A stretch of 64,000 bases of DNA from Sphingopyxis sp. OPL5 (lineage in GTDB: Bacteria > Pseudomonadota > Alphaproteobacteria > Sphingomonadales > Sphingomonadaceae), in contig NZ_CP060725.1 in the NCBI RefSeq assembly GCF_003797775.2, forward strand, positions 1,364,001 through 1,428,000. Reading direction: 5' to 3'. The notes under the pieces were generated by a model. The model did no database searches and was not told the DNA's origin. It saw nothing but the letters and a program-made list of their open reading frames with translations. Shown one piece after another: positions 1-64,000 of this stretch (within the stretch, counting starts at the first letter, position 1; every line of letters starts with the position of its first letter). The position numbers and the translations under genes are program-made.

Positions 1-57
1 ACCACTCGCTACGCGAGCGGTCCCCCTCCCCATGGCTTCGCCAAGGGGAGGATCTTC
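1..57. repeat. Fragment of intergenic repeat (family D)
   Basis: These bases (cggtccccctccccatggcttcgcc, then a GGGGAGGAT end) match the right end of the complete element at 52111-52264, including the shared stretch GGTCCCCCTCCCCATGGC. The element continues beyond the left edge of the window and ends just before the stop codon of the Coq4-family gene. It is noncoding and probably one of many dispersed copies. Confidence 0.7.
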
Positions 58-60
58 AGG

Positions 61-843
61 TCAAGCCGCAACCGCCTGCTGCGACGCCAGGAAGTTATAC
101 GGGTCGATGCCGCGGCTGCGGTATGCCCGGTGCGCTTCCTTATAAAGCGTCGGTTCCCCGATCCCCAACCGCGCGCGTGCGGCGTCGAGCGGTTCGGCGA
201 GCAGCGAGCGGATATCCTGCTCGATGATCGCCTTCGACGCCTTGCCGTGACGCTGGCCCTGGCGGATCGCGCTCATCACCGGCGCGTCGCCCTTGACGCT
301 GCGCTTCAGTTCGTAACCGCCGGCATAGGCGATGAAGAAATTGCCGTAATTGCCCGTCTGGCCATAGGTGAAGCCGAGCACGCACTGCTCGCCGAGTGCG
401 TCGCGGCCATAGCCGGTCAGGATGTGGAACAGGTCGTGCGTATCGCGCAGGCGGTTGGCATACCATTGCACCTGGTCGTCGAACTTCGGGCGCCCCATCT
501 TGTCGGCCTCGGCGACCAGGCCGGCCGCCGACAGGCCTTCGCGGCGCATGAAGGTGACATAGGCGTGGCCCACCGTGCCTTCGGGCAGTGCGTCGATCCA
601 GCCATGATCGTCGAGTAGATCGGGCAGATAGGGCTCGCTCGCCATCAGCCGCTGGCCGAAATCGCTTTCGACGAAGGCGCGCGCATCATCCATGAAGCCC
701 TTGCGCGGAAGATTCTCGAAGATGTGGAAGACCTGCTCGGTGTCTTCCTTGTCCTTGATCAGCTTGCGAAAGTGCGACAGCGCCTTGAACGGGCGGAACT
801 TAGCGGGCTGGCGGGCGGGATGGGAGAAGATGGTCGGGGTCAT
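61..843 (-). CDS. Coq4-family protein (ubiquinone biosynthesis COQ4 homologue)
   Basis: The 260-residue product carries the Coq4 metal-binding signature: HDLFHILTGYGRDALGE near residues 135-151 fits the HDxxH-x11-E pattern of the family, which in eukaryotes supports assembly and activity of the coenzyme Q synthesis complex. The length fits the family and there is no signal peptide or membrane segment. The gene stands alone, reading away from a DUF418 gene. Its promoter contains a dyad (898-919) almost the same as one in front of the TetR/PF10118 gene pair near 20 kb, which points to shared TetR control. A direct role in ubiquinone synthesis is inferred from the family; bacterial Coq4 relatives are poorly characterised. 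Confidence 0.88.
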   Translation of the reverse strand: MTPTIFSHPARQPAKFRPFKALSHFRKLIKDKEDTEQVFHIFENLPRKGFMDDARAFVESDFGQRLMASEPYLPDLLDDHGWIDALPEGTVGHAYVTFMRREGLSAAGLVAEADKMGRPKFDDQVQWYANRLRDTHDLFHILTGYGRDALGEQCVLGFTYGQTGNYGNFFIAYAGGYELKRSVKGDAPVMSAIRQGQRHGKASKAIIEQDIRSLLAEPLDAARARLGIGEPTLYKEAHRAYRSRGIDPYNFLASQQAVAA

Positions 844-888
844 GGCGGCTCTCTTTCGGCGGACTCTGGCGAATCATCTGACGCTGTC

Positions 889-919
889 CAGATAGCATTA
901 CTGACATACATGTCAATAG
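889..919 (-). promoter_or_regulatory. Promoter with TetR-type operator for the Coq4-family gene
   Basis: On the minus strand a consensus -35 TTGACA (916-911) and a TATCTG -10 (894-889) are 16 bases apart. The -35 lies inside a dyad, TTACTGACA-N4-TGTCAATAG on the plus strand (898-919), with an inner perfect TGACAT-AC-ATGTCA. The same 9-N4-9 layout, in the same orientation to the gene, occurs at 19988-20009 (17 of 22 bases identical). Repression by the TetR protein encoded at 19997 is an inference. Confidence 0.6.
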
Positions 920-1035
920 CGTTTCGACGGGCTGGACGGACTGGCCCCCGAACCGTTATACCATCATAATACAGCATCGGCGATGTGCGCGATGATCGAG
1001 AAGTTGCGAAGACCTTCGATCGACAGGGGAACGGT

Positions 1036-2292
1036 ATGAACGGGCAAGCGGCAGCAACGCGTTACGAAAGTCTCGACGCCATTCGCGGCGTCGCGGTGAT
1101 GGGCATATTGGCAATGAACATCGTCGCCTTCGCATTGCCGATGAGCGCCTATTTCAATCCCGCCGCCGGCGGAGCGCCAGGCACGAGCGACCTTGCAACC
1201 TGGGCGTTCAATTTCGTTTTTGTCGATTCCAAGATGCGCGGGCTTTTTTCGGTGCTGTTCGGCGCCAGCACCCTGCTGGTGATCCAGAGCGCCGAGGCGA
1301 GCGGGCGCAGCGCGGCCGGTACGCATTATGCGCGAATGTTCTGGCTCGGGCTGTTCGGCCTCGCCCACTATTACCTCTTCTGGTTCGGCGACATCCTGTC
1401 GCTCTATGCCGCATGCGGGCTGCTGCTGTTCCTGTTTCGGGGCCTGTCGATCCGCGCACTGCTGATCTGGGCGGGTGCGTTCCTGTTCGTCTCGCTGCTG
1501 TTCCTGGGATCGACCTGGCTGTCGATCGCGATGCTCGATACCGGCGGCCTGCCGCCCGAAACCGCCGCCGCCATGGGTCAGCAAATGGCCGAATTCAACG
1601 CGATGATGGGACCGAACTCGCCGACCTATGCCGCCGACGTCGCCCATTTCCTCGGCAGCTATCGCGAGATCGCGGGCACCCGCATGGGTCCCGACGCCGC
1701 CGAACCGCTGGTGCAGGTCATGCTGTTCCTGTGGGAGAGCATGGCGCTGATGCTGATCGGGATGGCGCTGTTCAAGTCGCGCATGCTGACGGGCGAATGG
1801 AGTCCGGAGCGCTACACCAAATGGGCCACCGCCTGCTTCGCGATTGCGGCACCCGTGCTCGCATGGATGGCGTGGCACAGCGCGCAGACGGGCTTCGCGA
1901 CGATGACGGTGTTCGGAACCAGCCTCGTCTTCTCGACACCGTTCGACATCCTGATGACCGTCGGCTGGGCGGCGCTGATCATGCTGCTGATCCAGACCCG
2001 CGCCAGCGCCGCGGTCCGGGCGCGCCTCGCCGCGACGGGGCGCATGGCCTTCACCAACTATCTGGTGACGACGATCGTGATGACGACGATCTTCTACGGC
2101 TATGGACTGGGCCTGTTCGGCAGCGTCGGGCGCGCCGGACTTTACCTGTTCTGCTTCGGCATGTGGGCGGCGATGCTGTTCTGGTCGAAACCCTGGCTCG
2201 CCCGCTTCTACTACGGGCCGCTCGAATGGCTGTGGCGCAGCCTGTCGCGCTTCAGCTTGCAACCGATGCGGAAAGGCGCGGCGGTTCAGTAA
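1036..2292 (+). CDS. DUF418-family polytopic membrane protein
   Basis: The product is a 418-residue integral membrane protein of the DUF418 type (related to E. coli YeiB). The N-terminal RYESLDAIRGVAVMGILAMN is the usual opening of this family, where RG starts the first membrane segment; about nine further hydrophobic segments follow, and the C-terminal half shows the DUF418 region with GRMAFTNYL. I chose ATG 1036 over the in-frame GTG at 985 because AGGGG stands at the right distance before it and the protein then starts where the family starts. Function is unknown; a transport or envelope role is commonly supposed. It overlaps the convergent HPt gene by 7 bases. Confidence 0.85.
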   Translation: MNGQAAATRYESLDAIRGVAVMGILAMNIVAFALPMSAYFNPAAGGAPGTSDLATWAFNFVFVDSKMRGLFSVLFGASTLLVIQSAEASGRSAAGTHYARMFWLGLFGLAHYYLFWFGDILSLYAACGLLLFLFRGLSIRALLIWAGAFLFVSLLFLGSTWLSIAMLDTGGLPPETAAAMGQQMAEFNAMMGPNSPTYAADVAHFLGSYREIAGTRMGPDAAEPLVQVMLFLWESMALMLIGMALFKSRMLTGEWSPERYTKWATACFAIAAPVLAWMAWHSAQTGFATMTVFGTSLVFSTPFDILMTVGWAALIMLLIQTRASAAVRARLAATGRMAFTNYLVTTIVMTTIFYGYGLGLFGSVGRAGLYLFCFGMWAAMLFWSKPWLARFYYGPLEWLWRSLSRFSLQPMRKGAAVQ

Positions 2293-2708
2293 CCGACGGC
2301 GCGCCCGAAACCGGGGGCGCGGCGCTGGACGAGCGGATTGGCTTCCTTTTCCAGCGCAGCCAGCGTTTCCTCGAACAGTGGGCGCAGCGTGACCACGCGT
2401 GGCAGATATTCTTCGGGGCTGACCTGACTTTCGATGCAATGGCGCGCGAAGGTTTCGATATCTTCGGCAAGGTCGGCGAGTTTTTCGGCCCCGAACTGAC
2501 GCGATTCGCCCTTCAGCGTGTGCGCGGGCATGACGAGACCGCGTGCGTCGCGGGCGCGCATCGCTTCCTCGATCGCGACGACCGATTTGGTGCCGTCTTC
2601 GCGAAAATAGCCCAATATCCGCACGAAAGCAGCGCCGAGCTGCGTGCGCGTCGCGCGGAATTCATCCCAATCGACCAGGATATCGTCCACTCGTTTGTCC
2701 CTTGGCAT
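2286..2708 (-). CDS. HPt domain protein (histidine phosphotransfer)
   Basis: The 140-residue product is a single HPt four-helix bundle. The phospho-accepting site is PAHTLKGESRQFGAEKL, with the acceptor His at residue 63, close to the classic AHxLKGxSxxxG motif. No kinase or receiver gene is adjacent, so it probably serves as an orphan phosphorelay intermediate. I start at the MPRDK codon (2708) because residues before it in the open frame do not resemble the family. It lies 97 bases downstream of the tusA-like gene and may be read with der. HPt proteins of this kind work with hybrid kinases elsewhere in the genome (inference). Confidence 0.85.
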   Translation of the reverse strand: MPRDKRVDDILVDWDEFRATRTQLGAAFVRILGYFREDGTKSVVAIEEAMRARDARGLVMPAHTLKGESRQFGAEKLADLAEDIETFARHCIESQVSPEEYLPRVVTLRPLFEETLAALEKEANPLVQRRAPGFGRAVGY

Positions 2709-2805
2709 CAAAATTCGGTCTTTGGTCCCAGCCCCGTCATGCCGCGAATCCGGTAAAAAAGCCGTTACGATGGGGACGTCCGCTTCCGATGCGGCCCGTT
2801 TTGGG

Positions 2806-3027
2806 TCAGGTACGGCGGACCAGCCAGCGGCCTGCGGCTTCGGTCGTGACGGTCCAGCCATGTTCGCCCGCCAGCGCCGCGACTTCGCGCTCCGCCTGCG
2901 GATCGTCGGCGAGCAGGATCACAGCGGGATCGGTACGCATCGCGCGGGCGAGCCGTAGCGCCGGCCATGGGCATTTCATGCCGCGCGCATCGACGATTAC
3001 CGTATCCAAGTTTTCAGCGGCCGTCAT
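2806..3027 (-). CDS. TusA-family sulfurtransferase
   Basis: A 73-residue protein with the diagnostic RGMKCPWPALRLARAM segment. Cys19 of the CPxP motif is the expected persulfide carrier. TusA-like proteins pass sulfur for tRNA 2-thiouridine, molybdenum cofactor or other sulfur transfers; which applies here is not visible. Its start codon overlaps the der stop (ATGA, 3024-3027), so translation is coupled to der. Confidence 0.87.
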   Translation of the reverse strand: MTAAENLDTVIVDARGMKCPWPALRLARAMRTDPAVILLADDPQAEREVAALAGEHGWTVTTEAAGRWLVRRT

Positions 3028-4412
3028 TCGTCATAGGGATTGCGCGAATTGCGGAAATTCAGCCGCACGGGCACGCCCTGAAACCCCAGTTCCTTGCGCA
3101 TGCCGTTGACCAGATAACGCTCGTAACTGCCGGGCAGCGAGTCGGTGCGCGTGCCGAAAACGACGAAGGTCGGCGGGCGGGTGCGCGCCTGGGTGATATA
3201 GCGTAGCTTGATGCGCTTGCCGCCGGGCGCGGGCGGCGGGTTGTTTTCGACCGCGCTTTCGAACCAGCGGTTGAGCCGTGCGGTCGAGACGCGGTTGGTC
3301 CATATCGCGCGCTGTTCGAAGGCGACACGGACAAGCGTGTCGATTCCCCGGCCCGTCGCGCCCGAAATGGTGAGTACCGGGACGCCCTTGACCTGGCTGA
3401 GTCCGTCCTCGAGCGCGCCTCGGACGCCGTTGAACAGCGACGACGGGTCCTCGGCGACGTCCCATTTGTTGAGCGCGACGATCAGCGCGCGGCCTTCCTG
3501 CAGCACGCGGTCGGCGATGTGCAGATCCTGCGATTCCAGGCCTTTGGTGGCGTCGAGCAGCAGCACCACAACCTCGGCGAAATCGACCGCGTGGAGCGCG
3601 TCCATCACCGACAGTTTCTCGAGCTTGTCCTGCACCTTGGCGCGCTTGCGCATGCCCGCAGTGTCGAACAGCTGGATCTCGTGGACCTCGCCGTCATTTT
3701 CCCACCGCCAGTCGACGCGGATCGAATCGCGCGTGATCCCCGCCTCGGGTCCGGTGATCAGCCGGTCCTCGCCGATCATGCGGTTGATCAGCGTCGATTT
3801 GCCCGCATTGGGGCGGCCGACGATCGCCAGCTTCAGCGGACCGAGCGGCGCATCCTCATCCTCTTCGCCCTCGATGGGCGGCGGCAGGGCTTCGGCCGCG
3901 GCGGCGTCATAACCCTCGACGATCGGGCGCAGCGCGTCGAACAGGTCGACAATGCCCTCGCCATGTTCGGCGCTGAGCGCGATCGGATTGTCGAAGCCGA
4001 GCGAATAGCTTTCGTTGAGGCCGTTTTCGCCCTGTTTGCCCTCGGCCTTGTTGACCACGAGGATGATCGGCGTGTCCTCGCTGCGCAGCCAGCGCGCGAT
4101 TTCCTCGTCGAGCGGAGTCACGCCGGCGCGGCCGTCGATCATGAACAGCGCAGCGTCGGCCTCGCGCACCGCTTTCTCCGTCTGCACACGCATCCGGCCG
4201 GGCAGCGTCGCCGCGTCATAATCCTCGAACCCCGCGGTATCGACGATCGTGAATTTCAGTCCCAGCAGTTCGCCGTCGCCTTCGCGCCGGTCGCGCGTCA
4301 CCCCCGGCTGGTCGTCGACCAGCGCCAGGCGCTTGCCGACGAGCCGGTTGAACAGCGTCGATTTGCCGACATTGGGCCGGCCGACAATGGCGATCGTTGC
4401 GGATCGCGCCAT
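3024..4412 (-). CDS. der: Ribosome biogenesis GTPase Der (EngA)
   Basis: A 462-residue double-GTPase. The first G domain opens ATIAIVGRPNVGKSTLFNRL and the second LAIVGRPNAGKSTLINRM, each with its DxxG (DTAG) and NKxD-type (NKAE, NKWD) motifs, followed by the C-terminal KH-like domain ending near RNSRNPYDE. Der is needed for 50S subunit assembly. An acidic linker (EGEEDEDAPL) separates the two G domains. The start MARSATIA (4412) follows a GAAGGAATATG ribosome site; the in-frame start further up would run through the palindrome at 4429-4449. The order yfgM-bamB-der is the same as in E. coli. Confidence 0.97.
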   Translation of the reverse strand: MARSATIAIVGRPNVGKSTLFNRLVGKRLALVDDQPGVTRDRREGDGELLGLKFTIVDTAGFEDYDAATLPGRMRVQTEKAVREADAALFMIDGRAGVTPLDEEIARWLRSEDTPIILVVNKAEGKQGENGLNESYSLGFDNPIALSAEHGEGIVDLFDALRPIVEGYDAAAAEALPPPIEGEEDEDAPLGPLKLAIVGRPNAGKSTLINRMIGEDRLITGPEAGITRDSIRVDWRWENDGEVHEIQLFDTAGMRKRAKVQDKLEKLSVMDALHAVDFAEVVVLLLDATKGLESQDLHIADRVLQEGRALIVALNKWDVAEDPSSLFNGVRGALEDGLSQVKGVPVLTISGATGRGIDTLVRVAFEQRAIWTNRVSTARLNRWFESAVENNPPPAPGGKRIKLRYITQARTRPPTFVVFGTRTDSLPGSYERYLVNGMRKELGFQGVPVRLNFRNSRNPYDE

Positions 4413-4428
4413 TTCATATTCCTTCAAT

Positions 4429-4449
4429 AAATAGGGACAGTCCCTATTT
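4429..4449. repeat. Perfect 21-bp palindrome between bamB and der
   Basis: AAATAGGGAC, a single A, then GTCCCTATTT: ten-base perfect arms with a one-base centre, in the 40-base gap between der and the stop of bamB. It lies just upstream of the der ribosome site on the transcribed strand. It could be an RNA hairpin that moderates der translation, a protein-binding dyad or a short mobile palindrome. It is strikingly AT-rich for this genome. Confidence 0.75.
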
Positions 4450-4452
4450 AAT

Positions 4453-5784
4453 TTAGCGCCAGGCGGTGATGCGTCCGTCGTCCGCCAGGATATAGAGGAC
4501 ATTGTTCGCGACGATCGGCGACTGCGACAGCGACGTCTTGAACTCGGTCGTCGCGATCAGCGACCCGTCGGCGGGCGAAAATTCGGAAAGCTGACCCTCG
4601 CTGTTCACCGCGATCAGGCGGCCACCGGCGAGGATCGGGCCGGTCCAGCGGATCGGGTCCTTCTTCTTCTTTTCGGTTTCGACACGGAAGCGCGCGAGCT
4701 GCTGAAGCCAGCGCACCTTGCCGGTGCCGCGCGCGACGCACAGCAATTTGCCGTCGTCGGTCATCGCATAGACCCATTCGCCGACCACATAGGGCGTCGA
4801 AATGCCGGCGATCGAAATTTCCCAGCTGCGCTGGCCGGTGACGAGTTCGTAGCTCGCCATGCGGCCGCCCTGGCCGAGCGCGAAGACGCGGCCGCGGTCG
4901 ATCACCGGGTCGGCATCGACGTCGGACAAGGTCGACACCGACAGCGCCATCGAGGTGCGCGCCAGCGCATCTTCCCAAAGGTCGCGGCCATTCTCGTACC
5001 GATAGGCCTGCACCTCGCCCGACGAGAAGCCGGCAACAATCGTGCCCTGCCCCGCGGCGGGCGATCCGGCGCCGAAGATGCTGCCGGCTTCGAGCGACGC
5101 CGTCGCCTGCCACAGCACCGCGCCGTCGGCGGCGTTGAGCGCGATGATCTGGTTGTCCTGGGTGATGACATAGACGCCGCCGAAGGCGATCGTCGGGGCG
5201 CCGCGCAGCGGCCCCGCGGGCTTCACCTTCCACAGGATCGATCCGTCGGCCGCGTTCAGCGCGGCCACATCGCCGACGCCGCTGGTCGCATAGACGACGC
5301 TACCGTCGACCGACGCGCCGCCACCGAACAGCGAATCCTTGAAATCCTTGCCCGTGGTGCCGATCGCCGCGCTCCACAGCGACGCGCCGGTGTCGGCCGA
5401 AAAGGCCGAGACGACGGCATCGGTGCCGACCACGAACAGCCGGTTGTCCGAAACGACCGGTGCCGCGGCCAGCCGCTGCTTGTTGTTGCCGCCGGCGATG
5501 CTGGCGGTCCAGATCTGGCTGCGCGACGCGCCGAGCGCGGGATGGCCCATCGATTTCGACGCGTTGCCGCCCGACTGCGCCCAGTTCGCGTTCACGACGG
5601 GATTGGGCAGCACGACCGCGACCGACGCCGTGGCGGGATCGACCTTGACGCTGTTATCGTTCGACAGGATCGAGACGCGGTCGCCGACGGTCGGGGTTTT
5701 CGGCCCGCCATTGCCCTTGAGCACGCCGCAGCCGGCGAGCGTCAGCGCAATCAGCGCCACGCCGACAAAATTGGCTTTCCGCAT
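4453..5784 (-). CDS. bamB: Outer membrane assembly lipoprotein BamB
   Basis: The 443-residue product starts with a lipoprotein signal (MRKANFVGVALIALTLAGC, lipobox LAGC) and then shows repeated PQQ-propeller blades (for example DGSILWKVKPAGPLRGAP, GAVLWQATASLEAG, GKVRWLQQL). BamB is the eight-bladed scaffold subunit of the BAM complex that inserts beta-barrel proteins in the outer membrane. It is slightly longer than the E. coli protein (about 390 residues). Its start overlaps the stop of the upstream yfgM-like gene by one base (TAATG) and der lies 40 bases downstream, the conserved order. Confidence 0.93.
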   Translation of the reverse strand: MRKANFVGVALIALTLAGCGVLKGNGGPKTPTVGDRVSILSNDNSVKVDPATASVAVVLPNPVVNANWAQSGGNASKSMGHPALGASRSQIWTASIAGGNNKQRLAAAPVVSDNRLFVVGTDAVVSAFSADTGASLWSAAIGTTGKDFKDSLFGGGASVDGSVVYATSGVGDVAALNAADGSILWKVKPAGPLRGAPTIAFGGVYVITQDNQIIALNAADGAVLWQATASLEAGSIFGAGSPAAGQGTIVAGFSSGEVQAYRYENGRDLWEDALARTSMALSVSTLSDVDADPVIDRGRVFALGQGGRMASYELVTGQRSWEISIAGISTPYVVGEWVYAMTDDGKLLCVARGTGKVRWLQQLARFRVETEKKKKDPIRWTGPILAGGRLIAVNSEGQLSEFSPADGSLIATTEFKTSLSQSPIVANNVLYILADDGRITAWR

Positions 5785-6551
5785 TATTTCTTTTCCTCGG
5801 CTGGTCCGGCGGCCGCCGGTGCGGCGCTGCCCTTCTGTTCCTTCGCGGCGCTCTCGGCCGCGCGATCCTTGACGACGTCGACGCCCAGCATGCCGGCCAT
5901 CTGGACGGTGCGCGACTGCAGCGACTTGGGGATATTGGGGGTGTCGGCGATCCGGCCGTAAAGCGCGCCCGCCTCTTTAAACTGACCGAGCTGGTAATGC
6001 GCGGTTGCCGACAGTTCGGCGGCGCTCGGGAACCAGCTCGACGCGGGATCCTTGGCATCGACCATCGGTTTCATTCGCGCGATCACTACTTCGGGCTTCA
6101 GCGTGTCATATTCGAAGGCGGTCTGGCGGATCAGCGCCAGATCACGCAGCGACGGGTCGAGCTTGGTGTCGGCGGCGGCCTTGGCCATCAGCGCGGCAGC
6201 GGCTTTCAGGTCGCCGCGTTCGGCCTTCATGTTCGCTTGCTGGAACAGCGCGACGGCGCGATAGGCGGGGCCGCCGTCGGCCTCGATCTTGGTCAGCTCG
6301 GCGGTCGCCGCGGTCGGCTGCGCCGCCTTCAACTTGTCGAAGGCCGCGAGCAGCTGCTCGGCATTCTCGCCGCGCTTGGTTTCCTGCATATGGCCCCAAT
6401 AAAGGTAGCCGCCGAACGCGATCAACGCCGCGACGACCCCGACCAAGATCCAGATGCCAAACCGCTGCCAGATGCTGTCGAGCTGGTCCTTGCGGACAGC
6501 CTCATCCACTTCCTGCAACAGGGCCGCATTGTTCGTCGGGCTCAACGCCAC
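5784..6551 (-). CDS. YfgM-like TPR protein with one membrane anchor
   Basis: A 255-residue protein with a cytoplasmic N-terminus, one membrane segment (about residues 30-50, FGIWILVGVVAALIAFGGYLYW) and a periplasmic tetratricopeptide-like region, ending in an Ala/Lys-rich low-complexity tail (SAAKEQKGSAAPAAAGPAEEKK). This is the layout of YfgM/TPR_21 proteins, which act next to SecYEG and periplasmic chaperones. Its place directly before bamB, overlapping by one base, agrees with this. The assignment rests on architecture and synteny. Confidence 0.85.
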   Translation of the reverse strand: MALSPTNNAALLQEVDEAVRKDQLDSIWQRFGIWILVGVVAALIAFGGYLYWGHMQETKRGENAEQLLAAFDKLKAAQPTAATAELTKIEADGGPAYRAVALFQQANMKAERGDLKAAAALMAKAAADTKLDPSLRDLALIRQTAFEYDTLKPEVVIARMKPMVDAKDPASSWFPSAAELSATAHYQLGQFKEAGALYGRIADTPNIPKSLQSRTVQMAGMLGVDVVKDRAAESAAKEQKGSAAPAAAGPAEEKK

Positions 6552-6666
6552 ACATATTCTCCATAGACCGGGCAGGCACGAAGACGCCCGCCGGTGGTTT
6601 CCTTAGCGACGGCACCCGAAAAGGCCAAGCTTTTCACTTGGCCCGCACACACCGCCTTATGCCGGA

Positions 6667-7530
6667 TCAACCGGCGTAGATCTGATCTTCGGTGGGGAAT
6701 GAACGGGACCTGACTTCGTCGGCATAATCCTTGACCGCGCCGTTCACCACGCCGGCCATATCCTGATAGCGTTTCACGAATTTGGGGACACGATCGAACA
6801 TACCGAGCATGTCGTCGGTGACCAGCACCTGACCGTCGCATTTGGCCGAGGCCCCGATGCCAATCGTCGGGCAGTCGACCTTCTCGGTGATCTCGATCGC
6901 GATCGATTCGAGCACGCCTTCGATGACGATCGAAAAAGCGCCCGCCTTTGCGACCGCGATCGCGTCCTCGACGATCGAACGCGCTTCCTCCTCGCTCTTG
7001 CCGCGCACGCCATAGCCGCCGAGGATATTCACCGCCTGCGGGGTCAGCCCGACATGGCCCATTACCGGAATGCCGCGCTGGGTCAGGAATTCGATCGTCG
7101 GGGCGAGCACCTTGCCGCCCTCGACCTTGACCGCCGCGGCGCCGGTTTCCTTGAGCAGCCGCGCCGCATTGTCGAACGCCTGCTGCGGGCTGCCCTCATA
7201 GCTGCCGAAGGGCATGTCGACGATCACCGCCGCATGATAGCTGCCGCGCACCACCGCCGCGCCGTGCAGCGCCATCATGTCCATCGTCACGCCGACGGTG
7301 TGCGGCAGGCCATAGATCACCTGCGCCAGCGAATCGCCGACGAGCAGCATGTCGCAATGCGGATCGAGCAGCTGCGCCATGCGGACGGTATAGGCGGTCA
7401 GCATGACGATCGGCTCGCCGCCCTTGCGCTGGCGAATCCGCGGCACCGTCAGGCGTTTCATCGGCTGCGGCGTCGGATTGGCGCGGCTGGTTGAGGTGTC
7501 GTAGGTGAGCGTTTTGGGGAGCGTGGACAT
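6667..7530 (-). CDS. panB: 3-methyl-2-oxobutanoate hydroxymethyltransferase PanB
   Basis: The 287-residue product catalyses the first committed step of pantothenate synthesis: alpha-ketoisovalerate plus methylene-tetrahydrofolate to ketopantoate. Visible family features are TVPRIRQRKGGEPIVMLTAYT near the N-terminus, the metal-binding LLVGDSLAQV, HVGLTPQAVN, VIEGV and the conserved IGIGAS segment. I start at MSTLPKTL (7530); 25 more residues are open upstream but do not look like the family. No panC is adjacent. It lies 115 bases upstream of the yfgM-bamB-der group; whether they share a transcript is unknown. Confidence 0.95.
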   Translation of the reverse strand: MSTLPKTLTYDTSTSRANPTPQPMKRLTVPRIRQRKGGEPIVMLTAYTVRMAQLLDPHCDMLLVGDSLAQVIYGLPHTVGVTMDMMALHGAAVVRGSYHAAVIVDMPFGSYEGSPQQAFDNAARLLKETGAAAVKVEGGKVLAPTIEFLTQRGIPVMGHVGLTPQAVNILGGYGVRGKSEEEARSIVEDAIAVAKAGAFSIVIEGVLESIAIEITEKVDCPTIGIGASAKCDGQVLVTDDMLGMFDRVPKFVKRYQDMAGVVNGAVKDYADEVRSRSFPTEDQIYAG

Positions 7531-7604
7531 GGGGTCGCCGCTTACCCCCAAATAGAAGGCGGCGAAAGCGCCAAAGCCATGCCATGTTATTATTTGTTGA
7601 CTCA

Positions 7605-7624
7605 ATGTTAAAAATATTAGACAT
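7605..7624. promoter_or_regulatory. AT-rich dyad upstream of the XRE operon
   Basis: An imperfect palindrome (ATGT...ACAT ends, 14 of 20 positions symmetric) lies in an unusually AT-rich stretch, 34 bases before the first gene of the operon that encodes its own small XRE repressor. A TTGACT -35-like hexamer stands at 7597-7602. Autoregulation through this site is an inference. Confidence 0.35.
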
Positions 7625-7658
7625 AGAGTGCATATTTCATGACATGGAGTCGAATCGG

Positions 7659-8081
7659 ATGGCTTTCCGCGAGAAAATTCACTGGGTCACGCTGGTGACG
7701 ATGATCCTGGCCTTCGGCTGGTACTTCCTCGCCTACCCTTGGCAGATCGCCGACCGTCCGGCGGCTGTGTGGGCGACGGCGGGGATGCTGGTGCCGGTCA
7801 CCATCGCAATCATCGTCGCGATGACCGTCGCCACCGCCTTCCTTGCGATCCGCAACCGCGGAGAGGTCGATGTCAAAGAGGATGAACGCGACCGCAGCTT
7901 TCATATGCACGGCACCCATTATGCCTATTATCCGCTCGTCGTCGGCATCTGGGTCAACATCTTCCTGATCTTCTGGGGCATCGGCCAAGCGCAGCAGCTC
8001 AATCTGATGATCGCGACGCTGGTCGTCGCCGAGTTGGTCCGCATCGGGACCCAGTTGTTCCTCTATCGCCGGGGGTACTGA
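7659..8081 (+). CDS. Small four-helix membrane protein, first of a paralogous pair
   Basis: A 140-residue integral membrane protein with about four hydrophobic segments. After segment two comes a charged loop, RNRGEVDVKEDERDRSFHMHGTHYAYY. The second gene of the unit has the same plan: MxFREK start, two segments, a DERDRxxxxRG loop, two segments, and a YRRG ending. I choose ATG 7659 (MAFREKIHW) because GGAG lies nine bases before it and it matches the start of the paralogue; upstream in-frame starts also exist. DUF2178-like proteins with an adjacent small XRE regulator are known in other bacteria, but the function is not established. Confidence 0.75.
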   Translation: MAFREKIHWVTLVTMILAFGWYFLAYPWQIADRPAAVWATAGMLVPVTIAIIVAMTVATAFLAIRNRGEVDVKEDERDRSFHMHGTHYAYYPLVVGIWVNIFLIFWGIGQAQQLNLMIATLVVAELVRIGTQLFLYRRGY

Positions 8082-8146
8082 GCCATGTCCCCGCGACCCT
8101 CGAATCCGCGCGGCAGCTTGCCGGCGCCGACACCGGAGACTTGTCG

Positions 8147-8572
8147 ATGAACTTCCGTGAAAAGACCGCCTGGCTGAACGTCATCGCGATGGTCGCCGCC
8201 TATACCCTCTATTTCGGGCTGCTCCTGTCCGGGCATCCCGCCGGGCGCGAAATATTCCCCATGCTGTGGCTCTTCGGATCGATCGCCATAGCGCATGCCG
8301 CCACCGTCATCGTCGGCACGATCATCCTGTCGGCGCAGGCCCCGAAGTCGGAGCGCGCGCGCGCCGACGAGCGCGACCGCGCGATCCGCCGCCGCGGGGC
8401 GACCGCCGCCTATTATGTGCTGCTGGTGGGGATGATGGTCGTCGGCGTCTATATGCCCTTCGTCGACGGCGGGGTGCGGCTGGCGAATTGCGGCCTGTTC
8501 GCGATCGTCGCCGCCGAACTGGTAAACAGCGTCGTCGTGCTCATCAGCTACCGGAGGGGCTGGCATGGCTAA
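8147..8572 (+). CDS. Small four-helix membrane protein, second of the pair
   Basis: A 141-residue paralogue of the preceding gene: MNFREKTAWLNVIAM, four hydrophobic segments, and the cytoplasmic loop ARADERDRAIRRRGATAAYYVL before segment three. ATG 8147 has GGAG eight bases upstream. Its 3' end overlaps the XRE gene by eight bases. Two divergent copies in one operon suggest a heteromeric membrane complex or a duplicated target of the regulator. The catalytic or transport role is unknown. Confidence 0.78.
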   Translation: MNFREKTAWLNVIAMVAAYTLYFGLLLSGHPAGREIFPMLWLFGSIAIAHAATVIVGTIILSAQAPKSERARADERDRAIRRRGATAAYYVLLVGMMVVGVYMPFVDGGVRLANCGLFAIVAAELVNSVVVLISYRRGWHG

Positions 8573-8786
8573 GCCCCCTTTCACCAACGACATCCGCACG
8601 CTGCGCTTCCTTTCGGGCGAGATGACCCAAGGCGACCTCGGCGACCGGGTCGGGGTCACCCGCCAGACGATCGCGGCAATCGAACAGGGCAAATATTCCC
8701 CCTCGCTCGAAGTCGCCTTTCGCATCGCGCGCACGTTCGACAAGCCGCTCGAAGCGGTGTTCCAGTGGGACGAAAGCGCCGATTGA
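8565..8786 (+). CDS. Small XRE-family transcriptional regulator
   Basis: The 73-residue product is just one helix-turn-helix domain: MTQGDLGDRVGVTRQTIAAIEQGKYSPSLEVAFRIARTFDKPLEAVF is a textbook Cro/CI-type HTH. It starts within the last codons of the second membrane gene, so it is translationally coupled. Regulators of this short class usually control the membrane-protein operon that contains them. A GC-rich hairpin follows at 8804-8841. Confidence 0.9.
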   Translation: MAKPPFTNDIRTLRFLSGEMTQGDLGDRVGVTRQTIAAIEQGKYSPSLEVAFRIARTFDKPLEAVFQWDESAD

Positions 8787-8803
8787 AACAGCGCGGCCGC
8801 GCG

Positions 8804-8841
8804 GGTGCGGCCTCGGCTCTTCCCGGGGCCGGGGCCGCACC
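8804..8841 (+). terminator. Hairpin terminator candidate after the XRE operon
   Basis: The arms GGTGCGGCCTCGGC (8804-8817) and GCCGGGGCCGCACC (8828-8841) pair over 14 positions with one mismatch and a ten-base loop. Only TTGATTT follows, so the T-tract is weak. It lies between the XRE stop and the next gene. Confidence 0.5.
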
Positions 8842-8898
8842 TTGATTTGGCAGCGCCCGCGAAAAGGCCTAGGCTGGACCGTCCGAAAGGAGTCGCCG

Positions 8899-9681
8899 GT
8901 GCCCCGCCTTGCATTGCTCTGCTCCGCCCTGCTGGCCGCCGCGCCGCTGTCGGCGGAGTCCCCCGCCCCGCTCCCCGCCGACCTGCACCTGGTCCCGGTC
9001 GCTCCCGACACGAAACCACGCCCCTGGGCTATATTCTTCCCACGCGCCGCCGGGGTCGGCATGCTCGCACCCGGCAATCAATATGCCGACCTTGGCCGAT
9101 ATCTGAATGATCGCGGCATCGACGTCGTGATCGTGGACGACGACGCGGCGCTCAAACGGCTCGCCCCGAAGGGATCGGCGGGTGAAAAGCGCGCGACGAT
9201 TGCGCTCGACGCGATCGCACGGCTGCGTGAGCAGGGCCGCTTCGACATGCGCTGCCCCGGCGTCGTCGTCGGCTGGTCGCGCGGCGGCGAAGGCGCACTC
9301 ACGCTGGCATCGAGCAAGCAAGGCACTGACAGCGGCATTCGCGCCGCGATCGTCTATTATCCCTCGGTCGGCGGCCAGCCGTCCCCTTGGCCGCAGCGGA
9401 TGCCGGTGCTCGCGCTGCAAGGTACCGCCGACGGGACCGCACCGGCCAAAAAGCTCGAAGCCCTCGCCGCCGGGCGTGTGAAGAACGCCGAATATCCGTT
9501 CATCGTAAAGCGCTACCCCGGCGCCAAACATCGTTTCGACGTCGCACACCCGGTCGACGATCCGGCAAGCGCGACGACGGAAGAGGATTTCGACGCCAAT
9601 GCGCACGCCGACGCCCGCGAGACGATCGGCGACTTTCTGTTCGAACGGGGGATCAGCTTCGAAAGCTGCGCGCTCGACTAG
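8899..9681 (+). CDS. Secreted alpha/beta hydrolase (dienelactone hydrolase-like)
   Basis: A 260-residue protein with a signal peptide (VPRLALLCSALLAAAPLSAE). It has a nucleophile elbow GWSRGGEG, a late acidic region (LQGTADGTAP) and a catalytic-type His in PGAKHRFDV, so Ser-Asp-His are all present in the usual order. I choose the GTG start at 8899 because AAAGGAG lies six bases before it and the signal peptide then begins directly; the in-frame start at 8842 would add 19 residues that do not fit. The substrate is unknown. Its stop overlaps the convergent aldo/keto reductase gene by four bases. Confidence 0.8.
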   Translation: MPRLALLCSALLAAAPLSAESPAPLPADLHLVPVAPDTKPRPWAIFFPRAAGVGMLAPGNQYADLGRYLNDRGIDVVIVDDDAALKRLAPKGSAGEKRATIALDAIARLREQGRFDMRCPGVVVGWSRGGEGALTLASSKQGTDSGIRAAIVYYPSVGGQPSPWPQRMPVLALQGTADGTAPAKKLEALAAGRVKNAEYPFIVKRYPGAKHRFDVAHPVDDPASATTEEDFDANAHADARETIGDFLFERGISFESCALD

Positions 9682-10613
9682 GCTCCGGCGGCAGTCAGCG
9701 CCGCAAGTTGCTCGGCGGTCAGCGTCAGATTCTCGCTGCCCATGATCTCGTCGAGTTGCGCGACGCTCGTCGCGCTCGCGATGGGCGCGGTGACGCCCGG
9801 CTGGGCGGCGACCCAGGCAAGCGCGATCTGCGACAGGGTGGCACCCGTCTCCGCCGCTATGGTATCCATCGCCGCCAGCATCGCCGGCCCCTTGCCCTCG
9901 ACATAGGGCTTCACGCGCGGGCCGCGCGCGCTTTGGCCGATGTCATCGACGCTGCGATATTTGCCCGACAAATACCCCGAAGCGAGGCTGAAATAGGTGA
10001 CGACACCCAGCCCCTCGGCAACGCACAAATCCTGCAGCGCGCCCTGATATTGGCCGCGATCGAGCAGGTTGAGTTCGGGCTGCATCACCGTGAAACGCGG
10101 CAGGCCGTTGCCGTCGGCCACGCGCAGCGCCTCGGCCAGCCGATCGGCCGAATAGTTGGACGCGCCGATCGCGTCCACGACGCCCGCGTCGACCAGTTCG
10201 CCGAACGCGCCGAGCACCTCGTCCAACGGCACGTCCGGATCGTCCTTGTGCGCGAAATACAGGTCGATCCGGTCGGTGCCGAGCCGGTCGAGCGAACCCT
10301 GCACCGCCTCGCGGATGCGATCAGGCTTCAGCCCGCCGGGCATCATGCCGACCTTGGTCGCGATCATCACCCGGTCGCGCGCGCCGCCGGCCTTCAGCCA
10401 AGCGCCCATCATGCGCTCGGACTCGCCGCCCTTGTGGCCCGGCACCCAGGCCGAATAGACGTCGGCGGTGTCGATCATGCCGCCGCCCAGTTCGACGAAT
10501 CGGTCGAGCACGGCGAAGCTCGCGTCGCGGTCCGCGGTCATGCCGAAGACATTGCCGCCGAGCATGAAGGGCCGGATCGACAGGCCGCTCTGGCCCAATG
10601 CGCGTTCGGTCAT
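9678..10613 (-). CDS. Aldo/keto reductase
   Basis: A 311-residue TIM-barrel oxidoreductase. The catalytic tetrad is visible: Asp48 (GMIDTADVYS), Tyr53, Lys87 (IATKVG) and the His in DLYFAHKDDP. NADPH is the likely cofactor, and the sequence is of the AKR11/12-like general-stress type. Its start overlaps the stop of the GDPD gene (ATGA), so it is the last gene of a three-gene leftward unit. The substrate cannot be read from the sequence. Confidence 0.9.
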   Translation of the reverse strand: MTERALGQSGLSIRPFMLGGNVFGMTADRDASFAVLDRFVELGGGMIDTADVYSAWVPGHKGGESERMMGAWLKAGGARDRVMIATKVGMMPGGLKPDRIREAVQGSLDRLGTDRIDLYFAHKDDPDVPLDEVLGAFGELVDAGVVDAIGASNYSADRLAEALRVADGNGLPRFTVMQPELNLLDRGQYQGALQDLCVAEGLGVVTYFSLASGYLSGKYRSVDDIGQSARGPRVKPYVEGKGPAMLAAMDTIAAETGATLSQIALAWVAAQPGVTAPIASATSVAQLDEIMGSENLTLTAEQLAALTAAGA

Positions 10614-11680
10614 GGCTTGCCTTTCACCGTCGCAACGGCCTCGCGCGGGTTGTCGCTGAACAGCCCGTCGATGCCGGTTTTCAGATAGGCGTCGATCTCG
10701 GCGCCCAGATCGCCATGGCCGGCGGGATTGATGCCCCCCTTGTCGGCGAGCGGCAGGAAATAATTTTCGCGGCGAAAGGTCCAGGGATGAACCTTGAGTC
10801 CTGCCGCATGGGCGTCCGCCACCAGCGTCGTCGGCTCGCCCAGCGTTCCGAGCGCGCCGCGCGGGATGACCATCGCCTTGTTGGGTCCGATACCGTCGGC
10901 ATAGGCGGCGATGGCTTTCAGCCCGGCAGGCGTCGCCATGGCGGCATAGGTCGTCTTCGCATCGTCGGCAGGACCGCCTTCGCCGTCCATCAACTGGATC
11001 AGCGGCAGGTCGCTCCTGGCGCGGATCGCCTTGAGGTTGGCGACCTCGAAGCTCTGGATGAACACCGGTGCGCTGCGGCCCCGATAGCCATAGCGGTCAA
11101 GCGTCGCCAGCAGTGTCGCCTCGTGCGGCAGGCCGATCGAGGCGAAATAGCTAGGATGCTTGGTCTCGGGATAGACTCCGACCGGCTCCTTCCGCCCCTT
11201 GTTCACCCGAACCAGCAGGTCGAGAATTTCCTCGAAGGTCGGGATCTCGTACCGCCCGTCATAGTCGGTACTGCGCAATTGCGGCAGCCGCTCCTTCGCG
11301 CGTAGCGTCTTGAGCTCGGCGAGGGTGAAATCCTCGGTGAACCATCCGGTAAATTCGGTCCCGTCGATCCGCTTGGTCGCCTTGCGATCCGCGAATTCGG
11401 GATGATCGGCGACGTCGGTGGTCTCCGAAATCTCATTCTCGTGGCGCGCGACGAGCACACCGTCCTTGGTCAGCACGAGGTCGGGTTCGATATAGTCGGC
11501 ACCGAGGTCGATCGCGAGCAGATAGCCTTCAAGCGTATGTTCGGGGCGCTCGCCCGACGCGCCGCGGTGCGCGATGACGATCGGGGCCTTGCCGTCGAGC
11601 GTCGGTTGCTGCGCCGCCATCGGCTCAGCCCCGCACGCCGCGAGCAGCAGCGCCGGCACCACCGCCCAGCGCCGGATCAT
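10610..11680 (-). CDS. Glycerophosphodiester phosphodiesterase lipoprotein (GlpQ-like)
   Basis: A 356-residue protein starting with a lipoprotein signal (MIRRWAVVPALLLAACGAE, lipobox LAAC). GDPD motifs follow: IVIAHRGASGERPEHTLEGY, then YIEPDLVLTKDGVLVARHE, and near the end a GLFSDNP segment. These residues bind the divalent metal and act on glycerophosphodiesters in the periplasm, giving glycerol-3-phosphate. The product is probably anchored to a membrane. It overlaps both neighbours by ATGA, with the ArsC/Spx-like gene upstream and the aldo/keto reductase downstream. Confidence 0.92.
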   Translation of the reverse strand: MIRRWAVVPALLLAACGAEPMAAQQPTLDGKAPIVIAHRGASGERPEHTLEGYLLAIDLGADYIEPDLVLTKDGVLVARHENEISETTDVADHPEFADRKATKRIDGTEFTGWFTEDFTLAELKTLRAKERLPQLRSTDYDGRYEIPTFEEILDLLVRVNKGRKEPVGVYPETKHPSYFASIGLPHEATLLATLDRYGYRGRSAPVFIQSFEVANLKAIRARSDLPLIQLMDGEGGPADDAKTTYAAMATPAGLKAIAAYADGIGPNKAMVIPRGALGTLGEPTTLVADAHAAGLKVHPWTFRRENYFLPLADKGGINPAGHGDLGAEIDAYLKTGIDGLFSDNPREAVATVKGKP

Positions 11681-12024
11681 GCAAAACGCGTCTGCCATTC
11701 GGCGGCCGAAAAGCCCGCGCTCACCCCGTCGTCCGCCTCGACCACCGGCCGTTTGATCATCGCCGGCTGGTCGAGCATCAAGGCCTTGGCCTTGCCCGCA
11801 TCCAGATCCGCCTTGTCCGCGTCGGGCAGCTTGCGAAAGGTCGTCCCGGCCTTGTTGAGCAATTTTTCCCAGCCGATCGCGTCGATCCAGGATTGCAGCG
11901 TCGCGGGATCGAGCCCGTCCTTGCGAAAATCGTGGAATCTGTACGGAACGCCCGCCGCATCGAGCCAGGTCCGCGCCTTTTTCACCGTGTCGCAATTGGG
12001 AATTCCGTACAAAGTCAGTGCCAT
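11677..12024 (-). CDS. ArsC/Spx-family protein, YffB type
   Basis: The 115-residue thioredoxin-fold protein opens MALTLYGIPNCDTVKKARTWLD, with Cys11 in the position of the ArsC catalytic Cys, and ends with LMLDQPAMIKRPVVE, the conserved region of the YffB/ArsC family. It has no second CxxC cysteine. The family includes arsenate reductases, but the YffB branch has no proven arsenate activity and no ars genes are nearby, so I do not assign arsenic resistance. It is the first gene of the unit with GDPD and AKR. Confidence 0.88.
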   Translation of the reverse strand: MALTLYGIPNCDTVKKARTWLDAAGVPYRFHDFRKDGLDPATLQSWIDAIGWEKLLNKAGTTFRKLPDADKADLDAGKAKALMLDQPAMIKRPVVEADDGVSAGFSAAEWQTRFA

Positions 12025-12070
12025 ATATAGTCCATGTTAGAAGCCGCCGATGACAATAATGCGGCAGACC

Positions 12071-12748
12071 CTAAGCGATGGGTGGCAGGTCGGCAATGCG
12101 GGCGTTGGCGTTCGCCAATTTACCGCGAAGCGCGCGCGCAAAGCCTTCGTGCAGCGTGGCGGCGATGCCCGGATTGGCGGTGAGATAGGCGCGCAGCGAA
12201 TGCGCCGGGATGAACCACATCCGCGCGTTGCTCGCGAGCAAGACGGTCCCGGTCGCATGGCTGCCGTCGAGCACTGTCGCCTCGCCGATCAGCGTCCCGC
12301 CCGCCACGGTGCCGACGTCGATGCCCTCGCGCCGGATCGTCGCAACCCCATCGGCAAGGTAAAAGAGGCTGGGCGCCGCCTGGTCCTCGCGGATCAAGAC
12401 CTCGCCGCGCCGCGCCGAAATCCAGTGCCCCTGATCGATCAGCCGGCGCGCATTGCTCGGGCTGAGCGCTTCGAAGTGCAGCCGCCGCAATTCCTGTTCC
12501 TCCGGCGAAAAAGCCACCTGGGCATCGCCGATCCAGTCCCGCCCCACCTGTCCGAGGTTGACCGCGAGGATCAGCCCGACGAGCAGCGAATAGCCGGCGC
12601 CCGGCGCGTGAAACAGGGTGAGCGGCAGCGCGATCAGCGCCGCAAGCGCCAGCCCGATGCGGACGTGCGTCAGGGTCAGCGCGAAGCTGGTTCCGAGCAC
12701 CAGCAAAAGTGCGCCATATCCGAACCAGGCGGGATCGAAACTCGCCAT
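12071..12748 (-). CDS. Membrane-anchored cyclic-nucleotide-binding protein (Popeye-like layout)
   Basis: A 225-residue protein with three hydrophobic segments in the first 70 residues, followed by one CRP-type nucleotide-binding fold (about residues 90-205). In it are SLFYLADGVATI, GGTLIGEATVLDGSHATGTV (the phosphate-binding cassette region, with the GE pair) and MWFIPAHSLRAYL. There is no DNA-binding domain, so it is not a CRP regulator. Three membrane helices plus a cNMP domain is the layout of Popeye-domain proteins. The ligand is unknown, and the cassette lacks the usual RxA arginine. Confidence 0.75.
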   Translation of the reverse strand: MASFDPAWFGYGALLLVLGTSFALTLTHVRIGLALAALIALPLTLFHAPGAGYSLLVGLILAVNLGQVGRDWIGDAQVAFSPEEQELRRLHFEALSPSNARRLIDQGHWISARRGEVLIREDQAAPSLFYLADGVATIRREGIDVGTVAGGTLIGEATVLDGSHATGTVLLASNARMWFIPAHSLRAYLTANPGIAATLHEGFARALRGKLANANARIADLPPIA

Positions 12749-12987
12749 ATGAATCTTTTCAACAGGTGGCCCCTTACCTGGGCCACTAAGTGTAGAAGGT
12801 TACGGATTGCCGAACGGACGATCACGATCCCCGCGCGCACGTCCCAAAACCATAGCAAACTATCAGTTTTTCGCGGCAAAGAAAAGCACAGGTGCGCAAA
12901 AGCCGCGCCGATGCTAATTTCCTGATCCTTGCCTCCATGGTCCATTCGCGCCATGGCGGCGCGCGATTCGATTTTTGGATTTTGATT

Positions 12988-14361
12988 ATGACACAGCCAT
13001 GGCAGCCGCACAGCTGGCGCTCGCACGAAGCCCGCCAGCTTCCCACCTATTCGGACGAGGTCGCGCTCGCCGCGGCCGAGCGCGAGCTGTCGAATTATCC
13101 GCCGCTGGTGTTTGCCGGCGAGGCGCGCGAACTGACCAGTGAACTCGGCCGCGTCGCCGAGGGCAAGGCGTTCCTGCTCCAGGGCGGCGACTGCGCCGAA
13201 AGCTTCGCCGAATTCCATCCGAACAACATCCGCGACACCTTCCGCGTGCTGCTCCAGATGGCGGTGGTGCTGACCTTCGCGTCGAAAATGCCGGTGGTGA
13301 AGCTCGGCCGCATGGCGGGCCAGTTCGCCAAGCCGCGTTCGGCCGACATGGAAGACATCGATGGCGTCGAGCTGCCCAGCTATCGCGGCGACATCATCAA
13401 CGACATCGCGTTCGAAGCATCGGGCCGCGCGCCCGACCCGCAGCGCATGGTCAAGGCGTACAACCAGTCGGCGGCAACGCTGAACCTGCTGCGCGCCTTC
13501 GCGGGCGGCGGCTATGCCAATCTGCGCCAGGTCAACGCCTGGACGCACGACTTCATGGACCGCAGCCCCTGGGCGAAGAAATATCAGGAAACCGCCGCGC
13601 GCATTTCCGAAGCGCTCGCCTTCATGGAAGCCTGCGGCGTCACCCCCGAAACGGTGCCGCAGATCAAGGGCACCAGCTTTTACACCAGCCATGAAGCGCT
13701 GCTGCTTCCCTATGAGCAGGCGCTGACGCGGCAGGACAGCCTGACCGGCGGCTGGTACGACACCTCGGGCCATATGCTGTGGGTCGGCGACCGCACCCGC
13801 TTCGAAGGCTCCGCGCATATCGAGTACCTCCGCGGCATCGGCAATCCCGTCGGCATGAAGTGCGGACCGAGCCTCGAAGCCGACGTGCTGCTGCGCCTGC
13901 TCGACACGCTCAATCCCAATCATGTCGCGGGCCGCATGACGCTGATCACACGCTATGGCCATGACAAGATCGAGGCGCACCTGCCGCGGCTTGTCCGCGC
14001 GGTGAAGGAATCGGGGCATCCTGTCGTCTGGTCGTGCGACCCGATGCACGGCAATGTCATCAAGACGCCCAACGGCTACAAGACGCGCCCGTTCGAGCGC
14101 ATCCTCGCCGAAGTGCGCGGCTTCTTCGCCGTCCACCGCGCCGAGGGTACGCATGGTGGCGGCATCCATATCGAGATGACCGGCCAGAATGTCACCGAAT
14201 GCACCGGCGGCGCGATGGACGTGACCCAGATGGACCTCGCCGACCGCTATCACACCCATTGCGACCCGCGTTTGAACGCGGGTCAGTCGCTGGAACTGGC
14301 GTTCCTGCTGGCCGAAATGCTCAATCAGGAAATGAGCGAACGGGCGAAGCAGGCGGCCTGA
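12988..14361 (+). CDS. Class II 3-deoxy-7-phosphoheptulonate synthase
   Basis: The 457-residue product condenses erythrose-4-phosphate and PEP to DAHP, the first shikimate-pathway step. Class II (plant/actinobacterial) features are plain: [43 protein letters not shown], the metal-site segment [16 protein letters not shown] and the final [15 protein letters not shown]. The start ATG 12988 fits the family N-terminus ([13 protein letters not shown]). The 239-base gap upstream holds its promoter; I see no clear attenuator. The downstream palindrome at 14376 may end the transcript. Confidence 0.95.
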
Positions 14362-14375
14362 TCAGCCTCATCAAC

Positions 14376-14460
14376 TCGTCATTGCGAGGAGCGAAGCGAC
14401 GCGGCAATCCAGAGCAGGCGTAAACCGCCCTGGATTGCTTCGCTTCGCTCGCAATGACGA
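14376..14460. repeat. 85-bp palindromic repeat, family A copy 1
   Basis: The outer arms TCGTCATTGCGAG and CTCGCAATGACGA are perfect complements, with further paired blocks GCGAAGCGA/CGCTTCGC and GGCAATCCAG/CTGGATTGC inside, so the whole element folds into one long hairpin. A nearly identical copy lies at 48450-48534 and a short form at 18317-18368. It sits between convergent gene ends, where it can also act as a bidirectional transcript end. Confidence 0.9.
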
Positions 14461-14477
14461 AGCCTTTTTCCCCGGCC

Positions 14478-15983
14478 CTATTTCTCCGTTCCCGACCAAG
14501 CCTTGGTGTCGGCGAACACCCGGCCGAGCGCGACGTGCAGGTCGGCATCCTCCGCCGCGCCGCCGAGCGGGATCGCGTCGCTGAAATTGTCGGCGGCCTT
14601 GTGATAGTCGCTGCCGAGGAATTTCTCGAGCAACGGCATGTCCGAGAAACTTCCCCCGACCATCAGCGACGGCACGCCTTTGGCGCCGAGCGCCCAGCCG
14701 TCCTGCCGCTGGACAAAGGCATCGGCCTCGCCATCCTCGTCGAGCTTGCGGCCGAGGTCGGTGGAAACCTTGCGCACCACCGCGTCATAGGCGGGACGCC
14801 CGCGCCCGATCGTCGCGACCGGGGTGCCGCGCGGCGAGATGGCGATGGTGTCGATATTGAGCGCGACGGTGATGTCGCCCAGCGGCACCATCGGATGGTC
14901 GGCGAAATAAGCGGCGCCGAGCAGGCCCTTTTCCTCGGCGGTCGTCGCCATGAAATAGATGTCGCGGTCGGGGCGCAGGCCGCTGGCGAGCCGCTTGGCG
15001 ACCTCGGTCAGCACTGCGATGCCGCTCGCATTGTCGACCGCGCCGTTGCAGATCCGGTCGGCGTCGCCCTCGTCGCCGCAGATCCCCAGATGGTCCCAAT
15101 GACCGAGGAACAGCACCGCCTTGCCGTCGGGTTTCGCGCCCGGCAGTTTGGCGATGATATTGTGGCTGGCATAGGGACGCACTTCGGTCTCGGCGCTGAG
15201 GTTCGCGGTGACGGCGAGGTCGGTGCCGCGATAATCGGGCGATTTGGCGGCTTCGAGCGCCGCGACCGCCGGCTTACCGACCTTGGTCAGCAAGGCCTGC
15301 AGGGCGGGCGCCGCGATGAAGCCCGTCGCCGCCGCGCCGGGCTTGGCGCCGGCAAGCTTGGTGGTCTGCGATCCGAACGATCCCTGCACCGCCGCCCAAG
15401 GCAGCGCATCGCTCGCGACGACGAGCACGGCGGTCGCGCCCGCTTCGGCGAGCATCTGGCGCCGGTCGCGATAGCGCGGCATCTTCTCGCCGAACGGCAC
15501 CGCGTCGGAGAGCAGGATCGCGACCTTGCCCTTCACATCGGCGGCGACCTTGCCCGATGCATCGACACCATAGCCGACGAAGATCACCGGCACGTCCGCC
15601 AGCGCCAGCGAGGCGTCGCGTCCGGTCAGGACGATGCTGTCGTCCGACAGCGGAAAGGCGCGGCCGCGTACCTTGAACTGGACGCTGCCCGCGATCGCGG
15701 CGCTTTCGACCAGCGGCACCGGTTGCAGCCAGGGGGTTTCGCTGCCCGGCACGGGCTGGAGCCCCATCCTGGCCCATTCGCCGACGACATAGGCGATGGT
15801 GCGGTTCTCGCCCTCGGTCCCCGGCGCGCGCCCCTCGAACGCGTCGCTCGCCAGCACGCGCATATGCGCGGCGAGGTCGGCTTCGGTAATCGGGGGATCG
15901 ACCGGCCTGGCCTGAACGGCGGAAACGGAGACGGCGATCAGAGCGACGGCCGCGATCGCGGCGCGAAATTTTATTGCGTGCAT
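14478..15983 (-). CDS. Secreted M28-family zinc aminopeptidase
   Basis: A 501-residue protein with a signal peptide (MHAIKFRAAIAAVALIAVSVSAVQA), an inserted PA-like region (about residues 130-280) and an M28 co-catalytic zinc domain. The ligands are visible: LGHWDHLG (His, Asp), GAVDNASG (Asp), TTAEEKGLLG (the catalytic Glu and its ligand neighbour), LNIDTI (Asp) and DYHKAADN (His). Such enzymes remove N-terminal amino acids from peptides in the periplasm or outside the cell. I chose the start at 15983 because the signal peptide begins there. Confidence 0.9.
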   Translation of the reverse strand: MHAIKFRAAIAAVALIAVSVSAVQARPVDPPITEADLAAHMRVLASDAFEGRAPGTEGENRTIAYVVGEWARMGLQPVPGSETPWLQPVPLVESAAIAGSVQFKVRGRAFPLSDDSIVLTGRDASLALADVPVIFVGYGVDASGKVAADVKGKVAILLSDAVPFGEKMPRYRDRRQMLAEAGATAVLVVASDALPWAAVQGSFGSQTTKLAGAKPGAAATGFIAAPALQALLTKVGKPAVAALEAAKSPDYRGTDLAVTANLSAETEVRPYASHNIIAKLPGAKPDGKAVLFLGHWDHLGICGDEGDADRICNGAVDNASGIAVLTEVAKRLASGLRPDRDIYFMATTAEEKGLLGAAYFADHPMVPLGDITVALNIDTIAISPRGTPVATIGRGRPAYDAVVRKVSTDLGRKLDEDGEADAFVQRQDGWALGAKGVPSLMVGGSFSDMPLLEKFLGSDYHKAADNFSDAIPLGGAAEDADLHVALGRVFADTKAWSGTEK

Positions 15984-16047
15984 GGCGGCGCGGCATGGCA
16001 TGTCCGCGAACGACCGGCAAGACGGTTCGTCGAAGCGGATCGGGCGT

Positions 16048-16851
16048 TTATCGCCCCGCCCGCTCCAGCAGCGCGCGGGCCGCGGCGACATGCATATCTT
16101 CGATCATCCGCCCCTGATGTCGCTGCGCCCCGCCGGTCGCCGCGGCAACCAGCGCTTCGGCCTCGGCGATCTCGCGCGTGGACGGCGCAAAGGCGGCATT
16201 GCACGGCTCGACCTGCGACGGGTGGATCAGCGTCTTGCCGTCGAACCCCAGCCGCCGCCCCTCGGCGGCTTCCGTCGCAAAACCTTCGGCGTCGTCGATG
16301 GCGTTATAGACCCCGTCGAAGCCATATTTCCCGCCCGCCCGCGCCGCGAGCACGATCGCCTGAATCGCGTGGCTCATCGCGCTGCGGTCCATGCCGTCGG
16401 GCAGCTTCAGTTCGTAGGCAAGGTCGTTGAGTCCGGCGATCAGGCCCGCGACCGCAGGGTCGGCGGCGATGTCGCGCGCGGCGTAAATCGAGGTCGGCGT
16501 CTCGATCATCGCGAGCAAAGGCAGAGCAAGCCCGCGTGCGGGTTCGAGGTCGGCGATCGCATCGACCTTCGGCAGCACCACGGCATCGAGCGGCAGCCCG
16601 GCGACCGCGTTGATGTCGGCCGCCTGATGCTCGCTCCCGGTGCCGTTGATCCGCACCGCGATCCGCTTGCCCGGGAACCCAGCGACCACCGCCGCACGCA
16701 TCGCGGCACGCGCCTCTTCCTTGCGGTCGCCGGGCACCGCATCCTCAAGGTCGACGATCAGCATGTCGGCCGCAAGCCCCTGCGCCTTCTCCAGTGCGCG
16801 GGCGTTGGAACCGGGAACATAGAGCAGCGAGCGGGGCGCAAAATCGATCAT
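16048..16851 (-). CDS. HpcH/HpaI-type CoA ester lyase (CitE-like)
   Basis: A 267-residue TIM-barrel lyase opening RSLLYVPGSNARALEKAQ, with the metal-site DLEDAVPGDRKEEAR, RINGTGS, VVLPKVD and AMIETPTSIYAARDIA and the C-terminal KTLIHPSQVEPCNAAF. This is the CitE/Mcl/ClyBL pattern: Mg-dependent cleavage or formation of acyl-CoA esters such as malyl- or citramalyl-CoA. No citrate lyase subunits are adjacent, so a CitE-like stand-alone enzyme (for example citramalyl-CoA or malyl-CoA lyase/thioesterase) is more likely than citrate lyase itself. Confidence 0.85.
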   Translation of the reverse strand: MIDFAPRSLLYVPGSNARALEKAQGLAADMLIVDLEDAVPGDRKEEARAAMRAAVVAGFPGKRIAVRINGTGSEHQAADINAVAGLPLDAVVLPKVDAIADLEPARGLALPLLAMIETPTSIYAARDIAADPAVAGLIAGLNDLAYELKLPDGMDRSAMSHAIQAIVLAARAGGKYGFDGVYNAIDDAEGFATEAAEGRRLGFDGKTLIHPSQVEPCNAAFAPSTREIAEAEALVAAATGGAQRHQGRMIEDMHVAAARALLERAGR

Positions 16852-16931
16852 GCGCTTTTCTGTGGCGCAAGCCGGGCAATGTCGCAATAAGTTAGCGCCA
16901 GAGGTTTGCGACCAAGCAGAGGGGATTTGTC

Positions 16932-17855
16932 ATGGGTTTTGGGTTTGCCATCGCGATCGTGGTGCTCGCCTTGTTCTTCCTGATCTGGGCGATGACGCCG
17001 GTCCGGCAGGGCTTCAGCTATACGATCGAACGGTTCGGACGCTACACACACACCGCGCAGCCGGGGCTCAACTTCATCACCCCCTTCTTCGATCGTGTCG
17101 GCCGCAAGGTGAACATGATGGAACAGGTGCTCGATATCCCGGGCCAGGAAATCATCACCAAGGACAATGCGATGGTCGCGGTCGACGGCGTCGTCTTCTT
17201 CCAGGTGCTCGACGCCGCGAAGGCCGCTTACGAAGTCAGCGACCTCTATCTTGCGATCATGAACCTGACGACGACCAACCTGCGCACCGTGATGGGTTCG
17301 ATGGACCTCGACGAAACACTGTCGAAGCGCGACGAGATCAACGCGCGCCTGCTGCACGTCGTCGACGATGCGACGACGCCGTGGGGCGTCAAGATCACCC
17401 GCGTCGAGATCAAGGACATCCGCCCGCCCGCCGACATTTCGAACGCGATGGCGCGGCAGATGAAGGCCGAGCGCGAAAAGCGCGCCAACATCCTCGAAGC
17501 CGAAGGCATGCGCGCGTCGGAGATCCTGCGCGCCGAGGGTGAGAAGCAGGGCCAGATCCTGCAGGCCGAAGGCCGCCGCGAGGCGGCCTTCCGCGACGCC
17601 GAGGCGCGCGAACGCGAAGCCGAGGCCGAAGCCAAGGCGACCCAGATGGTGTCGGACGCGATCGCGAGCGGCAATGCCCAGGCGATCAACTATTTCATCG
17701 CGCAGAAATATGTCGAGGCGGTCGGCCAGTTCGCGACCAGCCCCAATGCCAAGACGATCCTGTTCCCGGTCGAGGCGACGCAGTTGATCGGCACGCTCGG
17801 CGGCATCGGCGAACTCGCCAAGGATGCGCTGGCCAGCCGCGAAGGGAGCCGCTGA
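16932..17855 (+). CDS. SPFH/stomatin-like membrane protein (QmcA type)
   Basis: A 307-residue protein with one N-terminal membrane segment (about residues 3-21), an SPFH/band-7 domain ([28 protein letters not shown] onward) and a long charged coiled-coil (residues 165-225, rich in Ala, Glu and Arg). These proteins form large rings in the inner membrane and are thought to organise membrane domains or control proteases. The NfeD-like gene follows after one base, the usual pair. Confidence 0.92.
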
Positions 17856-17856
17856 C

Positions 17857-18303
17857 ATGCCCGACTGGATTGCGAACATGGAGCCGCATTGGGCGTGGTT
17901 GTCGATCGGCGTCCTGCTCGCAGCGGCCGAGATCGTCGCGCCGGGCTTCTTCCTCGTCTGGCTCGGCGCCGCCGCGATCGTCACCGGCATCGTCGCGTGG
18001 ATCGTCCCGATCGGTGTCCCGCTGCAGCTCGCCATCTTTGCCATATTGTCGATCGTCGCGCTTTACGCGGGGCGCAAATATCTGCGCGACAATCCGATCA
18101 CCACCACCGACCCGCTGCTCAACCAGCGCGGCGGGCGGCTGGTCGGCGAAGTGCTGACGGTGACCAAGGCGATCGAAGACGGCCGTGGCCGCGCCAAGGT
18201 CGGCGACGGCGAATGGCCGGTGCGCGGCCCGGATACCGCCGAAGGCACGAAGGTCCGCGTCGTCAGCGCCGAGGGCGGGTTGCTGGTGGTGGAACTGGCT
18301 TAG
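17857..18303 (+). CDS. NfeD-like membrane protein
   Basis: A 148-residue short NfeD (NfeD1b type): three hydrophobic segments (about residues 12-30, 34-50 and 54-68), then a soluble OB-fold (QRGGRLVGEVLTVTKAIEDGRGRAKVGDGEWPVRG). It has no ClpP-like protease domain, unlike long NfeD. GAAGGGAG stands upstream of ATG 17857, which is one base after the stomatin stop. NfeD and SPFH proteins act together. Confidence 0.9.
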   Translation: MPDWIANMEPHWAWLSIGVLLAAAEIVAPGFFLVWLGAAAIVTGIVAWIVPIGVPLQLAIFAILSIVALYAGRKYLRDNPITTTDPLLNQRGGRLVGEVLTVTKAIEDGRGRAKVGDGEWPVRGPDTAEGTKVRVVSAEGGLLVVELA

Positions 18304-18316
18304 GCTAAACCACATC

Positions 18317-18368
18317 TCGTCATTGCGAGGAGCCGAAGGAGATTGCTTCGCTCCGCTCGCAATGACGA
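18317..18368. repeat. Palindromic repeat, family A short copy
   Basis: TCGTCATTGCGAGGAGC and GCTCGCAATGACGA frame a shorter centre than in the 85-bp copies at 14376 and 48450; the middle third (around GGCAATCCAG) is missing, and GATTGCTTCGCT remains. It lies between the convergent ends of the NfeD and GNAT genes. Confidence 0.85.
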
Positions 18369-18374
18369 ATATCT

Positions 18375-18905
18375 CTATCCGCCGCGCGGTCGCGCGTAGA
18401 TATTAACGATCTCGGGTAGCACGTCGCTCGATCCGGTCAGGCCGAACCCCAGCTTCGCCGCGACGCGCTCCGATGCGCCATGTCCCGGTTCGATGATGCA
18501 ACGGATGTCCGCCGCGTCGAGGTTCGCGTCGGCCCAGGCCAGCGCCGCGCCCATCGCCTCGGTCGCGAGGCCGCCGCCCCAATGGTCGGCGTCGAACGCC
18601 CAACCCGCCTCGGGCTGTCCTTCGAGTTCGGGGATGCCGCGACCGAAATAGCTTAAGCCCCCCATGCCGATCAGCCTGTCGGTGACCTTGTCGGCAAACA
18701 CCCAATAACCAAAGCCCATCACCGGCCATAGCCCGGCGGCCGACAGGAACTTGCCCCAGCTGACGTCGGGGGGGCGCGGCTCGCCGCCGATGAAGCGCGT
18801 CACGCGCTCGTCGGCCCACATCGCGATATGGTCGGCTTTGTCCGACAGGCGGTGCTCGCGCAGGCGCAGGCGGTCGGTTTCGATGATCGGGGGCGTCGTG
18901 AACAT
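18375..18905 (-). CDS. GNAT-family N-acetyltransferase (RimJ/RimL type)
   Basis: A 176-residue acetyltransferase opening IIETDRLRLREHRLSD, which marks the RimJ/RimL branch (Acetyltransf_3). The acetyl-CoA loop region is at WGGGLATEAMGAALAW and the C-terminal part has GHGASERVAAKLGF. The substrate is unknown; relatives modify ribosomal proteins or small amines. It is monocistronic between two noncoding hairpins. Confidence 0.88.
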   Translation of the reverse strand: MFTTPPIIETDRLRLREHRLSDKADHIAMWADERVTRFIGGEPRPPDVSWGKFLSAAGLWPVMGFGYWVFADKVTDRLIGMGGLSYFGRGIPELEGQPEAGWAFDADHWGGGLATEAMGAALAWADANLDAADIRCIIEPGHGASERVAAKLGFGLTGSSDVLPEIVNIYARPRGG

Positions 18906-18954
18906 GGCGCCGGGCTATCAGCGCACACGACGCGCCGCAAGCCGCTGATCCCGC

Positions 18955-19007
18955 AAAGGCGAAGCCCCGAAAATGGGGAGAGAGAGCCCTTTGGAGGCTC
19001 CGCCTTT
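18955..19007. terminator. Imperfect hairpin after the PF10118 gene
   Basis: AAAGGCGAAGCC (18955-18966) pairs with GGCTCCGCCTTT (18996-19007) at 11 of 12 positions. It lies just beyond the stop of the leftward PF10118 gene. There is no clear T-tract, so it may be a repeat or a processing site rather than a classic terminator. Confidence 0.4.
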
Positions 19008-19016
19008 ACGAGCCGG

Positions 19017-19922
19017 TCAGGCGGCCACGGCCGCCAATTCCTCGTGCCGCGCCGGCGCAGCCGAGCTGTGCTGCGGCATCACCGCATCGACATAATCGCT
19101 TTCATATTTGCCGATCAGCGCGCGGTCGTCGTGATTCCACGGGTGGAAGCCGGGCAGGAAATAGCTGAGCCAGGGCAGGAAGCTCTTGCGCAGCACCCCC
19201 GGCTTGCCGAGCAGATACCACCAGATGCGCGCCGTGACGCGCCAGCCGGTCAGGCCGTCCTGCTTCAGCAGCGCCTTCATCCCCTTGACGCGCTTCGGCC
19301 AGAAGCGGGTGGTGACGAGCAGCATCATGATCGACTTGGCGCGCCAGCGTCTGAAGCGACTCCAGTCCTTCGTCGCGTGCAGCCAGGTGTCATAGGCGAC
19401 GCCCTTGTGCTCGATCTCCTCGATCGCGTGCCATTTCCACAGCGCCGCCCATTCGGGTTCGGCGCCGGCATACATGCTGTCGTCGCGCAGCATCACCGCT
19501 GCCATCATCGCGGTATAATGTTCGAGCGCGATCGTAGCCATCAGGTTGACGATCTGCGGCCGTGCCTTGATCAGGTCGAGGACGTGGTTCACATCGTCTT
19601 CGAGCTCGCTGAGGTCGTAACCCGCTTCCGCCGCCTTCTTGTTGAACACCACATGCTCGCGGCTGTGGACCACCTCCTGCTGGGTGAAGGCGCGGATTTC
19701 GCGCGCCAATTTGTCGGGCACGCCATCGCGGTGCGCTTTCACCGCCTCGATGAACATCGCCTCGCCGCGCGGGAAGGTCACCGACAGCGCGGTGTGAAAA
19801 GCCGAGGCGATCGGGTCGCCGTTCAGCCACCAGCGGCCCTGCCGGTCGTCGCGGCCGAAGCGCATGTCGCGCGGCGTGATCGCAAGGTCGGCGGGGGTCG
19901 GGTTGTGGGAAAAGCTGGACAT
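19017..19922 (-). CDS. PF10118-family metal-dependent hydrolase (diiron-like helical protein)
   Basis: A 301-residue helical protein. Its Glu/His motifs, QEVVHSREHVVF, ALEHYTAMM and WHAIEEIEHKGVAYDTW, resemble ferritin-like diiron ligands and define the family called metal-dependent hydrolase in Pfam PF10118. No enzyme activity is firmly known. The gene is transcribed divergently from a TetR regulator. A TTGACA-N17-TAACAT promoter overlaps a dyad that is shared with the Coq4-family gene at the window start. Confidence 0.82.
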   Translation of the reverse strand: MSSFSHNPTPADLAITPRDMRFGRDDRQGRWWLNGDPIASAFHTALSVTFPRGEAMFIEAVKAHRDGVPDKLAREIRAFTQQEVVHSREHVVFNKKAAEAGYDLSELEDDVNHVLDLIKARPQIVNLMATIALEHYTAMMAAVMLRDDSMYAGAEPEWAALWKWHAIEEIEHKGVAYDTWLHATKDWSRFRRWRAKSIMMLLVTTRFWPKRVKGMKALLKQDGLTGWRVTARIWWYLLGKPGVLRKSFLPWLSYFLPGFHPWNHDDRALIGKYESDYVDAVMPQHSSAAPARHEELAAVAA

Positions 19923-19977
19923 ATGGTCTGCACCGTCGAAAAGGAGAGGAAGGGCGTGGGGACGTCCTATGGGGCAT

Positions 19978-20009
19978 ATGTTAAAGGTTACTTACAGTGG
20001 TGTCAATAG
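19978..20009 (-). promoter_or_regulatory. Promoter and TetR-type operator between PF10118 gene and tetR
   Basis: On the minus strand the -35 TTGACA (20006-20001) is 17 bases from TAACAT (19983-19978). The -35 and spacer are covered by TTACTTACA-N4-TGTCAATAG (plus strand, 19988-20009), 17 of 22 identical to the site at 898-919. The dyad also covers the GTG start of tetR (19997), so it would block both directions (autoregulation inferred). Confidence 0.6.
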
Positions 20010-20611
20010 TAGCGAAGAAGCGCCTGAGTCCCGAAGAGAGCCGGTCGGCAGCGCTTGAGGCGGCGCGGACGATCCTGATCGAGATGGGGCCGGCGGCGGT
20101 GACGCTGAAAGCCGTGGCGGCGCGCATCGACCGCACCCACGCCAATCTGCTGCATCATTTCGGCAGCGCGGCGGGACTGCAAAAGGCACTCGCCGCCTAT
20201 CAGGCCGAAACCGTCTGCGCGACGATCGGCCGGAAGATGGCGGAATCGCCACCGGGCGAACGCAATGTGCGCGAGATCGTCGACCTCGCCTTCGATGCCT
20301 TCAACGAGGGCGGCGCCGGCGCGCTCGCGACCTGGATGGCTGCGACGGGCAACGAGGATGCGCTCGACCCGATCGTCGAGGCGATCCACCGGCTGATCGA
20401 CAACATCGCGCCCGACGCGCATGAAAAGCGCCTGATGCACGAAGATACGCTGGCACTGGTGCTGATGGCACTGGGCGATGCGCAGCTCGGCGGCCCGATG
20501 GCCGAGGCGCTCGACCTGCCGCGCGACACGTCGCGGGTGCTGGCGACCGAATTGATCACCGGCAGGATCGCGAAATTCTGGGCTGAGCACGGCGGCAAGC
20601 CTGCTGCCTGA
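19997..20611 (+). CDS. TetR-family transcriptional regulator
   Basis: A 204-residue protein with an N-terminal TetR HTH (about residues 15-60, AVTLKAVAARIDRTHANLLHHFGSAAGLQKAL) and a helical ligand-binding domain. The start is a GTG at 19997 (or the next GTG); an in-frame stop at 19982 excludes anything earlier, so the message is probably short-leadered or leaderless. It is divergent from the PF10118 gene. Its operator candidate overlaps its own start and recurs before the Coq4 gene, so I infer a small regulon of at least three genes. The ligand is unknown. Confidence 0.9.
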   Translation: MVSIVAKKRLSPEESRSAALEAARTILIEMGPAAVTLKAVAARIDRTHANLLHHFGSAAGLQKALAAYQAETVCATIGRKMAESPPGERNVREIVDLAFDAFNEGGAGALATWMAATGNEDALDPIVEAIHRLIDNIAPDAHEKRLMHEDTLALVLMALGDAQLGGPMAEALDLPRDTSRVLATELITGRIAKFWAEHGGKPAA

Positions 20612-20649
20612 AGGCTAGCAATTTTGGTGCGCGCGCGCTAAGGGGCCGC

Positions 20650-20742
20650 ATCCCGTCATTCCGTTCGCATCGAGCGAAGTCGAGACTCCCTTCGGTCGTG
20701 TGCCCCGATGGGTGTCTCGACTTCGCTCGACACGAACGGGAT
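20650..20742. repeat. Inverted repeat, family B
   Basis: Perfect 16-base arms TCGAGCGAAGTCGAGA (20670-20685) and TCTCGACTTCGCTCGA (20715-20730) enclose 29 bases; outer blocks (CCGTTCG / CGAACGGGAT) extend the stem. It lies 40 bases upstream of obg, between tetR and obg. It is a short dispersed palindrome of the type common in sphingomonads (inference; only one copy in this window). Confidence 0.75.
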
Positions 20743-20746
20743 TTGA

Positions 20747-21829
<1,083 letters not shown>

Positions 21830-21879
21830 GAACCAAGCGCCGAGGCGGGACTTGGGTGAGGGAACAGCTGGAGTTCCCG

Positions 21880-22680
21880 ATGCCCCCTCGTCGCCTGATC
21901 CCCTATACTCTCGCCGCCTCGTCCTTGCTGGCGTTGACGGCACCTGTCTTCGCGCAAGAGGCCGAAACCCCCGCCCCCAAACGCACGCGCATCATCGCGG
22001 GGCCGCAGCTTTCGCCAGCCTGGCCGGGCGCGAAAGACCTGTCGATCGGCCCCTATCTCGATCTCTCGCGCGAGCATGAAGGCACCGAATTCACCTTCGA
22101 AGCCGCCGACGAAAGCTTCGGCGCGCCGCTCCTCCAGGCCGGCGACTTCGCCTTCGGCCCGGCCTTCGGCTTCGTCGGCAAACGCACCGCCGCCGATGTC
22201 GGCGCCAACCTGCCCAAGGTCGGCCTGACGATCGAAGCGGGCGGGTTCGCGCAGGTGTCGCTGACCCCGAACTTTCGCCTGCGGGCCGAGGCCCGGCGGG
22301 GCCTCGGCGGCCATGACGGCTTCGTCGGCGAGGTCAGCGCCGATTATGTCCTGCGCGACGGCGACGACTGGCTCTTCTCCGTCGGCCCGCGCGTGACGCT
22401 CGGCGACGGCAAATATCAGCGCGCCTATTTCGGGGTGAGTCCGGCCGCGGCGGCCGCCTCGGGCCTTCCCGCCTTCGATATCGACGGCGGCGTTCACGCG
22501 GTCGGGCTGACCGCCGGTTATCTCCGCCAGCTCAGCCCGAACTGGGGCCTCGCGGCCTATGCCCGCTACGACCGCCTCGTCGGCGACGCCGCGCGCTCGC
22601 CCGTCGTCCGCCAGCTGGGGTCGCGCGACCAGCCGTCGGTCGGCGTCGCGCTCAGCTACACCTTCGGCGGAGATCGCTGA
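21880..22680 (+). CDS. MipA/OmpV-family outer membrane protein
   Basis: A 266-residue protein with a signal peptide (MPPRRLIPYTLAASSLLALTAPVFAQE). Beta-strand-rich sequence follows with MipA/OmpV landmarks: IIAGPQLSPAWPGAKDLSIGPY, GPAFGFVGKRTAADVG, GDGKYQRAYFGVSPAAAAASGLPAFDIDGG and a C-terminal GVALSYTF barrel signal. The family includes the MltA-interacting protein and outer membrane proteins with unclear roles. ATG 21880 has CTGGAG six bases upstream. The start is 50 bases after the obg stop. Confidence 0.88.
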   Translation: MPPRRLIPYTLAASSLLALTAPVFAQEAETPAPKRTRIIAGPQLSPAWPGAKDLSIGPYLDLSREHEGTEFTFEAADESFGAPLLQAGDFAFGPAFGFVGKRTAADVGANLPKVGLTIEAGGFAQVSLTPNFRLRAEARRGLGGHDGFVGEVSADYVLRDGDDWLFSVGPRVTLGDGKYQRAYFGVSPAAAAASGLPAFDIDGGVHAVGLTAGYLRQLSPNWGLAAYARYDRLVGDAARSPVVRQLGSRDQPSVGVALSYTFGGDR

Positions 22681-22725
22681 GCAAAGCCATTGGCGCGCGG
22701 CGCCGCGCGCGCTATCGGCGGCGCC

Positions 22726-23832
22726 ATGAGCCTGTTTCCGCCCGCCGCCTGCCCCCGTCTGATCGTCAAGATCGGTTCGGCGTTGCTCGTCGATCCGGAC
22801 GGCGCGGTGCGGCGAGACTGGCTGACCGGCATCGCCGCCGACATCGCCGCACGCACCAGGGCCGGCCAGCAGGTCGCGGTCGTCTCGTCGGGCGCGATCG
22901 CGCTCGGCGCGCGGCGGCTGGGGCTGGCCAAGGGCGGGCGCGCCAGCCTCGAGGATGCGCAGGCCGCCGCCGCAACCGGACAGATCGCGCTGTCGCAGGT
23001 GTGGGCCGAGGTGCTTGGCGCCGAGGGGCTGACCGCGGCGCAGATGCTCGTCACGCTCGACGACCTCGAACATCGCCGCCGTTACCTCAACGCCGCCGCG
23101 ACGCTCGACCGCCTGCTCAGCCTCGGCGTGGTGCCGATCATCAACGAGAATGACAGCGTCGCGACCGAGGAGATCCGTTTTGGCGACAACGACCGGCTCG
23201 CCGCGCGCGTGGCGCAGGCGGCGGGCGCCGACGGCGTGATCCTGCTGTCGGACATCGACGGGCTGTACGACCGCAACCCCGCGCAGGATGGCGCCGTCCA
23301 TATCGCGCGGATCGAACGCATCGACGCCGCCATCGAGGCGATGGCCGACACCGGGTCGGCCTCGGGCATGGGGTCGGGCGGCATGGTGTCGAAGATCGCG
23401 GCGGCGCGGATCGCCAACGCCGCGGGCGCGCATCTCGCGATTGCGTCGGGGCGCATCGACCACCCGCTCTCGACCGAAGCGCGGCACAGCCTGTTCGTCG
23501 CCGAAAAGGGCGCGAGCGCGCGCAAGGCATGGCTCGCCGGCGGGCTGACCGCGAAGGGCCGGCTGGGTATCGACGCCGGCGCGGTCAAGGCGCTGCGCGG
23601 CGGCGCCAGCCTGCTCGCCGCCGGGGTCGCGACGGTGACCGGCAATTTCGCGCGCGGCGACATTCTCGACATCGCCGGTCCCGATGATCGCGTCGTCGCG
23701 CGCGGCCTTGCCGAATATACCGCCGCCGACGCGGCCGCGATCCTCGGCCTCGGCCGCGACGCGCAAGAGGCGGCGCTCGGCTATGCGCCGCGCAGCGCCG
23801 TCGTCCACCGCGACCATATGGTGCTGCTGTGA
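22726..23832 (+). CDS. proB: Glutamate 5-kinase ProB
   Basis: A 368-residue enzyme of proline synthesis that phosphorylates glutamate to glutamyl-5-phosphate. Amino-acid-kinase features are RLIVKIGSALLVD, VSSGAIALGARRL, IINENDSVATEEIRFGDNDRLAARVA and ASGMGSGGMVSKIAAARIA; a C-terminal PUA domain (about residues 275-355) follows. ATG 22726 matches the family start. proA is not adjacent; obg-proB neighbourhood is common in proteobacteria. Its stop overlaps the GTG start of the SDR gene (GTGA). Confidence 0.95.
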   Translation: MSLFPPAACPRLIVKIGSALLVDPDGAVRRDWLTGIAADIAARTRAGQQVAVVSSGAIALGARRLGLAKGGRASLEDAQAAAATGQIALSQVWAEVLGAEGLTAAQMLVTLDDLEHRRRYLNAAATLDRLLSLGVVPIINENDSVATEEIRFGDNDRLAARVAQAAGADGVILLSDIDGLYDRNPAQDGAVHIARIERIDAAIEAMADTGSASGMGSGGMVSKIAAARIANAAGAHLAIASGRIDHPLSTEARHSLFVAEKGASARKAWLAGGLTAKGRLGIDAGAVKALRGGASLLAAGVATVTGNFARGDILDIAGPDDRVVARGLAEYTAADAAAILGLGRDAQEAALGYAPRSAVVHRDHMVLL

Positions 23833-24749
23833 CCGCGCCGGTGCTGGCGATGACCGGCGCGACCGGCTTTGTCGGCGGCGCGACGATGCGGCGCGCGATA
23901 GAACAGGGCTGGCACGTCCGCGCCCTCACCCGCCGCCGGCAGGAGCAGCGCGACGGCGTCACCTGGATCGCCGGCGCGCTCGACCAGCCCGAGACGCTCG
24001 CCGAGCTCGCGGCGGGCAGCGACATCGTCCTGCACATCGCGGGTGTCGTCAATGTGCCCACCCGCGCCGCGTTCGAAGCCGGCAACGCCACCGCGACCAG
24101 CAACGTCGTCGATGCCGCGCGCGGCGCAGGGGTCACCCGCTTCGTCCATGTCTCATCGCTCGCGGCGCGCGAGCCGGACCTCTCCAACTACGGCTGGTCG
24201 AAGGCGCGCGCCGAAACGATCGTCAAGGCGAGCGGGCTCGACTGGACGATCGTTCGCCCGCCCGCGGTGTTCGGACCCGGCGATACCGAGATGCTCGACA
24301 TTTTCCGCATGGCGCGGCGCGGCATCGCGCTGCTGCCGCCCGCCGGACGGATGTCGGCAATCTACGTCGAGGAACTCGCGCGCCTGCTCGTCGCGCTCGC
24401 CGCCGATCGCGACGCCAGCATCGGCGCCATTTACGAACCCGACGACGGGAAGCCCGGCGGCTGGTCGCATCGCAGCTTTGCCCGAGCGGTCGGGCGTGCC
24501 GTCGGCCGCAGCCATGTCTCGACCCTCACTATTCCGGCGACCTTGCTCAAGGCCGGCGGGCGGATCGACAAGCTGGTGCGCCGCAGCCGCGCCAAGCTGA
24601 CCCCCGACCGCGCGCGCTATATCGCGCATCCCGACTGGGTCGCCACCGACGGCGCCGGCCCGCCGCCGGACCTCTGGCGCCCCGAACTCGACACCGGCGA
24701 TGCGCTGACCGAAACCGTCCGCTGGTACCGCCGCGAAAACTGGCTCTGA
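23829..24749 (+). CDS. NAD(P)-dependent extended SDR (epimerase/NmrA-like)
   Basis: A 306-residue Rossmann-fold protein. The N-terminal LAMTGATGFVGGATMRRAIEQGWHVRAL has the GxxGxxG dinucleotide motif. YGWSKAR replaces the usual YxxxK with the same spacing (Tyr and Lys present), and IVRPPAVFGPGD is the typical post-catalytic loop. It starts with GTG overlapping proB. Family members include complex I assembly factors (NDUFA9-like) and sugar epimerases; the role here is not fixed. Confidence 0.85.
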   Translation: MTAPVLAMTGATGFVGGATMRRAIEQGWHVRALTRRRQEQRDGVTWIAGALDQPETLAELAAGSDIVLHIAGVVNVPTRAAFEAGNATATSNVVDAARGAGVTRFVHVSSLAAREPDLSNYGWSKARAETIVKASGLDWTIVRPPAVFGPGDTEMLDIFRMARRGIALLPPAGRMSAIYVEELARLLVALAADRDASIGAIYEPDDGKPGGWSHRSFARAVGRAVGRSHVSTLTIPATLLKAGGRIDKLVRRSRAKLTPDRARYIAHPDWVATDGAGPPPDLWRPELDTGDALTETVRWYRRENWL

Positions 24750-24827
24750 CGCCGCCGGTGGGGCGTCATCGCCCGCCGGTCGAAGCGTGCATTGCCAAGG
24801 GCCAGCCGCATCCCTAGGTTTGCGCGC

Positions 24828-26813
24828 ATGACCGACAGCACCGCGAACACGCCCAACGATCCCGCCGGCCCTTGGGCCATCCCCGTTCGCCGCCCGCTGC
24901 CCGGCGAGGACAAGCCGAAAGGCACGACCAGCTTTCCGCGCAAGGTCTGGAACCTGCTCGTCGCGATCAAGGACGGGTTGGCGCTCATCTTCCTGCTCCT
25001 CTTCTTTGTCGTGCTCTTCGGCCTGTTCGCGGGGCGCCCCAATCCATCGCTGCCGGTCAGCGAAGGCGCTTTGCTGCTCCAGCTCGACGGCGTCGTCACC
25101 GAACAGCCCGCCGAGATCGATCCGTTCGCGGCGCTGTCGGGCGGCAACAACCTCAAGGAAATTCGCGTCCGCGACGTCGTTCACGCGCTCGAAACCGCGG
25201 CCGACGACAAGCGTATCACGTCGGTGGTGCTCGACCTCGACCGCTTTCTTGGCGGCGGCCAGGTCTCGCTCGCCGAAATCGGTGACGCGCTCGACAAGGT
25301 CCGCGCACAGAAAAAGCCCGTCCTCGCCTTCGCCACCGCCTACACGACCGACAGCTATCAGCTCGCCTCGCACGCCAGCGAAATATGGGCCGACCCGATC
25401 GGCGGCGTCGCGATCGCCGGACCCGGCGGTTCGCGGCTCTATTACAAGGGGCTGATGGACAAGCTCGGCGTCACCGCGAACATCTATCGCGTCGGAACCT
25501 TCAAGAGCGCGGTCGAACCCTATTTGCGCGCCGACCAGTCGCCCGAGGCGAAACAGGCCGACCTCGCCTATGCCGGCGCCCTGTGGGAAAATTGGCTGGC
25601 CGACGTCAAAAAGGCCCGCCCGAAGGCGAAGATCGATCCCTTCATCGCCGACACCGCGGGTGCGGTGCGCGCCGCGGGCAACGACCTGTCGAAGGCGTCG
25701 CTCGACGCCGGGCTGATCGACACGCTCGGCAGCCGGATGGCGTTCAGCAGCCGCGTCGCCGAAATCAGCGGCGCATTCGACGACAGCCAGCCCTGGAACT
25801 ATAATGCGATCCCGCTCGACAACTGGGTCGCCGCCAATCCGCCGAAGCAGCCCGGCAGCGCGATCGCGGTGGTGCCCGTGATCGGCGAAATCGTCGATGG
25901 CGAGGCTCCGAACGGCAGCGCCGGTGGCCAGACGATCGCCCAGCACATCCTCGATGCCGCGGCCGACGACAGCATCAAGGCGATCGTCCTGCGCGTCGAT
26001 TCGCCCGGTGGATCGGTGCTCGCGTCGGAGGAAATCCGGCAGGCGCTGCTCGCCGCAAAGGCGAAGAAACTGCCCGTGGTCGTGTCGATGGCCAATGTCG
26101 CGGCGTCGGGCGGCTACTGGATCGCAACGCCCGCCGACCGCATCTTCGCCGAACCCGACACGATCACCGGGTCGATCGGCGTCTTCGGCATCCTGCCGAG
26201 CTTCGAACAAACGCTCGCCAAGGCCGGCGTAACCACCGACGGCATCAAGACGACGCCCTTGTCGGGCCAGCCCGACATCCTCGGCGGGGTGAACGACGAG
26301 TTCAACCAGCTGGCGCAGGCCAGCGTCGAGGATATCTACGGGCGCTTCACCGGCCTCGTTGCCAAAAGCCGCAAGCAGCCGATCGAGAAGATCCGCGAGA
26401 TCGCCGAAGGCCGTGTCTGGGCCGGCGGCACCGCGCGCCAGATCGGGCTGGTCGACCAGTTCGGCGGCCTGCCCGACGCGATTGCCGCCGCGGCTAAACT
26501 GGCCAAGGTCGATGGCGACGTTCACGCCAAATATTTCGAGAATGAGCCGAGCGAGTTTTCGAAGATGCTCGCGAGCTGGACCGGCGCCGAACAGGAACCG
26601 ACCGCGGCGTTGCCTCGCGGCTGGTTCGGCATCGCGGCGATGAACCGCCAGATGATCGAACGCCGCGTCGTGCAGGACCTCTCGCTGCTGACCGAGGCCG
26701 GGTCGGTGCAGGCATCGTGCCTCGACTGCCGCGCCTATCTGCCCGCCGTGCCGCGGCCGGGCCAGGCGGAGACCCGGGGTTTCCTCGCCACGCTGGCGTT
26801 GTTGATGCGCTGA
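24828..26813 (+). CDS. sppA: Signal peptide peptidase SppA, 67-kDa type
   Basis: A 661-residue inner-membrane serine protease with a tandem S49 fold. One membrane segment (about residues 50-68) follows a cytoplasmic N-terminus. The dyad is visible: Lys226 in RVGTFKSAVEP in the first half and Ser427 in ANVAASGGYWIATPADRIFAEPDTITGSIGVFG in the second, the long-form arrangement of E. coli SppA. It degrades signal peptides after secretion. About 40 residues at the C-terminus (with a CLDC pair) exceed the usual length. ATG 24828 fits the start of the family. Confidence 0.94.
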   Translation: MTDSTANTPNDPAGPWAIPVRRPLPGEDKPKGTTSFPRKVWNLLVAIKDGLALIFLLLFFVVLFGLFAGRPNPSLPVSEGALLLQLDGVVTEQPAEIDPFAALSGGNNLKEIRVRDVVHALETAADDKRITSVVLDLDRFLGGGQVSLAEIGDALDKVRAQKKPVLAFATAYTTDSYQLASHASEIWADPIGGVAIAGPGGSRLYYKGLMDKLGVTANIYRVGTFKSAVEPYLRADQSPEAKQADLAYAGALWENWLADVKKARPKAKIDPFIADTAGAVRAAGNDLSKASLDAGLIDTLGSRMAFSSRVAEISGAFDDSQPWNYNAIPLDNWVAANPPKQPGSAIAVVPVIGEIVDGEAPNGSAGGQTIAQHILDAAADDSIKAIVLRVDSPGGSVLASEEIRQALLAAKAKKLPVVVSMANVAASGGYWIATPADRIFAEPDTITGSIGVFGILPSFEQTLAKAGVTTDGIKTTPLSGQPDILGGVNDEFNQLAQASVEDIYGRFTGLVAKSRKQPIEKIREIAEGRVWAGGTARQIGLVDQFGGLPDAIAAAAKLAKVDGDVHAKYFENEPSEFSKMLASWTGAEQEPTAALPRGWFGIAAMNRQMIERRVVQDLSLLTEAGSVQASCLDCRAYLPAVPRPGQAETRGFLATLALLMR

Positions 26814-26816
26814 TAC

Positions 26817-26912
26817 TCCCCTCCCGCTTGCGGGAGGGGTCGGGGGAGGGCCTGTTGCCTTCCCGCCTTTACGACATACCCTCCCCTAACCCCTCCCGCG
26901 ATCGGGAGGGGG
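26817..26912. repeat. GC-rich palindromic repeat, family C
   Basis: CCCCTCCCGCTTGCGGGAGGGG (two 11-base arms) at the left and CCCCTCCCGCGATCGGGAGGGGG at the right frame about 40 bases. The right half lies inside the PepSY gene and supplies its last codons and its stop. Repeats of this type are dispersed in sphingomonad genomes (established in general; only one copy here). Confidence 0.8.
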
Positions 26913-27606
26913 ACTGTTTGCGCCGCCGCCGCTGGCGCACGAACAGCATCACGAACCCCAGCACAACGGTCACCAGGCTGACCGCCGTGAAGCCGATCAG
27001 CAGCGGGTGGTGCGTATCCTCGCGGGTCTGCAGATCCATGATGTGCAGCCCCCAGAAAAAGTCATAGCCGCGCCAATATCCCGTCCGCAGCGCCAGCAAC
27101 TCGCCGGTATCGGCATCGACATAGGCATGAAGCCCGCCGTCATAGACGATCCGCCACGCCGGACGGTCGCGCCGCAGTTCGATCGGATTGGCGTCGGCGG
27201 CGAAGCGGCGTACCGATAGCAGCTTGCCCGGCGCCTTTAGCGCGCCATCGGCGATCACCCGCGCCTCGGCGGCGGTGACGGGCGGCAAGAGCGCGCCGGT
27301 CGTCGCATCGGCGGCGCGGCTGTCGTCGCCGGAATAGCGCACCAGCCACACCGGTCTCGCCCCGCGCATCGCCAGCTCCAGCTTTTGCACCGGTCGGCCA
27401 TTCAGCTGCGGCGGCACCGCCGCCAAGGTCGCGGGGATCGCAACCGGCTCGCTGCGCAAATCGCTGCCGCGCACTTCGTCGATCGGCTTGATCACCATGA
27501 CCAACCCCGACAGCGTCCACAGGATCAGCGGCACGCCGACCAGCCAGCCAAGCCAGATATGGATGCGGAGCAGCTGCGCGCGCAGCCGCGTCTTCAGCGC
27601 GCTCAT
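26869..27606 (-). CDS. PepSY-domain membrane protein
   Basis: A 245-residue protein with a membrane segment near the start (LLRIHIWLGWLVGVPLILWTLSGLVMV), a periplasmic PepSY-like region (residues 50-195; AWRIVYDGGLHAYVDADTGELLALRTGYWRGYDFFWGLH) and a second membrane segment (about 200-225). The final residues, SPSRSREGLGEGMS, are encoded by the family C repeat, so the original stop was probably lost or replaced. PepSY-TM proteins of this form are often linked to metal or heme/siderophore reduction. It overlaps the next gene by ATGA. Confidence 0.85.
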   Translation of the reverse strand: MSALKTRLRAQLLRIHIWLGWLVGVPLILWTLSGLVMVIKPIDEVRGSDLRSEPVAIPATLAAVPPQLNGRPVQKLELAMRGARPVWLVRYSGDDSRAADATTGALLPPVTAAEARVIADGALKAPGKLLSVRRFAADANPIELRRDRPAWRIVYDGGLHAYVDADTGELLALRTGYWRGYDFFWGLHIMDLQTREDTHHPLLIGFTAVSLVTVVLGFVMLFVRQRRRRKQSPSRSREGLGEGMS

Positions 27607-28505
27607 GCCGCCGCCGCCAGCTCCCGCGCATGACCCGCGATGGCATCGGCGAGCGTATCGACGAGCGCGAGCGGCAGGTCATGCCCAATGCCCGGGATCG
27701 TCATCAAGCGCGCGCCGGGGATGCTCGCCGCGGTGTCCTTGCCGCCCGCGAGCGGGACGAGCGGATCGGCCTCGCCATGGATCACCAGCGTCGGCGCGGC
27801 GATTGTCTTCAGCATCGCGCGGCGGTCGCCGTCGGCGACGATCGCCGCCATCTGCCGCGCGACGCCCTGCGGGTACCAGCCACGCTCGAAATCGCCGCGC
27901 ACCCGGCGCTGCAGCCGCTCTTCCTCGGCGGGATAGGCGGGGCTGCCGATCACCCGCGCGGCGCGCACCGAATAGGCGATCATCGCCTCGGGATCGCCGC
28001 TCATCGGCCGGTTGGCGAGCACCGCCATCGCGTCCTTGTTGGCGCGCGGCAATCTGGGGTTGCCGGTGGTCGACATGATCGAGGTCAGCGACAGGGTACG
28101 GTCGGAATAGCGCGCCGCGATATGCTGCGAAATCATGCCGCCCATCGACGCGCCGACGATATGCGCGCGCTCGATGCCAAGATGGTCGAGCAGCGCCACC
28201 CCGTCAGCTGCCATGTCGGCGAGCGTGTAAGCGGGACGCACCGGCAGGCGCAACGCCGCCTTGACGAACATCCATTTCAGGTTGGGCACCCCCGCCGCCT
28301 CGAAGCGCGTCGACAGGCCGACGTCGCGATTGTCGTAGCGGATGGTGCGGAAACCATGAGCATTCAACGCATCGACGAATTCGTCGGGCCACAGAGTCAA
28401 TTGCCCGCCCAGTCCCATCACCAGCAGAATGACCGGCGCATCGCGCGGCCCCTTGTCCTCATAGGTGATGTCGATGCCATTTGCGGTCGTCTGCATTGTC
28501 GTCAT
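27603..28505 (-). CDS. Alpha/beta hydrolase
   Basis: A 300-residue hydrolase. After MTTMQTTANGIDITYEDKGPRDAPVILLVMGLGGQLTLW comes the oxyanion turn, then the nucleophile elbow HIVGASMGGMISQ, and the late Asp and His (HGEADPLVPLAGG, PGIGHDLP). All catalytic residues are there. ATG 28505 follows CAGGGG at seven bases. It resembles the family of esterases/epoxide-hydrolase-like enzymes; the substrate is unknown. It is read just after a putative small membrane protein and just before the PepSY gene (ATGA overlap). Confidence 0.88.
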   Translation of the reverse strand: MTTMQTTANGIDITYEDKGPRDAPVILLVMGLGGQLTLWPDEFVDALNAHGFRTIRYDNRDVGLSTRFEAAGVPNLKWMFVKAALRLPVRPAYTLADMAADGVALLDHLGIERAHIVGASMGGMISQHIAARYSDRTLSLTSIMSTTGNPRLPRANKDAMAVLANRPMSGDPEAMIAYSVRAARVIGSPAYPAEEERLQRRVRGDFERGWYPQGVARQMAAIVADGDRRAMLKTIAAPTLVIHGEADPLVPLAGGKDTAASIPGARLMTIPGIGHDLPLALVDTLADAIAGHARELAAAA

Positions 28506-28523
28506 GGAAAGCCCCTGCAAGGG

Positions 28524-28820
28524 TCAGGCCCTTCGCGCGGCGATGGTGCTGACATCCGTGTTCACCGACGAACCTGCCACAGCCAGCGTATTTGGCAAGC
28601 CCGCGGCGCAGGAGCCGCGCGCGGCACGCAAGTGGCCGAACCGTTCACCCCATCCCGCACACATCGCGAACAGCCGGTCGCGCAGCATCACCGCGGCGAG
28701 GATCGGCGGCGCGGCCAATAGCATGACCCCCGCCGTCATCGCCGCATCGCAATCGACCGCGCAGTCGGCCGACGCGACGCCGGCGCCGAAACTGATCAAC
28801 AAGACTTCCAAGGCCCCCAC
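28524..28820 (-). CDS. Putative small membrane protein
   Basis: A 98-residue open frame with a GTG start (28820), preceded by AAAGGGG four bases away. Its product, beginning MGALEVLLISFGAGVASADC, has one clear hydrophobic run, AAMTAGVMLLAAPPILAAVML, and lies 18 bases upstream of the alpha/beta hydrolase start, as in an operon. I do not recognise the family. The evidence is modest: the ribosome site, the spacing and the lack of any other gene in the 400-base gap support it, but codon bias is not decisive. Confidence 0.4.
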   Translation of the reverse strand: MGALEVLLISFGAGVASADCAVDCDAAMTAGVMLLAAPPILAAVMLRDRLFAMCAGWGERFGHLRAARGSCAAGLPNTLAVAGSSVNTDVSTIAARRA

Positions 28821-28884
28821 GCGCCCCTTTCGTGCGATGCGGGCTAGGCGTGGTGGGTTAATCGATTCTGACAGTCCGGCTGCC

Positions 28885-28907
28885 GTTCGGGTCATTCCGT
28901 CCCGAAC
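28885..28907. terminator. Hairpin downstream of the TRIC-type channel gene
   Basis: Perfect arms GTTCGGG (28885-28891) and CCCGAAC (28901-28907) with a nine-base loop lie 10 bases beyond the stop of the leftward channel gene. There is no T-run, so intrinsic termination is unproven. Confidence 0.35.
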
Positions 28908-28917
28908 CGGGACCCGT

Positions 28918-29544
28918 TCAGCGGTTCGGTTCGCGATACGCGGGCAGCGCAAGCGACCAGTAGATCGCGGCACCGCGCAGGACGAAGCCCGCGACCACAC
29001 CGCTCAGCGCCGCGACCGGCGTCCCCGTGCCCAGCCAGAGCAGCGCCAGGAACAGCCCCGAGGCGAGCGCCGCCGCGGTGACATAGATTTCAGGCCTGAC
29101 GATGATCGATGGCACCCCGGCGAGGATATCGCGGATCGTGCCGCCGACGCAGCCGGTGATCACCCCCATCAGCAGCGCAGGCACCGGCGGCACGCCCCAC
29201 GCCAGCGCCTTGGCGGTGCCGAAGACGGCATAGGCCGCGAGCCCAACGGCATCGGCCCATTCGAGCAACTGCCCCTGCCACCAGCGTTCGGGCGTCACCC
29301 AGACGACCAGCGCGATCGCGATGCACACCGCCGCGATCGCCCCGTCCTGCACCCAGAATACCGGCGCGCCGATCAGCAGGTCGCGCACGCTGCCGCCGCC
29401 GACCCCGGTCACCAGCGCGAAAAACATCGCGGTGACCAGCGTCTGGCGCAGACGCACCGCCATCAGCGCCCCCGACAAGGCGAACACACCGATCCCGGCA
29501 AGATCGAGCAGCCGGATCAGCAGGTCATTGTCGGGGACGGGCAT
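28918..29544 (-). CDS. TRIC/UPF0126-family cation channel-like membrane protein
   Basis: A 208-residue protein with seven hydrophobic segments and the duplicated TRIC motif: ALSGALMAVRLRQTLVTAMFFALVTGVGGGSVRDLLIG in the first half and AVFGTAKALAWGVPPVPALLMGVITGCVGGTIRDILAG in the second. Both glycine-rich kinks (GGGSVRD, GGTIRD) that line the pore in TRIC homologues are intact. Prokaryotic members form trimeric cation channels. The physiological role here is open. Confidence 0.9.
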   Translation of the reverse strand: MPVPDNDLLIRLLDLAGIGVFALSGALMAVRLRQTLVTAMFFALVTGVGGGSVRDLLIGAPVFWVQDGAIAAVCIAIALVVWVTPERWWQGQLLEWADAVGLAAYAVFGTAKALAWGVPPVPALLMGVITGCVGGTIRDILAGVPSIIVRPEIYVTAAALASGLFLALLWLGTGTPVAALSGVVAGFVLRGAAIYWSLALPAYREPNR

Positions 29545-29553
29545 TGCGCGTCG

Positions 29554-30891
29554 CTATTTCGCGGCAGGGCGAACACCGCCGACGATCGAGAGCATGATCG
29601 CGGTCACCGCATTGCGAATCGCGGGCTCGGCGCGAGGCGCAAAGAAGGGCGAGTGATTGGTCGGCGCGGGTTCGCCCTTCGCCTTCAGGTCGGCGAGCAC
29701 CGCAGGATCATAACCGCCGATGCCGAAAAACAGCGACGGCACGCCCGCGTCGACGAATTCCGAATAATCCTCGCTGCCTGACATCGGCGCCGCGCTCGCG
29801 GGGGCGAAGACGAGGCCTTTGCCGAACACCGGGGTCAGCGCCGCGACCGCGGCCTTGGCCATCGTCTCGTCGTTGGTGAGAATGCCGGTGCCGCTCAGGT
29901 AGCGGATCGTCGGTTCGGGCGCATTGCCCATCGCCGCCGCCGATCTCGCGACGCGCGCGGTGCCGTCCTGGAGCAGCTTGCGCACCTCGGGCGACTGCGA
30001 ACGCAGATTGACCTTCACCTCGGCGCTGTCGGGGATGATGTTGGGCGCGCTGCCGGCGTTGATCGCGCCGATCGTCAGCACGCCAAAGGCGGCGGGATCC
30101 TTCTCGCGGCTGATCACCACCTGCGTATCGGTGACGAAGCGCGCGGCGATCGGAATGGGGTCGATCGTCGCCGCGGGCATCGATCCGTGCCCGCCGCGGC
30201 CGTGGAAGGTGATCGAATAGCTGTCGGAGGCCGACGACCCCGCGCCCGCCTTGATCGCGACGACACCCGACGGCAGGTTCGAGACATGCGCCGCAAAGCC
30301 GAAGTCGGGCTTGGGGAAACGCGTCAACAGCCCGTCATCCAGCATCGCGCGCGCGCCCTTGAGCGGTTCCTCGGCCGGTTGGCCGATCAGCACCGCCGTC
30401 CCCGACCAGCTGTCGCGCATCGCGCTCAGCGCCTGCGCGACGCCGATCAGATAGGCGACGTGCGTGTCATGGCCGCAGGCGTGCATCACGGGGACATCCC
30501 TGCCCTCATAGGTCGCGCGCGCCTTGCTCGACCAGGCCAGCCCGGTCTTTTCCTCCATCGGCAGCGCGTCCATGTCGGCACGCACGAGGAAGGTCGGCCC
30601 GTCGCCGTTCTTCAGCACCGCGACGACGCCGGTCCCGCCGACCTTCTCGGTCACGGTGAAGCCCGCCTTGCGGAGATGCTGGGCGAGGATCGCGGCGGTC
30701 CGCACCTCCTGCATCCCCAGTTCGGGATTGGCGTGCAAATCCTTGTAGACCGCCTCGAGAGCCGGATAATTTTTGTCGAGAAGCGCGGTCAGCCGCGCGT
30801 TCGCCGCAGCCATGTCAGGCGCCGCCTGAGCGCCCGCCGGGACCAGAAAGAGGGCGAGCGAAGCCGCTGCCCAGAGCCCATGCTTCGCCAT
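29554..30891 (-). CDS. Secreted M20-family amidohydrolase
   Basis: A 445-residue protein with a signal peptide (MAKHGLWAAASLALFLVPAGAQA). M20/ArgE-type metal motifs follow: RADMDALPM, HACGHDTHVAYLIG, GQPAEEPLKGARAML, DFGFAAHVSN and, near the end, SEDYSEF. This is the IAA-amino acid hydrolase/hippuricase branch, which cleaves N-acyl amino acids. The signal peptide puts it in the periplasm. GGGGGAG at seven bases supports ATG 30891. The substrate is unknown. Confidence 0.9.
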   Translation of the reverse strand: MAKHGLWAAASLALFLVPAGAQAAPDMAAANARLTALLDKNYPALEAVYKDLHANPELGMQEVRTAAILAQHLRKAGFTVTEKVGGTGVVAVLKNGDGPTFLVRADMDALPMEEKTGLAWSSKARATYEGRDVPVMHACGHDTHVAYLIGVAQALSAMRDSWSGTAVLIGQPAEEPLKGARAMLDDGLLTRFPKPDFGFAAHVSNLPSGVVAIKAGAGSSASDSYSITFHGRGGHGSMPAATIDPIPIAARFVTDTQVVISREKDPAAFGVLTIGAINAGSAPNIIPDSAEVKVNLRSQSPEVRKLLQDGTARVARSAAAMGNAPEPTIRYLSGTGILTNDETMAKAAVAALTPVFGKGLVFAPASAAPMSGSEDYSEFVDAGVPSLFFGIGGYDPAVLADLKAKGEPAPTNHSPFFAPRAEPAIRNAVTAIMLSIVGGVRPAAK

Positions 30892-30913
30892 CACTCTCTC
30901 CCCCAAATGCCTG

Positions 30914-32310
<1,397 letters not shown>

Positions 32311-32311
<1 letters not shown>

Positions 32312-32676
32312 CATATACTCCATTGCAGGCCCGGTGCGGCGACATAGACCCAGGCGCTCTCGCCCGATTCCAGTGCGACGCGCTGCCGCTGATAGTCTTC
32401 GGCCTCATAGACATCGGCCGCTTCGAGTTCTTGTCTTGTAATCCAATATAGGGTGCCCGCGATCCGCTGCGAGCCTTCGCTGTCGGGAACGAGCACCGGA
32501 TAGTGATTTTCGCCGCTTTTGCGGATCACCTCGGGGTCGGCGATCGCGATCCGTCCGAGGCAATACCCGGTCAGCGCGTCCGCCGTGCCGCTGAGCAACC
32601 GGCCGAACTGTTCGCGCTGCACGTCCGGATATTGGAGCGTGCCATAGGCGAACAAGGCTTCGGTGGCGTCGCGCAT
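32311..32676 (-). CDS. Gamma-glutamylcyclotransferase-like (AIG2-like) protein
   Basis: A 121-residue protein with the GGCT fold signature FAYGTLQYPDVQREQFGRLL at the start, followed by IAGTLYWITRQELEAADVYEAEDYQRQRVAL, which holds the conserved acidic residue region. GGCT-like enzymes release 5-oxoproline from gamma-glutamyl compounds, but short bacterial AIG2-like members often lack a known substrate. It is wedged between sucB and lpd, overlapping lpd by one base, so it is expressed with the TCA operon. Confidence 0.85.
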
Positions 32677-32689
32677 GCGGCGTTCCCTA

Positions 32690-33934
32690 TTACAGGTCGA
32701 TCAGCAGCCGCGTCGGATCCTCGATCGCTTCCTTGATCGTCTTCAGGAACGTCACCGCCTCGCGTCCGTCGATCAGGCGGTGGTCATAGCTCAGCGCCAG
32801 ATACATCATCGGGCGCGCCACGATCTGGCCGTCGCGGACGACCGGACGTTCCTCGATGCGATGGAGACCAAGCACCGCCGACTGCGGCGGGTTGATGATC
32901 GGGGTCGACATCAGGCCGCCGAACACGCCGCCGTTCGAAATGGTAAAGGTGCCGCCGGTCATGTCGTCCATCGTCAGCGTGCCCTCCTTGGCGCGCTTGC
33001 CGAGGTCGGCGATCGCCTTTTCGATCTCGGCGAAGCTCAGGCTGTCGGCGTTGCGCACGACAGGCACGACGAGGCCGTTGGGCGCGCTCACCGCGACCGA
33101 GACGTCGAGGTAATCGAAATAGACGATCTCGTCGCCGTCGATGCGCGCGTTGACCGCCGGAATGTCGTGCGCCGCGAGCGCGACCGCTTTGGTGAAGAAG
33201 CTCATAAAGCCGAGGCGGACGCCATGCTTCTTTTCGAAGCTTTCGCGATATTTGTCGCGCGTCGCCATCACCGCCGACATGTCGACGTCGTTGAACGTCG
33301 TCAGCATCGCCGCGGTTTCCTGCGCCGACTTCAACCGCTTGGCGATCGTCTGGCGCATCCGAGTCATCTTGACGCGCTCTTCGCGGCGGCCGGGGGCACC
33401 CGATGCCGCGGGGGCGGCAGCGGCGGGCGGCGGCGCGGCCGCCGGAGCCTCGGGCGCATTATTGGCGGCGGCGAGCACATCTTCCTTGGTCAACCGGCCG
33501 TCCTTGCCGCTGCCTTTGATCTTGCTCGGGTCGACGCCATGCTCGAGCACCAGACGGCGCACCGCGGGCGACAGGGTGGTGACGCCGTCGCCGGTGTCTT
33601 CGCTCGCCGTCGCGGCGGGCGCGGGCGCTGCGGCTTCGGCCTTCGCGGCGGGAGCAGGCGCCGAAGCCGGCGCTGCGGGCGCCGCGGCCTTGCCGCTGCC
33701 AGCCTCGATCGTCGCGATCACCGCGCCGACGGCGACGGTGTCGCCCGCGGCCACCACCTGCTGCCCCATCACGCCCGCGACGGGCGAGGGTACCTCGACC
33801 GCGACCTTGTCGGTCTCGAGGCTCGCGATCGGCTCGTCGAGCGCGACCGCGTCACCCGGCTGCTTCAACCATTCGCCGACCGTCGCTTCGGTGACGCTTT
33901 CACCCAAGGTGGGGACTTTGACTTCGGTGCTCAT
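32690..33934 (-). CDS. sucB: Dihydrolipoyllysine succinyltransferase, E2 of 2-oxoglutarate dehydrogenase
   Basis: A 414-residue E2. The order is: a lipoyl domain (residues 1-75, with the lipoylated Lys in [10 protein letters not shown]), an Ala/Pro linker, an E3/E1-binding domain ([34 protein letters not shown]), a second linker, and the catalytic domain with [16 protein letters not shown] (active-site His). It moves the succinyl group to CoA. It lies 20 bases downstream of sucA. Confidence 0.96.
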
Positions 33935-33954
33935 CTTGCTTTCCTTTGGGGCGC

Positions 33955-36774
33955 TTATTTATTCTTGGTGCGGCGGATTTCGGCGCGAACGCTCAGGCCC
34001 AGCGCGTCGGCGACCAGCGCCGACTGCTCGGTCTGGTGACGACTCATCAGCCCGGTGGCGGGCGATGCCGCCGCGGCACGGCCGGCATAGCGCGGACGCA
34101 TGCCCTTGTGCCCGGCGTTGGTCAGCGCTTCCTCGACGAACGACTCGACGAAGGACCAGCTGCCGTTATTGCGCGGCTCTTCCTGCGCCCACACCACTTC
34201 CTCGAGCTTCGGCATGCGTTTCAAACGCACGGCGAGCGGTTCACCCGGGAAGGGGTAGAGCTGTTCGATGCGGATCACCGTCGTATCGGTCTGGCCCGCG
34301 GCATCGCGCGCTTCGATCAGGTCGTAACCGACCTTGCCCGAACAGAGGATGACGCGTTTCACATCGCTATCGGCGGGCGGGGTGCGGTCCGACATGATGC
34401 GGCGGAAATGCGCGTCGCCGATGAAGTCCGAGCGCTGCGAGACCGCCAGCTTGTGGCGGAGCAGCGACTTGGGCGTCATGATGATCAGCGGCTTACGGAA
34501 CGGGCGCAGCATCTGGCGGCGCAGGACGTGGAAATAGTTCGACGGGGTCGAAATATTGCACACCTGGATATTGTCGCCCGCGCACAGCTGCAGGAAGCGT
34601 TCGAGGCGCGCCGAGCTATGTTCGGGACCCTGCCCTTCATAGCCATGCGGCAACAGCATCACGAGGCCGTTGGCGCGCAGCCATTTGGCTTCGCCCGACG
34701 CGATGAACTGGTCGATCATGATCTGCGCGCCATTGGCGAAGTCGCCGAACTGCGCTTCCCAGAGCACGAGGCTCTTCGGATCGGCCATCGCATAGCCATA
34801 TTCGAACCCGAGCACGCCATATTCGGAGAGCGGGCTGTCGAGCACCTCGAACCGGCCGTGCGGCACGGTGGTCAGCGGGACATATTTATTCTCGGTCTGC
34901 TGGTCGACCCAGACCGCGTGACGCTGGCTGAAGGTACCGCGGCCCGAATCCTGCCCCGACAGGCGCACCTGATAGCCCTCGCTGAGCAGCGTCCCGAACG
35001 CGAGCTGCTCGGCGGTCGCCCAGTCGAACACTTCCTTGTCGCTCTTGTCGGCGAACATCGCGCCCCGCGCGTCAATCACGCGGCGCAGCGTCTTGTGGAC
35101 GTCGAGGTCGGCGGGGATCGTCGTCATGATCCGGCCGATCGAGTCGAACAATTTGTCGCTGACCCCGGTCGAGATGTTGCGGCGGGCGTTTTCGGGATCG
35201 GCGGGGGCGTGCAGCCCCGACCAGCGACCCGCGAACCAGTCGGCCTTGTTCGGCTTGTAGCTTTTCGCCGATTCGAAATCATCCTCAAGCCGCGCGACGA
35301 ATTCGGCGCGGCGGGCGTCGGCCCAGCCGGCATCGATCACGCCCTCGGCTTCGAGTTTCGCCGCGCAAAGCTGCGACACCGGCGGGTGCTGGCGGATGAC
35401 GGCATACATCAAAGGCTGGGTGAACGAAGGCTCGTCGCCCTCGTTATGGCCGAAACGGCGATAGCACCACATGTCGATCACGACGTCGCGCTTAAACTGC
35501 TGGCGGAAGTCGATCGCCAGCTTGCAGGCAAAGGTCACCGCCTCGGGATCGTCGCCGTTGACGTGCAGGATCGGCGCCATCACGCCCTTCGCGACGTCCG
35601 ACGGATAGGGCGACGAGCGCGCATATTGCGGGCTGGTCGTGAAGCCGATCTGGTTGTTGACGATGAAGTGGATGCAGCCGCCGGTGTTGTAACCGCGGAT
35701 GCCCGAGAAGCCGAGGCATTCCCAGACGATCCCCTGCCCCGCGAAGGCCGCGTCGCCGTGGATCAGCACGGGCAGCACCTGCTCATGCTTGGCAAGGTCG
35801 TCGCGCACCACCTGCTGCGCTCGCACCTTGCCGAGCACGACCGGGTCGGCGGCTTCGAGATGCGACGGGTTGGGAACCAGCGACATATGCACCGACGCAC
35901 CGCCGAACTCGCGGTCGGTCGAGGTGCCGAGGTGATATTTGACGTCGCCCGACCCGCCGACATCGTCGGGGTTGGCACTGCCGCCGGAAAATTCGTGGAA
36001 GATCACCTTGTACGGCTTGGCCATCACGTTCGCGAGCATGTTCAGGCGGCCGCGGTGCGCCATACCGTAGACGATTTCCTTCACGCCATATTGGCCGCCA
36101 TATTTGATGATGGCTTCCATCGCCGGAATCATCGATTCGCCGCCGTCGAGGCCGAAGCGCTTGGTGCCGACATATTTGCGCGCGAGGAATTTTTCCCATT
36201 CCTCGGCCTGGATCACCTTGTTCAGGATGGCGCGTTTGCCCTCGACCGAAAATTCGATGATCTTGTCGGCGCCTTCCATCCGTTCCTGCAGGAACTGGCG
36301 CTCCTCGATGTCGGCGATGTGCATATATTCGAGGCCGACATTGCCGCAATAATTCGCGCGCAAGATCGCCACGATCTCACGGATCGTCGCTTTTTCAAGG
36401 CCGAGCGCACCGCCGACGAAGATCGGCCGGTCCTGATCGGCGCCGACGAAACCATGATATTCGGGTGTCAGATCGGCGGGCAGCTCGCGCGTGCTGAGCC
36501 CCAGCGGATCGAGGTTCGCGGCGAGATGCCCGCGCACGCGATAGGTGCGGATCAGCATCATCGCGCGGATCGAATCATTCGCCGCGCGTTCGACTTCGGC
36601 ATTCGACAGGGGCGCACCGGCCTTGGCGGCGGCGGCCTTCACTGCGACCTGCATCTGCTGCGGATCGAGCGCAGCGGTCAGGTCGTCGCTGTCGATCGGC
36701 GGCCAGTTCTTCGGCGCCCAGCTGGGGCCCGCCTGCGGCTCGTCGATGTCAAAGCTCTGTCGTTCGAGGTTCAT
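33955..36774 (-). CDS. sucA: 2-oxoglutarate dehydrogenase E1
   Basis: A 939-residue thiamine-diphosphate enzyme that decarboxylates 2-oxoglutarate. Features are the family start ([10 protein letters not shown]), [36 protein letters not shown] (ThDP/Mg region), [35 protein letters not shown], and the C-terminal [16 protein letters not shown] 36774 or 36786 could be used: AAGGGA directly abuts the upper ATG (too close) and lies 12 bases before the lower one, so I favour 36774. It is separated from sucD by a perfect 12-bp hairpin. Confidence 0.95.
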
Positions 36775-36831
36775 GATCTTTTCCATTCCCTTGCGAGAAA
36801 TGGCTCCGGGGAGAAGGGTTGGGAAGGGGAT

Positions 36832-36861
36832 GCCCGCCGGAACCGTTTCGTTCCGGCGGGC
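36832..36861. other. Perfect 12-bp hairpin between sucD and sucA
   Basis: Arms GCCCGCCGGAAC (36832-36843) and GTTCCGGCGGGC (36850-36861) with loop CGTTTC lie eight bases beyond the sucD stop, inside the leftward TCA operon. No T-run follows, so it is more likely an mRNA-stabilising or processing hairpin than a full terminator. It could set the ratio of sucD to sucAB. Confidence 0.7.
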
Positions 36862-36868
36862 GCGATAC

Positions 36869-37759
36869 TCAGACGCGTTCTTTCAGCACTTCGACGAGCG
36901 TCGTGCCGAGTTCGGACGGGCTCGCCGACACGGTGATGCCCGCCGCTTCCATCGCCGCGATCTTGCTTTCGGCGTCGCCCTTGCCGCCCGACACGATCGC
37001 ACCGGCGTGGCCCATGCGGCGGCCCGGAGGCGCGGTGCGGCCCGCGATAAAGCCGGCCATCGGCTTTTTGCGGCCGCGCTTGGCTTCGTCGATCAGGAAT
37101 TGTGCCGCCTGCTCCTCGGCGTCGCCGCCGATTTCGCCGATCATGATGATCGACTTGGTCGCTTCGTCAGCGAGGAAGAGTTCGAGGACGTCGATGAAGT
37201 TGGTGCCGTTGACCGGGTCGCCACCGATGCCGACCGCGGTGGTCTGGCCAAGCCCGGCGTTGGTGGTCTGGAACACCGCTTCATAGGTCAGCGTGCCCGA
37301 GCGCGAGACGACGCCGACGCTGCCCTTCGAGAAGATGCTGCCGGGCATGATGCCGATCTTGCATTCGCCGGGGGTCAGCACGCCGGGGCAGTTCGGGCCG
37401 ATCAGGCGTGATTTCGAGCCCGACAGCGCGCGCTTCACCTTGACCATGTCGAGCACCGGGATGCCCTCGGTGATCGCGACGATCAGCTCGATCTCGGCGT
37501 CGATCGCCTCGAGGATCGAGTCGGCGGCGAACGGCGGCGGCACATAGATGACCGACGCGGTCGCGCCGGTCGCGGCCTTGGCTTCTTCGACCGTGTTGAA
37601 GTTGGGCAGGCCGATATGCGTCGTACCGCCCTTGCCCGGCGTCACGCCGCCGACCATCTGCGTGCCATAGGCAAGCGCCTGTTCGGTGTGGAAGGTGCCG
37701 GTGGCACCGGTCATCCCTTGCGTGATGACCTTGGTATTCTTGTCGATGAGGATGGACAT
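36869..37759 (-). CDS. sucD: Succinyl-CoA ligase alpha subunit
   Basis: A 296-residue subunit that binds CoA and carries the phosphohistidine. Features are [28 protein letters not shown], CoA-site [33 protein letters not shown] and the phospho-His loop [13 protein letters not shown]. The beta subunit gene sucC, normally directly upstream, is absent here; in its place is a secreted protein of unknown function. I chose ATG 37759 (MSILIDK). Confidence 0.95.
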
Positions 37760-37817
37760 TACACAAACTACTCCTTGTTTCCTGATGCCGGCCATGCGGC
37801 GGCCAGGGGCATTTTAC

Positions 37818-39469
<1,652 letters not shown>

Positions 39470-39537
39470 CTAATAGTTCGCAATAGTGATAGAGGCCCAT
39501 TTGCTCCGGCCTCCGGCATCGATCGCCAACGCCAAGG

Positions 39538-41049
39538 CTACCACAGATTGATCTTGGCTTTGATCATCAGCCGACCCAGTGCGGGGTCGTCGTTGACGAA
39601 ATCCTTGAGGAAATTATGCTCGACGCCGATCGAGCCCAAGGCGTCGATGCGATAGTTCAGCCCATAACCCGCCGACAGGCCCGCGCCGAATTTATCGGCG
39701 CCGGGATTCATGTCGCCGAATGTCCCCATGCCCTCGGCATAGAGCGACGGCAGCCAGACGCGCTGCGGATCGAGCGACACCCCGACCCCGGCCCCGGCGA
39801 TCTTGATCGGCCCGCCCAACTCGGTCTGGCCGACGCCATAGAGCCGCAATTTATGCCCCAGCATCGAATAAAATTGATGGCGATAGGATAGTTCGAACCC
39901 GAACGAGCCGGCGCCCGCCGCCTTCGGCGCCGTGGTCGCGGCGGTGGCGCTGGTCCCGATTTCCAGCGCATGGAGACGCATCCAGGCATCGAGCCCGTTG
40001 GGGCTTTCCCAGATCAGCCCAAAGCCGCCCCACGATCCCTGCCCCGCGGCGTCGAGCGTCTTGCGGACGAATTCGGTGCAGTTGAACTGGAACAGATTAT
40101 ATTTCGGCTTGGCCGCGCATATCCCCGAAGCATAGCTTTTCGCCGCGGCGAACTGGGCCGCGGTGAGCTCATAGCTTTGCGACGCGGTGATATGGTCGTC
40201 GTGCGCGGTGTCGGGATGATGAACGCAGCCTTCGACGTCGGCAAAGGGCTGGCTGGCATCGAAACCGGTCTGCGGCCAGAACCCATAGGTCCAGTAATTG
40301 CCGGTGTCGTCCTGCAGCCGCAACCAGGCGTGCCCGACGTTGGAGGTGAAGGGGATGAGCAGGAACGGCCCCTCCTTGTCGGCCATGATCGTCAGCGTAT
40401 ATTTGCCGGTCTTGGTCGCGATGCCATCTTCCATCGTGCAGTCCGACGCGCATTGATCGGCGGTGACGCGGCGCACGACGCGGCGCGCCTCGCCGCCCCC
40501 CTGCAGGACATGCGCCAGTTCGTGCGCCATCAGCCGCCGCCCATCGCCGGTCCCCGGCCGATATTCGCCGCGGGCAAAGGCGACGTCGCTGCCCAGCGTG
40601 AAGGCGCGCGCCTGGATCGATTGCGATGCGATGTCGGCGGCGGCCCCGTCATGGACGCGCACGCCCGACAGGTCGGCACCGAAGCGCGGCTCGAAAAACG
40701 CCCGTTCCGATGCCGGGAGCGGCGCCCCCGACCCGAGCGAGGCGATCGCCGATTGCGCCGCAGGGGTCGCGGGCGCCGACCCCGTGGCCGAGCCGCCGCT
40801 GGCCTCGCGCCGCACGACCGGCGCCGACGCCTCGCCGCGCGCTGGCGTCGCCGCGCGCATCACATGATCGGCGGCGGCATCGGCCTGTTGTTCGGCGGGG
40901 TCGTTCGCAGCGCCGATCGTCAGCGGTGCGTGCGACGGTACCCCCATAAGCGAAGCAAGCGGCGAACGCGCGCGCCGCGCCGGCGCCTGTTGCGGCGCGC
41001 CGGTGGCGGGCATAACACGGTTTTTGCGGCGGATCGCGCGTCGGTACAT
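39538..41049 (-). CDS. DUF4157 protein with permuted papain-like domain and beta-rich C-terminus
   Basis: A 503-residue protein of three parts. First, an eCIS-associated DUF4157 domain (about residues 45-185): DPAEQQADAAADHVMR, RAFFEPRFGADLSGVRVHD, ARAFTLGSDVAFA and the zinc-type HELAH at 176-180. Second, a papain-like region with His240 (NVGHAWLRLQ) before Cys324 (FQFNCTEFVRKTLD), the reversed order of permuted NlpC/P60 folds. Third, a beta-rich tail (about 382-503) of alternating strands ending KAKINLW, like an outer-membrane barrel. There is no signal peptide and the basic start MYRRAIRRKNR is unusual. DUF4157 commonly heads toxins carried by extracellular contractile injection systems; no such system is in this window. 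ATG 41049 has GGAAGG upstream. Function is inferred only from domains. Confidence 0.75.
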   Translation of the reverse strand: MYRRAIRRKNRVMPATGAPQQAPARRARSPLASLMGVPSHAPLTIGAANDPAEQQADAAADHVMRAATPARGEASAPVVRREASGGSATGSAPATPAAQSAIASLGSGAPLPASERAFFEPRFGADLSGVRVHDGAAADIASQSIQARAFTLGSDVAFARGEYRPGTGDGRRLMAHELAHVLQGGGEARRVVRRVTADQCASDCTMEDGIATKTGKYTLTIMADKEGPFLLIPFTSNVGHAWLRLQDDTGNYWTYGFWPQTGFDASQPFADVEGCVHHPDTAHDDHITASQSYELTAAQFAAAKSYASGICAAKPKYNLFQFNCTEFVRKTLDAAGQGSWGGFGLIWESPNGLDAWMRLHALEIGTSATAATTAPKAAGAGSFGFELSYRHQFYSMLGHKLRLYGVGQTELGGPIKIAGAGVGVSLDPQRVWLPSLYAEGMGTFGDMNPGADKFGAGLSAGYGLNYRIDALGSIGVEHNFLKDFVNDDPALGRLMIKAKINLW

Positions 41050-41258
41050 GGCAGTTCGCCTTCCAACTCCGGTCGGCGGCTTGTATCGGAATTCCCCCTT
41101 TTCGTCACCCCGATACAAGCCGGCCCGGCGAGAACCTAACCGCCTTCCCGGCGGGCCAATTGGACCAATCCGCCAAAAGCGGCGTACCGGAGCCGCAATT
41201 TTGGCCGCGGCCAATTCTGCGCTATGCATCGGTGCCATAACGGCACGAGGCGAGCGAC

Positions 41259-41801
41259 ATGATACGATCTGGACTGACCACCGCCGGTGCCGCGATCGCG
41301 CTGGCATGCGCGGCGCCCGCCCACGCCAGCGAAAAGGGCTGGGACGATGCCGGCACCGTCGCCAAGAATGCGCTCGTCGTCGCGGCCTTCGGCGTCCCGG
41401 CGGTGCAGGGCGACTGGGAGGGCGTGCTGGAAGCGGGTGGCAGCATCGGCGGCACGATCCTGATCACCCAAGGGTTGAAGGAGGCCTTTCCGTCGCGCCG
41501 CCCCGACGGCAGCGACAACAAGAGCTTCCCGTCGGGCCACACCTCGACCAGCTTCGCCGCCGCGGCGACGCTGCACAACCGCTACGGCTGGGAAGCCGGC
41601 CTGCCCGCCTATCTGGTCGCGTCCTTTGTCGGCCTCAGCCGTGTCGAAGCGAAGAAGCACCGCGTCGGCGACGTGCTCGTCGGCGCCGCGATCGGCACCG
41701 CGACCGGGCATCTGATCACCACCAAGGCGAACGACAACATCCACATCTTCCCCTGGGCCGATACCAAGAGCGCCGGGGTCGATGTGACGCTGCGCTTCTG
41801 A
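41259..41801 (+). CDS. PAP2-family phosphatase, secreted
   Basis: A 180-residue protein with a signal peptide (MIRSGLTTAGAAIALACAAPAHA). All three PAP2 phosphatase motifs follow: KEAFPSRRP (KxxxxxxRP), FPSGHTST (PSGH) and SRVEAKKHRVGDVLVG (SRxxxxxHxxxD). It should dephosphorylate a lipid or isoprenoid phosphate on the periplasmic side. It is divergent from the DUF4157 gene and 59 bases before a polysaccharide deacetylase. Confidence 0.9.
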   Translation: MIRSGLTTAGAAIALACAAPAHASEKGWDDAGTVAKNALVVAAFGVPAVQGDWEGVLEAGGSIGGTILITQGLKEAFPSRRPDGSDNKSFPSGHTSTSFAAAATLHNRYGWEAGLPAYLVASFVGLSRVEAKKHRVGDVLVGAAIGTATGHLITTKANDNIHIFPWADTKSAGVDVTLRF

Positions 41802-41860
41802 GGTCCGCCGCAACCCCCGGTTAACCCTCCCTTATCCCCCTGCCTGTTAGGCTCGCGGGG

Positions 41861-42904
41861 ATGACGCGGGCTATCATCAGCTTCGACACCGAATTGTCGG
41901 CGGGCCTCTATCAACGGGGCGCCGATGCGCGTGCAAATTTCGAAAGCTCGATCCTCGGCCGTTGCCGCGACGGCGATTATGGCATCCACTTCCAGATGGA
42001 CATGCTCGAACGCCATGGCCTGACCGGGGTCTATTTCGTCGATCCGATGCCGGCGCTCGTCTATGGGCCCGAAATCATCGACAGGATCGTCCAGCCGATC
42101 GTCGCGCGCGGGCACGAGGTTCAGCTTCACATCCACACCGAATGGCTCGAATTCGCGCGCTTCAACCCCATCGGGCGGCTCACCGGACGCAACATCGGCG
42201 ACTTTCCCCTCGGCGCGCAGAAAAAGCTGATCGGCCTGGCCCGCGACATTCTCGTCGGCGCCGGCGCGCCCAAACCCACCGCCTTTCGTGCCGGCAATTT
42301 TGGCGCCAACGACGACACGCTGCGCGCCCTCGCGTCGCTCGGTTTCCGTTTCGACAGCAGCTTCAACGGGGCGTATCGCGATCATGGCTGCGCCATTTCG
42401 CTAGACCCGGGCAACCTCGCGGTCCGCGCGCATGAAGGCATATGCGAAGTCCCGGTCAGCGGGTTGATGGACCGCGTGGGCCGTTTCCGTCCCGCCCAAC
42501 TCTGCGCGATGTCCGAAGAAGAGATGCGCGATGCCCTGGGTCATAGCGCGGCAAGCGGCGCCATCCAGTTCTCGGCCTTCAGCCACAGCTTTGAACTTCT
42601 GAGCCGCGACCGCGCGGTGCCCAACGGACTCGCCATCGCGCGAATGGAGGCGCTGTGCCGCGCCGTCGCCGAGGATCCCCGCGTCACCAGCGGGGGTTTC
42701 GCGACATTGCCCGCCCCGCCCTCGCGCCCGGCGCGGATCGGCATCGCCGCGCCCAAGCCGCTGCGCACCCTGCGCCGTATCATCGAACAGGGCGTCGGCC
42801 ATGTCGTCCACGAGGTCCGCTATGTCCGCGACCTGATCGCGGTGACGGTCAACTCCTCGCGCTGGGGCAAGGTGCTAGGCGGCGTCTTCCTGGCCGTGGC
42901 CTAA
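41861..42904 (+). CDS. Polysaccharide deacetylase-family protein
   Basis: A 347-residue protein with a NodB-like domain: ISFDTELSAGLYQ (the FDTE metal site; the second Asp of the usual TFDD is a Glu), GHEVQLHIHTEWLEF (HxxHTE) and FRAGNFGANDDTLRAL. It should remove acyl groups from a cell-surface glycan, with no signal peptide visible. The C-terminal 30 residues overlap the convergent zapE gene by 30 bases. Neighbours suggest an envelope role with PAP2. Confidence 0.85.
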   Translation: MTRAIISFDTELSAGLYQRGADARANFESSILGRCRDGDYGIHFQMDMLERHGLTGVYFVDPMPALVYGPEIIDRIVQPIVARGHEVQLHIHTEWLEFARFNPIGRLTGRNIGDFPLGAQKKLIGLARDILVGAGAPKPTAFRAGNFGANDDTLRALASLGFRFDSSFNGAYRDHGCAISLDPGNLAVRAHEGICEVPVSGLMDRVGRFRPAQLCAMSEEEMRDALGHSAASGAIQFSAFSHSFELLSRDRAVPNGLAIARMEALCRAVAEDPRVTSGGFATLPAPPSRPARIGIAAPKPLRTLRRIIEQGVGHVVHEVRYVRDLIAVTVNSSRWGKVLGGVFLAVA

Positions 42905-43999
42905 GGCCAGATAGTCGTCGGACTGCATTTCCGACAACCGGCTCGCGGTGCGTTCGAACTCGAACGCCCCGTCGCCCGCGACATAGAGCGCATCGGGCAT
43001 CGCCGCCGCACTCGCGAGCAGCTTGACCTTATATTCGTAGAGCGCGTCGACAAGCGTCACGAAGCGCGCCGCCTCGTTGCGATTCTCGGGTCCCATGCGC
43101 GGGATGCCGACGATGATGACGGTGTGGAAATGCCGCGCGACCGCCAGATAGTCGGACGCGCCGCGTGCTTCGCTGCACAGGCGCTTGAACGAAAAGACCG
43201 CGACCCCCTTCAGCGCCTTGGGGACATGGAGGATGCGCCCGCCGCCGAGGTCGAGGTCGAGCGTCGGCACATGCGCCCGATCCTCGGGCGGATAGTCGGT
43301 CAGGCGAAAAAAGGCCGCCGACAGCGCCGCGCTCGCGGCATCGTCGGCGGGCACGAACCAGCGCGCCCCGTCGCCAAGCCGGTCACGGCGATAATCGGTC
43401 GGGCCGTTCAGCCCCATCACGTCGAGCTTCGCCTCGACCAGCGCGATGAAGGGCAGGAAATGCTCACGGTTGAGCCCGTCCTTGTAGAGGTCCTTGGGCG
43501 GCCGGTTCGAGGTCGCGACGACGGTGACACCGCGATCGATCAAGGCGGTGAACAGGCGCGACAATATCATCGCATCGGCGCTGTTGTTCACCACCATTTC
43601 GTCGAAGGCGAGGCAGCGAACGTCGGCGACGAGCGCGTCGGCGACGAGCGGGATCGGATCGCCCGCCTCGCTTTTGCGCACCTCGCGCATCCGCGCATGG
43701 ACGTCGATCATGAAGGCGTGGAAATGGACGCGCCGTTTACGCTGGATGGTCAGCTGGTCGTAGAACAGGTCCATCAGCATCGACTTGCCGCGCCCGACCG
43801 CACCCCACAGATAGACGCCGCGCGGCGCTTCGGGCTTGCGGCCGGTGAGGCGCCAGAGCAGGCTGCCGCGCGGCGGCACCGCTTCCAGTTCCTTTTGCAG
43901 GCGGTCGAGCCGTTCGGCCCCGGCCCGCTGCTCGGGGTCGGGCCGCAACTCGCCGCCCGCGACCAGCGCATCATAGGCCGCGAGCACGCCCGTCGTCAT
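42875..43999 (-). CDS. zapE: Cell division ATPase ZapE (AFG1 family)
   Basis: A 374-residue AAA-type ATPase. The Walker A is GVYLWGAVGRGKSMLMDLFYD; the Walker B-type CLAFDEMVVNNSADAMILSRLFTAL, the sensor VVATSNRPPKDLYKDGLNREHFLPFI and the C-terminal arginine region are present. ZapE interacts with FtsZ in E. coli and its mitochondrial relative AFG1 acts on membrane proteins. Its ATG overlaps the upstream thioesterase stop (ATGA). In many alphaproteobacteria this gene directly precedes mdh, but here three other genes lie between. Confidence 0.93.
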   Translation of the reverse strand: MTTGVLAAYDALVAGGELRPDPEQRAGAERLDRLQKELEAVPPRGSLLWRLTGRKPEAPRGVYLWGAVGRGKSMLMDLFYDQLTIQRKRRVHFHAFMIDVHARMREVRKSEAGDPIPLVADALVADVRCLAFDEMVVNNSADAMILSRLFTALIDRGVTVVATSNRPPKDLYKDGLNREHFLPFIALVEAKLDVMGLNGPTDYRRDRLGDGARWFVPADDAASAALSAAFFRLTDYPPEDRAHVPTLDLDLGGGRILHVPKALKGVAVFSFKRLCSEARGASDYLAVARHFHTVIIVGIPRMGPENRNEAARFVTLVDALYEYKVKLLASAAAMPDALYVAGDGAFEFERTASRLSEMQSDDYLALGHGQEDAA

Positions 44000-44481
44000 T
44001 TGCTCGCCTTGCGGATCGTCCCCGCAAAGGTCAGCACGATGTGGCTGTCGCCCTCGCCCTGGACCACGAGTCCGCGCAGGAAGATCAGCCGGCCAGTCTC
44101 GCGCACCAGTTCGACCACGGCGTCGAGCGGCTCGCCGAGTCGGCCGGCGCCGACGAACTGCGTCGACAGGTCGAGCGTCACCGAATGGCCGGCGTTGAGC
44201 GACCCGAACTGGTGCGACGCCGCGAACAGCGCGATGTCGACGAGCGCGAGCGTGACCGCACCATGGACATTGTCGCCGAGGTTGCTGTGCTTGCGCTCCG
44301 GGATCATCCGCACCCGCGCCTGCGGGCGGCCGTCGGGCGTGTTCGGCTCGACACGCACCGATAGCGGTTCGATGAAGCTGTTGAAGCGGCTCGCGTCCTT
44401 GAGGTTCCAGCTCAGCCAGCCGTCGCCCTCGTCCTCGGCGCTAAAGCTATAGCGGCGAGGTTCCTCGATCCCGTCGTTCAC
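43996..44481 (-). CDS. PaaI-type hotdog thioesterase
   Basis: A 161-residue hotdog-fold protein: [28 protein letters not shown] carries the PaaI-type helix with the catalytic-type residues (N..G..HGG class), followed by [33 protein letters not shown]. It should hydrolyse an acyl-CoA or aryl-CoA thioester. It starts with GTG 44481, overlapping the sdhB stop (GTGA); residues further up in frame belong to the sdhB region. It sits in the sdhB-paaI-zapE unit. Confidence 0.87.
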
Positions 44482-45260
44482 ACCTGCCGCTCGGCCTCGA
44501 GCTTCTTGATCTCGGCGATCGCGCGTGCCGGACTCAACCCCTTGGGGCAGGCGTTCGAGCAGTTCATGATCGTGTGGCAGCGATAGAGGCGGAAGGGATC
44601 TTCCAACTCGTCGAGGCGCTCGCCGGTCATTTCGTCGCGGCTGTCGGCGAGCCAGCGATACGCCTGGAGCAGGATCGCGGGGCCAAGGAACTTGTCGCTG
44701 TTCCACCAATAGCTCGGGCAGCTCGTCGAGCAGCAGGCGCACAGGATGCATTCGTACAGCCCGTCGAGCTTCTCGCGCTCGGCGGGCGACTGCAGCCGCT
44801 CCTTGCCACTCGGCGTCGTCGTCTTGGTCTTCAGCCAGGGCTCGATCGAATTATATTGCGCATAAAAATGGGTGAAATCGGGGACAAGGTCCTTGATCAC
44901 TTCCATATGCGGCAGCGGGGTGATCTTGATATCGCCCTTCAGATCCTCGATCGCGGTGGTGCAGGCGAGGCCGTTCTTGCCATTCATGTTCATCGAACAG
45001 CTGCCGCAAATGCCTTCGCGGCACGAGCGGCGGAAGGTCAGCGTCGAGTCCTGCTCGCTCTTCATCTTGATCAGCGCGTCGAGCACCATCGGGCCACACT
45101 TGTCGAGATCGATCTCGAAATTGTCGAAATGCGGGTTCTCGCCCTTGTCGGGGTCGTAGCGATAGACCTTGAATTTCCGGACTTTGGCCGCGCCTTCGGC
45201 TTTGTGGGTCTGGCCGCCCTTCTGGATGCGGCTGTTCTTCGGAAGGCGAAATTCGGCCAT
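44478..45260 (-). CDS. sdhB: Succinate dehydrogenase iron-sulfur subunit
   Basis: A 260-residue subunit of complex II. The three Fe-S centres are laid out in order: [21 protein letters not shown] ([2Fe-2S]), then [16 protein letters not shown] and [17 protein letters not shown] ([4Fe-4S] and [3Fe-4S]). It passes electrons from SdhA to quinone. sdhA, sdhC and sdhD are not beside it; the upstream gene is divergent, so sdhB must have its own promoter in the 124-base gap. Confidence 0.97.
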
Positions 45261-45384
45261 GTCGCTGGCTCCCCTGATGCAGTCGGGGTCGGACTAGACC
45301 CGATTAATCGCGACGACAAGGGGTGACGGACGCAAAAGCGAAACCCGCTGGCGGGGCCGCGCGCGAGCGGCTACTGGCGCCACG

Positions 45385-46914
45385 ATGAGCGACGACACGC
45401 CCGCCCCCGCCGTTACCAGCCGCAGCGTCGCGAAGGGGCTCGGCACCACCGTGCTCGCGCGCCTCGGCGCGGTGGTCGAGATCGTCGCGCAGCCGCTTTA
45501 TGTGCTGATGTTCGGGCTCGCGGGTTACGGCCTCTATGCCGTGCTGTGGGCGACGATCAACCTGCTCGAAAATCTCTTCGACCTCGGCATGACCAGCGCG
45601 ATGCAGCGCACCGTGCCGCAATCGGCGAGCGATGCCGATGCCGCCGCGGCGCTGCGCACCGCGATGCTGTTCGGGGTCGGGCCGTGCCTGATCGTCGCGG
45701 CACTGATCGCCGTCTTCGCCGCCGACCTCGCACCCTTCCTCAACGTCGCGGCGAAGGACCGGCCGCTCGTCGTGCCCGCGATCCAGCTCTTCATCTGGGC
45801 GCTGCCGCTCTGGGCGTTCGTCGAGATCGCGACCAGCGCGATGCGCGCACGCATGGTGTTCGGCGCCGAGATCCGCCTCCGCATCGTGTGGGAACAGATC
45901 ATGCGACTGGTGTTCGCGAGCGCCTTCTTCGCCGGCGGCCTCGGCCTGAAAGGCCTGTTCATCGCGCATCTCTGCTCGCTTGGCATCACCGCGATCCTCT
46001 GCGTCCGCCTGCTGCGGCGCTATTACAACTTCGGCGAATTGCTCCACGGCGGACGCGGCGGCGAGACCGCGAAAAACACCTTCTGGGCCGGGCTGTCGAT
46101 CCTGCCGTCGAACGTCATCGCGCGGCTGTTCGGCGACGCCCCGGCGCTGGTGCTCAACCTGATCCTGCCCGGCGCGGCGGGCGCCGCGGCCGCCGCGCTG
46201 TTCACCATCGCGCGCAAGCTCTCGAGCGTCGTCCAACTCGTCCGCATCGCCTTCGTCTATGTGATGGCGCCGCTGGCAGCCAGCGCCGAGCGCGAGGACC
46301 GCGCGCAGGTGACCGACATCTATGCCTATGCGACGCGGCTGATCATGGCGATCGCGCTCCCGCTCGCGGCCATCCTCGCTGCGGGCAGCGCGCCTTTGCT
46401 CAGCCTGTTCGGGCATGAGGCAAAGGTCGCGCAGGCTGCGCTGGTCATCCTGCTCTTCGCGCGCGCCGCCGAGGCGGTGCTCGGCATCTCGCTGCCGGTG
46501 CTGCAGGTCGTCGCGGCGTTCCGCCACCAACTCACCGCGGCCATCGTCGGGGTGATCGTCGCCGTCGGCGCGGGCTGGCTGATCGTCGGGCATATGGATG
46601 CGCTGACCGGCGTGACGCTCGCCATGTCGATCGGCCTCGTCGTGATGGGCGGCATCCCGATGCTCCAGCTCGCGATCAACGAAAAGCTCCATCCGTTCGA
46701 CCACCAGTTCGCCGGCGTCGCGCTGCGCGGCATCGCGATCACCCTCGTCGCGGGCGCCGCCGCTTGGCTCGCCGGGCGCCTGCCCGACGCGATCGCGCTG
46801 CCGCTGATCGTGCTGCTCGCGGTCGCAGCGATCTGGCTGTCGCTGCGCTTCGCCCTGCCCCACGCCGACCGCGCCTCGCTCGGCAAGACGGCGCGCAAGC
46901 TGCGCCTCGTCTGA
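45385..46914 (+). CDS. MOP-family polysaccharide/lipid flippase
   Basis: A 509-residue protein with 12-14 hydrophobic segments and the Polysacc_synt pattern (SVAKGLGTTVLARLGAVVEIVAQPLYVLMFGLAGYG; the central pair of basic loops). It resembles the Wzx/MurJ flippases. It should move a lipid-linked sugar or a lipid across the inner membrane. It is monocistronic or the first of the rightward group 45.4-48.4 kb. No O-antigen genes are adjacent. Confidence 0.87.
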   Translation: MSDDTPAPAVTSRSVAKGLGTTVLARLGAVVEIVAQPLYVLMFGLAGYGLYAVLWATINLLENLFDLGMTSAMQRTVPQSASDADAAAALRTAMLFGVGPCLIVAALIAVFAADLAPFLNVAAKDRPLVVPAIQLFIWALPLWAFVEIATSAMRARMVFGAEIRLRIVWEQIMRLVFASAFFAGGLGLKGLFIAHLCSLGITAILCVRLLRRYYNFGELLHGGRGGETAKNTFWAGLSILPSNVIARLFGDAPALVLNLILPGAAGAAAAALFTIARKLSSVVQLVRIAFVYVMAPLAASAEREDRAQVTDIYAYATRLIMAIALPLAAILAAGSAPLLSLFGHEAKVAQAALVILLFARAAEAVLGISLPVLQVVAAFRHQLTAAIVGVIVAVGAGWLIVGHMDALTGVTLAMSIGLVVMGGIPMLQLAINEKLHPFDHQFAGVALRGIAITLVAGAAAWLAGRLPDAIALPLIVLLAVAAIWLSLRFALPHADRASLGKTARKLRLV

Positions 46915-47004
46915 AATATTCGGTCTTATTTTAGCCGCAAAAATCGCTAGAGACGTCCCACCTTATTCTGACGCCGCGCGTGTGCGGCCAACAGGCGGAT
47001 CCAA

Positions 47005-47745
47005 ATGTACCAGCAAGAACTCGCCCGCAGCGGCAAGCGCCTCTTCTTCATTCGCGGCACCTATATCTACATCACCATCGCCATCTCGGTGCTGATCGCC
47101 TGGTGCAGCAAGGATTGGGGTCCGTTCCAGACCGCCTTCGGCGACTGCGCGTGGTTCTGGCTGTCGCTCGGTATCGCCAGCGCCGGCGCGATCGTCCGCA
47201 TCTTCACCAGCGGCTGGGCCGCGCTCGGCACCTCGGGCCGCGCCAAGGTCGCCGCCGAAGCCAGCGAACTCAACACCACCGGCCCCTACAGCCTCGTGCG
47301 CAACCCGCTTTATGTCGGCCGCATCCTGAACTTTACCGGCATCGCGATGCTGTCGGGCAGCTGGGTGTTCGGCGCGATCGTCTTCCTGCTTGGCATCCTG
47401 ATCTACGAGCGCATCTCGATCTACGAAGAAGAATATCTGCGTGAGAAGTTCGGCGCGGCGCACGCCGAATGGGCGAAGGACGTTCCCGCATTGCTCCCGC
47501 GCTTTCACGGCTGGATAAAGCCCAAATACCCCTTCTGGTGGAAGCGGATGATCTGGCGCGAACAGAATAAATTGTTCCTGCTCGCAACGACGGTGTTCCT
47601 GACCTGGTTCGCGCGGCTCGACTTCAACTTCGACGCGCTGACTGCTCAGCAGTGGACCTGGGTCTATGCCTTCGGCGCGCTCGTCGTCGTCCGCTTCATC
47701 ATCGGCGGGCTCAAGATGATCGGTTTCTTCAAGGAACTGAGCTGA
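47005..47745 (+). CDS. Isoprenylcysteine carboxyl methyltransferase-like membrane protein
   Basis: A 246-residue membrane protein with five or six hydrophobic segments and the ICMT/PEMT core: ELNTTGPYSLVRNPLYVGRIL with the SAM-binding helix, then YEEEYLREKFGAAHAEWAK. This family methylates lipids or small molecules in the membrane. A phospholipid N-methyltransferase role is possible, but the substrate is not certain. TMPK-like and flippase genes on both sides may act on the same lipid. Confidence 0.85.
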   Translation: MYQQELARSGKRLFFIRGTYIYITIAISVLIAWCSKDWGPFQTAFGDCAWFWLSLGIASAGAIVRIFTSGWAALGTSGRAKVAAEASELNTTGPYSLVRNPLYVGRILNFTGIAMLSGSWVFGAIVFLLGILIYERISIYEEEYLREKFGAAHAEWAKDVPALLPRFHGWIKPKYPFWWKRMIWREQNKLFLLATTVFLTWFARLDFNFDALTAQQWTWVYAFGALVVVRFIIGGLKMIGFFKELS

Positions 47746-47749
47746 TCTT

Positions 47750-48439
47750 ATGGGGAGCGATCTCGCTCCCCTGATCGCAGTCGTCGGCAGCGACGGGTCG
47801 GGCAAGTCGACCCTGTCGGCGGACCTGCTCGCGCATATCCAAAAGACCCGCGCGGCGGAGTCGGGCTATCTCGGGCTAGGCTCGGGCGAGCAGGGCCGCC
47901 GCATCGGGCGCTGGCCGATCATCGGCCCGCCGCTGCACCGCTTCCTCGACGGCATCGCCGATCGCTTGCGCGAACCCGGCGAGCCGATCCCCGGATATCT
48001 CGCCGCGCGCTATGCGCTGAACAAGTCGAAGAAACGCCGCGCCAAATTCGACGCGCTGCTCGACCAGCGCCGCGCGGGCAAGGTGATCGTCACCGACCGC
48101 TATCCGCAGCTTGAAGTCCCCGGCCTCCACGACGGCCCGATCCTCGCCGGCCGCGCGACCACGCCGCGCCTCGCCACGATGCAGGCAGAGGAGCGCGCGC
48201 TTTATGCCGAGATGGCGGCCTACAAGCCGACCCTCGTCGTCCGCCTGCACGTCGATGTCGACACGGTGATGCTGCGCAAGCCCGACCACGACCGCGCGCT
48301 GATCACGCGCAAGGTCGAAACGGTGCCGCTGCTGACGTTCAATGGCGCGCCGATTGTCGATATCGACGCGACGATTCCTTATACGGAGGAACTGGCGATC
48401 GCGATTGCGGCGGTGGACAAGGCGTTGGCCGAGGCCTGA
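47750..48439 (+). CDS. Thymidylate-kinase-like P-loop protein
   Basis: A 229-residue nucleotide-kinase-fold protein. Walker A is VVGSDGSGKSTL; a long insert (residues 40-85) replaces the LID/NMP-binding geometry of true Tmk; DRYPQLEVPGLHDGP follows (the DRY motif of Tmk). The sequence is far from housekeeping Tmk, so it is likely a specialised kinase acting with the envelope genes around it. It follows the methyltransferase stop by four bases. Confidence 0.75.
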   Translation: MGSDLAPLIAVVGSDGSGKSTLSADLLAHIQKTRAAESGYLGLGSGEQGRRIGRWPIIGPPLHRFLDGIADRLREPGEPIPGYLAARYALNKSKKRRAKFDALLDQRRAGKVIVTDRYPQLEVPGLHDGPILAGRATTPRLATMQAEERALYAEMAAYKPTLVVRLHVDVDTVMLRKPDHDRALITRKVETVPLLTFNGAPIVDIDATIPYTEELAIAIAAVDKALAEA

Positions 48440-48449
48440 AACTCCCCCT

Positions 48450-48534
48450 TCGTCATTGCGAGGAGCGAAGCGACGCGGCAATCCAGAGTCCGCGTAAACC
48501 GCCCTGGATTGCTTCGCTTCGCTCGCAATGACGA
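48450..48534. repeat. 85-bp palindromic repeat, family A copy 2
   Basis: The same structure as 14376-14460, with only about three base changes at the centre (CCAGAGTCCGCG instead of CCAGAGCAGGCG); the outer arms TCGTCATTGCGAG and CTCGCAATGACGA are unchanged. It lies between the convergent ends of the kinase and the nucleotidyltransferase genes. Confidence 0.9.
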
Positions 48535-48555
48535 GATGTTGGAACGTCAGGTCGT

Positions 48556-49326
48556 TTACACTCGCCCCGCCATGATCGCCTCGATCAGCTCGATATCGAC
48601 CGGCTTGTCGGCATCGATGCACGCCTCGGGGTCGCTCATCGGCACCACCGTCGCCTTCAGCCCGAAGCGCAGCCCCGCACGCGCCACCCCCTGCTGGATC
48701 GTGAACAGCCGCAGCAGCGCGCCGATCAGCAACCACGGGCCGAACGCAGCAATGATCCTCAACCCCTTTTTGCGGTCGCGCTCGATCCGTCCCCAGAAGT
48801 CGAGCAGCGGCAAGACCCGCCGCCCGCGCAGCCGGAACATGTTCGCCCCCGACCACCAGCCGCCGCGAAATTTCAGCCAGGTCCGCTGCGACTGCGGATA
48901 GCGCGCGAGCAGCACATCGCGCTCGACCATCGCCACCGCGACGTCGCTGCCTTCGGCGCCATCGAGGAACTCGGCGATCATCGCGGGCGTCAGCAACACA
49001 TTGTCGGCGGTCGTCACCAGCAGCGGATCGTCGCCCGGTGGCAGCGCCGCGGCGAGCGAACTGCTGATCCCCTGCCCCGAATCCGAAAAATGCAGGTCGG
49101 CGAGCCCCGCCAGCCCCGGCTCGGCGGCGAGTTCGGCGCTGTTCTGCGCCAGGATGGTGATCGGCCCGACCAGCGGCGACGCGCGCAGCGCCCGCACGAC
49201 ATGCACCAGCATCGCCTGCCCCGCGATCCGCAGCAATGCCTTGGTCGACACCCCCGTGCCGCTGAGCAGCGGGTCGGGGCCGGGCCGGCTGCCCGCCATC
49301 ACGATCGCCGGAATCTTGATGGTCAT
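48556..49326 (-). CDS. MobA-like nucleotidyltransferase (NTP transferase)
   Basis: A 256-residue protein with a GT-A/NTP-transferase fold: IPAIVMAGSRPGPDPL at the start is a relaxed AGGxGxRxG motif, STKALLRIAGQAMLVHVVRAL is the KxL substrate loop and LVTTADNVLLTP the metal-binding Asp. Mid and late residues are hydrophobic. It should transfer a nucleotidyl group, for example to an alcohol or sugar phosphate in lipid or glycan synthesis. It overlaps the upstream esterase stop (ATGA). Confidence 0.8.
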   Translation of the reverse strand: MTIKIPAIVMAGSRPGPDPLLSGTGVSTKALLRIAGQAMLVHVVRALRASPLVGPITILAQNSAELAAEPGLAGLADLHFSDSGQGISSSLAAALPPGDDPLLVTTADNVLLTPAMIAEFLDGAEGSDVAVAMVERDVLLARYPQSQRTWLKFRGGWWSGANMFRLRGRRVLPLLDFWGRIERDRKKGLRIIAAFGPWLLIGALLRLFTIQQGVARAGLRFGLKATVVPMSDPEACIDADKPVDIELIEAIMAGRV

Positions 49327-50270
49327 TGCGCCGCCGTCACCCGCCGCGCGGTCGCGCCGCGCAGGAAATCGGTCGCCTCGGCCAGGATCGGCCCCTTGTA
49401 CGACAGCGGCCCGGTGAGCGCCATGACGAGGTCGTTGTGGCTAAGTCCGTCATAGGTCCGAAGCTCCACCGATCCGCCGACCTTCTCCATCGCCGCCGCC
49501 AGATGCTGGCTGTTGCGCACGCGCACGACGGTATCGGCGGTGCCATGGCCGAGCCACAAGGGCGGCGCATCGGCGCGGACGAAGGCGATCGGCTGGGTGC
49601 GCGCGACCGGGCGAATATCGCCCATCGCGACATCGGCGCGACCGCCCTTCTCGAAGGGGAGGAAATCATAGGGTCCGGCGAGCGCCGCGACGCCGCGAAT
49701 ATGCGACGCGTCGCTGCCCGCCGCCTTCATCCATTGCGGGTCGAGCGCCAGCATCACCGCATTATAGGCGCCCGCCGAATGCCCCGACAGCGCGATCCGG
49801 CCCGCGTCGCCGCCATAATCGCCGATATGCTTCTCGGTCCACGCCACCGCCGCCGCACTGTCCTGCAGGAAGTCGGGCCAATGCCCCTCGGGCACGATCC
49901 GGTAATCGGGAATGACGACGATGAAGCCCTGCTTCGCGAACGCCCGCCCGGCAAAGCCATAATCGTCGCGCTGGCCGCTGTACCAGCCGCCGCCATAGAG
50001 CCAGACGATCACCGGCAGCCGGTCGCTCTTCTTCGTTCCCGTCGGCACCCAGATGTTGAGCTTGTTACGCTCACCGCTGCCATAGGGCTGGCCCGCGACC
50101 TGCAAGGTCGCGCCATCACCGTCGCCGAGCAGCCGGTCGCCGAGGTTGAGCGACTTGGCGCCGCCGCCAACGATCAGCCGCGTGCCGCCGCCGAACAGCA
50201 GGATCAACAGGCCCACCACTATCAGGATCTTGATCAAACGCCGCTGTCCCTTGACTGGCTCACCCGACAT
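49323..50270 (-). CDS. Membrane-anchored alpha/beta hydrolase (carboxylesterase/BD-FAE type)
   Basis: A 315-residue hydrolase with an N-terminal anchor or signal segment (IKILIVVGLLILLFGGG). The core is of the esterase/kynurenine-formamidase type: VWLYGGGWYSGQR (the HGGG-like oxyanion loop, here YGGG), LSGHSAGAYNAVML (GHSAG nucleophile), HGTADTVVR (Asp) and DGLSHNDLVM (His). The upstream in-frame region is noncoding, and ATG 50270 (MSGEPVKGQ) is the first good start. The substrate is unknown. Confidence 0.82.
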   Translation of the reverse strand: MSGEPVKGQRRLIKILIVVGLLILLFGGGTRLIVGGGAKSLNLGDRLLGDGDGATLQVAGQPYGSGERNKLNIWVPTGTKKSDRLPVIVWLYGGGWYSGQRDDYGFAGRAFAKQGFIVVIPDYRIVPEGHWPDFLQDSAAAVAWTEKHIGDYGGDAGRIALSGHSAGAYNAVMLALDPQWMKAAGSDASHIRGVAALAGPYDFLPFEKGGRADVAMGDIRPVARTQPIAFVRADAPPLWLGHGTADTVVRVRNSQHLAAAMEKVGGSVELRTYDGLSHNDLVMALTGPLSYKGPILAEATDFLRGATARRVTAAQ

Positions 50271-50388
50271 AGGCCCGCTCTCCACCAAGCCGCACGTCGG
50301 GCCGTCCCGCGCCCTACAAGGGCGGGCGTCGCCGAACAAGCGCCCAACACCGCCGCGACCTTTTGCGCGTTCGTGCGTAGGATGGCCG

Positions 50389-51219
50389 ATGACCACAGCC
50401 TTCTCCCGCCCCGCCCTCGTCTGCAACACCCGGAGCGGCAGCCACGACGAAACAATGCGCGTCGCGATCGAAGAGGCCTGCCGCGCCGCCGGCGCGCCGC
50501 TCGCCGCGACCTTCGCGCTGCCCGATGCCTCGCTGCCCGATGCGCAGATGCTGCGCGCGCAAGATATCGACCTGCTGCTCGTGTGGACCGGCGACGGCAC
50601 GATCAACGCCGCCGCGGCGCAGGTCGAGGGATGGCGCGGCGCGATCCTGCCGCTACCCGGCGGCACGCTGAACCTGCTTTCGAAGCAATTGCACGGCGAC
50701 CGCCCCGCACCCGACATCCTGATCGACGCGCTCGGCGGGAAAGGGCGCCGGCGACCGATCCCGATCATCCGCTCGGCGACCAAGCAAGCTTTCATTACCG
50801 TCGTCGCGGGACCCGCGACGCGCTGGGCCACGGTGCGCGAAACGATGCGGCAGGACGGCGTGATCGAGGCCAGCCGCGCCGCGCCCGACGCGCTCGACAC
50901 GATGCTTAACGCCCCCGGGGTCGGCGTCGTGGGGCACACCAAGACCTATCCGGCCGTCATTCTGACCCCGACCGAAAAGGGCATCGCCGCCGACGGCATC
51001 TTAACCGAGGGCACCGGAGACGTGCTGCGTCACGGACTCGCCTGGCTCGGCGGCGATTTCCGCGACGGCCCTAGCGAGCCGATCGCGACCGCCGAGACGA
51101 TCCTGCTCGAAAGCGCAGCTCCGATCAGCCTCGAATATGACGGTGAGCTCAGCGAAATACCCTCCCCCGCGCGCTTCGCGCTCGGGATGAGCGCGGTCGA
51201 CTTCCTCACCACAGCATGA
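50389..51219 (+). CDS. DAG-kinase catalytic domain protein
   Basis: A 276-residue protein of the diacylglycerol-kinase/sphingosine-kinase family. The opening PALVCNTRSGSHDETM fits the NxxSG motif and LLLVWTGDGTINAAAAQ the GGDGTxNxxx motif (here TGDGT); GAILPLPGGTLNLLSK (PLGTxNxLA type) completes the active site. It should phosphorylate a lipid. It is translationally coupled to the metallophosphoesterase gene (ATGA overlap). Confidence 0.88.
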   Translation: MTTAFSRPALVCNTRSGSHDETMRVAIEEACRAAGAPLAATFALPDASLPDAQMLRAQDIDLLLVWTGDGTINAAAAQVEGWRGAILPLPGGTLNLLSKQLHGDRPAPDILIDALGGKGRRRPIPIIRSATKQAFITVVAGPATRWATVRETMRQDGVIEASRAAPDALDTMLNAPGVGVVGHTKTYPAVILTPTEKGIAADGILTEGTGDVLRHGLAWLGGDFRDGPSEPIATAETILLESAAPISLEYDGELSEIPSPARFALGMSAVDFLTTA

Positions 51220-52064
51220 CCCGCTTGTTTCACATCAGCGACCTGCATTTCGGACTGGAGGATCGCGCCGCGCTCGCCTGGTTCGCGGATTGCGTGAAAT
51301 CGGAACGGCCCGATGCGGTGCTGGTCACCGGCGATCTGACGATGCGCGCACGGTCCCGCGAATTCGCCGCCGCCTGCGACTGGATCGAACGGCTCGACGT
51401 GCCGGTGACCGTCGAAGTCGGCAATCACGACCTGCCCTATTTCAATCCCTTCGCGCGCTTTTTCTGGCCCTACGCCCGCATCCGGCGCATCGAACGGCTT
51501 GTCGAACGCGAGCTCGAACTTGAAGGCGTCGCGGTCGTGCCGCTCAAGACCACCGCGCGCGCGCAATGGCGGCTCGACTGGTCGAAGGGCTGGGTGACGC
51601 GCGCCGCGCTCGACAAGACGATGGCGGCGATCGACGCGCTGCCGCGCGGCACGACGGTCTTCATCACCGCGCATCACCCGCTGGTCGAGGCCGGGACGCG
51701 CGGCCGCGCGCTGACCCGCGGCGGCGAGACCGCGCTCCGTGCGCTCGCCTCGCGCGGCGTCGCGGCGGTGCTGACCGGCCATGTCCACGACGCCTTCGAC
51801 CTGGTGCGCGAGACCCCCGACGGCCCGATCCGCATGATCGGCGCCGGAACGCTGTCGCAGCGCATCCGTTCGACCCCGCCGAGCTTCAACGAGCTGACCA
51901 TCGCGGACGGGACCATCGGCGTGCGCGTGCGCAACCTCGAAAAAATACCCACCCCCGACATGCAGATCGACGACGTCCCGCCCGACGCCCTGCCACCGCG
52001 CGACCCGGCCGAACCGGTCGCCCCCGTCGGCGCTGTGCCGCCGGTCGATCCCCCGGTGCATTGA
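51216..52064 (+). CDS. Calcineurin-type metallophosphoesterase
   Basis: A 282-residue phosphoesterase of the CpdA/ICC branch. The metal motifs are complete and in order: LFHISDLHFG (D, H), VTGDLTMR (GD), VGNHDLPY (GNHD), ITAHHPLV (H) and TGHVHDAFD (GHxH). E. coli CpdA relatives hydrolyse cAMP, others hydrolyse lipid phosphates such as UDP-diacylglucosamine; coupling to a DAG-kinase gene favours a lipid substrate (inference). The Pro-rich tail (VAPVGAVPPVDPPVH) is probably disordered. Confidence 0.88.
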   Translation: MTRLFHISDLHFGLEDRAALAWFADCVKSERPDAVLVTGDLTMRARSREFAAACDWIERLDVPVTVEVGNHDLPYFNPFARFFWPYARIRRIERLVERELELEGVAVVPLKTTARAQWRLDWSKGWVTRAALDKTMAAIDALPRGTTVFITAHHPLVEAGTRGRALTRGGETALRALASRGVAAVLTGHVHDAFDLVRETPDGPIRMIGAGTLSQRIRSTPPSFNELTIADGTIGVRVRNLEKIPTPDMQIDDVPPDALPPRDPAEPVAPVGAVPPVDPPVH

Positions 52065-52084
52065 AGAGCGACCCCGACTGTCGA

Positions 52085-52286
52085 TTTTGGGTGGGAAGCG
52101 GACGTTGCTTAAATCCTCCCTGTCGCGCAGCGATGGGGAGGTGGCAGCGGCGAAGCCGCTGACGGAGGGGCCGACGCCGTCAGGCGTCGCGCAAGCTTTC
52201 GGTCCCTCCACCACGCCCTTCGGGCGCGGTCCCCCTCCCCATGGCTTCGCCACAGGGAGGATTTCATGTCCGCTTCCCGCCCGAAA
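52085..52286. repeat. Nested inverted repeats: family D element inside a second palindrome
   Basis: The inner element (52111-52264, 154 bp) has perfect 13-base ends AAATCCTCCCTGT and ACAGGGAGGATTT. It is flanked by a second pair of arms, GGGAAGCGGAC (52093-52103) and GTCCGCTTCCC (52268-52278), with agreement continuing outward (TTTTGGGTGGG / CCCGCCCGAAA), so the inner element seems to have landed inside an older palindrome. The window start (1-57) carries a fragment of the inner type. Confidence 0.85.
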
Positions 52287-52540
52287 CCCGCCATCGCCCG
52301 ATGCCGCAAAAACCGCTTTCCTAAAAAACATCGCCATGATCTATTCTTCGGGATGGCCATGTCGCTTGCCTCGTCGAATGCAGGTTTCAAGCCCGGCCCA
52401 TATTACCGGCTTAAAGCGACAAAGGAGAAAGTTCGGACGCGTCCGTCCGTGTCCTTTGTGTCCTTAAGACCCAAACCAGCCCCTTCCCATCCCGCAGGCG
52501 CCGCGATAGGTTGCAACAAAAAACGGGATGAGGATGAACC
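52287..52540. other. Noncoding stretch with no recognised element
   Basis: Apart from the nested repeat just upstream, this gap before the lipocalin-like gene contains no convincing gene. A short open frame (52266-52547, plus strand) has no ribosome site, and its composition is repeat-like. The promoter of the next gene should lie here; GAGGA six bases before ATG 52541 is the ribosome site. Confidence 0.6.
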
Positions 52541-53632
52541 ATGCTGACCAAAGGCGATGATTTTCCGCTGCACCAGACATGCGAGCCGGTGGCCTTCGCG
52601 GGCACCGATCGCAATTTCTACGACCGCTATTTCTTCAACGGCTACAGCCCCGACGGATCGGTCTTTTTCGCCGCCGCCATGGGCTTCTATCCGCAGCTCG
52701 GCATCGTCGATGCGGCCTTTTGCGTCGTCGTCGACGGCGTCCAGCACAACCTCCGTGCTAGCCGGCGGTCGTCGGGCGAAAGGCTCGATCTTTCGGTCGG
52801 ACCGGTCGCGATTTCGATCGACGCCCCGCTCGAACGTGTCACGCTGAGCATCGCACCCAATGACGGCCCGCTCGCCGCCGAGCTGACCTTTACCGGCCGC
52901 CATTTCCCGATCGAGGAGCCGCGCTTCATCCGCCGCAACGGCACCCGCCTGTTCATGGACTATACGCGCATGACGCAGAACGGCCGCTGGGCCGGCTGGC
53001 TGTCGGTCGATGGCCTGCGCGTCTCCGTCGACGACGGCTGGACCGGCACCCGCGACCGCAGCTGGGGTATCCGCCCGGTCGGCGCGTCCGAACCGCAACC
53101 GCCGCCGCAGGGCAACTTCAACCAGTTCTTCTGGCTGTGGACGCCGTGCAATTTCGACCATGCCTCGCTCTTCTTCCACAGCAATGACGATGGTGAAGGC
53201 AACCCATGGAACCGCCGCGCGGTGATCGTCGGCGACAATGGCGGCGAGACCCATTTCGACGCCGCCGCCTTCGCGCTCGACTGGCAGGCGGGCAGCCGCC
53301 GGGTCGCCGCGCAGCGCACCGAACTCGGCGGCGGTCGCTCACTGACCCTCGCCCCGACCGGCCCGGTCTTCGCGATGAGCGGCCTCGGCTACACCCATCC
53401 CGTCTGGGGTCACGGCTTCGACCACGGCCCTGATCTTGCCGTCGCGCACGACAGCATGGCGGAGGGCGAGCGCGGCTGGGGCAATCCGCTCGCGATGCAT
53501 ATCCAGGCGCTCGTCACCGCCGAACTCGTCGACGGCAGCACCGCGCATCGCGGGGTCGGTGTCCTCGAACAGCTCTTTGTCGGCCCGCACGCCCCGACCG
53601 GCCTCGCCGGGCTGATGGATCCCGCCGCATGA
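52541..53632 (+). CDS. Lipocalin-like protein of unknown function (DUF7064/DUF7065 type)
   Basis: A 363-residue, beta-rich protein with no signal peptide. Recurrent aromatic and Asp/Gly turns (FYDRYFFNGYSPDGSVFFAAAMGFYPQLGIVD, RDRSWGIRPVG, FFWLWTPCNFDHASLFFHSNDDGEGNPWNR) fit two lipocalin/AttH-CrtC-like halves, the layout I associate with DUF7065 followed by DUF7064. Such genes often stand beside an APH-type kinase, as here (next gene overlaps by ATGA). Function is unknown; the small-molecule binding idea comes from the fold type only. Confidence 0.7.
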   Translation: MLTKGDDFPLHQTCEPVAFAGTDRNFYDRYFFNGYSPDGSVFFAAAMGFYPQLGIVDAAFCVVVDGVQHNLRASRRSSGERLDLSVGPVAISIDAPLERVTLSIAPNDGPLAAELTFTGRHFPIEEPRFIRRNGTRLFMDYTRMTQNGRWAGWLSVDGLRVSVDDGWTGTRDRSWGIRPVGASEPQPPPQGNFNQFFWLWTPCNFDHASLFFHSNDDGEGNPWNRRAVIVGDNGGETHFDAAAFALDWQAGSRRVAAQRTELGGGRSLTLAPTGPVFAMSGLGYTHPVWGHGFDHGPDLAVAHDSMAEGERGWGNPLAMHIQALVTAELVDGSTAHRGVGVLEQLFVGPHAPTGLAGLMDPAA

Positions 53633-54672
53633 GCTTCCCGACTTCGCCGGAGGCGATGTCGCCCGCATGGATCGCGGAGAAATTGGGGCAGGCCCCGGGC
53701 GCGCTGCGCGGCTTTACCGCGAGCAAGGTCGGCACCGGGCAGATGTGCGATAGCTTTCGCCTGACGCTCGACTGGGCCGACGGCGTCGACGCGCCGGCAA
53801 CGATCATCGCCAAATGCCCGAGCCGTGACGAGGCGAGCCGCAACATCGCCAAGCTGACCGGCACCTATATCAAGGAGGTCAGCTGGTACCGCGACCTCGC
53901 CGCGACCAGCGGCGTGCCAGCGCCGGCCTGCTATTTCCACGCGATCGAGGATGACGAGGTCGAATTCGTCCTGCTCCTCTCCGACCTCGCCCCCGCGGCG
54001 CAGGGCGACCAGCTCGCCGGCCGCGACCTCGCGGGACTGGTGCCCTGCATCGACGCGGTGGCAAAGCTCCATGCCCATCTGTGGAACGCTCCTGGCCTCG
54101 CCGACATGTCCTGGCTCGCGCGCGACAATAGCGGCCTGATTCGCGCGATGTTCCCGCAGCTCTATCTCGGCTTTCGCGAGCGTTATGCCGAACGCCTGGC
54201 GCCCGAGGTGCTCGATCTCGGTGCGGGGATCGTCGACCGGCTCGACGCCTATTTGTCCCGCGAACCCGCGGCGCGCAGCCTCGCCCATGGCGACCTCCGG
54301 ATCGACAACATCCTTTTCAGTCCGGACGGCGACGCCTGCTGGCTCGTCGACTGGCAGACGCTCGGCCGCGGCAGCGGCGCCACCGACCTCGCCTACCTCG
54401 TCGGCACCAGCATCGCCGACCCGTTCGAGCGTGCCGCCGCCGACCGCCCGGCGTTCGACCATTGGATCGCGGCGTTGAAAGCCGAAGGCGTCGATCCCGA
54501 CGCGGGTGCGCTATGGATCGACTATCGTCTCGGCGCGCTCAGCGGTTATTTCATGGCAGTCTTCGCGTCGATGAGCGTCGAGCGCACGACGCGCGGCGAC
54601 GAAATGTTCGCGGTGATGGCCGAACGCCCGGCGCGGCAGGCGCTGGCGCTCGGCAGTCTCGATCTGCTTTGA
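53629..54672 (+). CDS. APH/choline-kinase-like phosphotransferase
   Basis: A 347-residue kinase-fold protein. The active-site loop ARSLAHGDLRIDNILF (HGDxxxxN) and the metal-binding CWLVDWQTLGRGSGATDLAYLVG (Asp in VDW) match the aminoglycoside/choline-kinase family; the length fits the ecdysteroid-kinase-like EcKL/DUF1679-like group. Coupled to the lipocalin-like gene upstream (ATGA). The probable substrate is a small alcohol bound to or formed with the partner; antibiotic resistance is not implied. Confidence 0.82.
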   Translation: MSFPTSPEAMSPAWIAEKLGQAPGALRGFTASKVGTGQMCDSFRLTLDWADGVDAPATIIAKCPSRDEASRNIAKLTGTYIKEVSWYRDLAATSGVPAPACYFHAIEDDEVEFVLLLSDLAPAAQGDQLAGRDLAGLVPCIDAVAKLHAHLWNAPGLADMSWLARDNSGLIRAMFPQLYLGFRERYAERLAPEVLDLGAGIVDRLDAYLSREPAARSLAHGDLRIDNILFSPDGDACWLVDWQTLGRGSGATDLAYLVGTSIADPFERAAADRPAFDHWIAALKAEGVDPDAGALWIDYRLGALSGYFMAVFASMSVERTTRGDEMFAVMAERPARQALALGSLDLL

Positions 54673-54726
54673 CGCGAAAAGTCCCCGTTAGGTCGCCATT
54701 TACCATCCCCCCCTAAGACGGGGGCA

Positions 54727-55740
54727 ATGGGCGAACAACCGGACATCGCAGCGACCCTGTCGTCATGGGCGCCCCACGCACTGACGCTTGCGGCTGCCCT
54801 GCTCGCGCTCGCGCTGATGCTCCGTTTCGCGATCCCGCGCGGCCGGTCGCGCCCGGTACGCACCAAGGTCCTGTTGCGCGCCCTCCTGCCCGCGCGGATC
54901 GTGCGCAGTCCATCGGGCCGCGCCGATATTGCCTGGTTCCTCTTCGGCGTGCTGTTCTCGGCAAGTGCTCTGGGTTGGGCGCTCTGGTCCGGCGAATGGT
55001 TCGCGGGCCATATGCTGCGTGGCCTCCATATGCTGTTCGGATCGCCCGCGCCGATCGCCGCGCCGGCGTGGGTCGCCGGCACCGTCATGACCCTGATGCT
55101 CTTCACGGCCTATGAATTCGCATATTGGCTCAACCACAGCCTCAGCCACCGCGTTGGCTGGATGTGGGAATTCCACAAGGTGCATCACACCGCCGAATCG
55201 CTGACCCCGCTTACCAATTTCCGGGTCCATCCGGTCGACACGATCCTCTTCTTCAACATGGCCGCCGCATCCGCGGGCATCGCCATGGCACTCGTTCATT
55301 TCGCCTTCGGGCGCGTCGGCGGCGGATTCCTCATCCACGGCGCCAATGCCCTCACCTTCCTCGCCACCATAATCTTCACCTATCTTCAGCATTCACACCT
55401 GTGGATCAGCCTGCCCGGTGGCGCGGGCCGCTGGCTGCTCAGCCCGGCGCACCACCAGATCCACCATTCGGTCGAGGAACGGCATCACGACCGCAATTTC
55501 GGATCGACGCTTGCGATCTTCGACCGGATCTTCGGGACGCTCCACCTGCCCGCCGCGAAGCGCGAAAGGCTGCGCTTCGGCGTCGATGGCATCGCCTATG
55601 ATCCGCACGGCCCCACCGGCGCGGTACTAATGCCTTTCGCCGATGCCGCGCGACGGATCGCCACGAGCATCGAGACCAAGAAAGAGGGCGGCCCGTCGCC
55701 AGACCACCCGCTTCAGTCGCTGCGCGAGAACGCTAACTGA
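54727..55740 (+). CDS. Sterol desaturase/fatty acid hydroxylase-family protein
   Basis: A 337-residue membrane diiron hydroxylase with three or four hydrophobic segments. The His boxes are complete: NHSLSHR, EFHKVHHTAESL, and HLWISLPG...AHHQIHHSVEERHHDRNFG. It should insert a hydroxyl group or double bond in a lipid, steroid or carotenoid, using O2. Similar enzymes in sphingomonads include the carotenoid and sphingolipid hydroxylases, but I do not assign either. It follows the kinase by 54 bases and overlaps the convergent gene by eight bases. Confidence 0.88.
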   Translation: MGEQPDIAATLSSWAPHALTLAAALLALALMLRFAIPRGRSRPVRTKVLLRALLPARIVRSPSGRADIAWFLFGVLFSASALGWALWSGEWFAGHMLRGLHMLFGSPAPIAAPAWVAGTVMTLMLFTAYEFAYWLNHSLSHRVGWMWEFHKVHHTAESLTPLTNFRVHPVDTILFFNMAAASAGIAMALVHFAFGRVGGGFLIHGANALTFLATIIFTYLQHSHLWISLPGGAGRWLLSPAHHQIHHSVEERHHDRNFGSTLAIFDRIFGTLHLPAAKRERLRFGVDGIAYDPHGPTGAVLMPFADAARRIATSIETKKEGGPSPDHPLQSLRENAN

Positions 55741-56287
55741 CCGCCGCGATCCCGGCGAATGCCGCCAATCCGACTGCCGAAGCGACCACCGCGCCGCGCC
55801 GCATGTTCGGCACCTTGAGCGCCACGATCAGCCCGGAGGTCACGAGAAAGAACAGCCCGAGCGCCAGGATCGCGGCATAAATCTTGAACGGCGTCCCGCC
55901 CTTCGCCTTGTGCAACTGAACGAAGAAGCGGTGCCAGCTTGTTTCCTTGACGATCAGCTTGGCCGTGGCCGCGGTTTCGCCGGGCTCGAGCGTCACGTCG
56001 CGCCGCGAGCCGGTCCAGTCGAGCTGGAAACTGTCGCCGACCGGCTTGACCGTCGCCCCGCCGGTCGGGGGCGCAACGTCCTGCTTGGCGAGTTCCCTCA
56101 CGACGATCGCCTGCAGCGCCGCCTTGTCGTCGATCAGCGGTGCCGACAGTGCCACCACATGCTCGCTCGTCACATAATCGCCCTTTGCGCCCCAGGTGTA
56201 GAGCGCTCCCGTCAGCAGGTAGAGGAGAATGGCGGGAAAGAGGAAAGCGGCGACCAGCATGTGCCAGCGGACCAAAAGACGGTGCAT
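55733..56287 (-). CDS. PepSY-associated membrane protein
   Basis: A 184-residue protein with two membrane segments (LVAAFLFPAILLYLLTGALYTW near the start and a C-terminal IYAAILALGLFFLVTSGLIVAL) around a periplasmic region. It begins MHRLLVRWHMLVAAFLFPAILLY, typical of PepSY-TM proteins, and belongs to the same broad group as the gene at 26869-27606. GGGAG at eight bases supports ATG 56287. Its role is unknown; relatives are found near iron-uptake or metal reductase genes. Confidence 0.78.
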   Translation of the reverse strand: MHRLLVRWHMLVAAFLFPAILLYLLTGALYTWGAKGDYVTSEHVVALSAPLIDDKAALQAIVVRELAKQDVAPPTGGATVKPVGDSFQLDWTGSRRDVTLEPGETAATAKLIVKETSWHRFFVQLHKAKGGTPFKIYAAILALGLFFLVTSGLIVALKVPNMRRGAVVASAVGLAAFAGIAAVS

Positions 56288-56437
56288 GAAAATTCTCCCG
56301 ATGGAAGCGCCCGGTCGGACAGGATTATATCGCATAGTCAAGCTGGTGCCGGCGCATGCAACAATATTTTACAACCGCGTGCGCGGGCGGTGCGCCTATC
56401 TCAACCGATGCGTTGTTGGATCGCCCGGTGCCCGCGT

Positions 56438-56474
56438 CCAAAGAAAAAGGGCGGCCCGTTGCCGGACCGCCCTT
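56438..56474 (-). terminator. Rho-independent terminator of rplM-rpsI
   Basis: On the minus strand AAGGGCGG and CCGCCCTT pair perfectly around a 12-base loop and are followed by TTTCTTT, just 30 bases beyond the rpsI stop. It is the clearest intrinsic terminator in the window. Confidence 0.88.
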
Positions 56475-56503
56475 CCCTTCTCCGTCCGTCGACGGAAAAT
56501 TCG

Positions 56504-57001
56504 TTAGCGCTTCGAGAACTGGAAGCTGCGGCGGGCCTTGGCCTTGCCGTACTTCTTGCGCTCGACCGTGCGGCTGTCGCGGGTCAGGAAGCCAGCGGAC
56601 TTCACGATGCCGCGCAGCGCGGGTTCGAAACGGGTCAGCGCCTGCGAGATGCCGTGCAACACAGCGCCCGCCTGGCCCGACAGACCGCCACCCTTGACGG
56701 TAGCGACGATGTCATAGCTGCCGATGCGATCGGCGAGGCCGAACGGCTGGTTGATGACGAGGCGCAGCGTCGGACGTGCGAAATACACTTCCTGGTCGCG
56801 GCCGTTGATCGTGATCTTGCCAGTGCCGGGCTTCAGCCACACGCGGGCGACGGCGTCCTTGCGGCGGCCGGTCGCGTAGGAACGGCCTTGCTTGTCGACC
56901 TGCTTTTCGCGCAGCGGCGCATTGCTGGTCGGGGCGGCAACGGTGCCTTCAACGGCGCCGCCGAGATCCTTGAGATCGGTCATGGTCTGTTCGTCGGCCA
57001 T
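56504..57001 (-). CDS. rpsI: 30S ribosomal protein S9
   Basis: A 165-residue uS9. The core is [49 protein letters not shown] and the C-terminal [25 protein letters not shown], whose basic tail reaches the P-site tRNA. About 35 residues precede the core, as is usual in alphaproteobacteria. It overlaps rplM by one base (TAATG). Confidence 0.97.
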
Positions 57002-57480
57002 TATGCACCCACCTTGTTCTTGCGGTTCATCGAAGCGACGTCGATCACTTCGGGGTTCTGCCCGGCATGCGGATGGTCGGTGCCGGCGAAGACGCGCAGG
57101 TTGCGCATCTGCTGGCGGCCGAGCGGGCCGCGCGGGATCATGCGTTCGATCGCCTTTTCGAGCACGCGCTCGGGAAAACGGCCTTCCAGGATCTTGGCGG
57201 GGCTGGTTTCCTTGATGCCGCCGGCATAGCCGGTGTGCTTGTAATAGCGCTTGTCTTGCAACTTCTTGCCGGTGAACTTCACCTTCTCGGCGTTGATGAC
57301 GATGACATTGTCACCGCAATCGACGTGCGGGGTAAAGCTCGGCTTGTGCTTGCCGCGCAGGATATTGGCGATGATCGATGCGACGCGGCCCACAACCAGG
57401 CCGTCGGCGTCGATCAGCACCCATTTCTTTTCGACCGTTGCGGCGTTCGCCGATACGGTCGTCTTGGTCAGCGCCTTCAT
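57001..57480 (-). CDS. rplM: 50S ribosomal protein L13
   Basis: A 159-residue uL13: [71 protein letters not shown] and [25 protein letters not shown] are conserved. AAGGAGGT precedes two adjacent ATGs (57483 and 57480); both have workable spacing, and the second gives the usual MKALTK start. rplM-rpsI is the universal bacterial pair. Confidence 0.97.
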
Positions 57481-57658
57481 CATGGCGACCTCCTTAAGAC
57501 ATGGACGAGGGCGAGAGGACCCGCCCGAAACAAACCGCGCCGCACGTCCCGAGCGGGACATCGCGGCGCTTCGGAGCGGGCCAATGGCGATAACGGCGCC
57601 GAAAGTCAAGCAAGGAGCGGCTTTGCTGACGGGTAAAATAATACCCTTCTAGTCAGCG

Positions 57659-58465
57659 CTACCCCGGATCGCCCGGTGTCAGCGCGCGAATCCGCTCTTC
57701 GACGAGAGTCCGCGCGGCGCTTCCAGGCTCGCCGACCCAGCTCTGCCGCTGTTCGCGCAGGATGAGCCCGGTGTCCGTATCGACCGTCCATAATGTGCCG
57801 ATGTCGAGCGGCGCGGCGCCAGCCGTCACCTCGCCCTTTTCGACCTTGGCGACAATAAGCCGCGCGTCGTCTTGCTGGATCGATACCGACGCATCGCCAT
57901 TATCGGTGGTCGGGATCGCTGCATTGGCGGGTGCGATCAGCGCGCGGACGTCGGCGGTGACCAGCTTCTCACGCTCGGTTTCGGGCAGCGAGGCAAGCAG
58001 GGCCGCCACCTGCTGCGCCTCGGGTGCCTCGGCGCCCGCCGCCAGTCCCTGCGTCCGCCCGGCAACGCGCGCCCACAAACTATCGGGATCGGCGAGCGCG
58101 ACCTTGCGCCCATCGGCATCGACCAGATAGGTCAGCGTCTCGCCGACCAGCGGCTCGACCAGCCCGGTCAGCGCCCGGACGAGTTCGGGCCGCGCGTCGG
58201 ATTCGATCCGCCGCAGCACCGCGTCGAGCCGGTAGCCGCGCCCCGCGCTTTGCCATTCGAGCGCATAAACGAGCGAAAAGCTGATCAGCGTTCCGTTGCG
58301 GCTGATCCGCCGCGTCGTGACGCGATACGCCATCGGCTGTCCGACTGGCGGCGCGAAGCGCTGTTCGCGCACCGCCATCGGTGCGGGCTGCTCCAAGGTT
58401 GCGGTTGCGGTCTCGGGCGCGGCGAGCAACAGCAACGCCCCCGCCCAGACGCCCGCGCCGATCAT
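57659..58465 (-). CDS. Secreted protein of unknown function, coupled to ctaA
   Basis: A 268-residue protein with a short signal peptide (MIGAGVWAGALLLLAAPETATA). The mature part is a beta-rich, charged protein (AYRVTTRRISRNGTLISFSLVYALEWQSAGRGYRLDAVLRR...). It carries no domain I recognise. Its start overlaps the ctaA stop (ATGA). Its place suggests a role in the cell envelope or in cytochrome oxidase biogenesis, but nothing more can be read from the sequence. Confidence 0.7.
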   Translation of the reverse strand: MIGAGVWAGALLLLAAPETATATLEQPAPMAVREQRFAPPVGQPMAYRVTTRRISRNGTLISFSLVYALEWQSAGRGYRLDAVLRRIESDARPELVRALTGLVEPLVGETLTYLVDADGRKVALADPDSLWARVAGRTQGLAAGAEAPEAQQVAALLASLPETEREKLVTADVRALIAPANAAIPTTDNGDASVSIQQDDARLIVAKVEKGEVTAGAAPLDIGTLWTVDTDTGLILREQRQSWVGEPGSAARTLVEERIRALTPGDPG

Positions 58466-59505
58466 GCGGCGGCGCGGCCCAGCCGGTGAAGCCCGGCCGC
58501 CGCCGTCGCGACCAGGATCGCGCCGGTCACCTGGTGCAGCACCGCGATCCACAGCGACACGCCGGTCAGCACGGTCAGGATGCCGAGCATCATCTGCGCG
58601 GCGACCACCGCGACCAGCATCGTCGCCACGCCCGTCGCGCCACGCCGCGCGAGCGTGCGAGCAAGCCAGAGCAGCGCCAGCGCCGCGACCCACGACCACC
58701 AGCGGTGGAGGAAATGGAGCAGGAAGGGATCGTTGGTCAGCGCCATCCACGCGCCGTCCGACCAGTCGATGCCCTCGGGGACGAAATGATCGTTCATCGC
58801 CGGCCAGGTGTTCGCCACCTGCCCGGCGTTGAGCCCGGCAACCCAGGCGCCAAGCAGCAACTGGACGAAAAGGATCGCGATCACCGCGATCGCCGCGCCG
58901 GTCAACCGCGCCGGCCGGGCGGCCGGATCACGCGCCAGTGCCGTCAAATCGCGCGCAGTCCATACCAGACCCGCCAGCAGGAACAGCGCGGTGAGCAAAT
59001 GGGTCGCGAGGCGGAAATGGCTGACGTCGGTGCGATATTCGAGGCCCGAAGCAACCATCCACCACCCGATCGCACCCTGCAGCCCGACCAGCGAGGTCAA
59101 GGCGAACAGGCGCCAGCCATAACCGGCCGGGATCGCGCGCCGCGCCGCGAACCAGATCAGCGGGACGAGCATCGCGCCGCCAACGAGCCGACCGAGGACG
59201 CGGTGCAGCCATTCCCAGAAGAAGATCGCCTTGAACGCCGCGAGCGACATACCGACATTGATCTCCTTATATTCGGGGATCTGCTGATATTTGTGGAACT
59301 CTTCCTGCCAGCCCGCTTCGTTCAGCGGCGGCAGCACGCCCGACACCGGCTTCCATTCGGTGATCGACAGGCCCGATTCGGTCAGGCGGGTAATACCGCC
59401 GACGGCCACGACTAGGATGACCAGCAGTGCCACGCCCCAGAGCCAACGCGCGAGCGCGGCGGGCCGGGGGCCGGGGGCGGCGGTCGAAACAGGATTATTC
59501 GCCAT
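58462..59505 (-). CDS. ctaA: Heme A synthase CtaA
   Basis: A 347-residue protein with eight hydrophobic segments. The proteobacterial CtaA pattern is seen: GGITRLTESGLSITEWKPVSG near segment one, EFHKYQQIPEYK, FFWEWLHRVLGRLVG and HFLHRWWSW with the heme-ligand His, and LHQVTGAILV. It oxidises heme O to heme A for cytochrome aa3 oxidase. It is the first gene of a two-gene leftward unit with the secreted protein. Confidence 0.95.
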   Translation of the reverse strand: MANNPVSTAAPGPRPAALARWLWGVALLVILVVAVGGITRLTESGLSITEWKPVSGVLPPLNEAGWQEEFHKYQQIPEYKEINVGMSLAAFKAIFFWEWLHRVLGRLVGGAMLVPLIWFAARRAIPAGYGWRLFALTSLVGLQGAIGWWMVASGLEYRTDVSHFRLATHLLTALFLLAGLVWTARDLTALARDPAARPARLTGAAIAVIAILFVQLLLGAWVAGLNAGQVANTWPAMNDHFVPEGIDWSDGAWMALTNDPFLLHFLHRWWSWVAALALLWLARTLARRGATGVATMLVAVVAAQMMLGILTVLTGVSLWIAVLHQVTGAILVATAAAGLHRLGRAAA

Positions 59506-59592
59506 CGCCGCCCTATCGTCGCTCGCCCCGACTTAGGCAAGGGGGCGACGAAAATCATGGCCGGCGGGCCAACCGGTCGGTATCAGACGGCG

Positions 59593-60516
59593 ATGCGCTC
59601 CCCCGCCCTGTCCCTGCTCGCCGCCGCGGCGATGCTCGCGCCCGGCGCGGCGCGCGGCGCGTCGACGGATTCCGCCGCGCTCGCCGCGCAGGAAGCGCGA
59701 CTGGCGGCAATCGCCTATCGGCTGACCACGGGCAGCGCGCACTGGTGCCCCGACACCGTGCCGCAGCCGGGCTGGTTGCTCAGCGACGCGCGGCGGTTCG
59801 ACCAGCGCGACCGGGCGTCCGCCGCGGCCACCTATGGCACCACCGGCGACGGCCCGTTCATCGCCGCGCTCGCCCCCGATACGCCCGCCGCCCGCGCCGG
59901 ACTTGTACGCGGCGCGACGATCGCCGCGATCAACGGCCAGCCGGTACCGACACTCGGCACCGGGCCGACGATGCGGATCGATGCGATCGTCGTGATGCTC
60001 GACGCGCTCGAACCCACCGCCGCGATGACCGTCACCGATGGCGCCGGGGCCGTGCATCCGATCGACCCCACCGCCGGTTGCGCAAGCAGTTTCCGGATCG
60101 AGCGGTCCGGGCCGCAGGCTGCCGCGAACGGCAAGCTCGTCCGCCTGACGCTCGGCCTCGCGCGCTCGATCGCCGACGATCAGGAAATGGCGGCGGTGGT
60201 CGCGCACGAACTGGCGCATAATATCCTGCGCCATCGCGAACGGCTGGCGGACGACCGGTCGATCGACCGCGTACGCCAGACCGAACTGGAAGCCGACCGG
60301 CTGTCGGTGTGGCTTATGGCCGATGCGGGCTATGATCCCGCCGCCGCGATCCGTTTCTGGAACCGGCACAAAAAGCCGCTGGTCCGCGCCGCCAGCCACC
60401 CGCCGCGCAAGGAACGGATCGCCGCGATCGACGCGGAAATTGCGGCCATGCGAACCGCGCGCGCCGCCGACCCCGCTGCGCGGCCCTTGGAATTGCGCGG
60501 CGCATTCCTATTTTGA
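59593..60516 (+). CDS. Secreted M48-like metallopeptidase with PDZ-like domain
   Basis: A 307-residue protein with a signal peptide ([22 protein letters not shown]). A PDZ-like segment (about residues 85-150: [28 protein letters not shown]) precedes the zinc site [13 protein letters not shown] (HExxH at about 205-209), and the third ligand Glu is in TELEADRLS. The fold resembles M48 peptidases of the YcaL/LoiP quality-control type, but PDZ before the catalytic domain is unusual for the group. ATG 59593 is where the signal peptide begins. Confidence 0.85.
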
Positions 60517-60548
60517 GGCCATCCCCGCTCCCGACAAGGATTACCGCC

Positions 60549-61085
60549 ATGACCCACGAAACCGCGATTTTTGCCGGAGGCTGCTTCTGGTGCACCGAAG
60601 CGGTGTTTCAGGGCCTTGCGGGCGTCGACAAGGTCGAAAGCGGCTATATCGGCGGCCATGTCGTCGATCCCACCTACAAGCAGGTGTGTGGCGGCGACAC
60701 CGGCCATGCCGAAGCGATCCGCATCACCTTCGACCCCGCCGTCATCTCCTATGGCGACCTGCTCGACGTCCATTTTGCGACGCACGATCCGACGACGCTC
60801 AACCGCCAGGGCAACGACATCGGCACCCAATATCGCAGCGCGCTGTTCCCGCTCGACGCGGCGCAGGGCGATTCCGCGCGCGCTGCGATCGACCGCGCCC
60901 AAAGCGACCAGATGGCGCCGATCGTGACCACGATCGAACCGCCCGCGACCTGGTACCCGGCCGAGGACTATCACCAGAATTACTGGGACAGCGAAGGCCA
61001 GCGCAACCCCTATTGCATGGCGGTGATCCCGCCCAAGCTCGCCAAGCTGCGCAAGGGCTTCGCCGACCGGCTGCGCACCGACTAG
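60549..61085 (+). CDS. msrA: Peptide methionine sulfoxide reductase MsrA
   Basis: A 178-residue MsrA. The active-site Cys is in [17 protein letters not shown] (GCFW motif, N-terminal). Conserved [26 protein letters not shown] and QYRSALF segments follow. It reduces Met-S-sulfoxide. AAGGA lies nine bases before ATG 60549. It follows the M48 gene at 32 bases, likely the same transcript. Confidence 0.95.
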
Positions 61086-61189
61086 GCAGAATAGCCGGTG
61101 CTGCGGGTGTTGCATAATGGCCGCATGACGTGACTTGTCATTGACTTGCCTGCCGTTTCGGCTAGCGGACGCGGCCACATTCGGGCAGG

Positions 61190-61768
61190 TTGGCTCGTGC
61201 GCGTTGGGGGTCGCAAAAAAGCGTGCTGGCATCATTGTTCCTGATCGGCGCGATCTGGTCGACGCCGCAGATGTCGGTTCAGGCCGCCAGCCAGACGATC
61301 GTCGAAGACGGCATCGACGGAATGACCAATGCGGTCAACCGGATGACCGGCGGCATCATCACCTATGCGCGCTGGCCGGGACCGGCCGAGAGCCACCGCA
61401 CCTTTTGCCTCGTCGGCACCCCGCAACTGACAGCCCGGGTCGCCCCCGACCTGCCCGGCAACGGCCCGCGAATCACGGTCCGCCGCACCACCCCCGGCGC
61501 GGTGATCAGCAACGGCGATTGCGACATCCTGTTCCTCGGACGATTGCCGATCGCCGACCGCCAGCGCCTGATCGGCTGGGTGCGAGGCCGCCCGGTGTTG
61601 ACGATCAGCGACGACGACCCCGCCTGCCTCTATGGCGCGATGTTCTGCCTCGCCGAAAAACCGGCGGGACTGAGCTTCTCGGTCAATCTCGATTCGATCG
61701 GCCGCGGCCCCTTGCGCGTCGATCCGCGCGTGCTCAAGATCGGCCACGCCGACGGAGGCACGCCATGA
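61190..61768 (+). CDS. yfiR: YfiR-like periplasmic c-di-GMP regulator (DUF4154)
   Basis: A 192-residue protein with a signal peptide (QKSVLASLFLIGAIWSTPQMSVQA) and the YfiR fold. Four Cys (residues 73, 111, 146 and 153 from the TTG 61190) have spacings 38, 35 and 7; in Pseudomonas YfiR (C71, C110, C145, C152) they are 39, 35 and 7, forming redox-sensitive disulfides. It should bind and hold the diguanylate cyclase YfiN in the off state. The start is uncertain: TTG 61190 gives basic residues before the signal core; GTG 61223 would not. It overlaps yfiN by ATGA. Confidence 0.85.
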   Translation: MARARWGSQKSVLASLFLIGAIWSTPQMSVQAASQTIVEDGIDGMTNAVNRMTGGIITYARWPGPAESHRTFCLVGTPQLTARVAPDLPGNGPRITVRRTTPGAVISNGDCDILFLGRLPIADRQRLIGWVRGRPVLTISDDDPACLYGAMFCLAEKPAGLSFSVNLDSIGRGPLRVDPRVLKIGHADGGTP

Positions 61769-62970
61769 CGCGCCGCCCGCTCGTTCGTACCGGCTTGCAA
61801 AAACTGCTGTCGCGCTTCCATTTCGGCGTCACCTTGTTCGCGGTCGCGCTGTCGGGGCTGACGATCCTGCTGTCGGGCATCACCGCGATGCGCGGCTATG
61901 CCGATCGCAATATCGAACTCGCGGCGCAACTCGGCGCCTATGGCGTCGAACCCGCGCTGGTGTTCAATGACGCCGCGGCGGCGCGCGAAGGGCTCGCGCC
62001 CCTGATGCAAATTCCCGGCATCGCCAGGCTGCGGGTGCTCGACGACCGCGGTCGGCCACTCACCGAATGGGTGTCGCCGTCGGAGGACCCGGCGCCGCTG
62101 CTGACCCGCGTCTTCTTCCCCGAACCCTTTGCCGTGACGATCCGCCGGAACGGCTCGGCCATCGGCACAATCCAGGTGTGGGGCGATTCCTCGACGCTGA
62201 TCGACTATGTCCGCATCGGGCTGCTCGCCGGGCTCGCCTGCCTGATCGTCACCGCGCTCGGCACGATCGCCATGGCGCGGCGCTTCGAGTATGAACTGGT
62301 CAAGCCGCTGAACGAAATCGCCACGGTCGCCCACGACGTGCGCCTCCATCGCCGGTTCGACAAACGCGTTCAGTCACTCGGCATCACCGAACTCGACCGG
62401 CTGGGCGGCGACATCAACGCGCTGCTCGACGAACTGCAGGGCTGGCAGGGCAGCATGGAAAGCGAACGCGCGATGCTTGCACACCGCGCCTCGCACGACG
62501 CGCTGACCGAACTGCCCAATCGCGCCGCCTTCGACGAACAACTGGCGCAGCGCATCGGGAAGGCGCAGCAACAAGGCAGCCGCCTTGCCCTGCTCTTCAT
62601 CGACGCCGACAATTTCAAGGCCGCCAACGACCGCTTCGGCCACGCGGCGGGCGACGCCGTACTTGTCGCGCTGTCGAACCGGATCGGCGCGACGTTGCGC
62701 GACGGCGACTTCGCGGCGCGGATCGGCGGCGACGAATTTGTTGTCCTCGTCGATCCGCTCGATGCCGCGATGGAGCCATCGGCGCTCGCCGAGCGGATTC
62801 GCACCAGTATCTCGCAGCCGGTGACGCTGCCGGGCAACGCCCTTTATCGCCCGACGGCGAGTGTCGGCGTCGCGGTCTTTCCCGACGAAGCAACCGATGC
62901 CGCCGCGCTCCTCACCGTTGCCGACGCCGCCATGTACGCCGACAAACTATCCAACCGAACCCGCCCTTGA
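61765..62970 (+). CDS. yfiN: YfiN-like membrane diguanylate cyclase (CHASE8-HAMP-GGDEF)
   Basis: A 401-residue protein. TM1 (about 19-41), a periplasmic CHASE8-type sensor domain (45-145), TM2 (151-171), a HAMP helix pair (172-225), a linker coiled coil and the GGDEF domain (240-400). The motif GGDEF (321-325) is intact, and an allosteric I-site RDGD (312-315) precedes it by the normal five residues, so the enzyme should make c-di-GMP and be feedback-inhibited. GGAGG at six bases supports ATG 61765. It is coupled to yfiR upstream. Confidence 0.92.
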   Translation: MTRRPLVRTGLQKLLSRFHFGVTLFAVALSGLTILLSGITAMRGYADRNIELAAQLGAYGVEPALVFNDAAAAREGLAPLMQIPGIARLRVLDDRGRPLTEWVSPSEDPAPLLTRVFFPEPFAVTIRRNGSAIGTIQVWGDSSTLIDYVRIGLLAGLACLIVTALGTIAMARRFEYELVKPLNEIATVAHDVRLHRRFDKRVQSLGITELDRLGGDINALLDELQGWQGSMESERAMLAHRASHDALTELPNRAAFDEQLAQRIGKAQQQGSRLALLFIDADNFKAANDRFGHAAGDAVLVALSNRIGATLRDGDFAARIGGDEFVVLVDPLDAAMEPSALAERIRTSISQPVTLPGNALYRPTASVGVAVFPDEATDAAALLTVADAAMYADKLSNRTRP

Positions 62971-62977
62971 CCCCCCA

Positions 62978-63496
62978 ATGAAGCGAGTTGATGCCGTGAT
63001 CCATGCCCTTCGCCGTCCCTTACGCGCGCTGTCATTCCTGTTCATCGCCGCGGCACTCGCCGCCTGTCAGAGCGTTCCGCCGCCGACCGGCTTCAACGCC
63101 GCGCAGGTCGCCGCACTCAAAGCCGAAGGTTTCGTCGAGACCGATGCCGGCTGGACGCTGACCCTGCCCGAGCGGCTGTTGTTCGCGACCGACGAAAGCA
63201 ATCTGAAGCCCGATCAGATCGAAACCATTTCAAAGATCGCCGCACGCCTCTCGGCAGTGGGGATCACCTCCGCACGCGTCGAGGGCCACACCGATTCGGT
63301 CGGCAGCAGCGCTTATAATCTCAAGCTGTCGCAGGCCCGCGCACAGGCGGTGGCCGCGCCGATGCAGGCGAATGGCATGTCGCTGGCTCCCGACCAGGTC
63401 ATCGGCCGCGGCGAGGCGCTGCCCCTGTCGAGCAATGCCACCGCCGAAGGCCGGCAGGACAACCGCCGCGTCGTCGTGATCGTCTGGCCGCAATAG
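62978..63496 (+). CDS. yfiB: YfiB-like OmpA-domain lipoprotein
   Basis: A 172-residue lipoprotein (signal [16 protein letters not shown], lipobox LAAC) with an OmpA peptidoglycan-binding domain (about 60-170). [41 protein letters not shown] and [12 protein letters not shown] hold the diaminopimelate-binding Asp and Arg. In Pseudomonas, YfiB sequesters YfiR and so releases YfiN. It starts seven bases after the yfiN stop; the order here is yfiR-yfiN-yfiB. Confidence 0.9.
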
Positions 63497-63539
63497 GCCC
63501 CGCTTTCCTTGGTCAAGCTTCGCCGCTAAGCCCGCGCCC

Positions 63540-64000
63540 ATGAAACCGATCCGCAAAGCCGTCTTCCCCGTCGCCGGCCTCGGCACCCGCTTCCTGCCGG
63601 CGACCAAGGCGATCCCCAAGGAAATGCTCCCCGTCGTCGACCGACCGCTGATCCAGTACGCGGTCGACGAAGCGCGCGAGGCGGGGATCGAGCAGATGAT
63701 CTTCGTCACCGGGCGCGGCAAGAGCGCGATCGAAGATCATTTCGACATCGCCTTCGAACTCGAAAAGACGATGTCCGAACGCGGCAAGGATCTGTCGGTG
63801 CTCGAACCGACGAGGCTAGGCCCCGGCAATTGCGCCTATGTCCGCCAACAGGAACCGCTGGGCCTCGGCCATGCGATCTGGTGCGCGCGCGACATCGTCG
63901 GCGACGAACCTTTCGCCATCTTCCTGCCCGACGAATTCATGCACGGCACGCCGGGCTGCATGAAGCAGATGGTCGACGCCTACCACCGCGTCGGCGGCAA
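63540..64000 (+). CDS. galU: UTP-glucose-1-phosphate uridylyltransferase GalU (5' part)
   Basis: The first 153 residues of GalU, cut by the window edge. The UTP-binding start [44 protein letters not shown] is diagnostic; [12 protein letters not shown] and [16 protein letters not shown] follow, and DEFMHG marks the nucleotide/Mg region. It makes UDP-glucose for surface glycans. Its place directly after the yfiRNB module may join c-di-GMP control to exopolysaccharide supply (inference). Confidence 0.95.

Follow-up and report, generated by a model that had tools for sequence, protein, structure and literature searches.

AlgoCIS is an extracellular contractile injection system (eCIS), and its cargoes Cgo1 and Cgo2 have been shown to fill its tube (PMC8894135); the sections of the literature concerned also report that growth inhibition by Cgo1 is independent of its metalloprotease motifs (PMC8894135, PMC11297309). 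According to PMC11297309, the genes of 88% of eCIS-associated toxins (EATs) lie no more than ten genes from the device. Since the scoring described there also covers genes that are not part of the eCIS scaffold, cargoes far from the device are not ruled out by published work, at least in that part of the paper. The other relevant group is that of the permuted NlpC/P60 effectors Tox-Act1 and TseH, for which PMC12994826 describes phospholipase activity: Tox-Act1 cleaves PG and PE, while TseH was active in one of two assays, that is, with liposomes at pH 8.9 and not in the mass-spectrometric one.

The window analysed here is a stretch of 64,000 nucleotides from Sphingopyxis sp. OPL5, whose minus strand encodes a protein of 503 aa at 41049..39538 (genome C1:1403538-1405049). 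With a probability of about 0.7, this gene is the cargo (an EAT) of an eCIS located 1.22 Mb away, combining a lipid enzyme with a membrane-seating barrel and occupying an exchange slot in the chromosome. The domain make-up, predicted folds, device in the genome, co-occurrence, slot and payload exchange described below were all computed. An earlier sequence-only reading of the window had proposed an effector of an unlinked device, a self-standing toxin or surface enzyme, or an envelope substrate suggested by the neighbours; the first proposal is supported, the self-standing surface enzyme is very improbable, and the reading from the neighbours was rejected.

Layout of the gene and its predicted domains

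The start at 41049 is backed by relatives, which open with MYR[RH]AIRRK at this point; an alternative ATG lies upstream at 41307 and would give a protein of 589 aa. All features named in this section lie on the minus strand. The leader (residues 1-42, 40924..41049) is mostly predicted to be disordered, with AlphaFold2 pLDDT values of 37-43 across blocks of residues 1-40, and comparison of six slot cargoes showed that its MYR[RH]AIRRK opening is common to cargoes with differing payloads. Read by eye, the N-terminus MYRRAIRRKNRVMPATGAPQQAP contains no hydrophobic Sec-like stretch.

The eCIS_core domain (DUF4157, Pfam PF13699) covers residues 110-186 (40492..40722) with 103.4 bits and an E-value of 7.6e-30 against a cut-off of 22, and includes the HELAH motif at residues 176-180 (40510-40524), so the N-terminal DUF4157 seen earlier is confirmed. 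In a 72-row alignment including the window protein, H176, E177 and H180 are invariant in all 71 rows with a letter. No Pfam family besides eCIS_core exceeded its cut-off in the 503-aa protein, NCBIfam gave zero matches at E up to 1, and a PDB sequence search with this single protein gave zero matches at E up to 10. With the A2 profile, the PDB search (E up to 10) returned 7 distinct sequences and no TseH chain; five of the sequences were the M48 protease BepA, matched in DUF4157 (E 0.06-0.09). As a separate observation, residues 51-64 (40858-40899) hold an ExxAD motif that is conserved in the cargo and its relatives and precedes HExxH, while in BepA such a motif follows HExxH instead. For BepA the profile match covers the HExxH part (whole-sequence E 0.06), and the match to the other motif, taken alone, is at chance level; judged from these motifs, DUF4157 may be a permuted M48-like domain.

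Downstream lies a permuted papain-like (NlpC/P60) domain with a TseH-like fold (residues 211-358, 39976..40419), in which His240 (40330-40332) comes before Cys324 (40078-40080). In the same alignment His240 is invariant in 72/72 rows and Cys324 in 71/71 rows with a letter, and C200, C204, C275 and C311 are likewise invariant in every row with a letter. The AlphaFold2 model (mean pLDDT 84.6, pTM 0.65) contains a papain-like part (217-357) followed by eight strands (361-501), both confidently folded. The fold of the permuted NlpC/P60 enzymes is thus predicted around His240 and Cys324, and the order of these residues and the barrel-like tail, both noticed from the letters alone, are borne out, the tail as a prediction. 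We infer that H240 and C324 form a catalytic pair.

In fold comparison, TseH scores above YiiX, MARTX RID, deSUMOylase and PLAAT3. The profile search proposed earlier was decisive for DUF4157 (103.4 bits) and not for NlpC/P60-like families: the window domain reaches only 14.9 bits for the TseH family (PF25218), under the cut-off of 27, and is therefore classed as TseH-like in fold and not as TseH. TseH matches also occurred in 5/48 members (best E 0.016), but the unrelated family RTE1 outscored them (7 members, best E 0.0015), so matches of such size prove little. The order of His before Cys is that of the YiiX, LRAT, TseH and Tox-Act1 groups, which PMC12994826, in the part concerned, ties to lipids. 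By analogy with these groups, the enzyme domain probably attacks a lipid. That it is instead a peptidoglycan peptidase or amidase, or a protein acyltransferase or protease, is a serious but unlikely alternative, against which stand this same order of residues and the barrel or glycine-zipper-like tails described below, which suggest membrane work.

The tail (residues 359-503, 39541..39975) is a predicted eight-stranded barrel of the outer-membrane type whose last residue is aromatic. The outer-membrane barrel fold is present in the predicted model, which by fold comparison resembles the eight-stranded barrels of PagL, the OprF N-terminal domain, OmpW, OmpA, NspA and PagP. A terminal aromatic residue occurs in 64/65 sequences reaching the last strand, and the two strand faces differ by at least 2 in mean hydropathy in 7/8 strands, the exception being 435-446. 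Conservation of the polar barrel face does not significantly exceed that of the opposite face (entropy contrast, p 0.22), and the columns K416, D446 and K482 on the hydrophobic face are often charged. At the sequence level the barrel, like the papain-like fold, has weak support: OMP_b-brl matches 23/48 members (best E 1.2e-4) and gave no match to the window protein itself at E up to 1. A BFVD search returned 6 matches at E up to 0.001, with a query TM of about 0.2, and 4 of the 6 are named as outer-membrane or surface proteins.

Among distant relatives of the enzyme domain (eight viewed), four end in glycine-zipper-like hydrophobic tails, with 10-12 GxxxG in the last 60 residues, in place of the barrel, and the other four have no evident membrane tail. 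That is to say, the enzyme is constant and the membrane part is variable, which, taken with the barrel, points to a site of action at a membrane. A less likely view is that the protein is an eCIS cargo with a soluble barrel (lipocalin- or avidin-like), or one used for packing in the tube, that is never inserted into a membrane.

A search with residues 205-503, limited to proteins of 0.55 to 1.75 times 503 aa and therefore hiding any stand-alone module below about 277 aa, matched 79 proteins, of which 76 carry PF13699 in fusion; the remaining three lie on contigs under 1.5 kb. With residues 362-503, 13 proteins were found, all with PF13699. The class of ordinary outer-membrane proteins was considered and rejected, owing to the N-terminus without a Sec-like signal (by eye) and to the fusion of 76/79 payload matches to eCIS_core.

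The injection device and the chromosomal slot

The genome is a single contig of 4.68 Mb, 100% complete, with two eCIS_core genes. Around the second of them extends an eCIS cluster (C1:161241-186789), 1.22 Mb from the window gene. Its sheath (PF04984 44.1 bits, PF17482 31), gp19-type tube (PF06841, 133.7 bits), Pvc16_N (105.3 bits), AAA+ ATPase (83.6 bits), base_V (72.6 bits) and DUF6519 (139 bits) all exceed the Pfam cut-offs. Baseplate_J appears twice, at the cut-off (21.1 bits) and below it (16.1), and CIS_tube and T4_baseplate are both below cut-off. The remark that no eCIS gene lies nearby is therefore correct for the window and not for the genome, and the suggestion of an unlinked device is supported by the genome-wide search. 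The eCIS_core protein inside the cluster (1174 aa, C1:176115-179639) varies in length and C-terminus between congeners. In addition, a second sheath-like gene (C1:3519948-3521609, 553 aa) stands isolated beside metabolic genes, with 36% identity over 189 aa to the cluster sheath, and is perhaps a further unlinked part of the device.

A type VI secretion system (T6SS) might also be thought of as the carrier, since DUF4157 also occurs in some T6SS effectors according to PMC11297309 and TseH is itself one; however, the sheath marker VipB, the sole T6SS marker tried, gave no match in this complete genome but did match in the E. coli control, and an eCIS cluster is present in the same genome. Delivery of the window protein by a T6SS was thus rejected as extremely improbable.

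The window gene lies between mdh (38351..39373, minus strand) and a PAP2 phosphatase gene (41259..41801, plus strand; PF01569, 52.9 bits), beyond which follows a polysaccharide-deacetylase-like gene (41861..42904, plus strand; PF01522, 13.9 bits, below the cut-off of 23.1). All three belong to the backbone, PAP2 where it is present: mdh is matched in 77/80 genomes of the genus and borders the site with or without cargo, and among the 67 eCIS_core-negative genomes the site is neighboured by PAP2 in 15 and by the deacetylase-like gene in 56. An envelope function read from these neighbours, as proposed earlier, was therefore rejected, for they also stand beside cargo-free sites. The gaps of 164 and 209 bases between the window cargo and its neighbours fit no gene, so that no adjacent immunity gene lies there.

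The genus sample comprised 80 genomes, the window's own included. eCIS_core was found in 10/80 and Pvc16_N in 8/80, all 8 among those 10; the two eCIS_core-positive genomes without Pvc16_N are drafts of 320 and 340 contigs. The stretch upstream of mdh was read in 76 genomes and the window's own, leaving out three without an mdh match, and in G036 it was read from a contig holding part of mdh. In six genomes besides the window's a cargo gene is located between mdh and PAP2 or the deacetylase-like gene, with a broken frame in G063, and G051 retains a remnant of the cargo N half. Cargo or remnant thus occupies the slot in 8/10 eCIS_core-positive genomes (own included) and in 0/67 negative ones (Fisher p 2e-9, kinship ignored). 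The exceptions among the positives are G014, with an eCIS and an empty site, and G073, with no cargo and only 960 bases upstream of mdh. In the 67 negative genomes the median distance to the next flank gene is 272 bases; it is no more than 400 in 64 of them, the others being G058, G075 and G079. In a tree built from mdh and afg1 of 76 genomes, 3 changes account for the filled slots (7.7 on average after shuffling) and 5 for the eCIS_core label (9.5 on average after shuffling); the ratio of 8/10 to 0/67 therefore rests on few independent events.

The sheath is 75-93% like that of the window genome in G029, G033, G041, G051, G060 and G063, all with cargo or remnant, and the device of G014 is divergent (sheath 38-43%); G034 and G073 were left out of this comparison. 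In G033, G060 and G063 a single contig carries both cargo and device, 0.85-1.6 Mb from each other; in G029, G041 and G051 the two are on separate contigs. Broken cargo frames were seen in G063 (L108) and G459 (L239); since PAP2 and sheath of G063 also match in two pieces, an assembly error is possible there.

Exchange of payloads and their occurrence beyond the genus

Six slot cargoes share 51-72% identity in their N halves in 15/15 pairs, while the C halves match in only 2/15, namely G000-G041 (69%) and G033-G034 (68%). Four payloads were seen at the slot: A (papain-like domain plus barrel) in G000, G041 and G063, B in G033 and G034, C (with a HELCGH stretch) in G029, and D in G060. Payloads B and C occur in sister genomes (tree support 75), which means that payloads change and the place stays. 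Two further observations were made in these genomes. In G029 (L112), an open frame at 8357-9442 extends beyond cargo C in the direction of mdh and is possibly a partner or immunity gene; in G034, the 3.3-kb contig C236 (L111) carries another eCIS_core cargo with a fifth payload.

In the order sample, payload A was matched in 3/396 genomes (G000, G041 and G294), the match in G294 being weak (E 7.1e-4) and excluded from the count of payload genomes. In the family of Veronia, payload A occurs in 6/197 genomes and Pvc16_N in 18/197. All payload genomes tested have Pvc16, that is, 3/3 in the genus (G000, G041, G063), 6/6 in the Veronia family and 1/1 for the L004 genome; G041 and the genome of L003 (G457), with Pvc16 at the same place, were counted as one. 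In Veronia itself (G459) the payload gene comes immediately after baseplate and DUF6519 genes; in L004 (Ardenticatenaceae) the genes that come after it are a second DUF4157 gene and CIS_tube-, GPD-, base_V- and Baseplate_J-like genes. In the other five Veronia-family payload genomes it is flanked by an ABC transporter gene on one side and by a chitinase-like gene of 1056 aa (named by eye) on the other, and a comparison with 20 proteins of the device region gave no match within some 10 kb of it. In four of these five genomes Pvc16_N lies on a different contig, and in G484 the distance is 1.17 Mb. Therefore, one and the same payload adjoins device genes in two genomes and lies away from them in two lineages. 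Further carriers are known from proteins alone, e.g., Desulfoluna and Poseidonocella.

These data bear on the view that the protein is a self-standing surface enzyme or housekeeping protein of its producer, unrelated to eCIS. In its favour, the gene is distant from the device and has metabolic genes as neighbours. However, Pvc16 accompanies the payload in 10/10 genomes tested, the site holds no cargo match in 67/67 eCIS_core-negative congeners, the N-terminus, read by eye, lacks a Sec-like stretch, and the payload gene adjoins eCIS genes in two other genomes, all of which makes that view, and with it the self-standing surface enzyme of the earlier reading, very improbable.

Proposed mode of action and comparison with known systems

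On the reading as a remote eCIS cargo, we infer the loading, the target, the membrane insertion and the lipid chemistry as follows. By analogy with Cgo1 and Cgo2, which have the same layout and, in the account of PMC8894135, fill the AlgoCIS tube, the disordered leader and DUF4157 would mark the protein for loading into the tube. After release, the barrel would most likely anchor the protein in a target membrane, in the simplest case the outer membrane of a bacterium, and would place the enzyme next to its lipid. As permuted NlpC/P60 effectors act on lipids, the cargo is read as an acyl-lipid enzyme seated in the membrane by its barrel. Cargo genes with a common loading half and differing payloads are exchanged in the fixed chromosomal slot. 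More tentatively, at somewhat under even odds, the full picture would be a contractile injector delivering a cargo with an integral outer-membrane-type barrel; the barrel would fold into the target membrane and keep a TseH-like enzyme, an acyl hydrolase or acyltransferase, in contact with the lipids there. The membrane module would be interchangeable (a barrel, glycine-zipper helices or nothing), and the whole cargo would have its own remote, fixed slot for exchange, apart from the device.

A membrane-barrel cargo would raise the question of how the tube keeps a hydrophobic barrel unfolded and how the barrel is then inserted in the target; and if the enzyme acts on lipids, permuted NlpC/P60 toxins would be extended from T6SS to eCIS. 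Since a remote cargo stands at the slot and the same payload at another remote site in five Veronia-family genomes, looking for the slot or for the leader should bring to light cargoes that have been overlooked. The literature search found no paper on Sphingopyxis with a contractile injection system, none joining outer membrane beta-barrel with eCIS terms, none joining glycine zipper with eCIS and DUF4157, and only unrelated work on unlinked eCIS effectors. A DUF4157 eCIS cargo is of a known kind, and the combination of a TseH-like fold with an outer-membrane-type barrel was not found in the literature searched.

Compared with TseH and Tox-Act1 (PF25218), the window protein is fused to DUF4157 and a barrel, with probable delivery by eCIS, and the sequence match of its domain is under the Pfam cut-off; the YiiX, MARTX RID, deSUMOylase and PLAAT3 folds, which score lower than TseH, differ in context. 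Unlike PagL, OprF, OmpW, OmpA, NspA and PagP, its barrel is the C-terminal part of a DUF4157 protein in which no Sec-like signal was seen. With DUF4157 EATs such as Cgo1 and Cgo2 of AlgoCIS, as described in PMC8894135, PMC8213781 and PMC11297309, it shares a disordered N-terminus, a central DUF4157 with HExxH, a variable C-terminus and a device in the same genome. It differs from Cgo1 and Cgo2 in its place, a fixed exchange slot separated from the device by 1.22 Mb and thus outside the ten-gene distance that is usual, not defining, for EATs, and in a payload made up of a TseH-like fold and an outer-membrane-type barrel.
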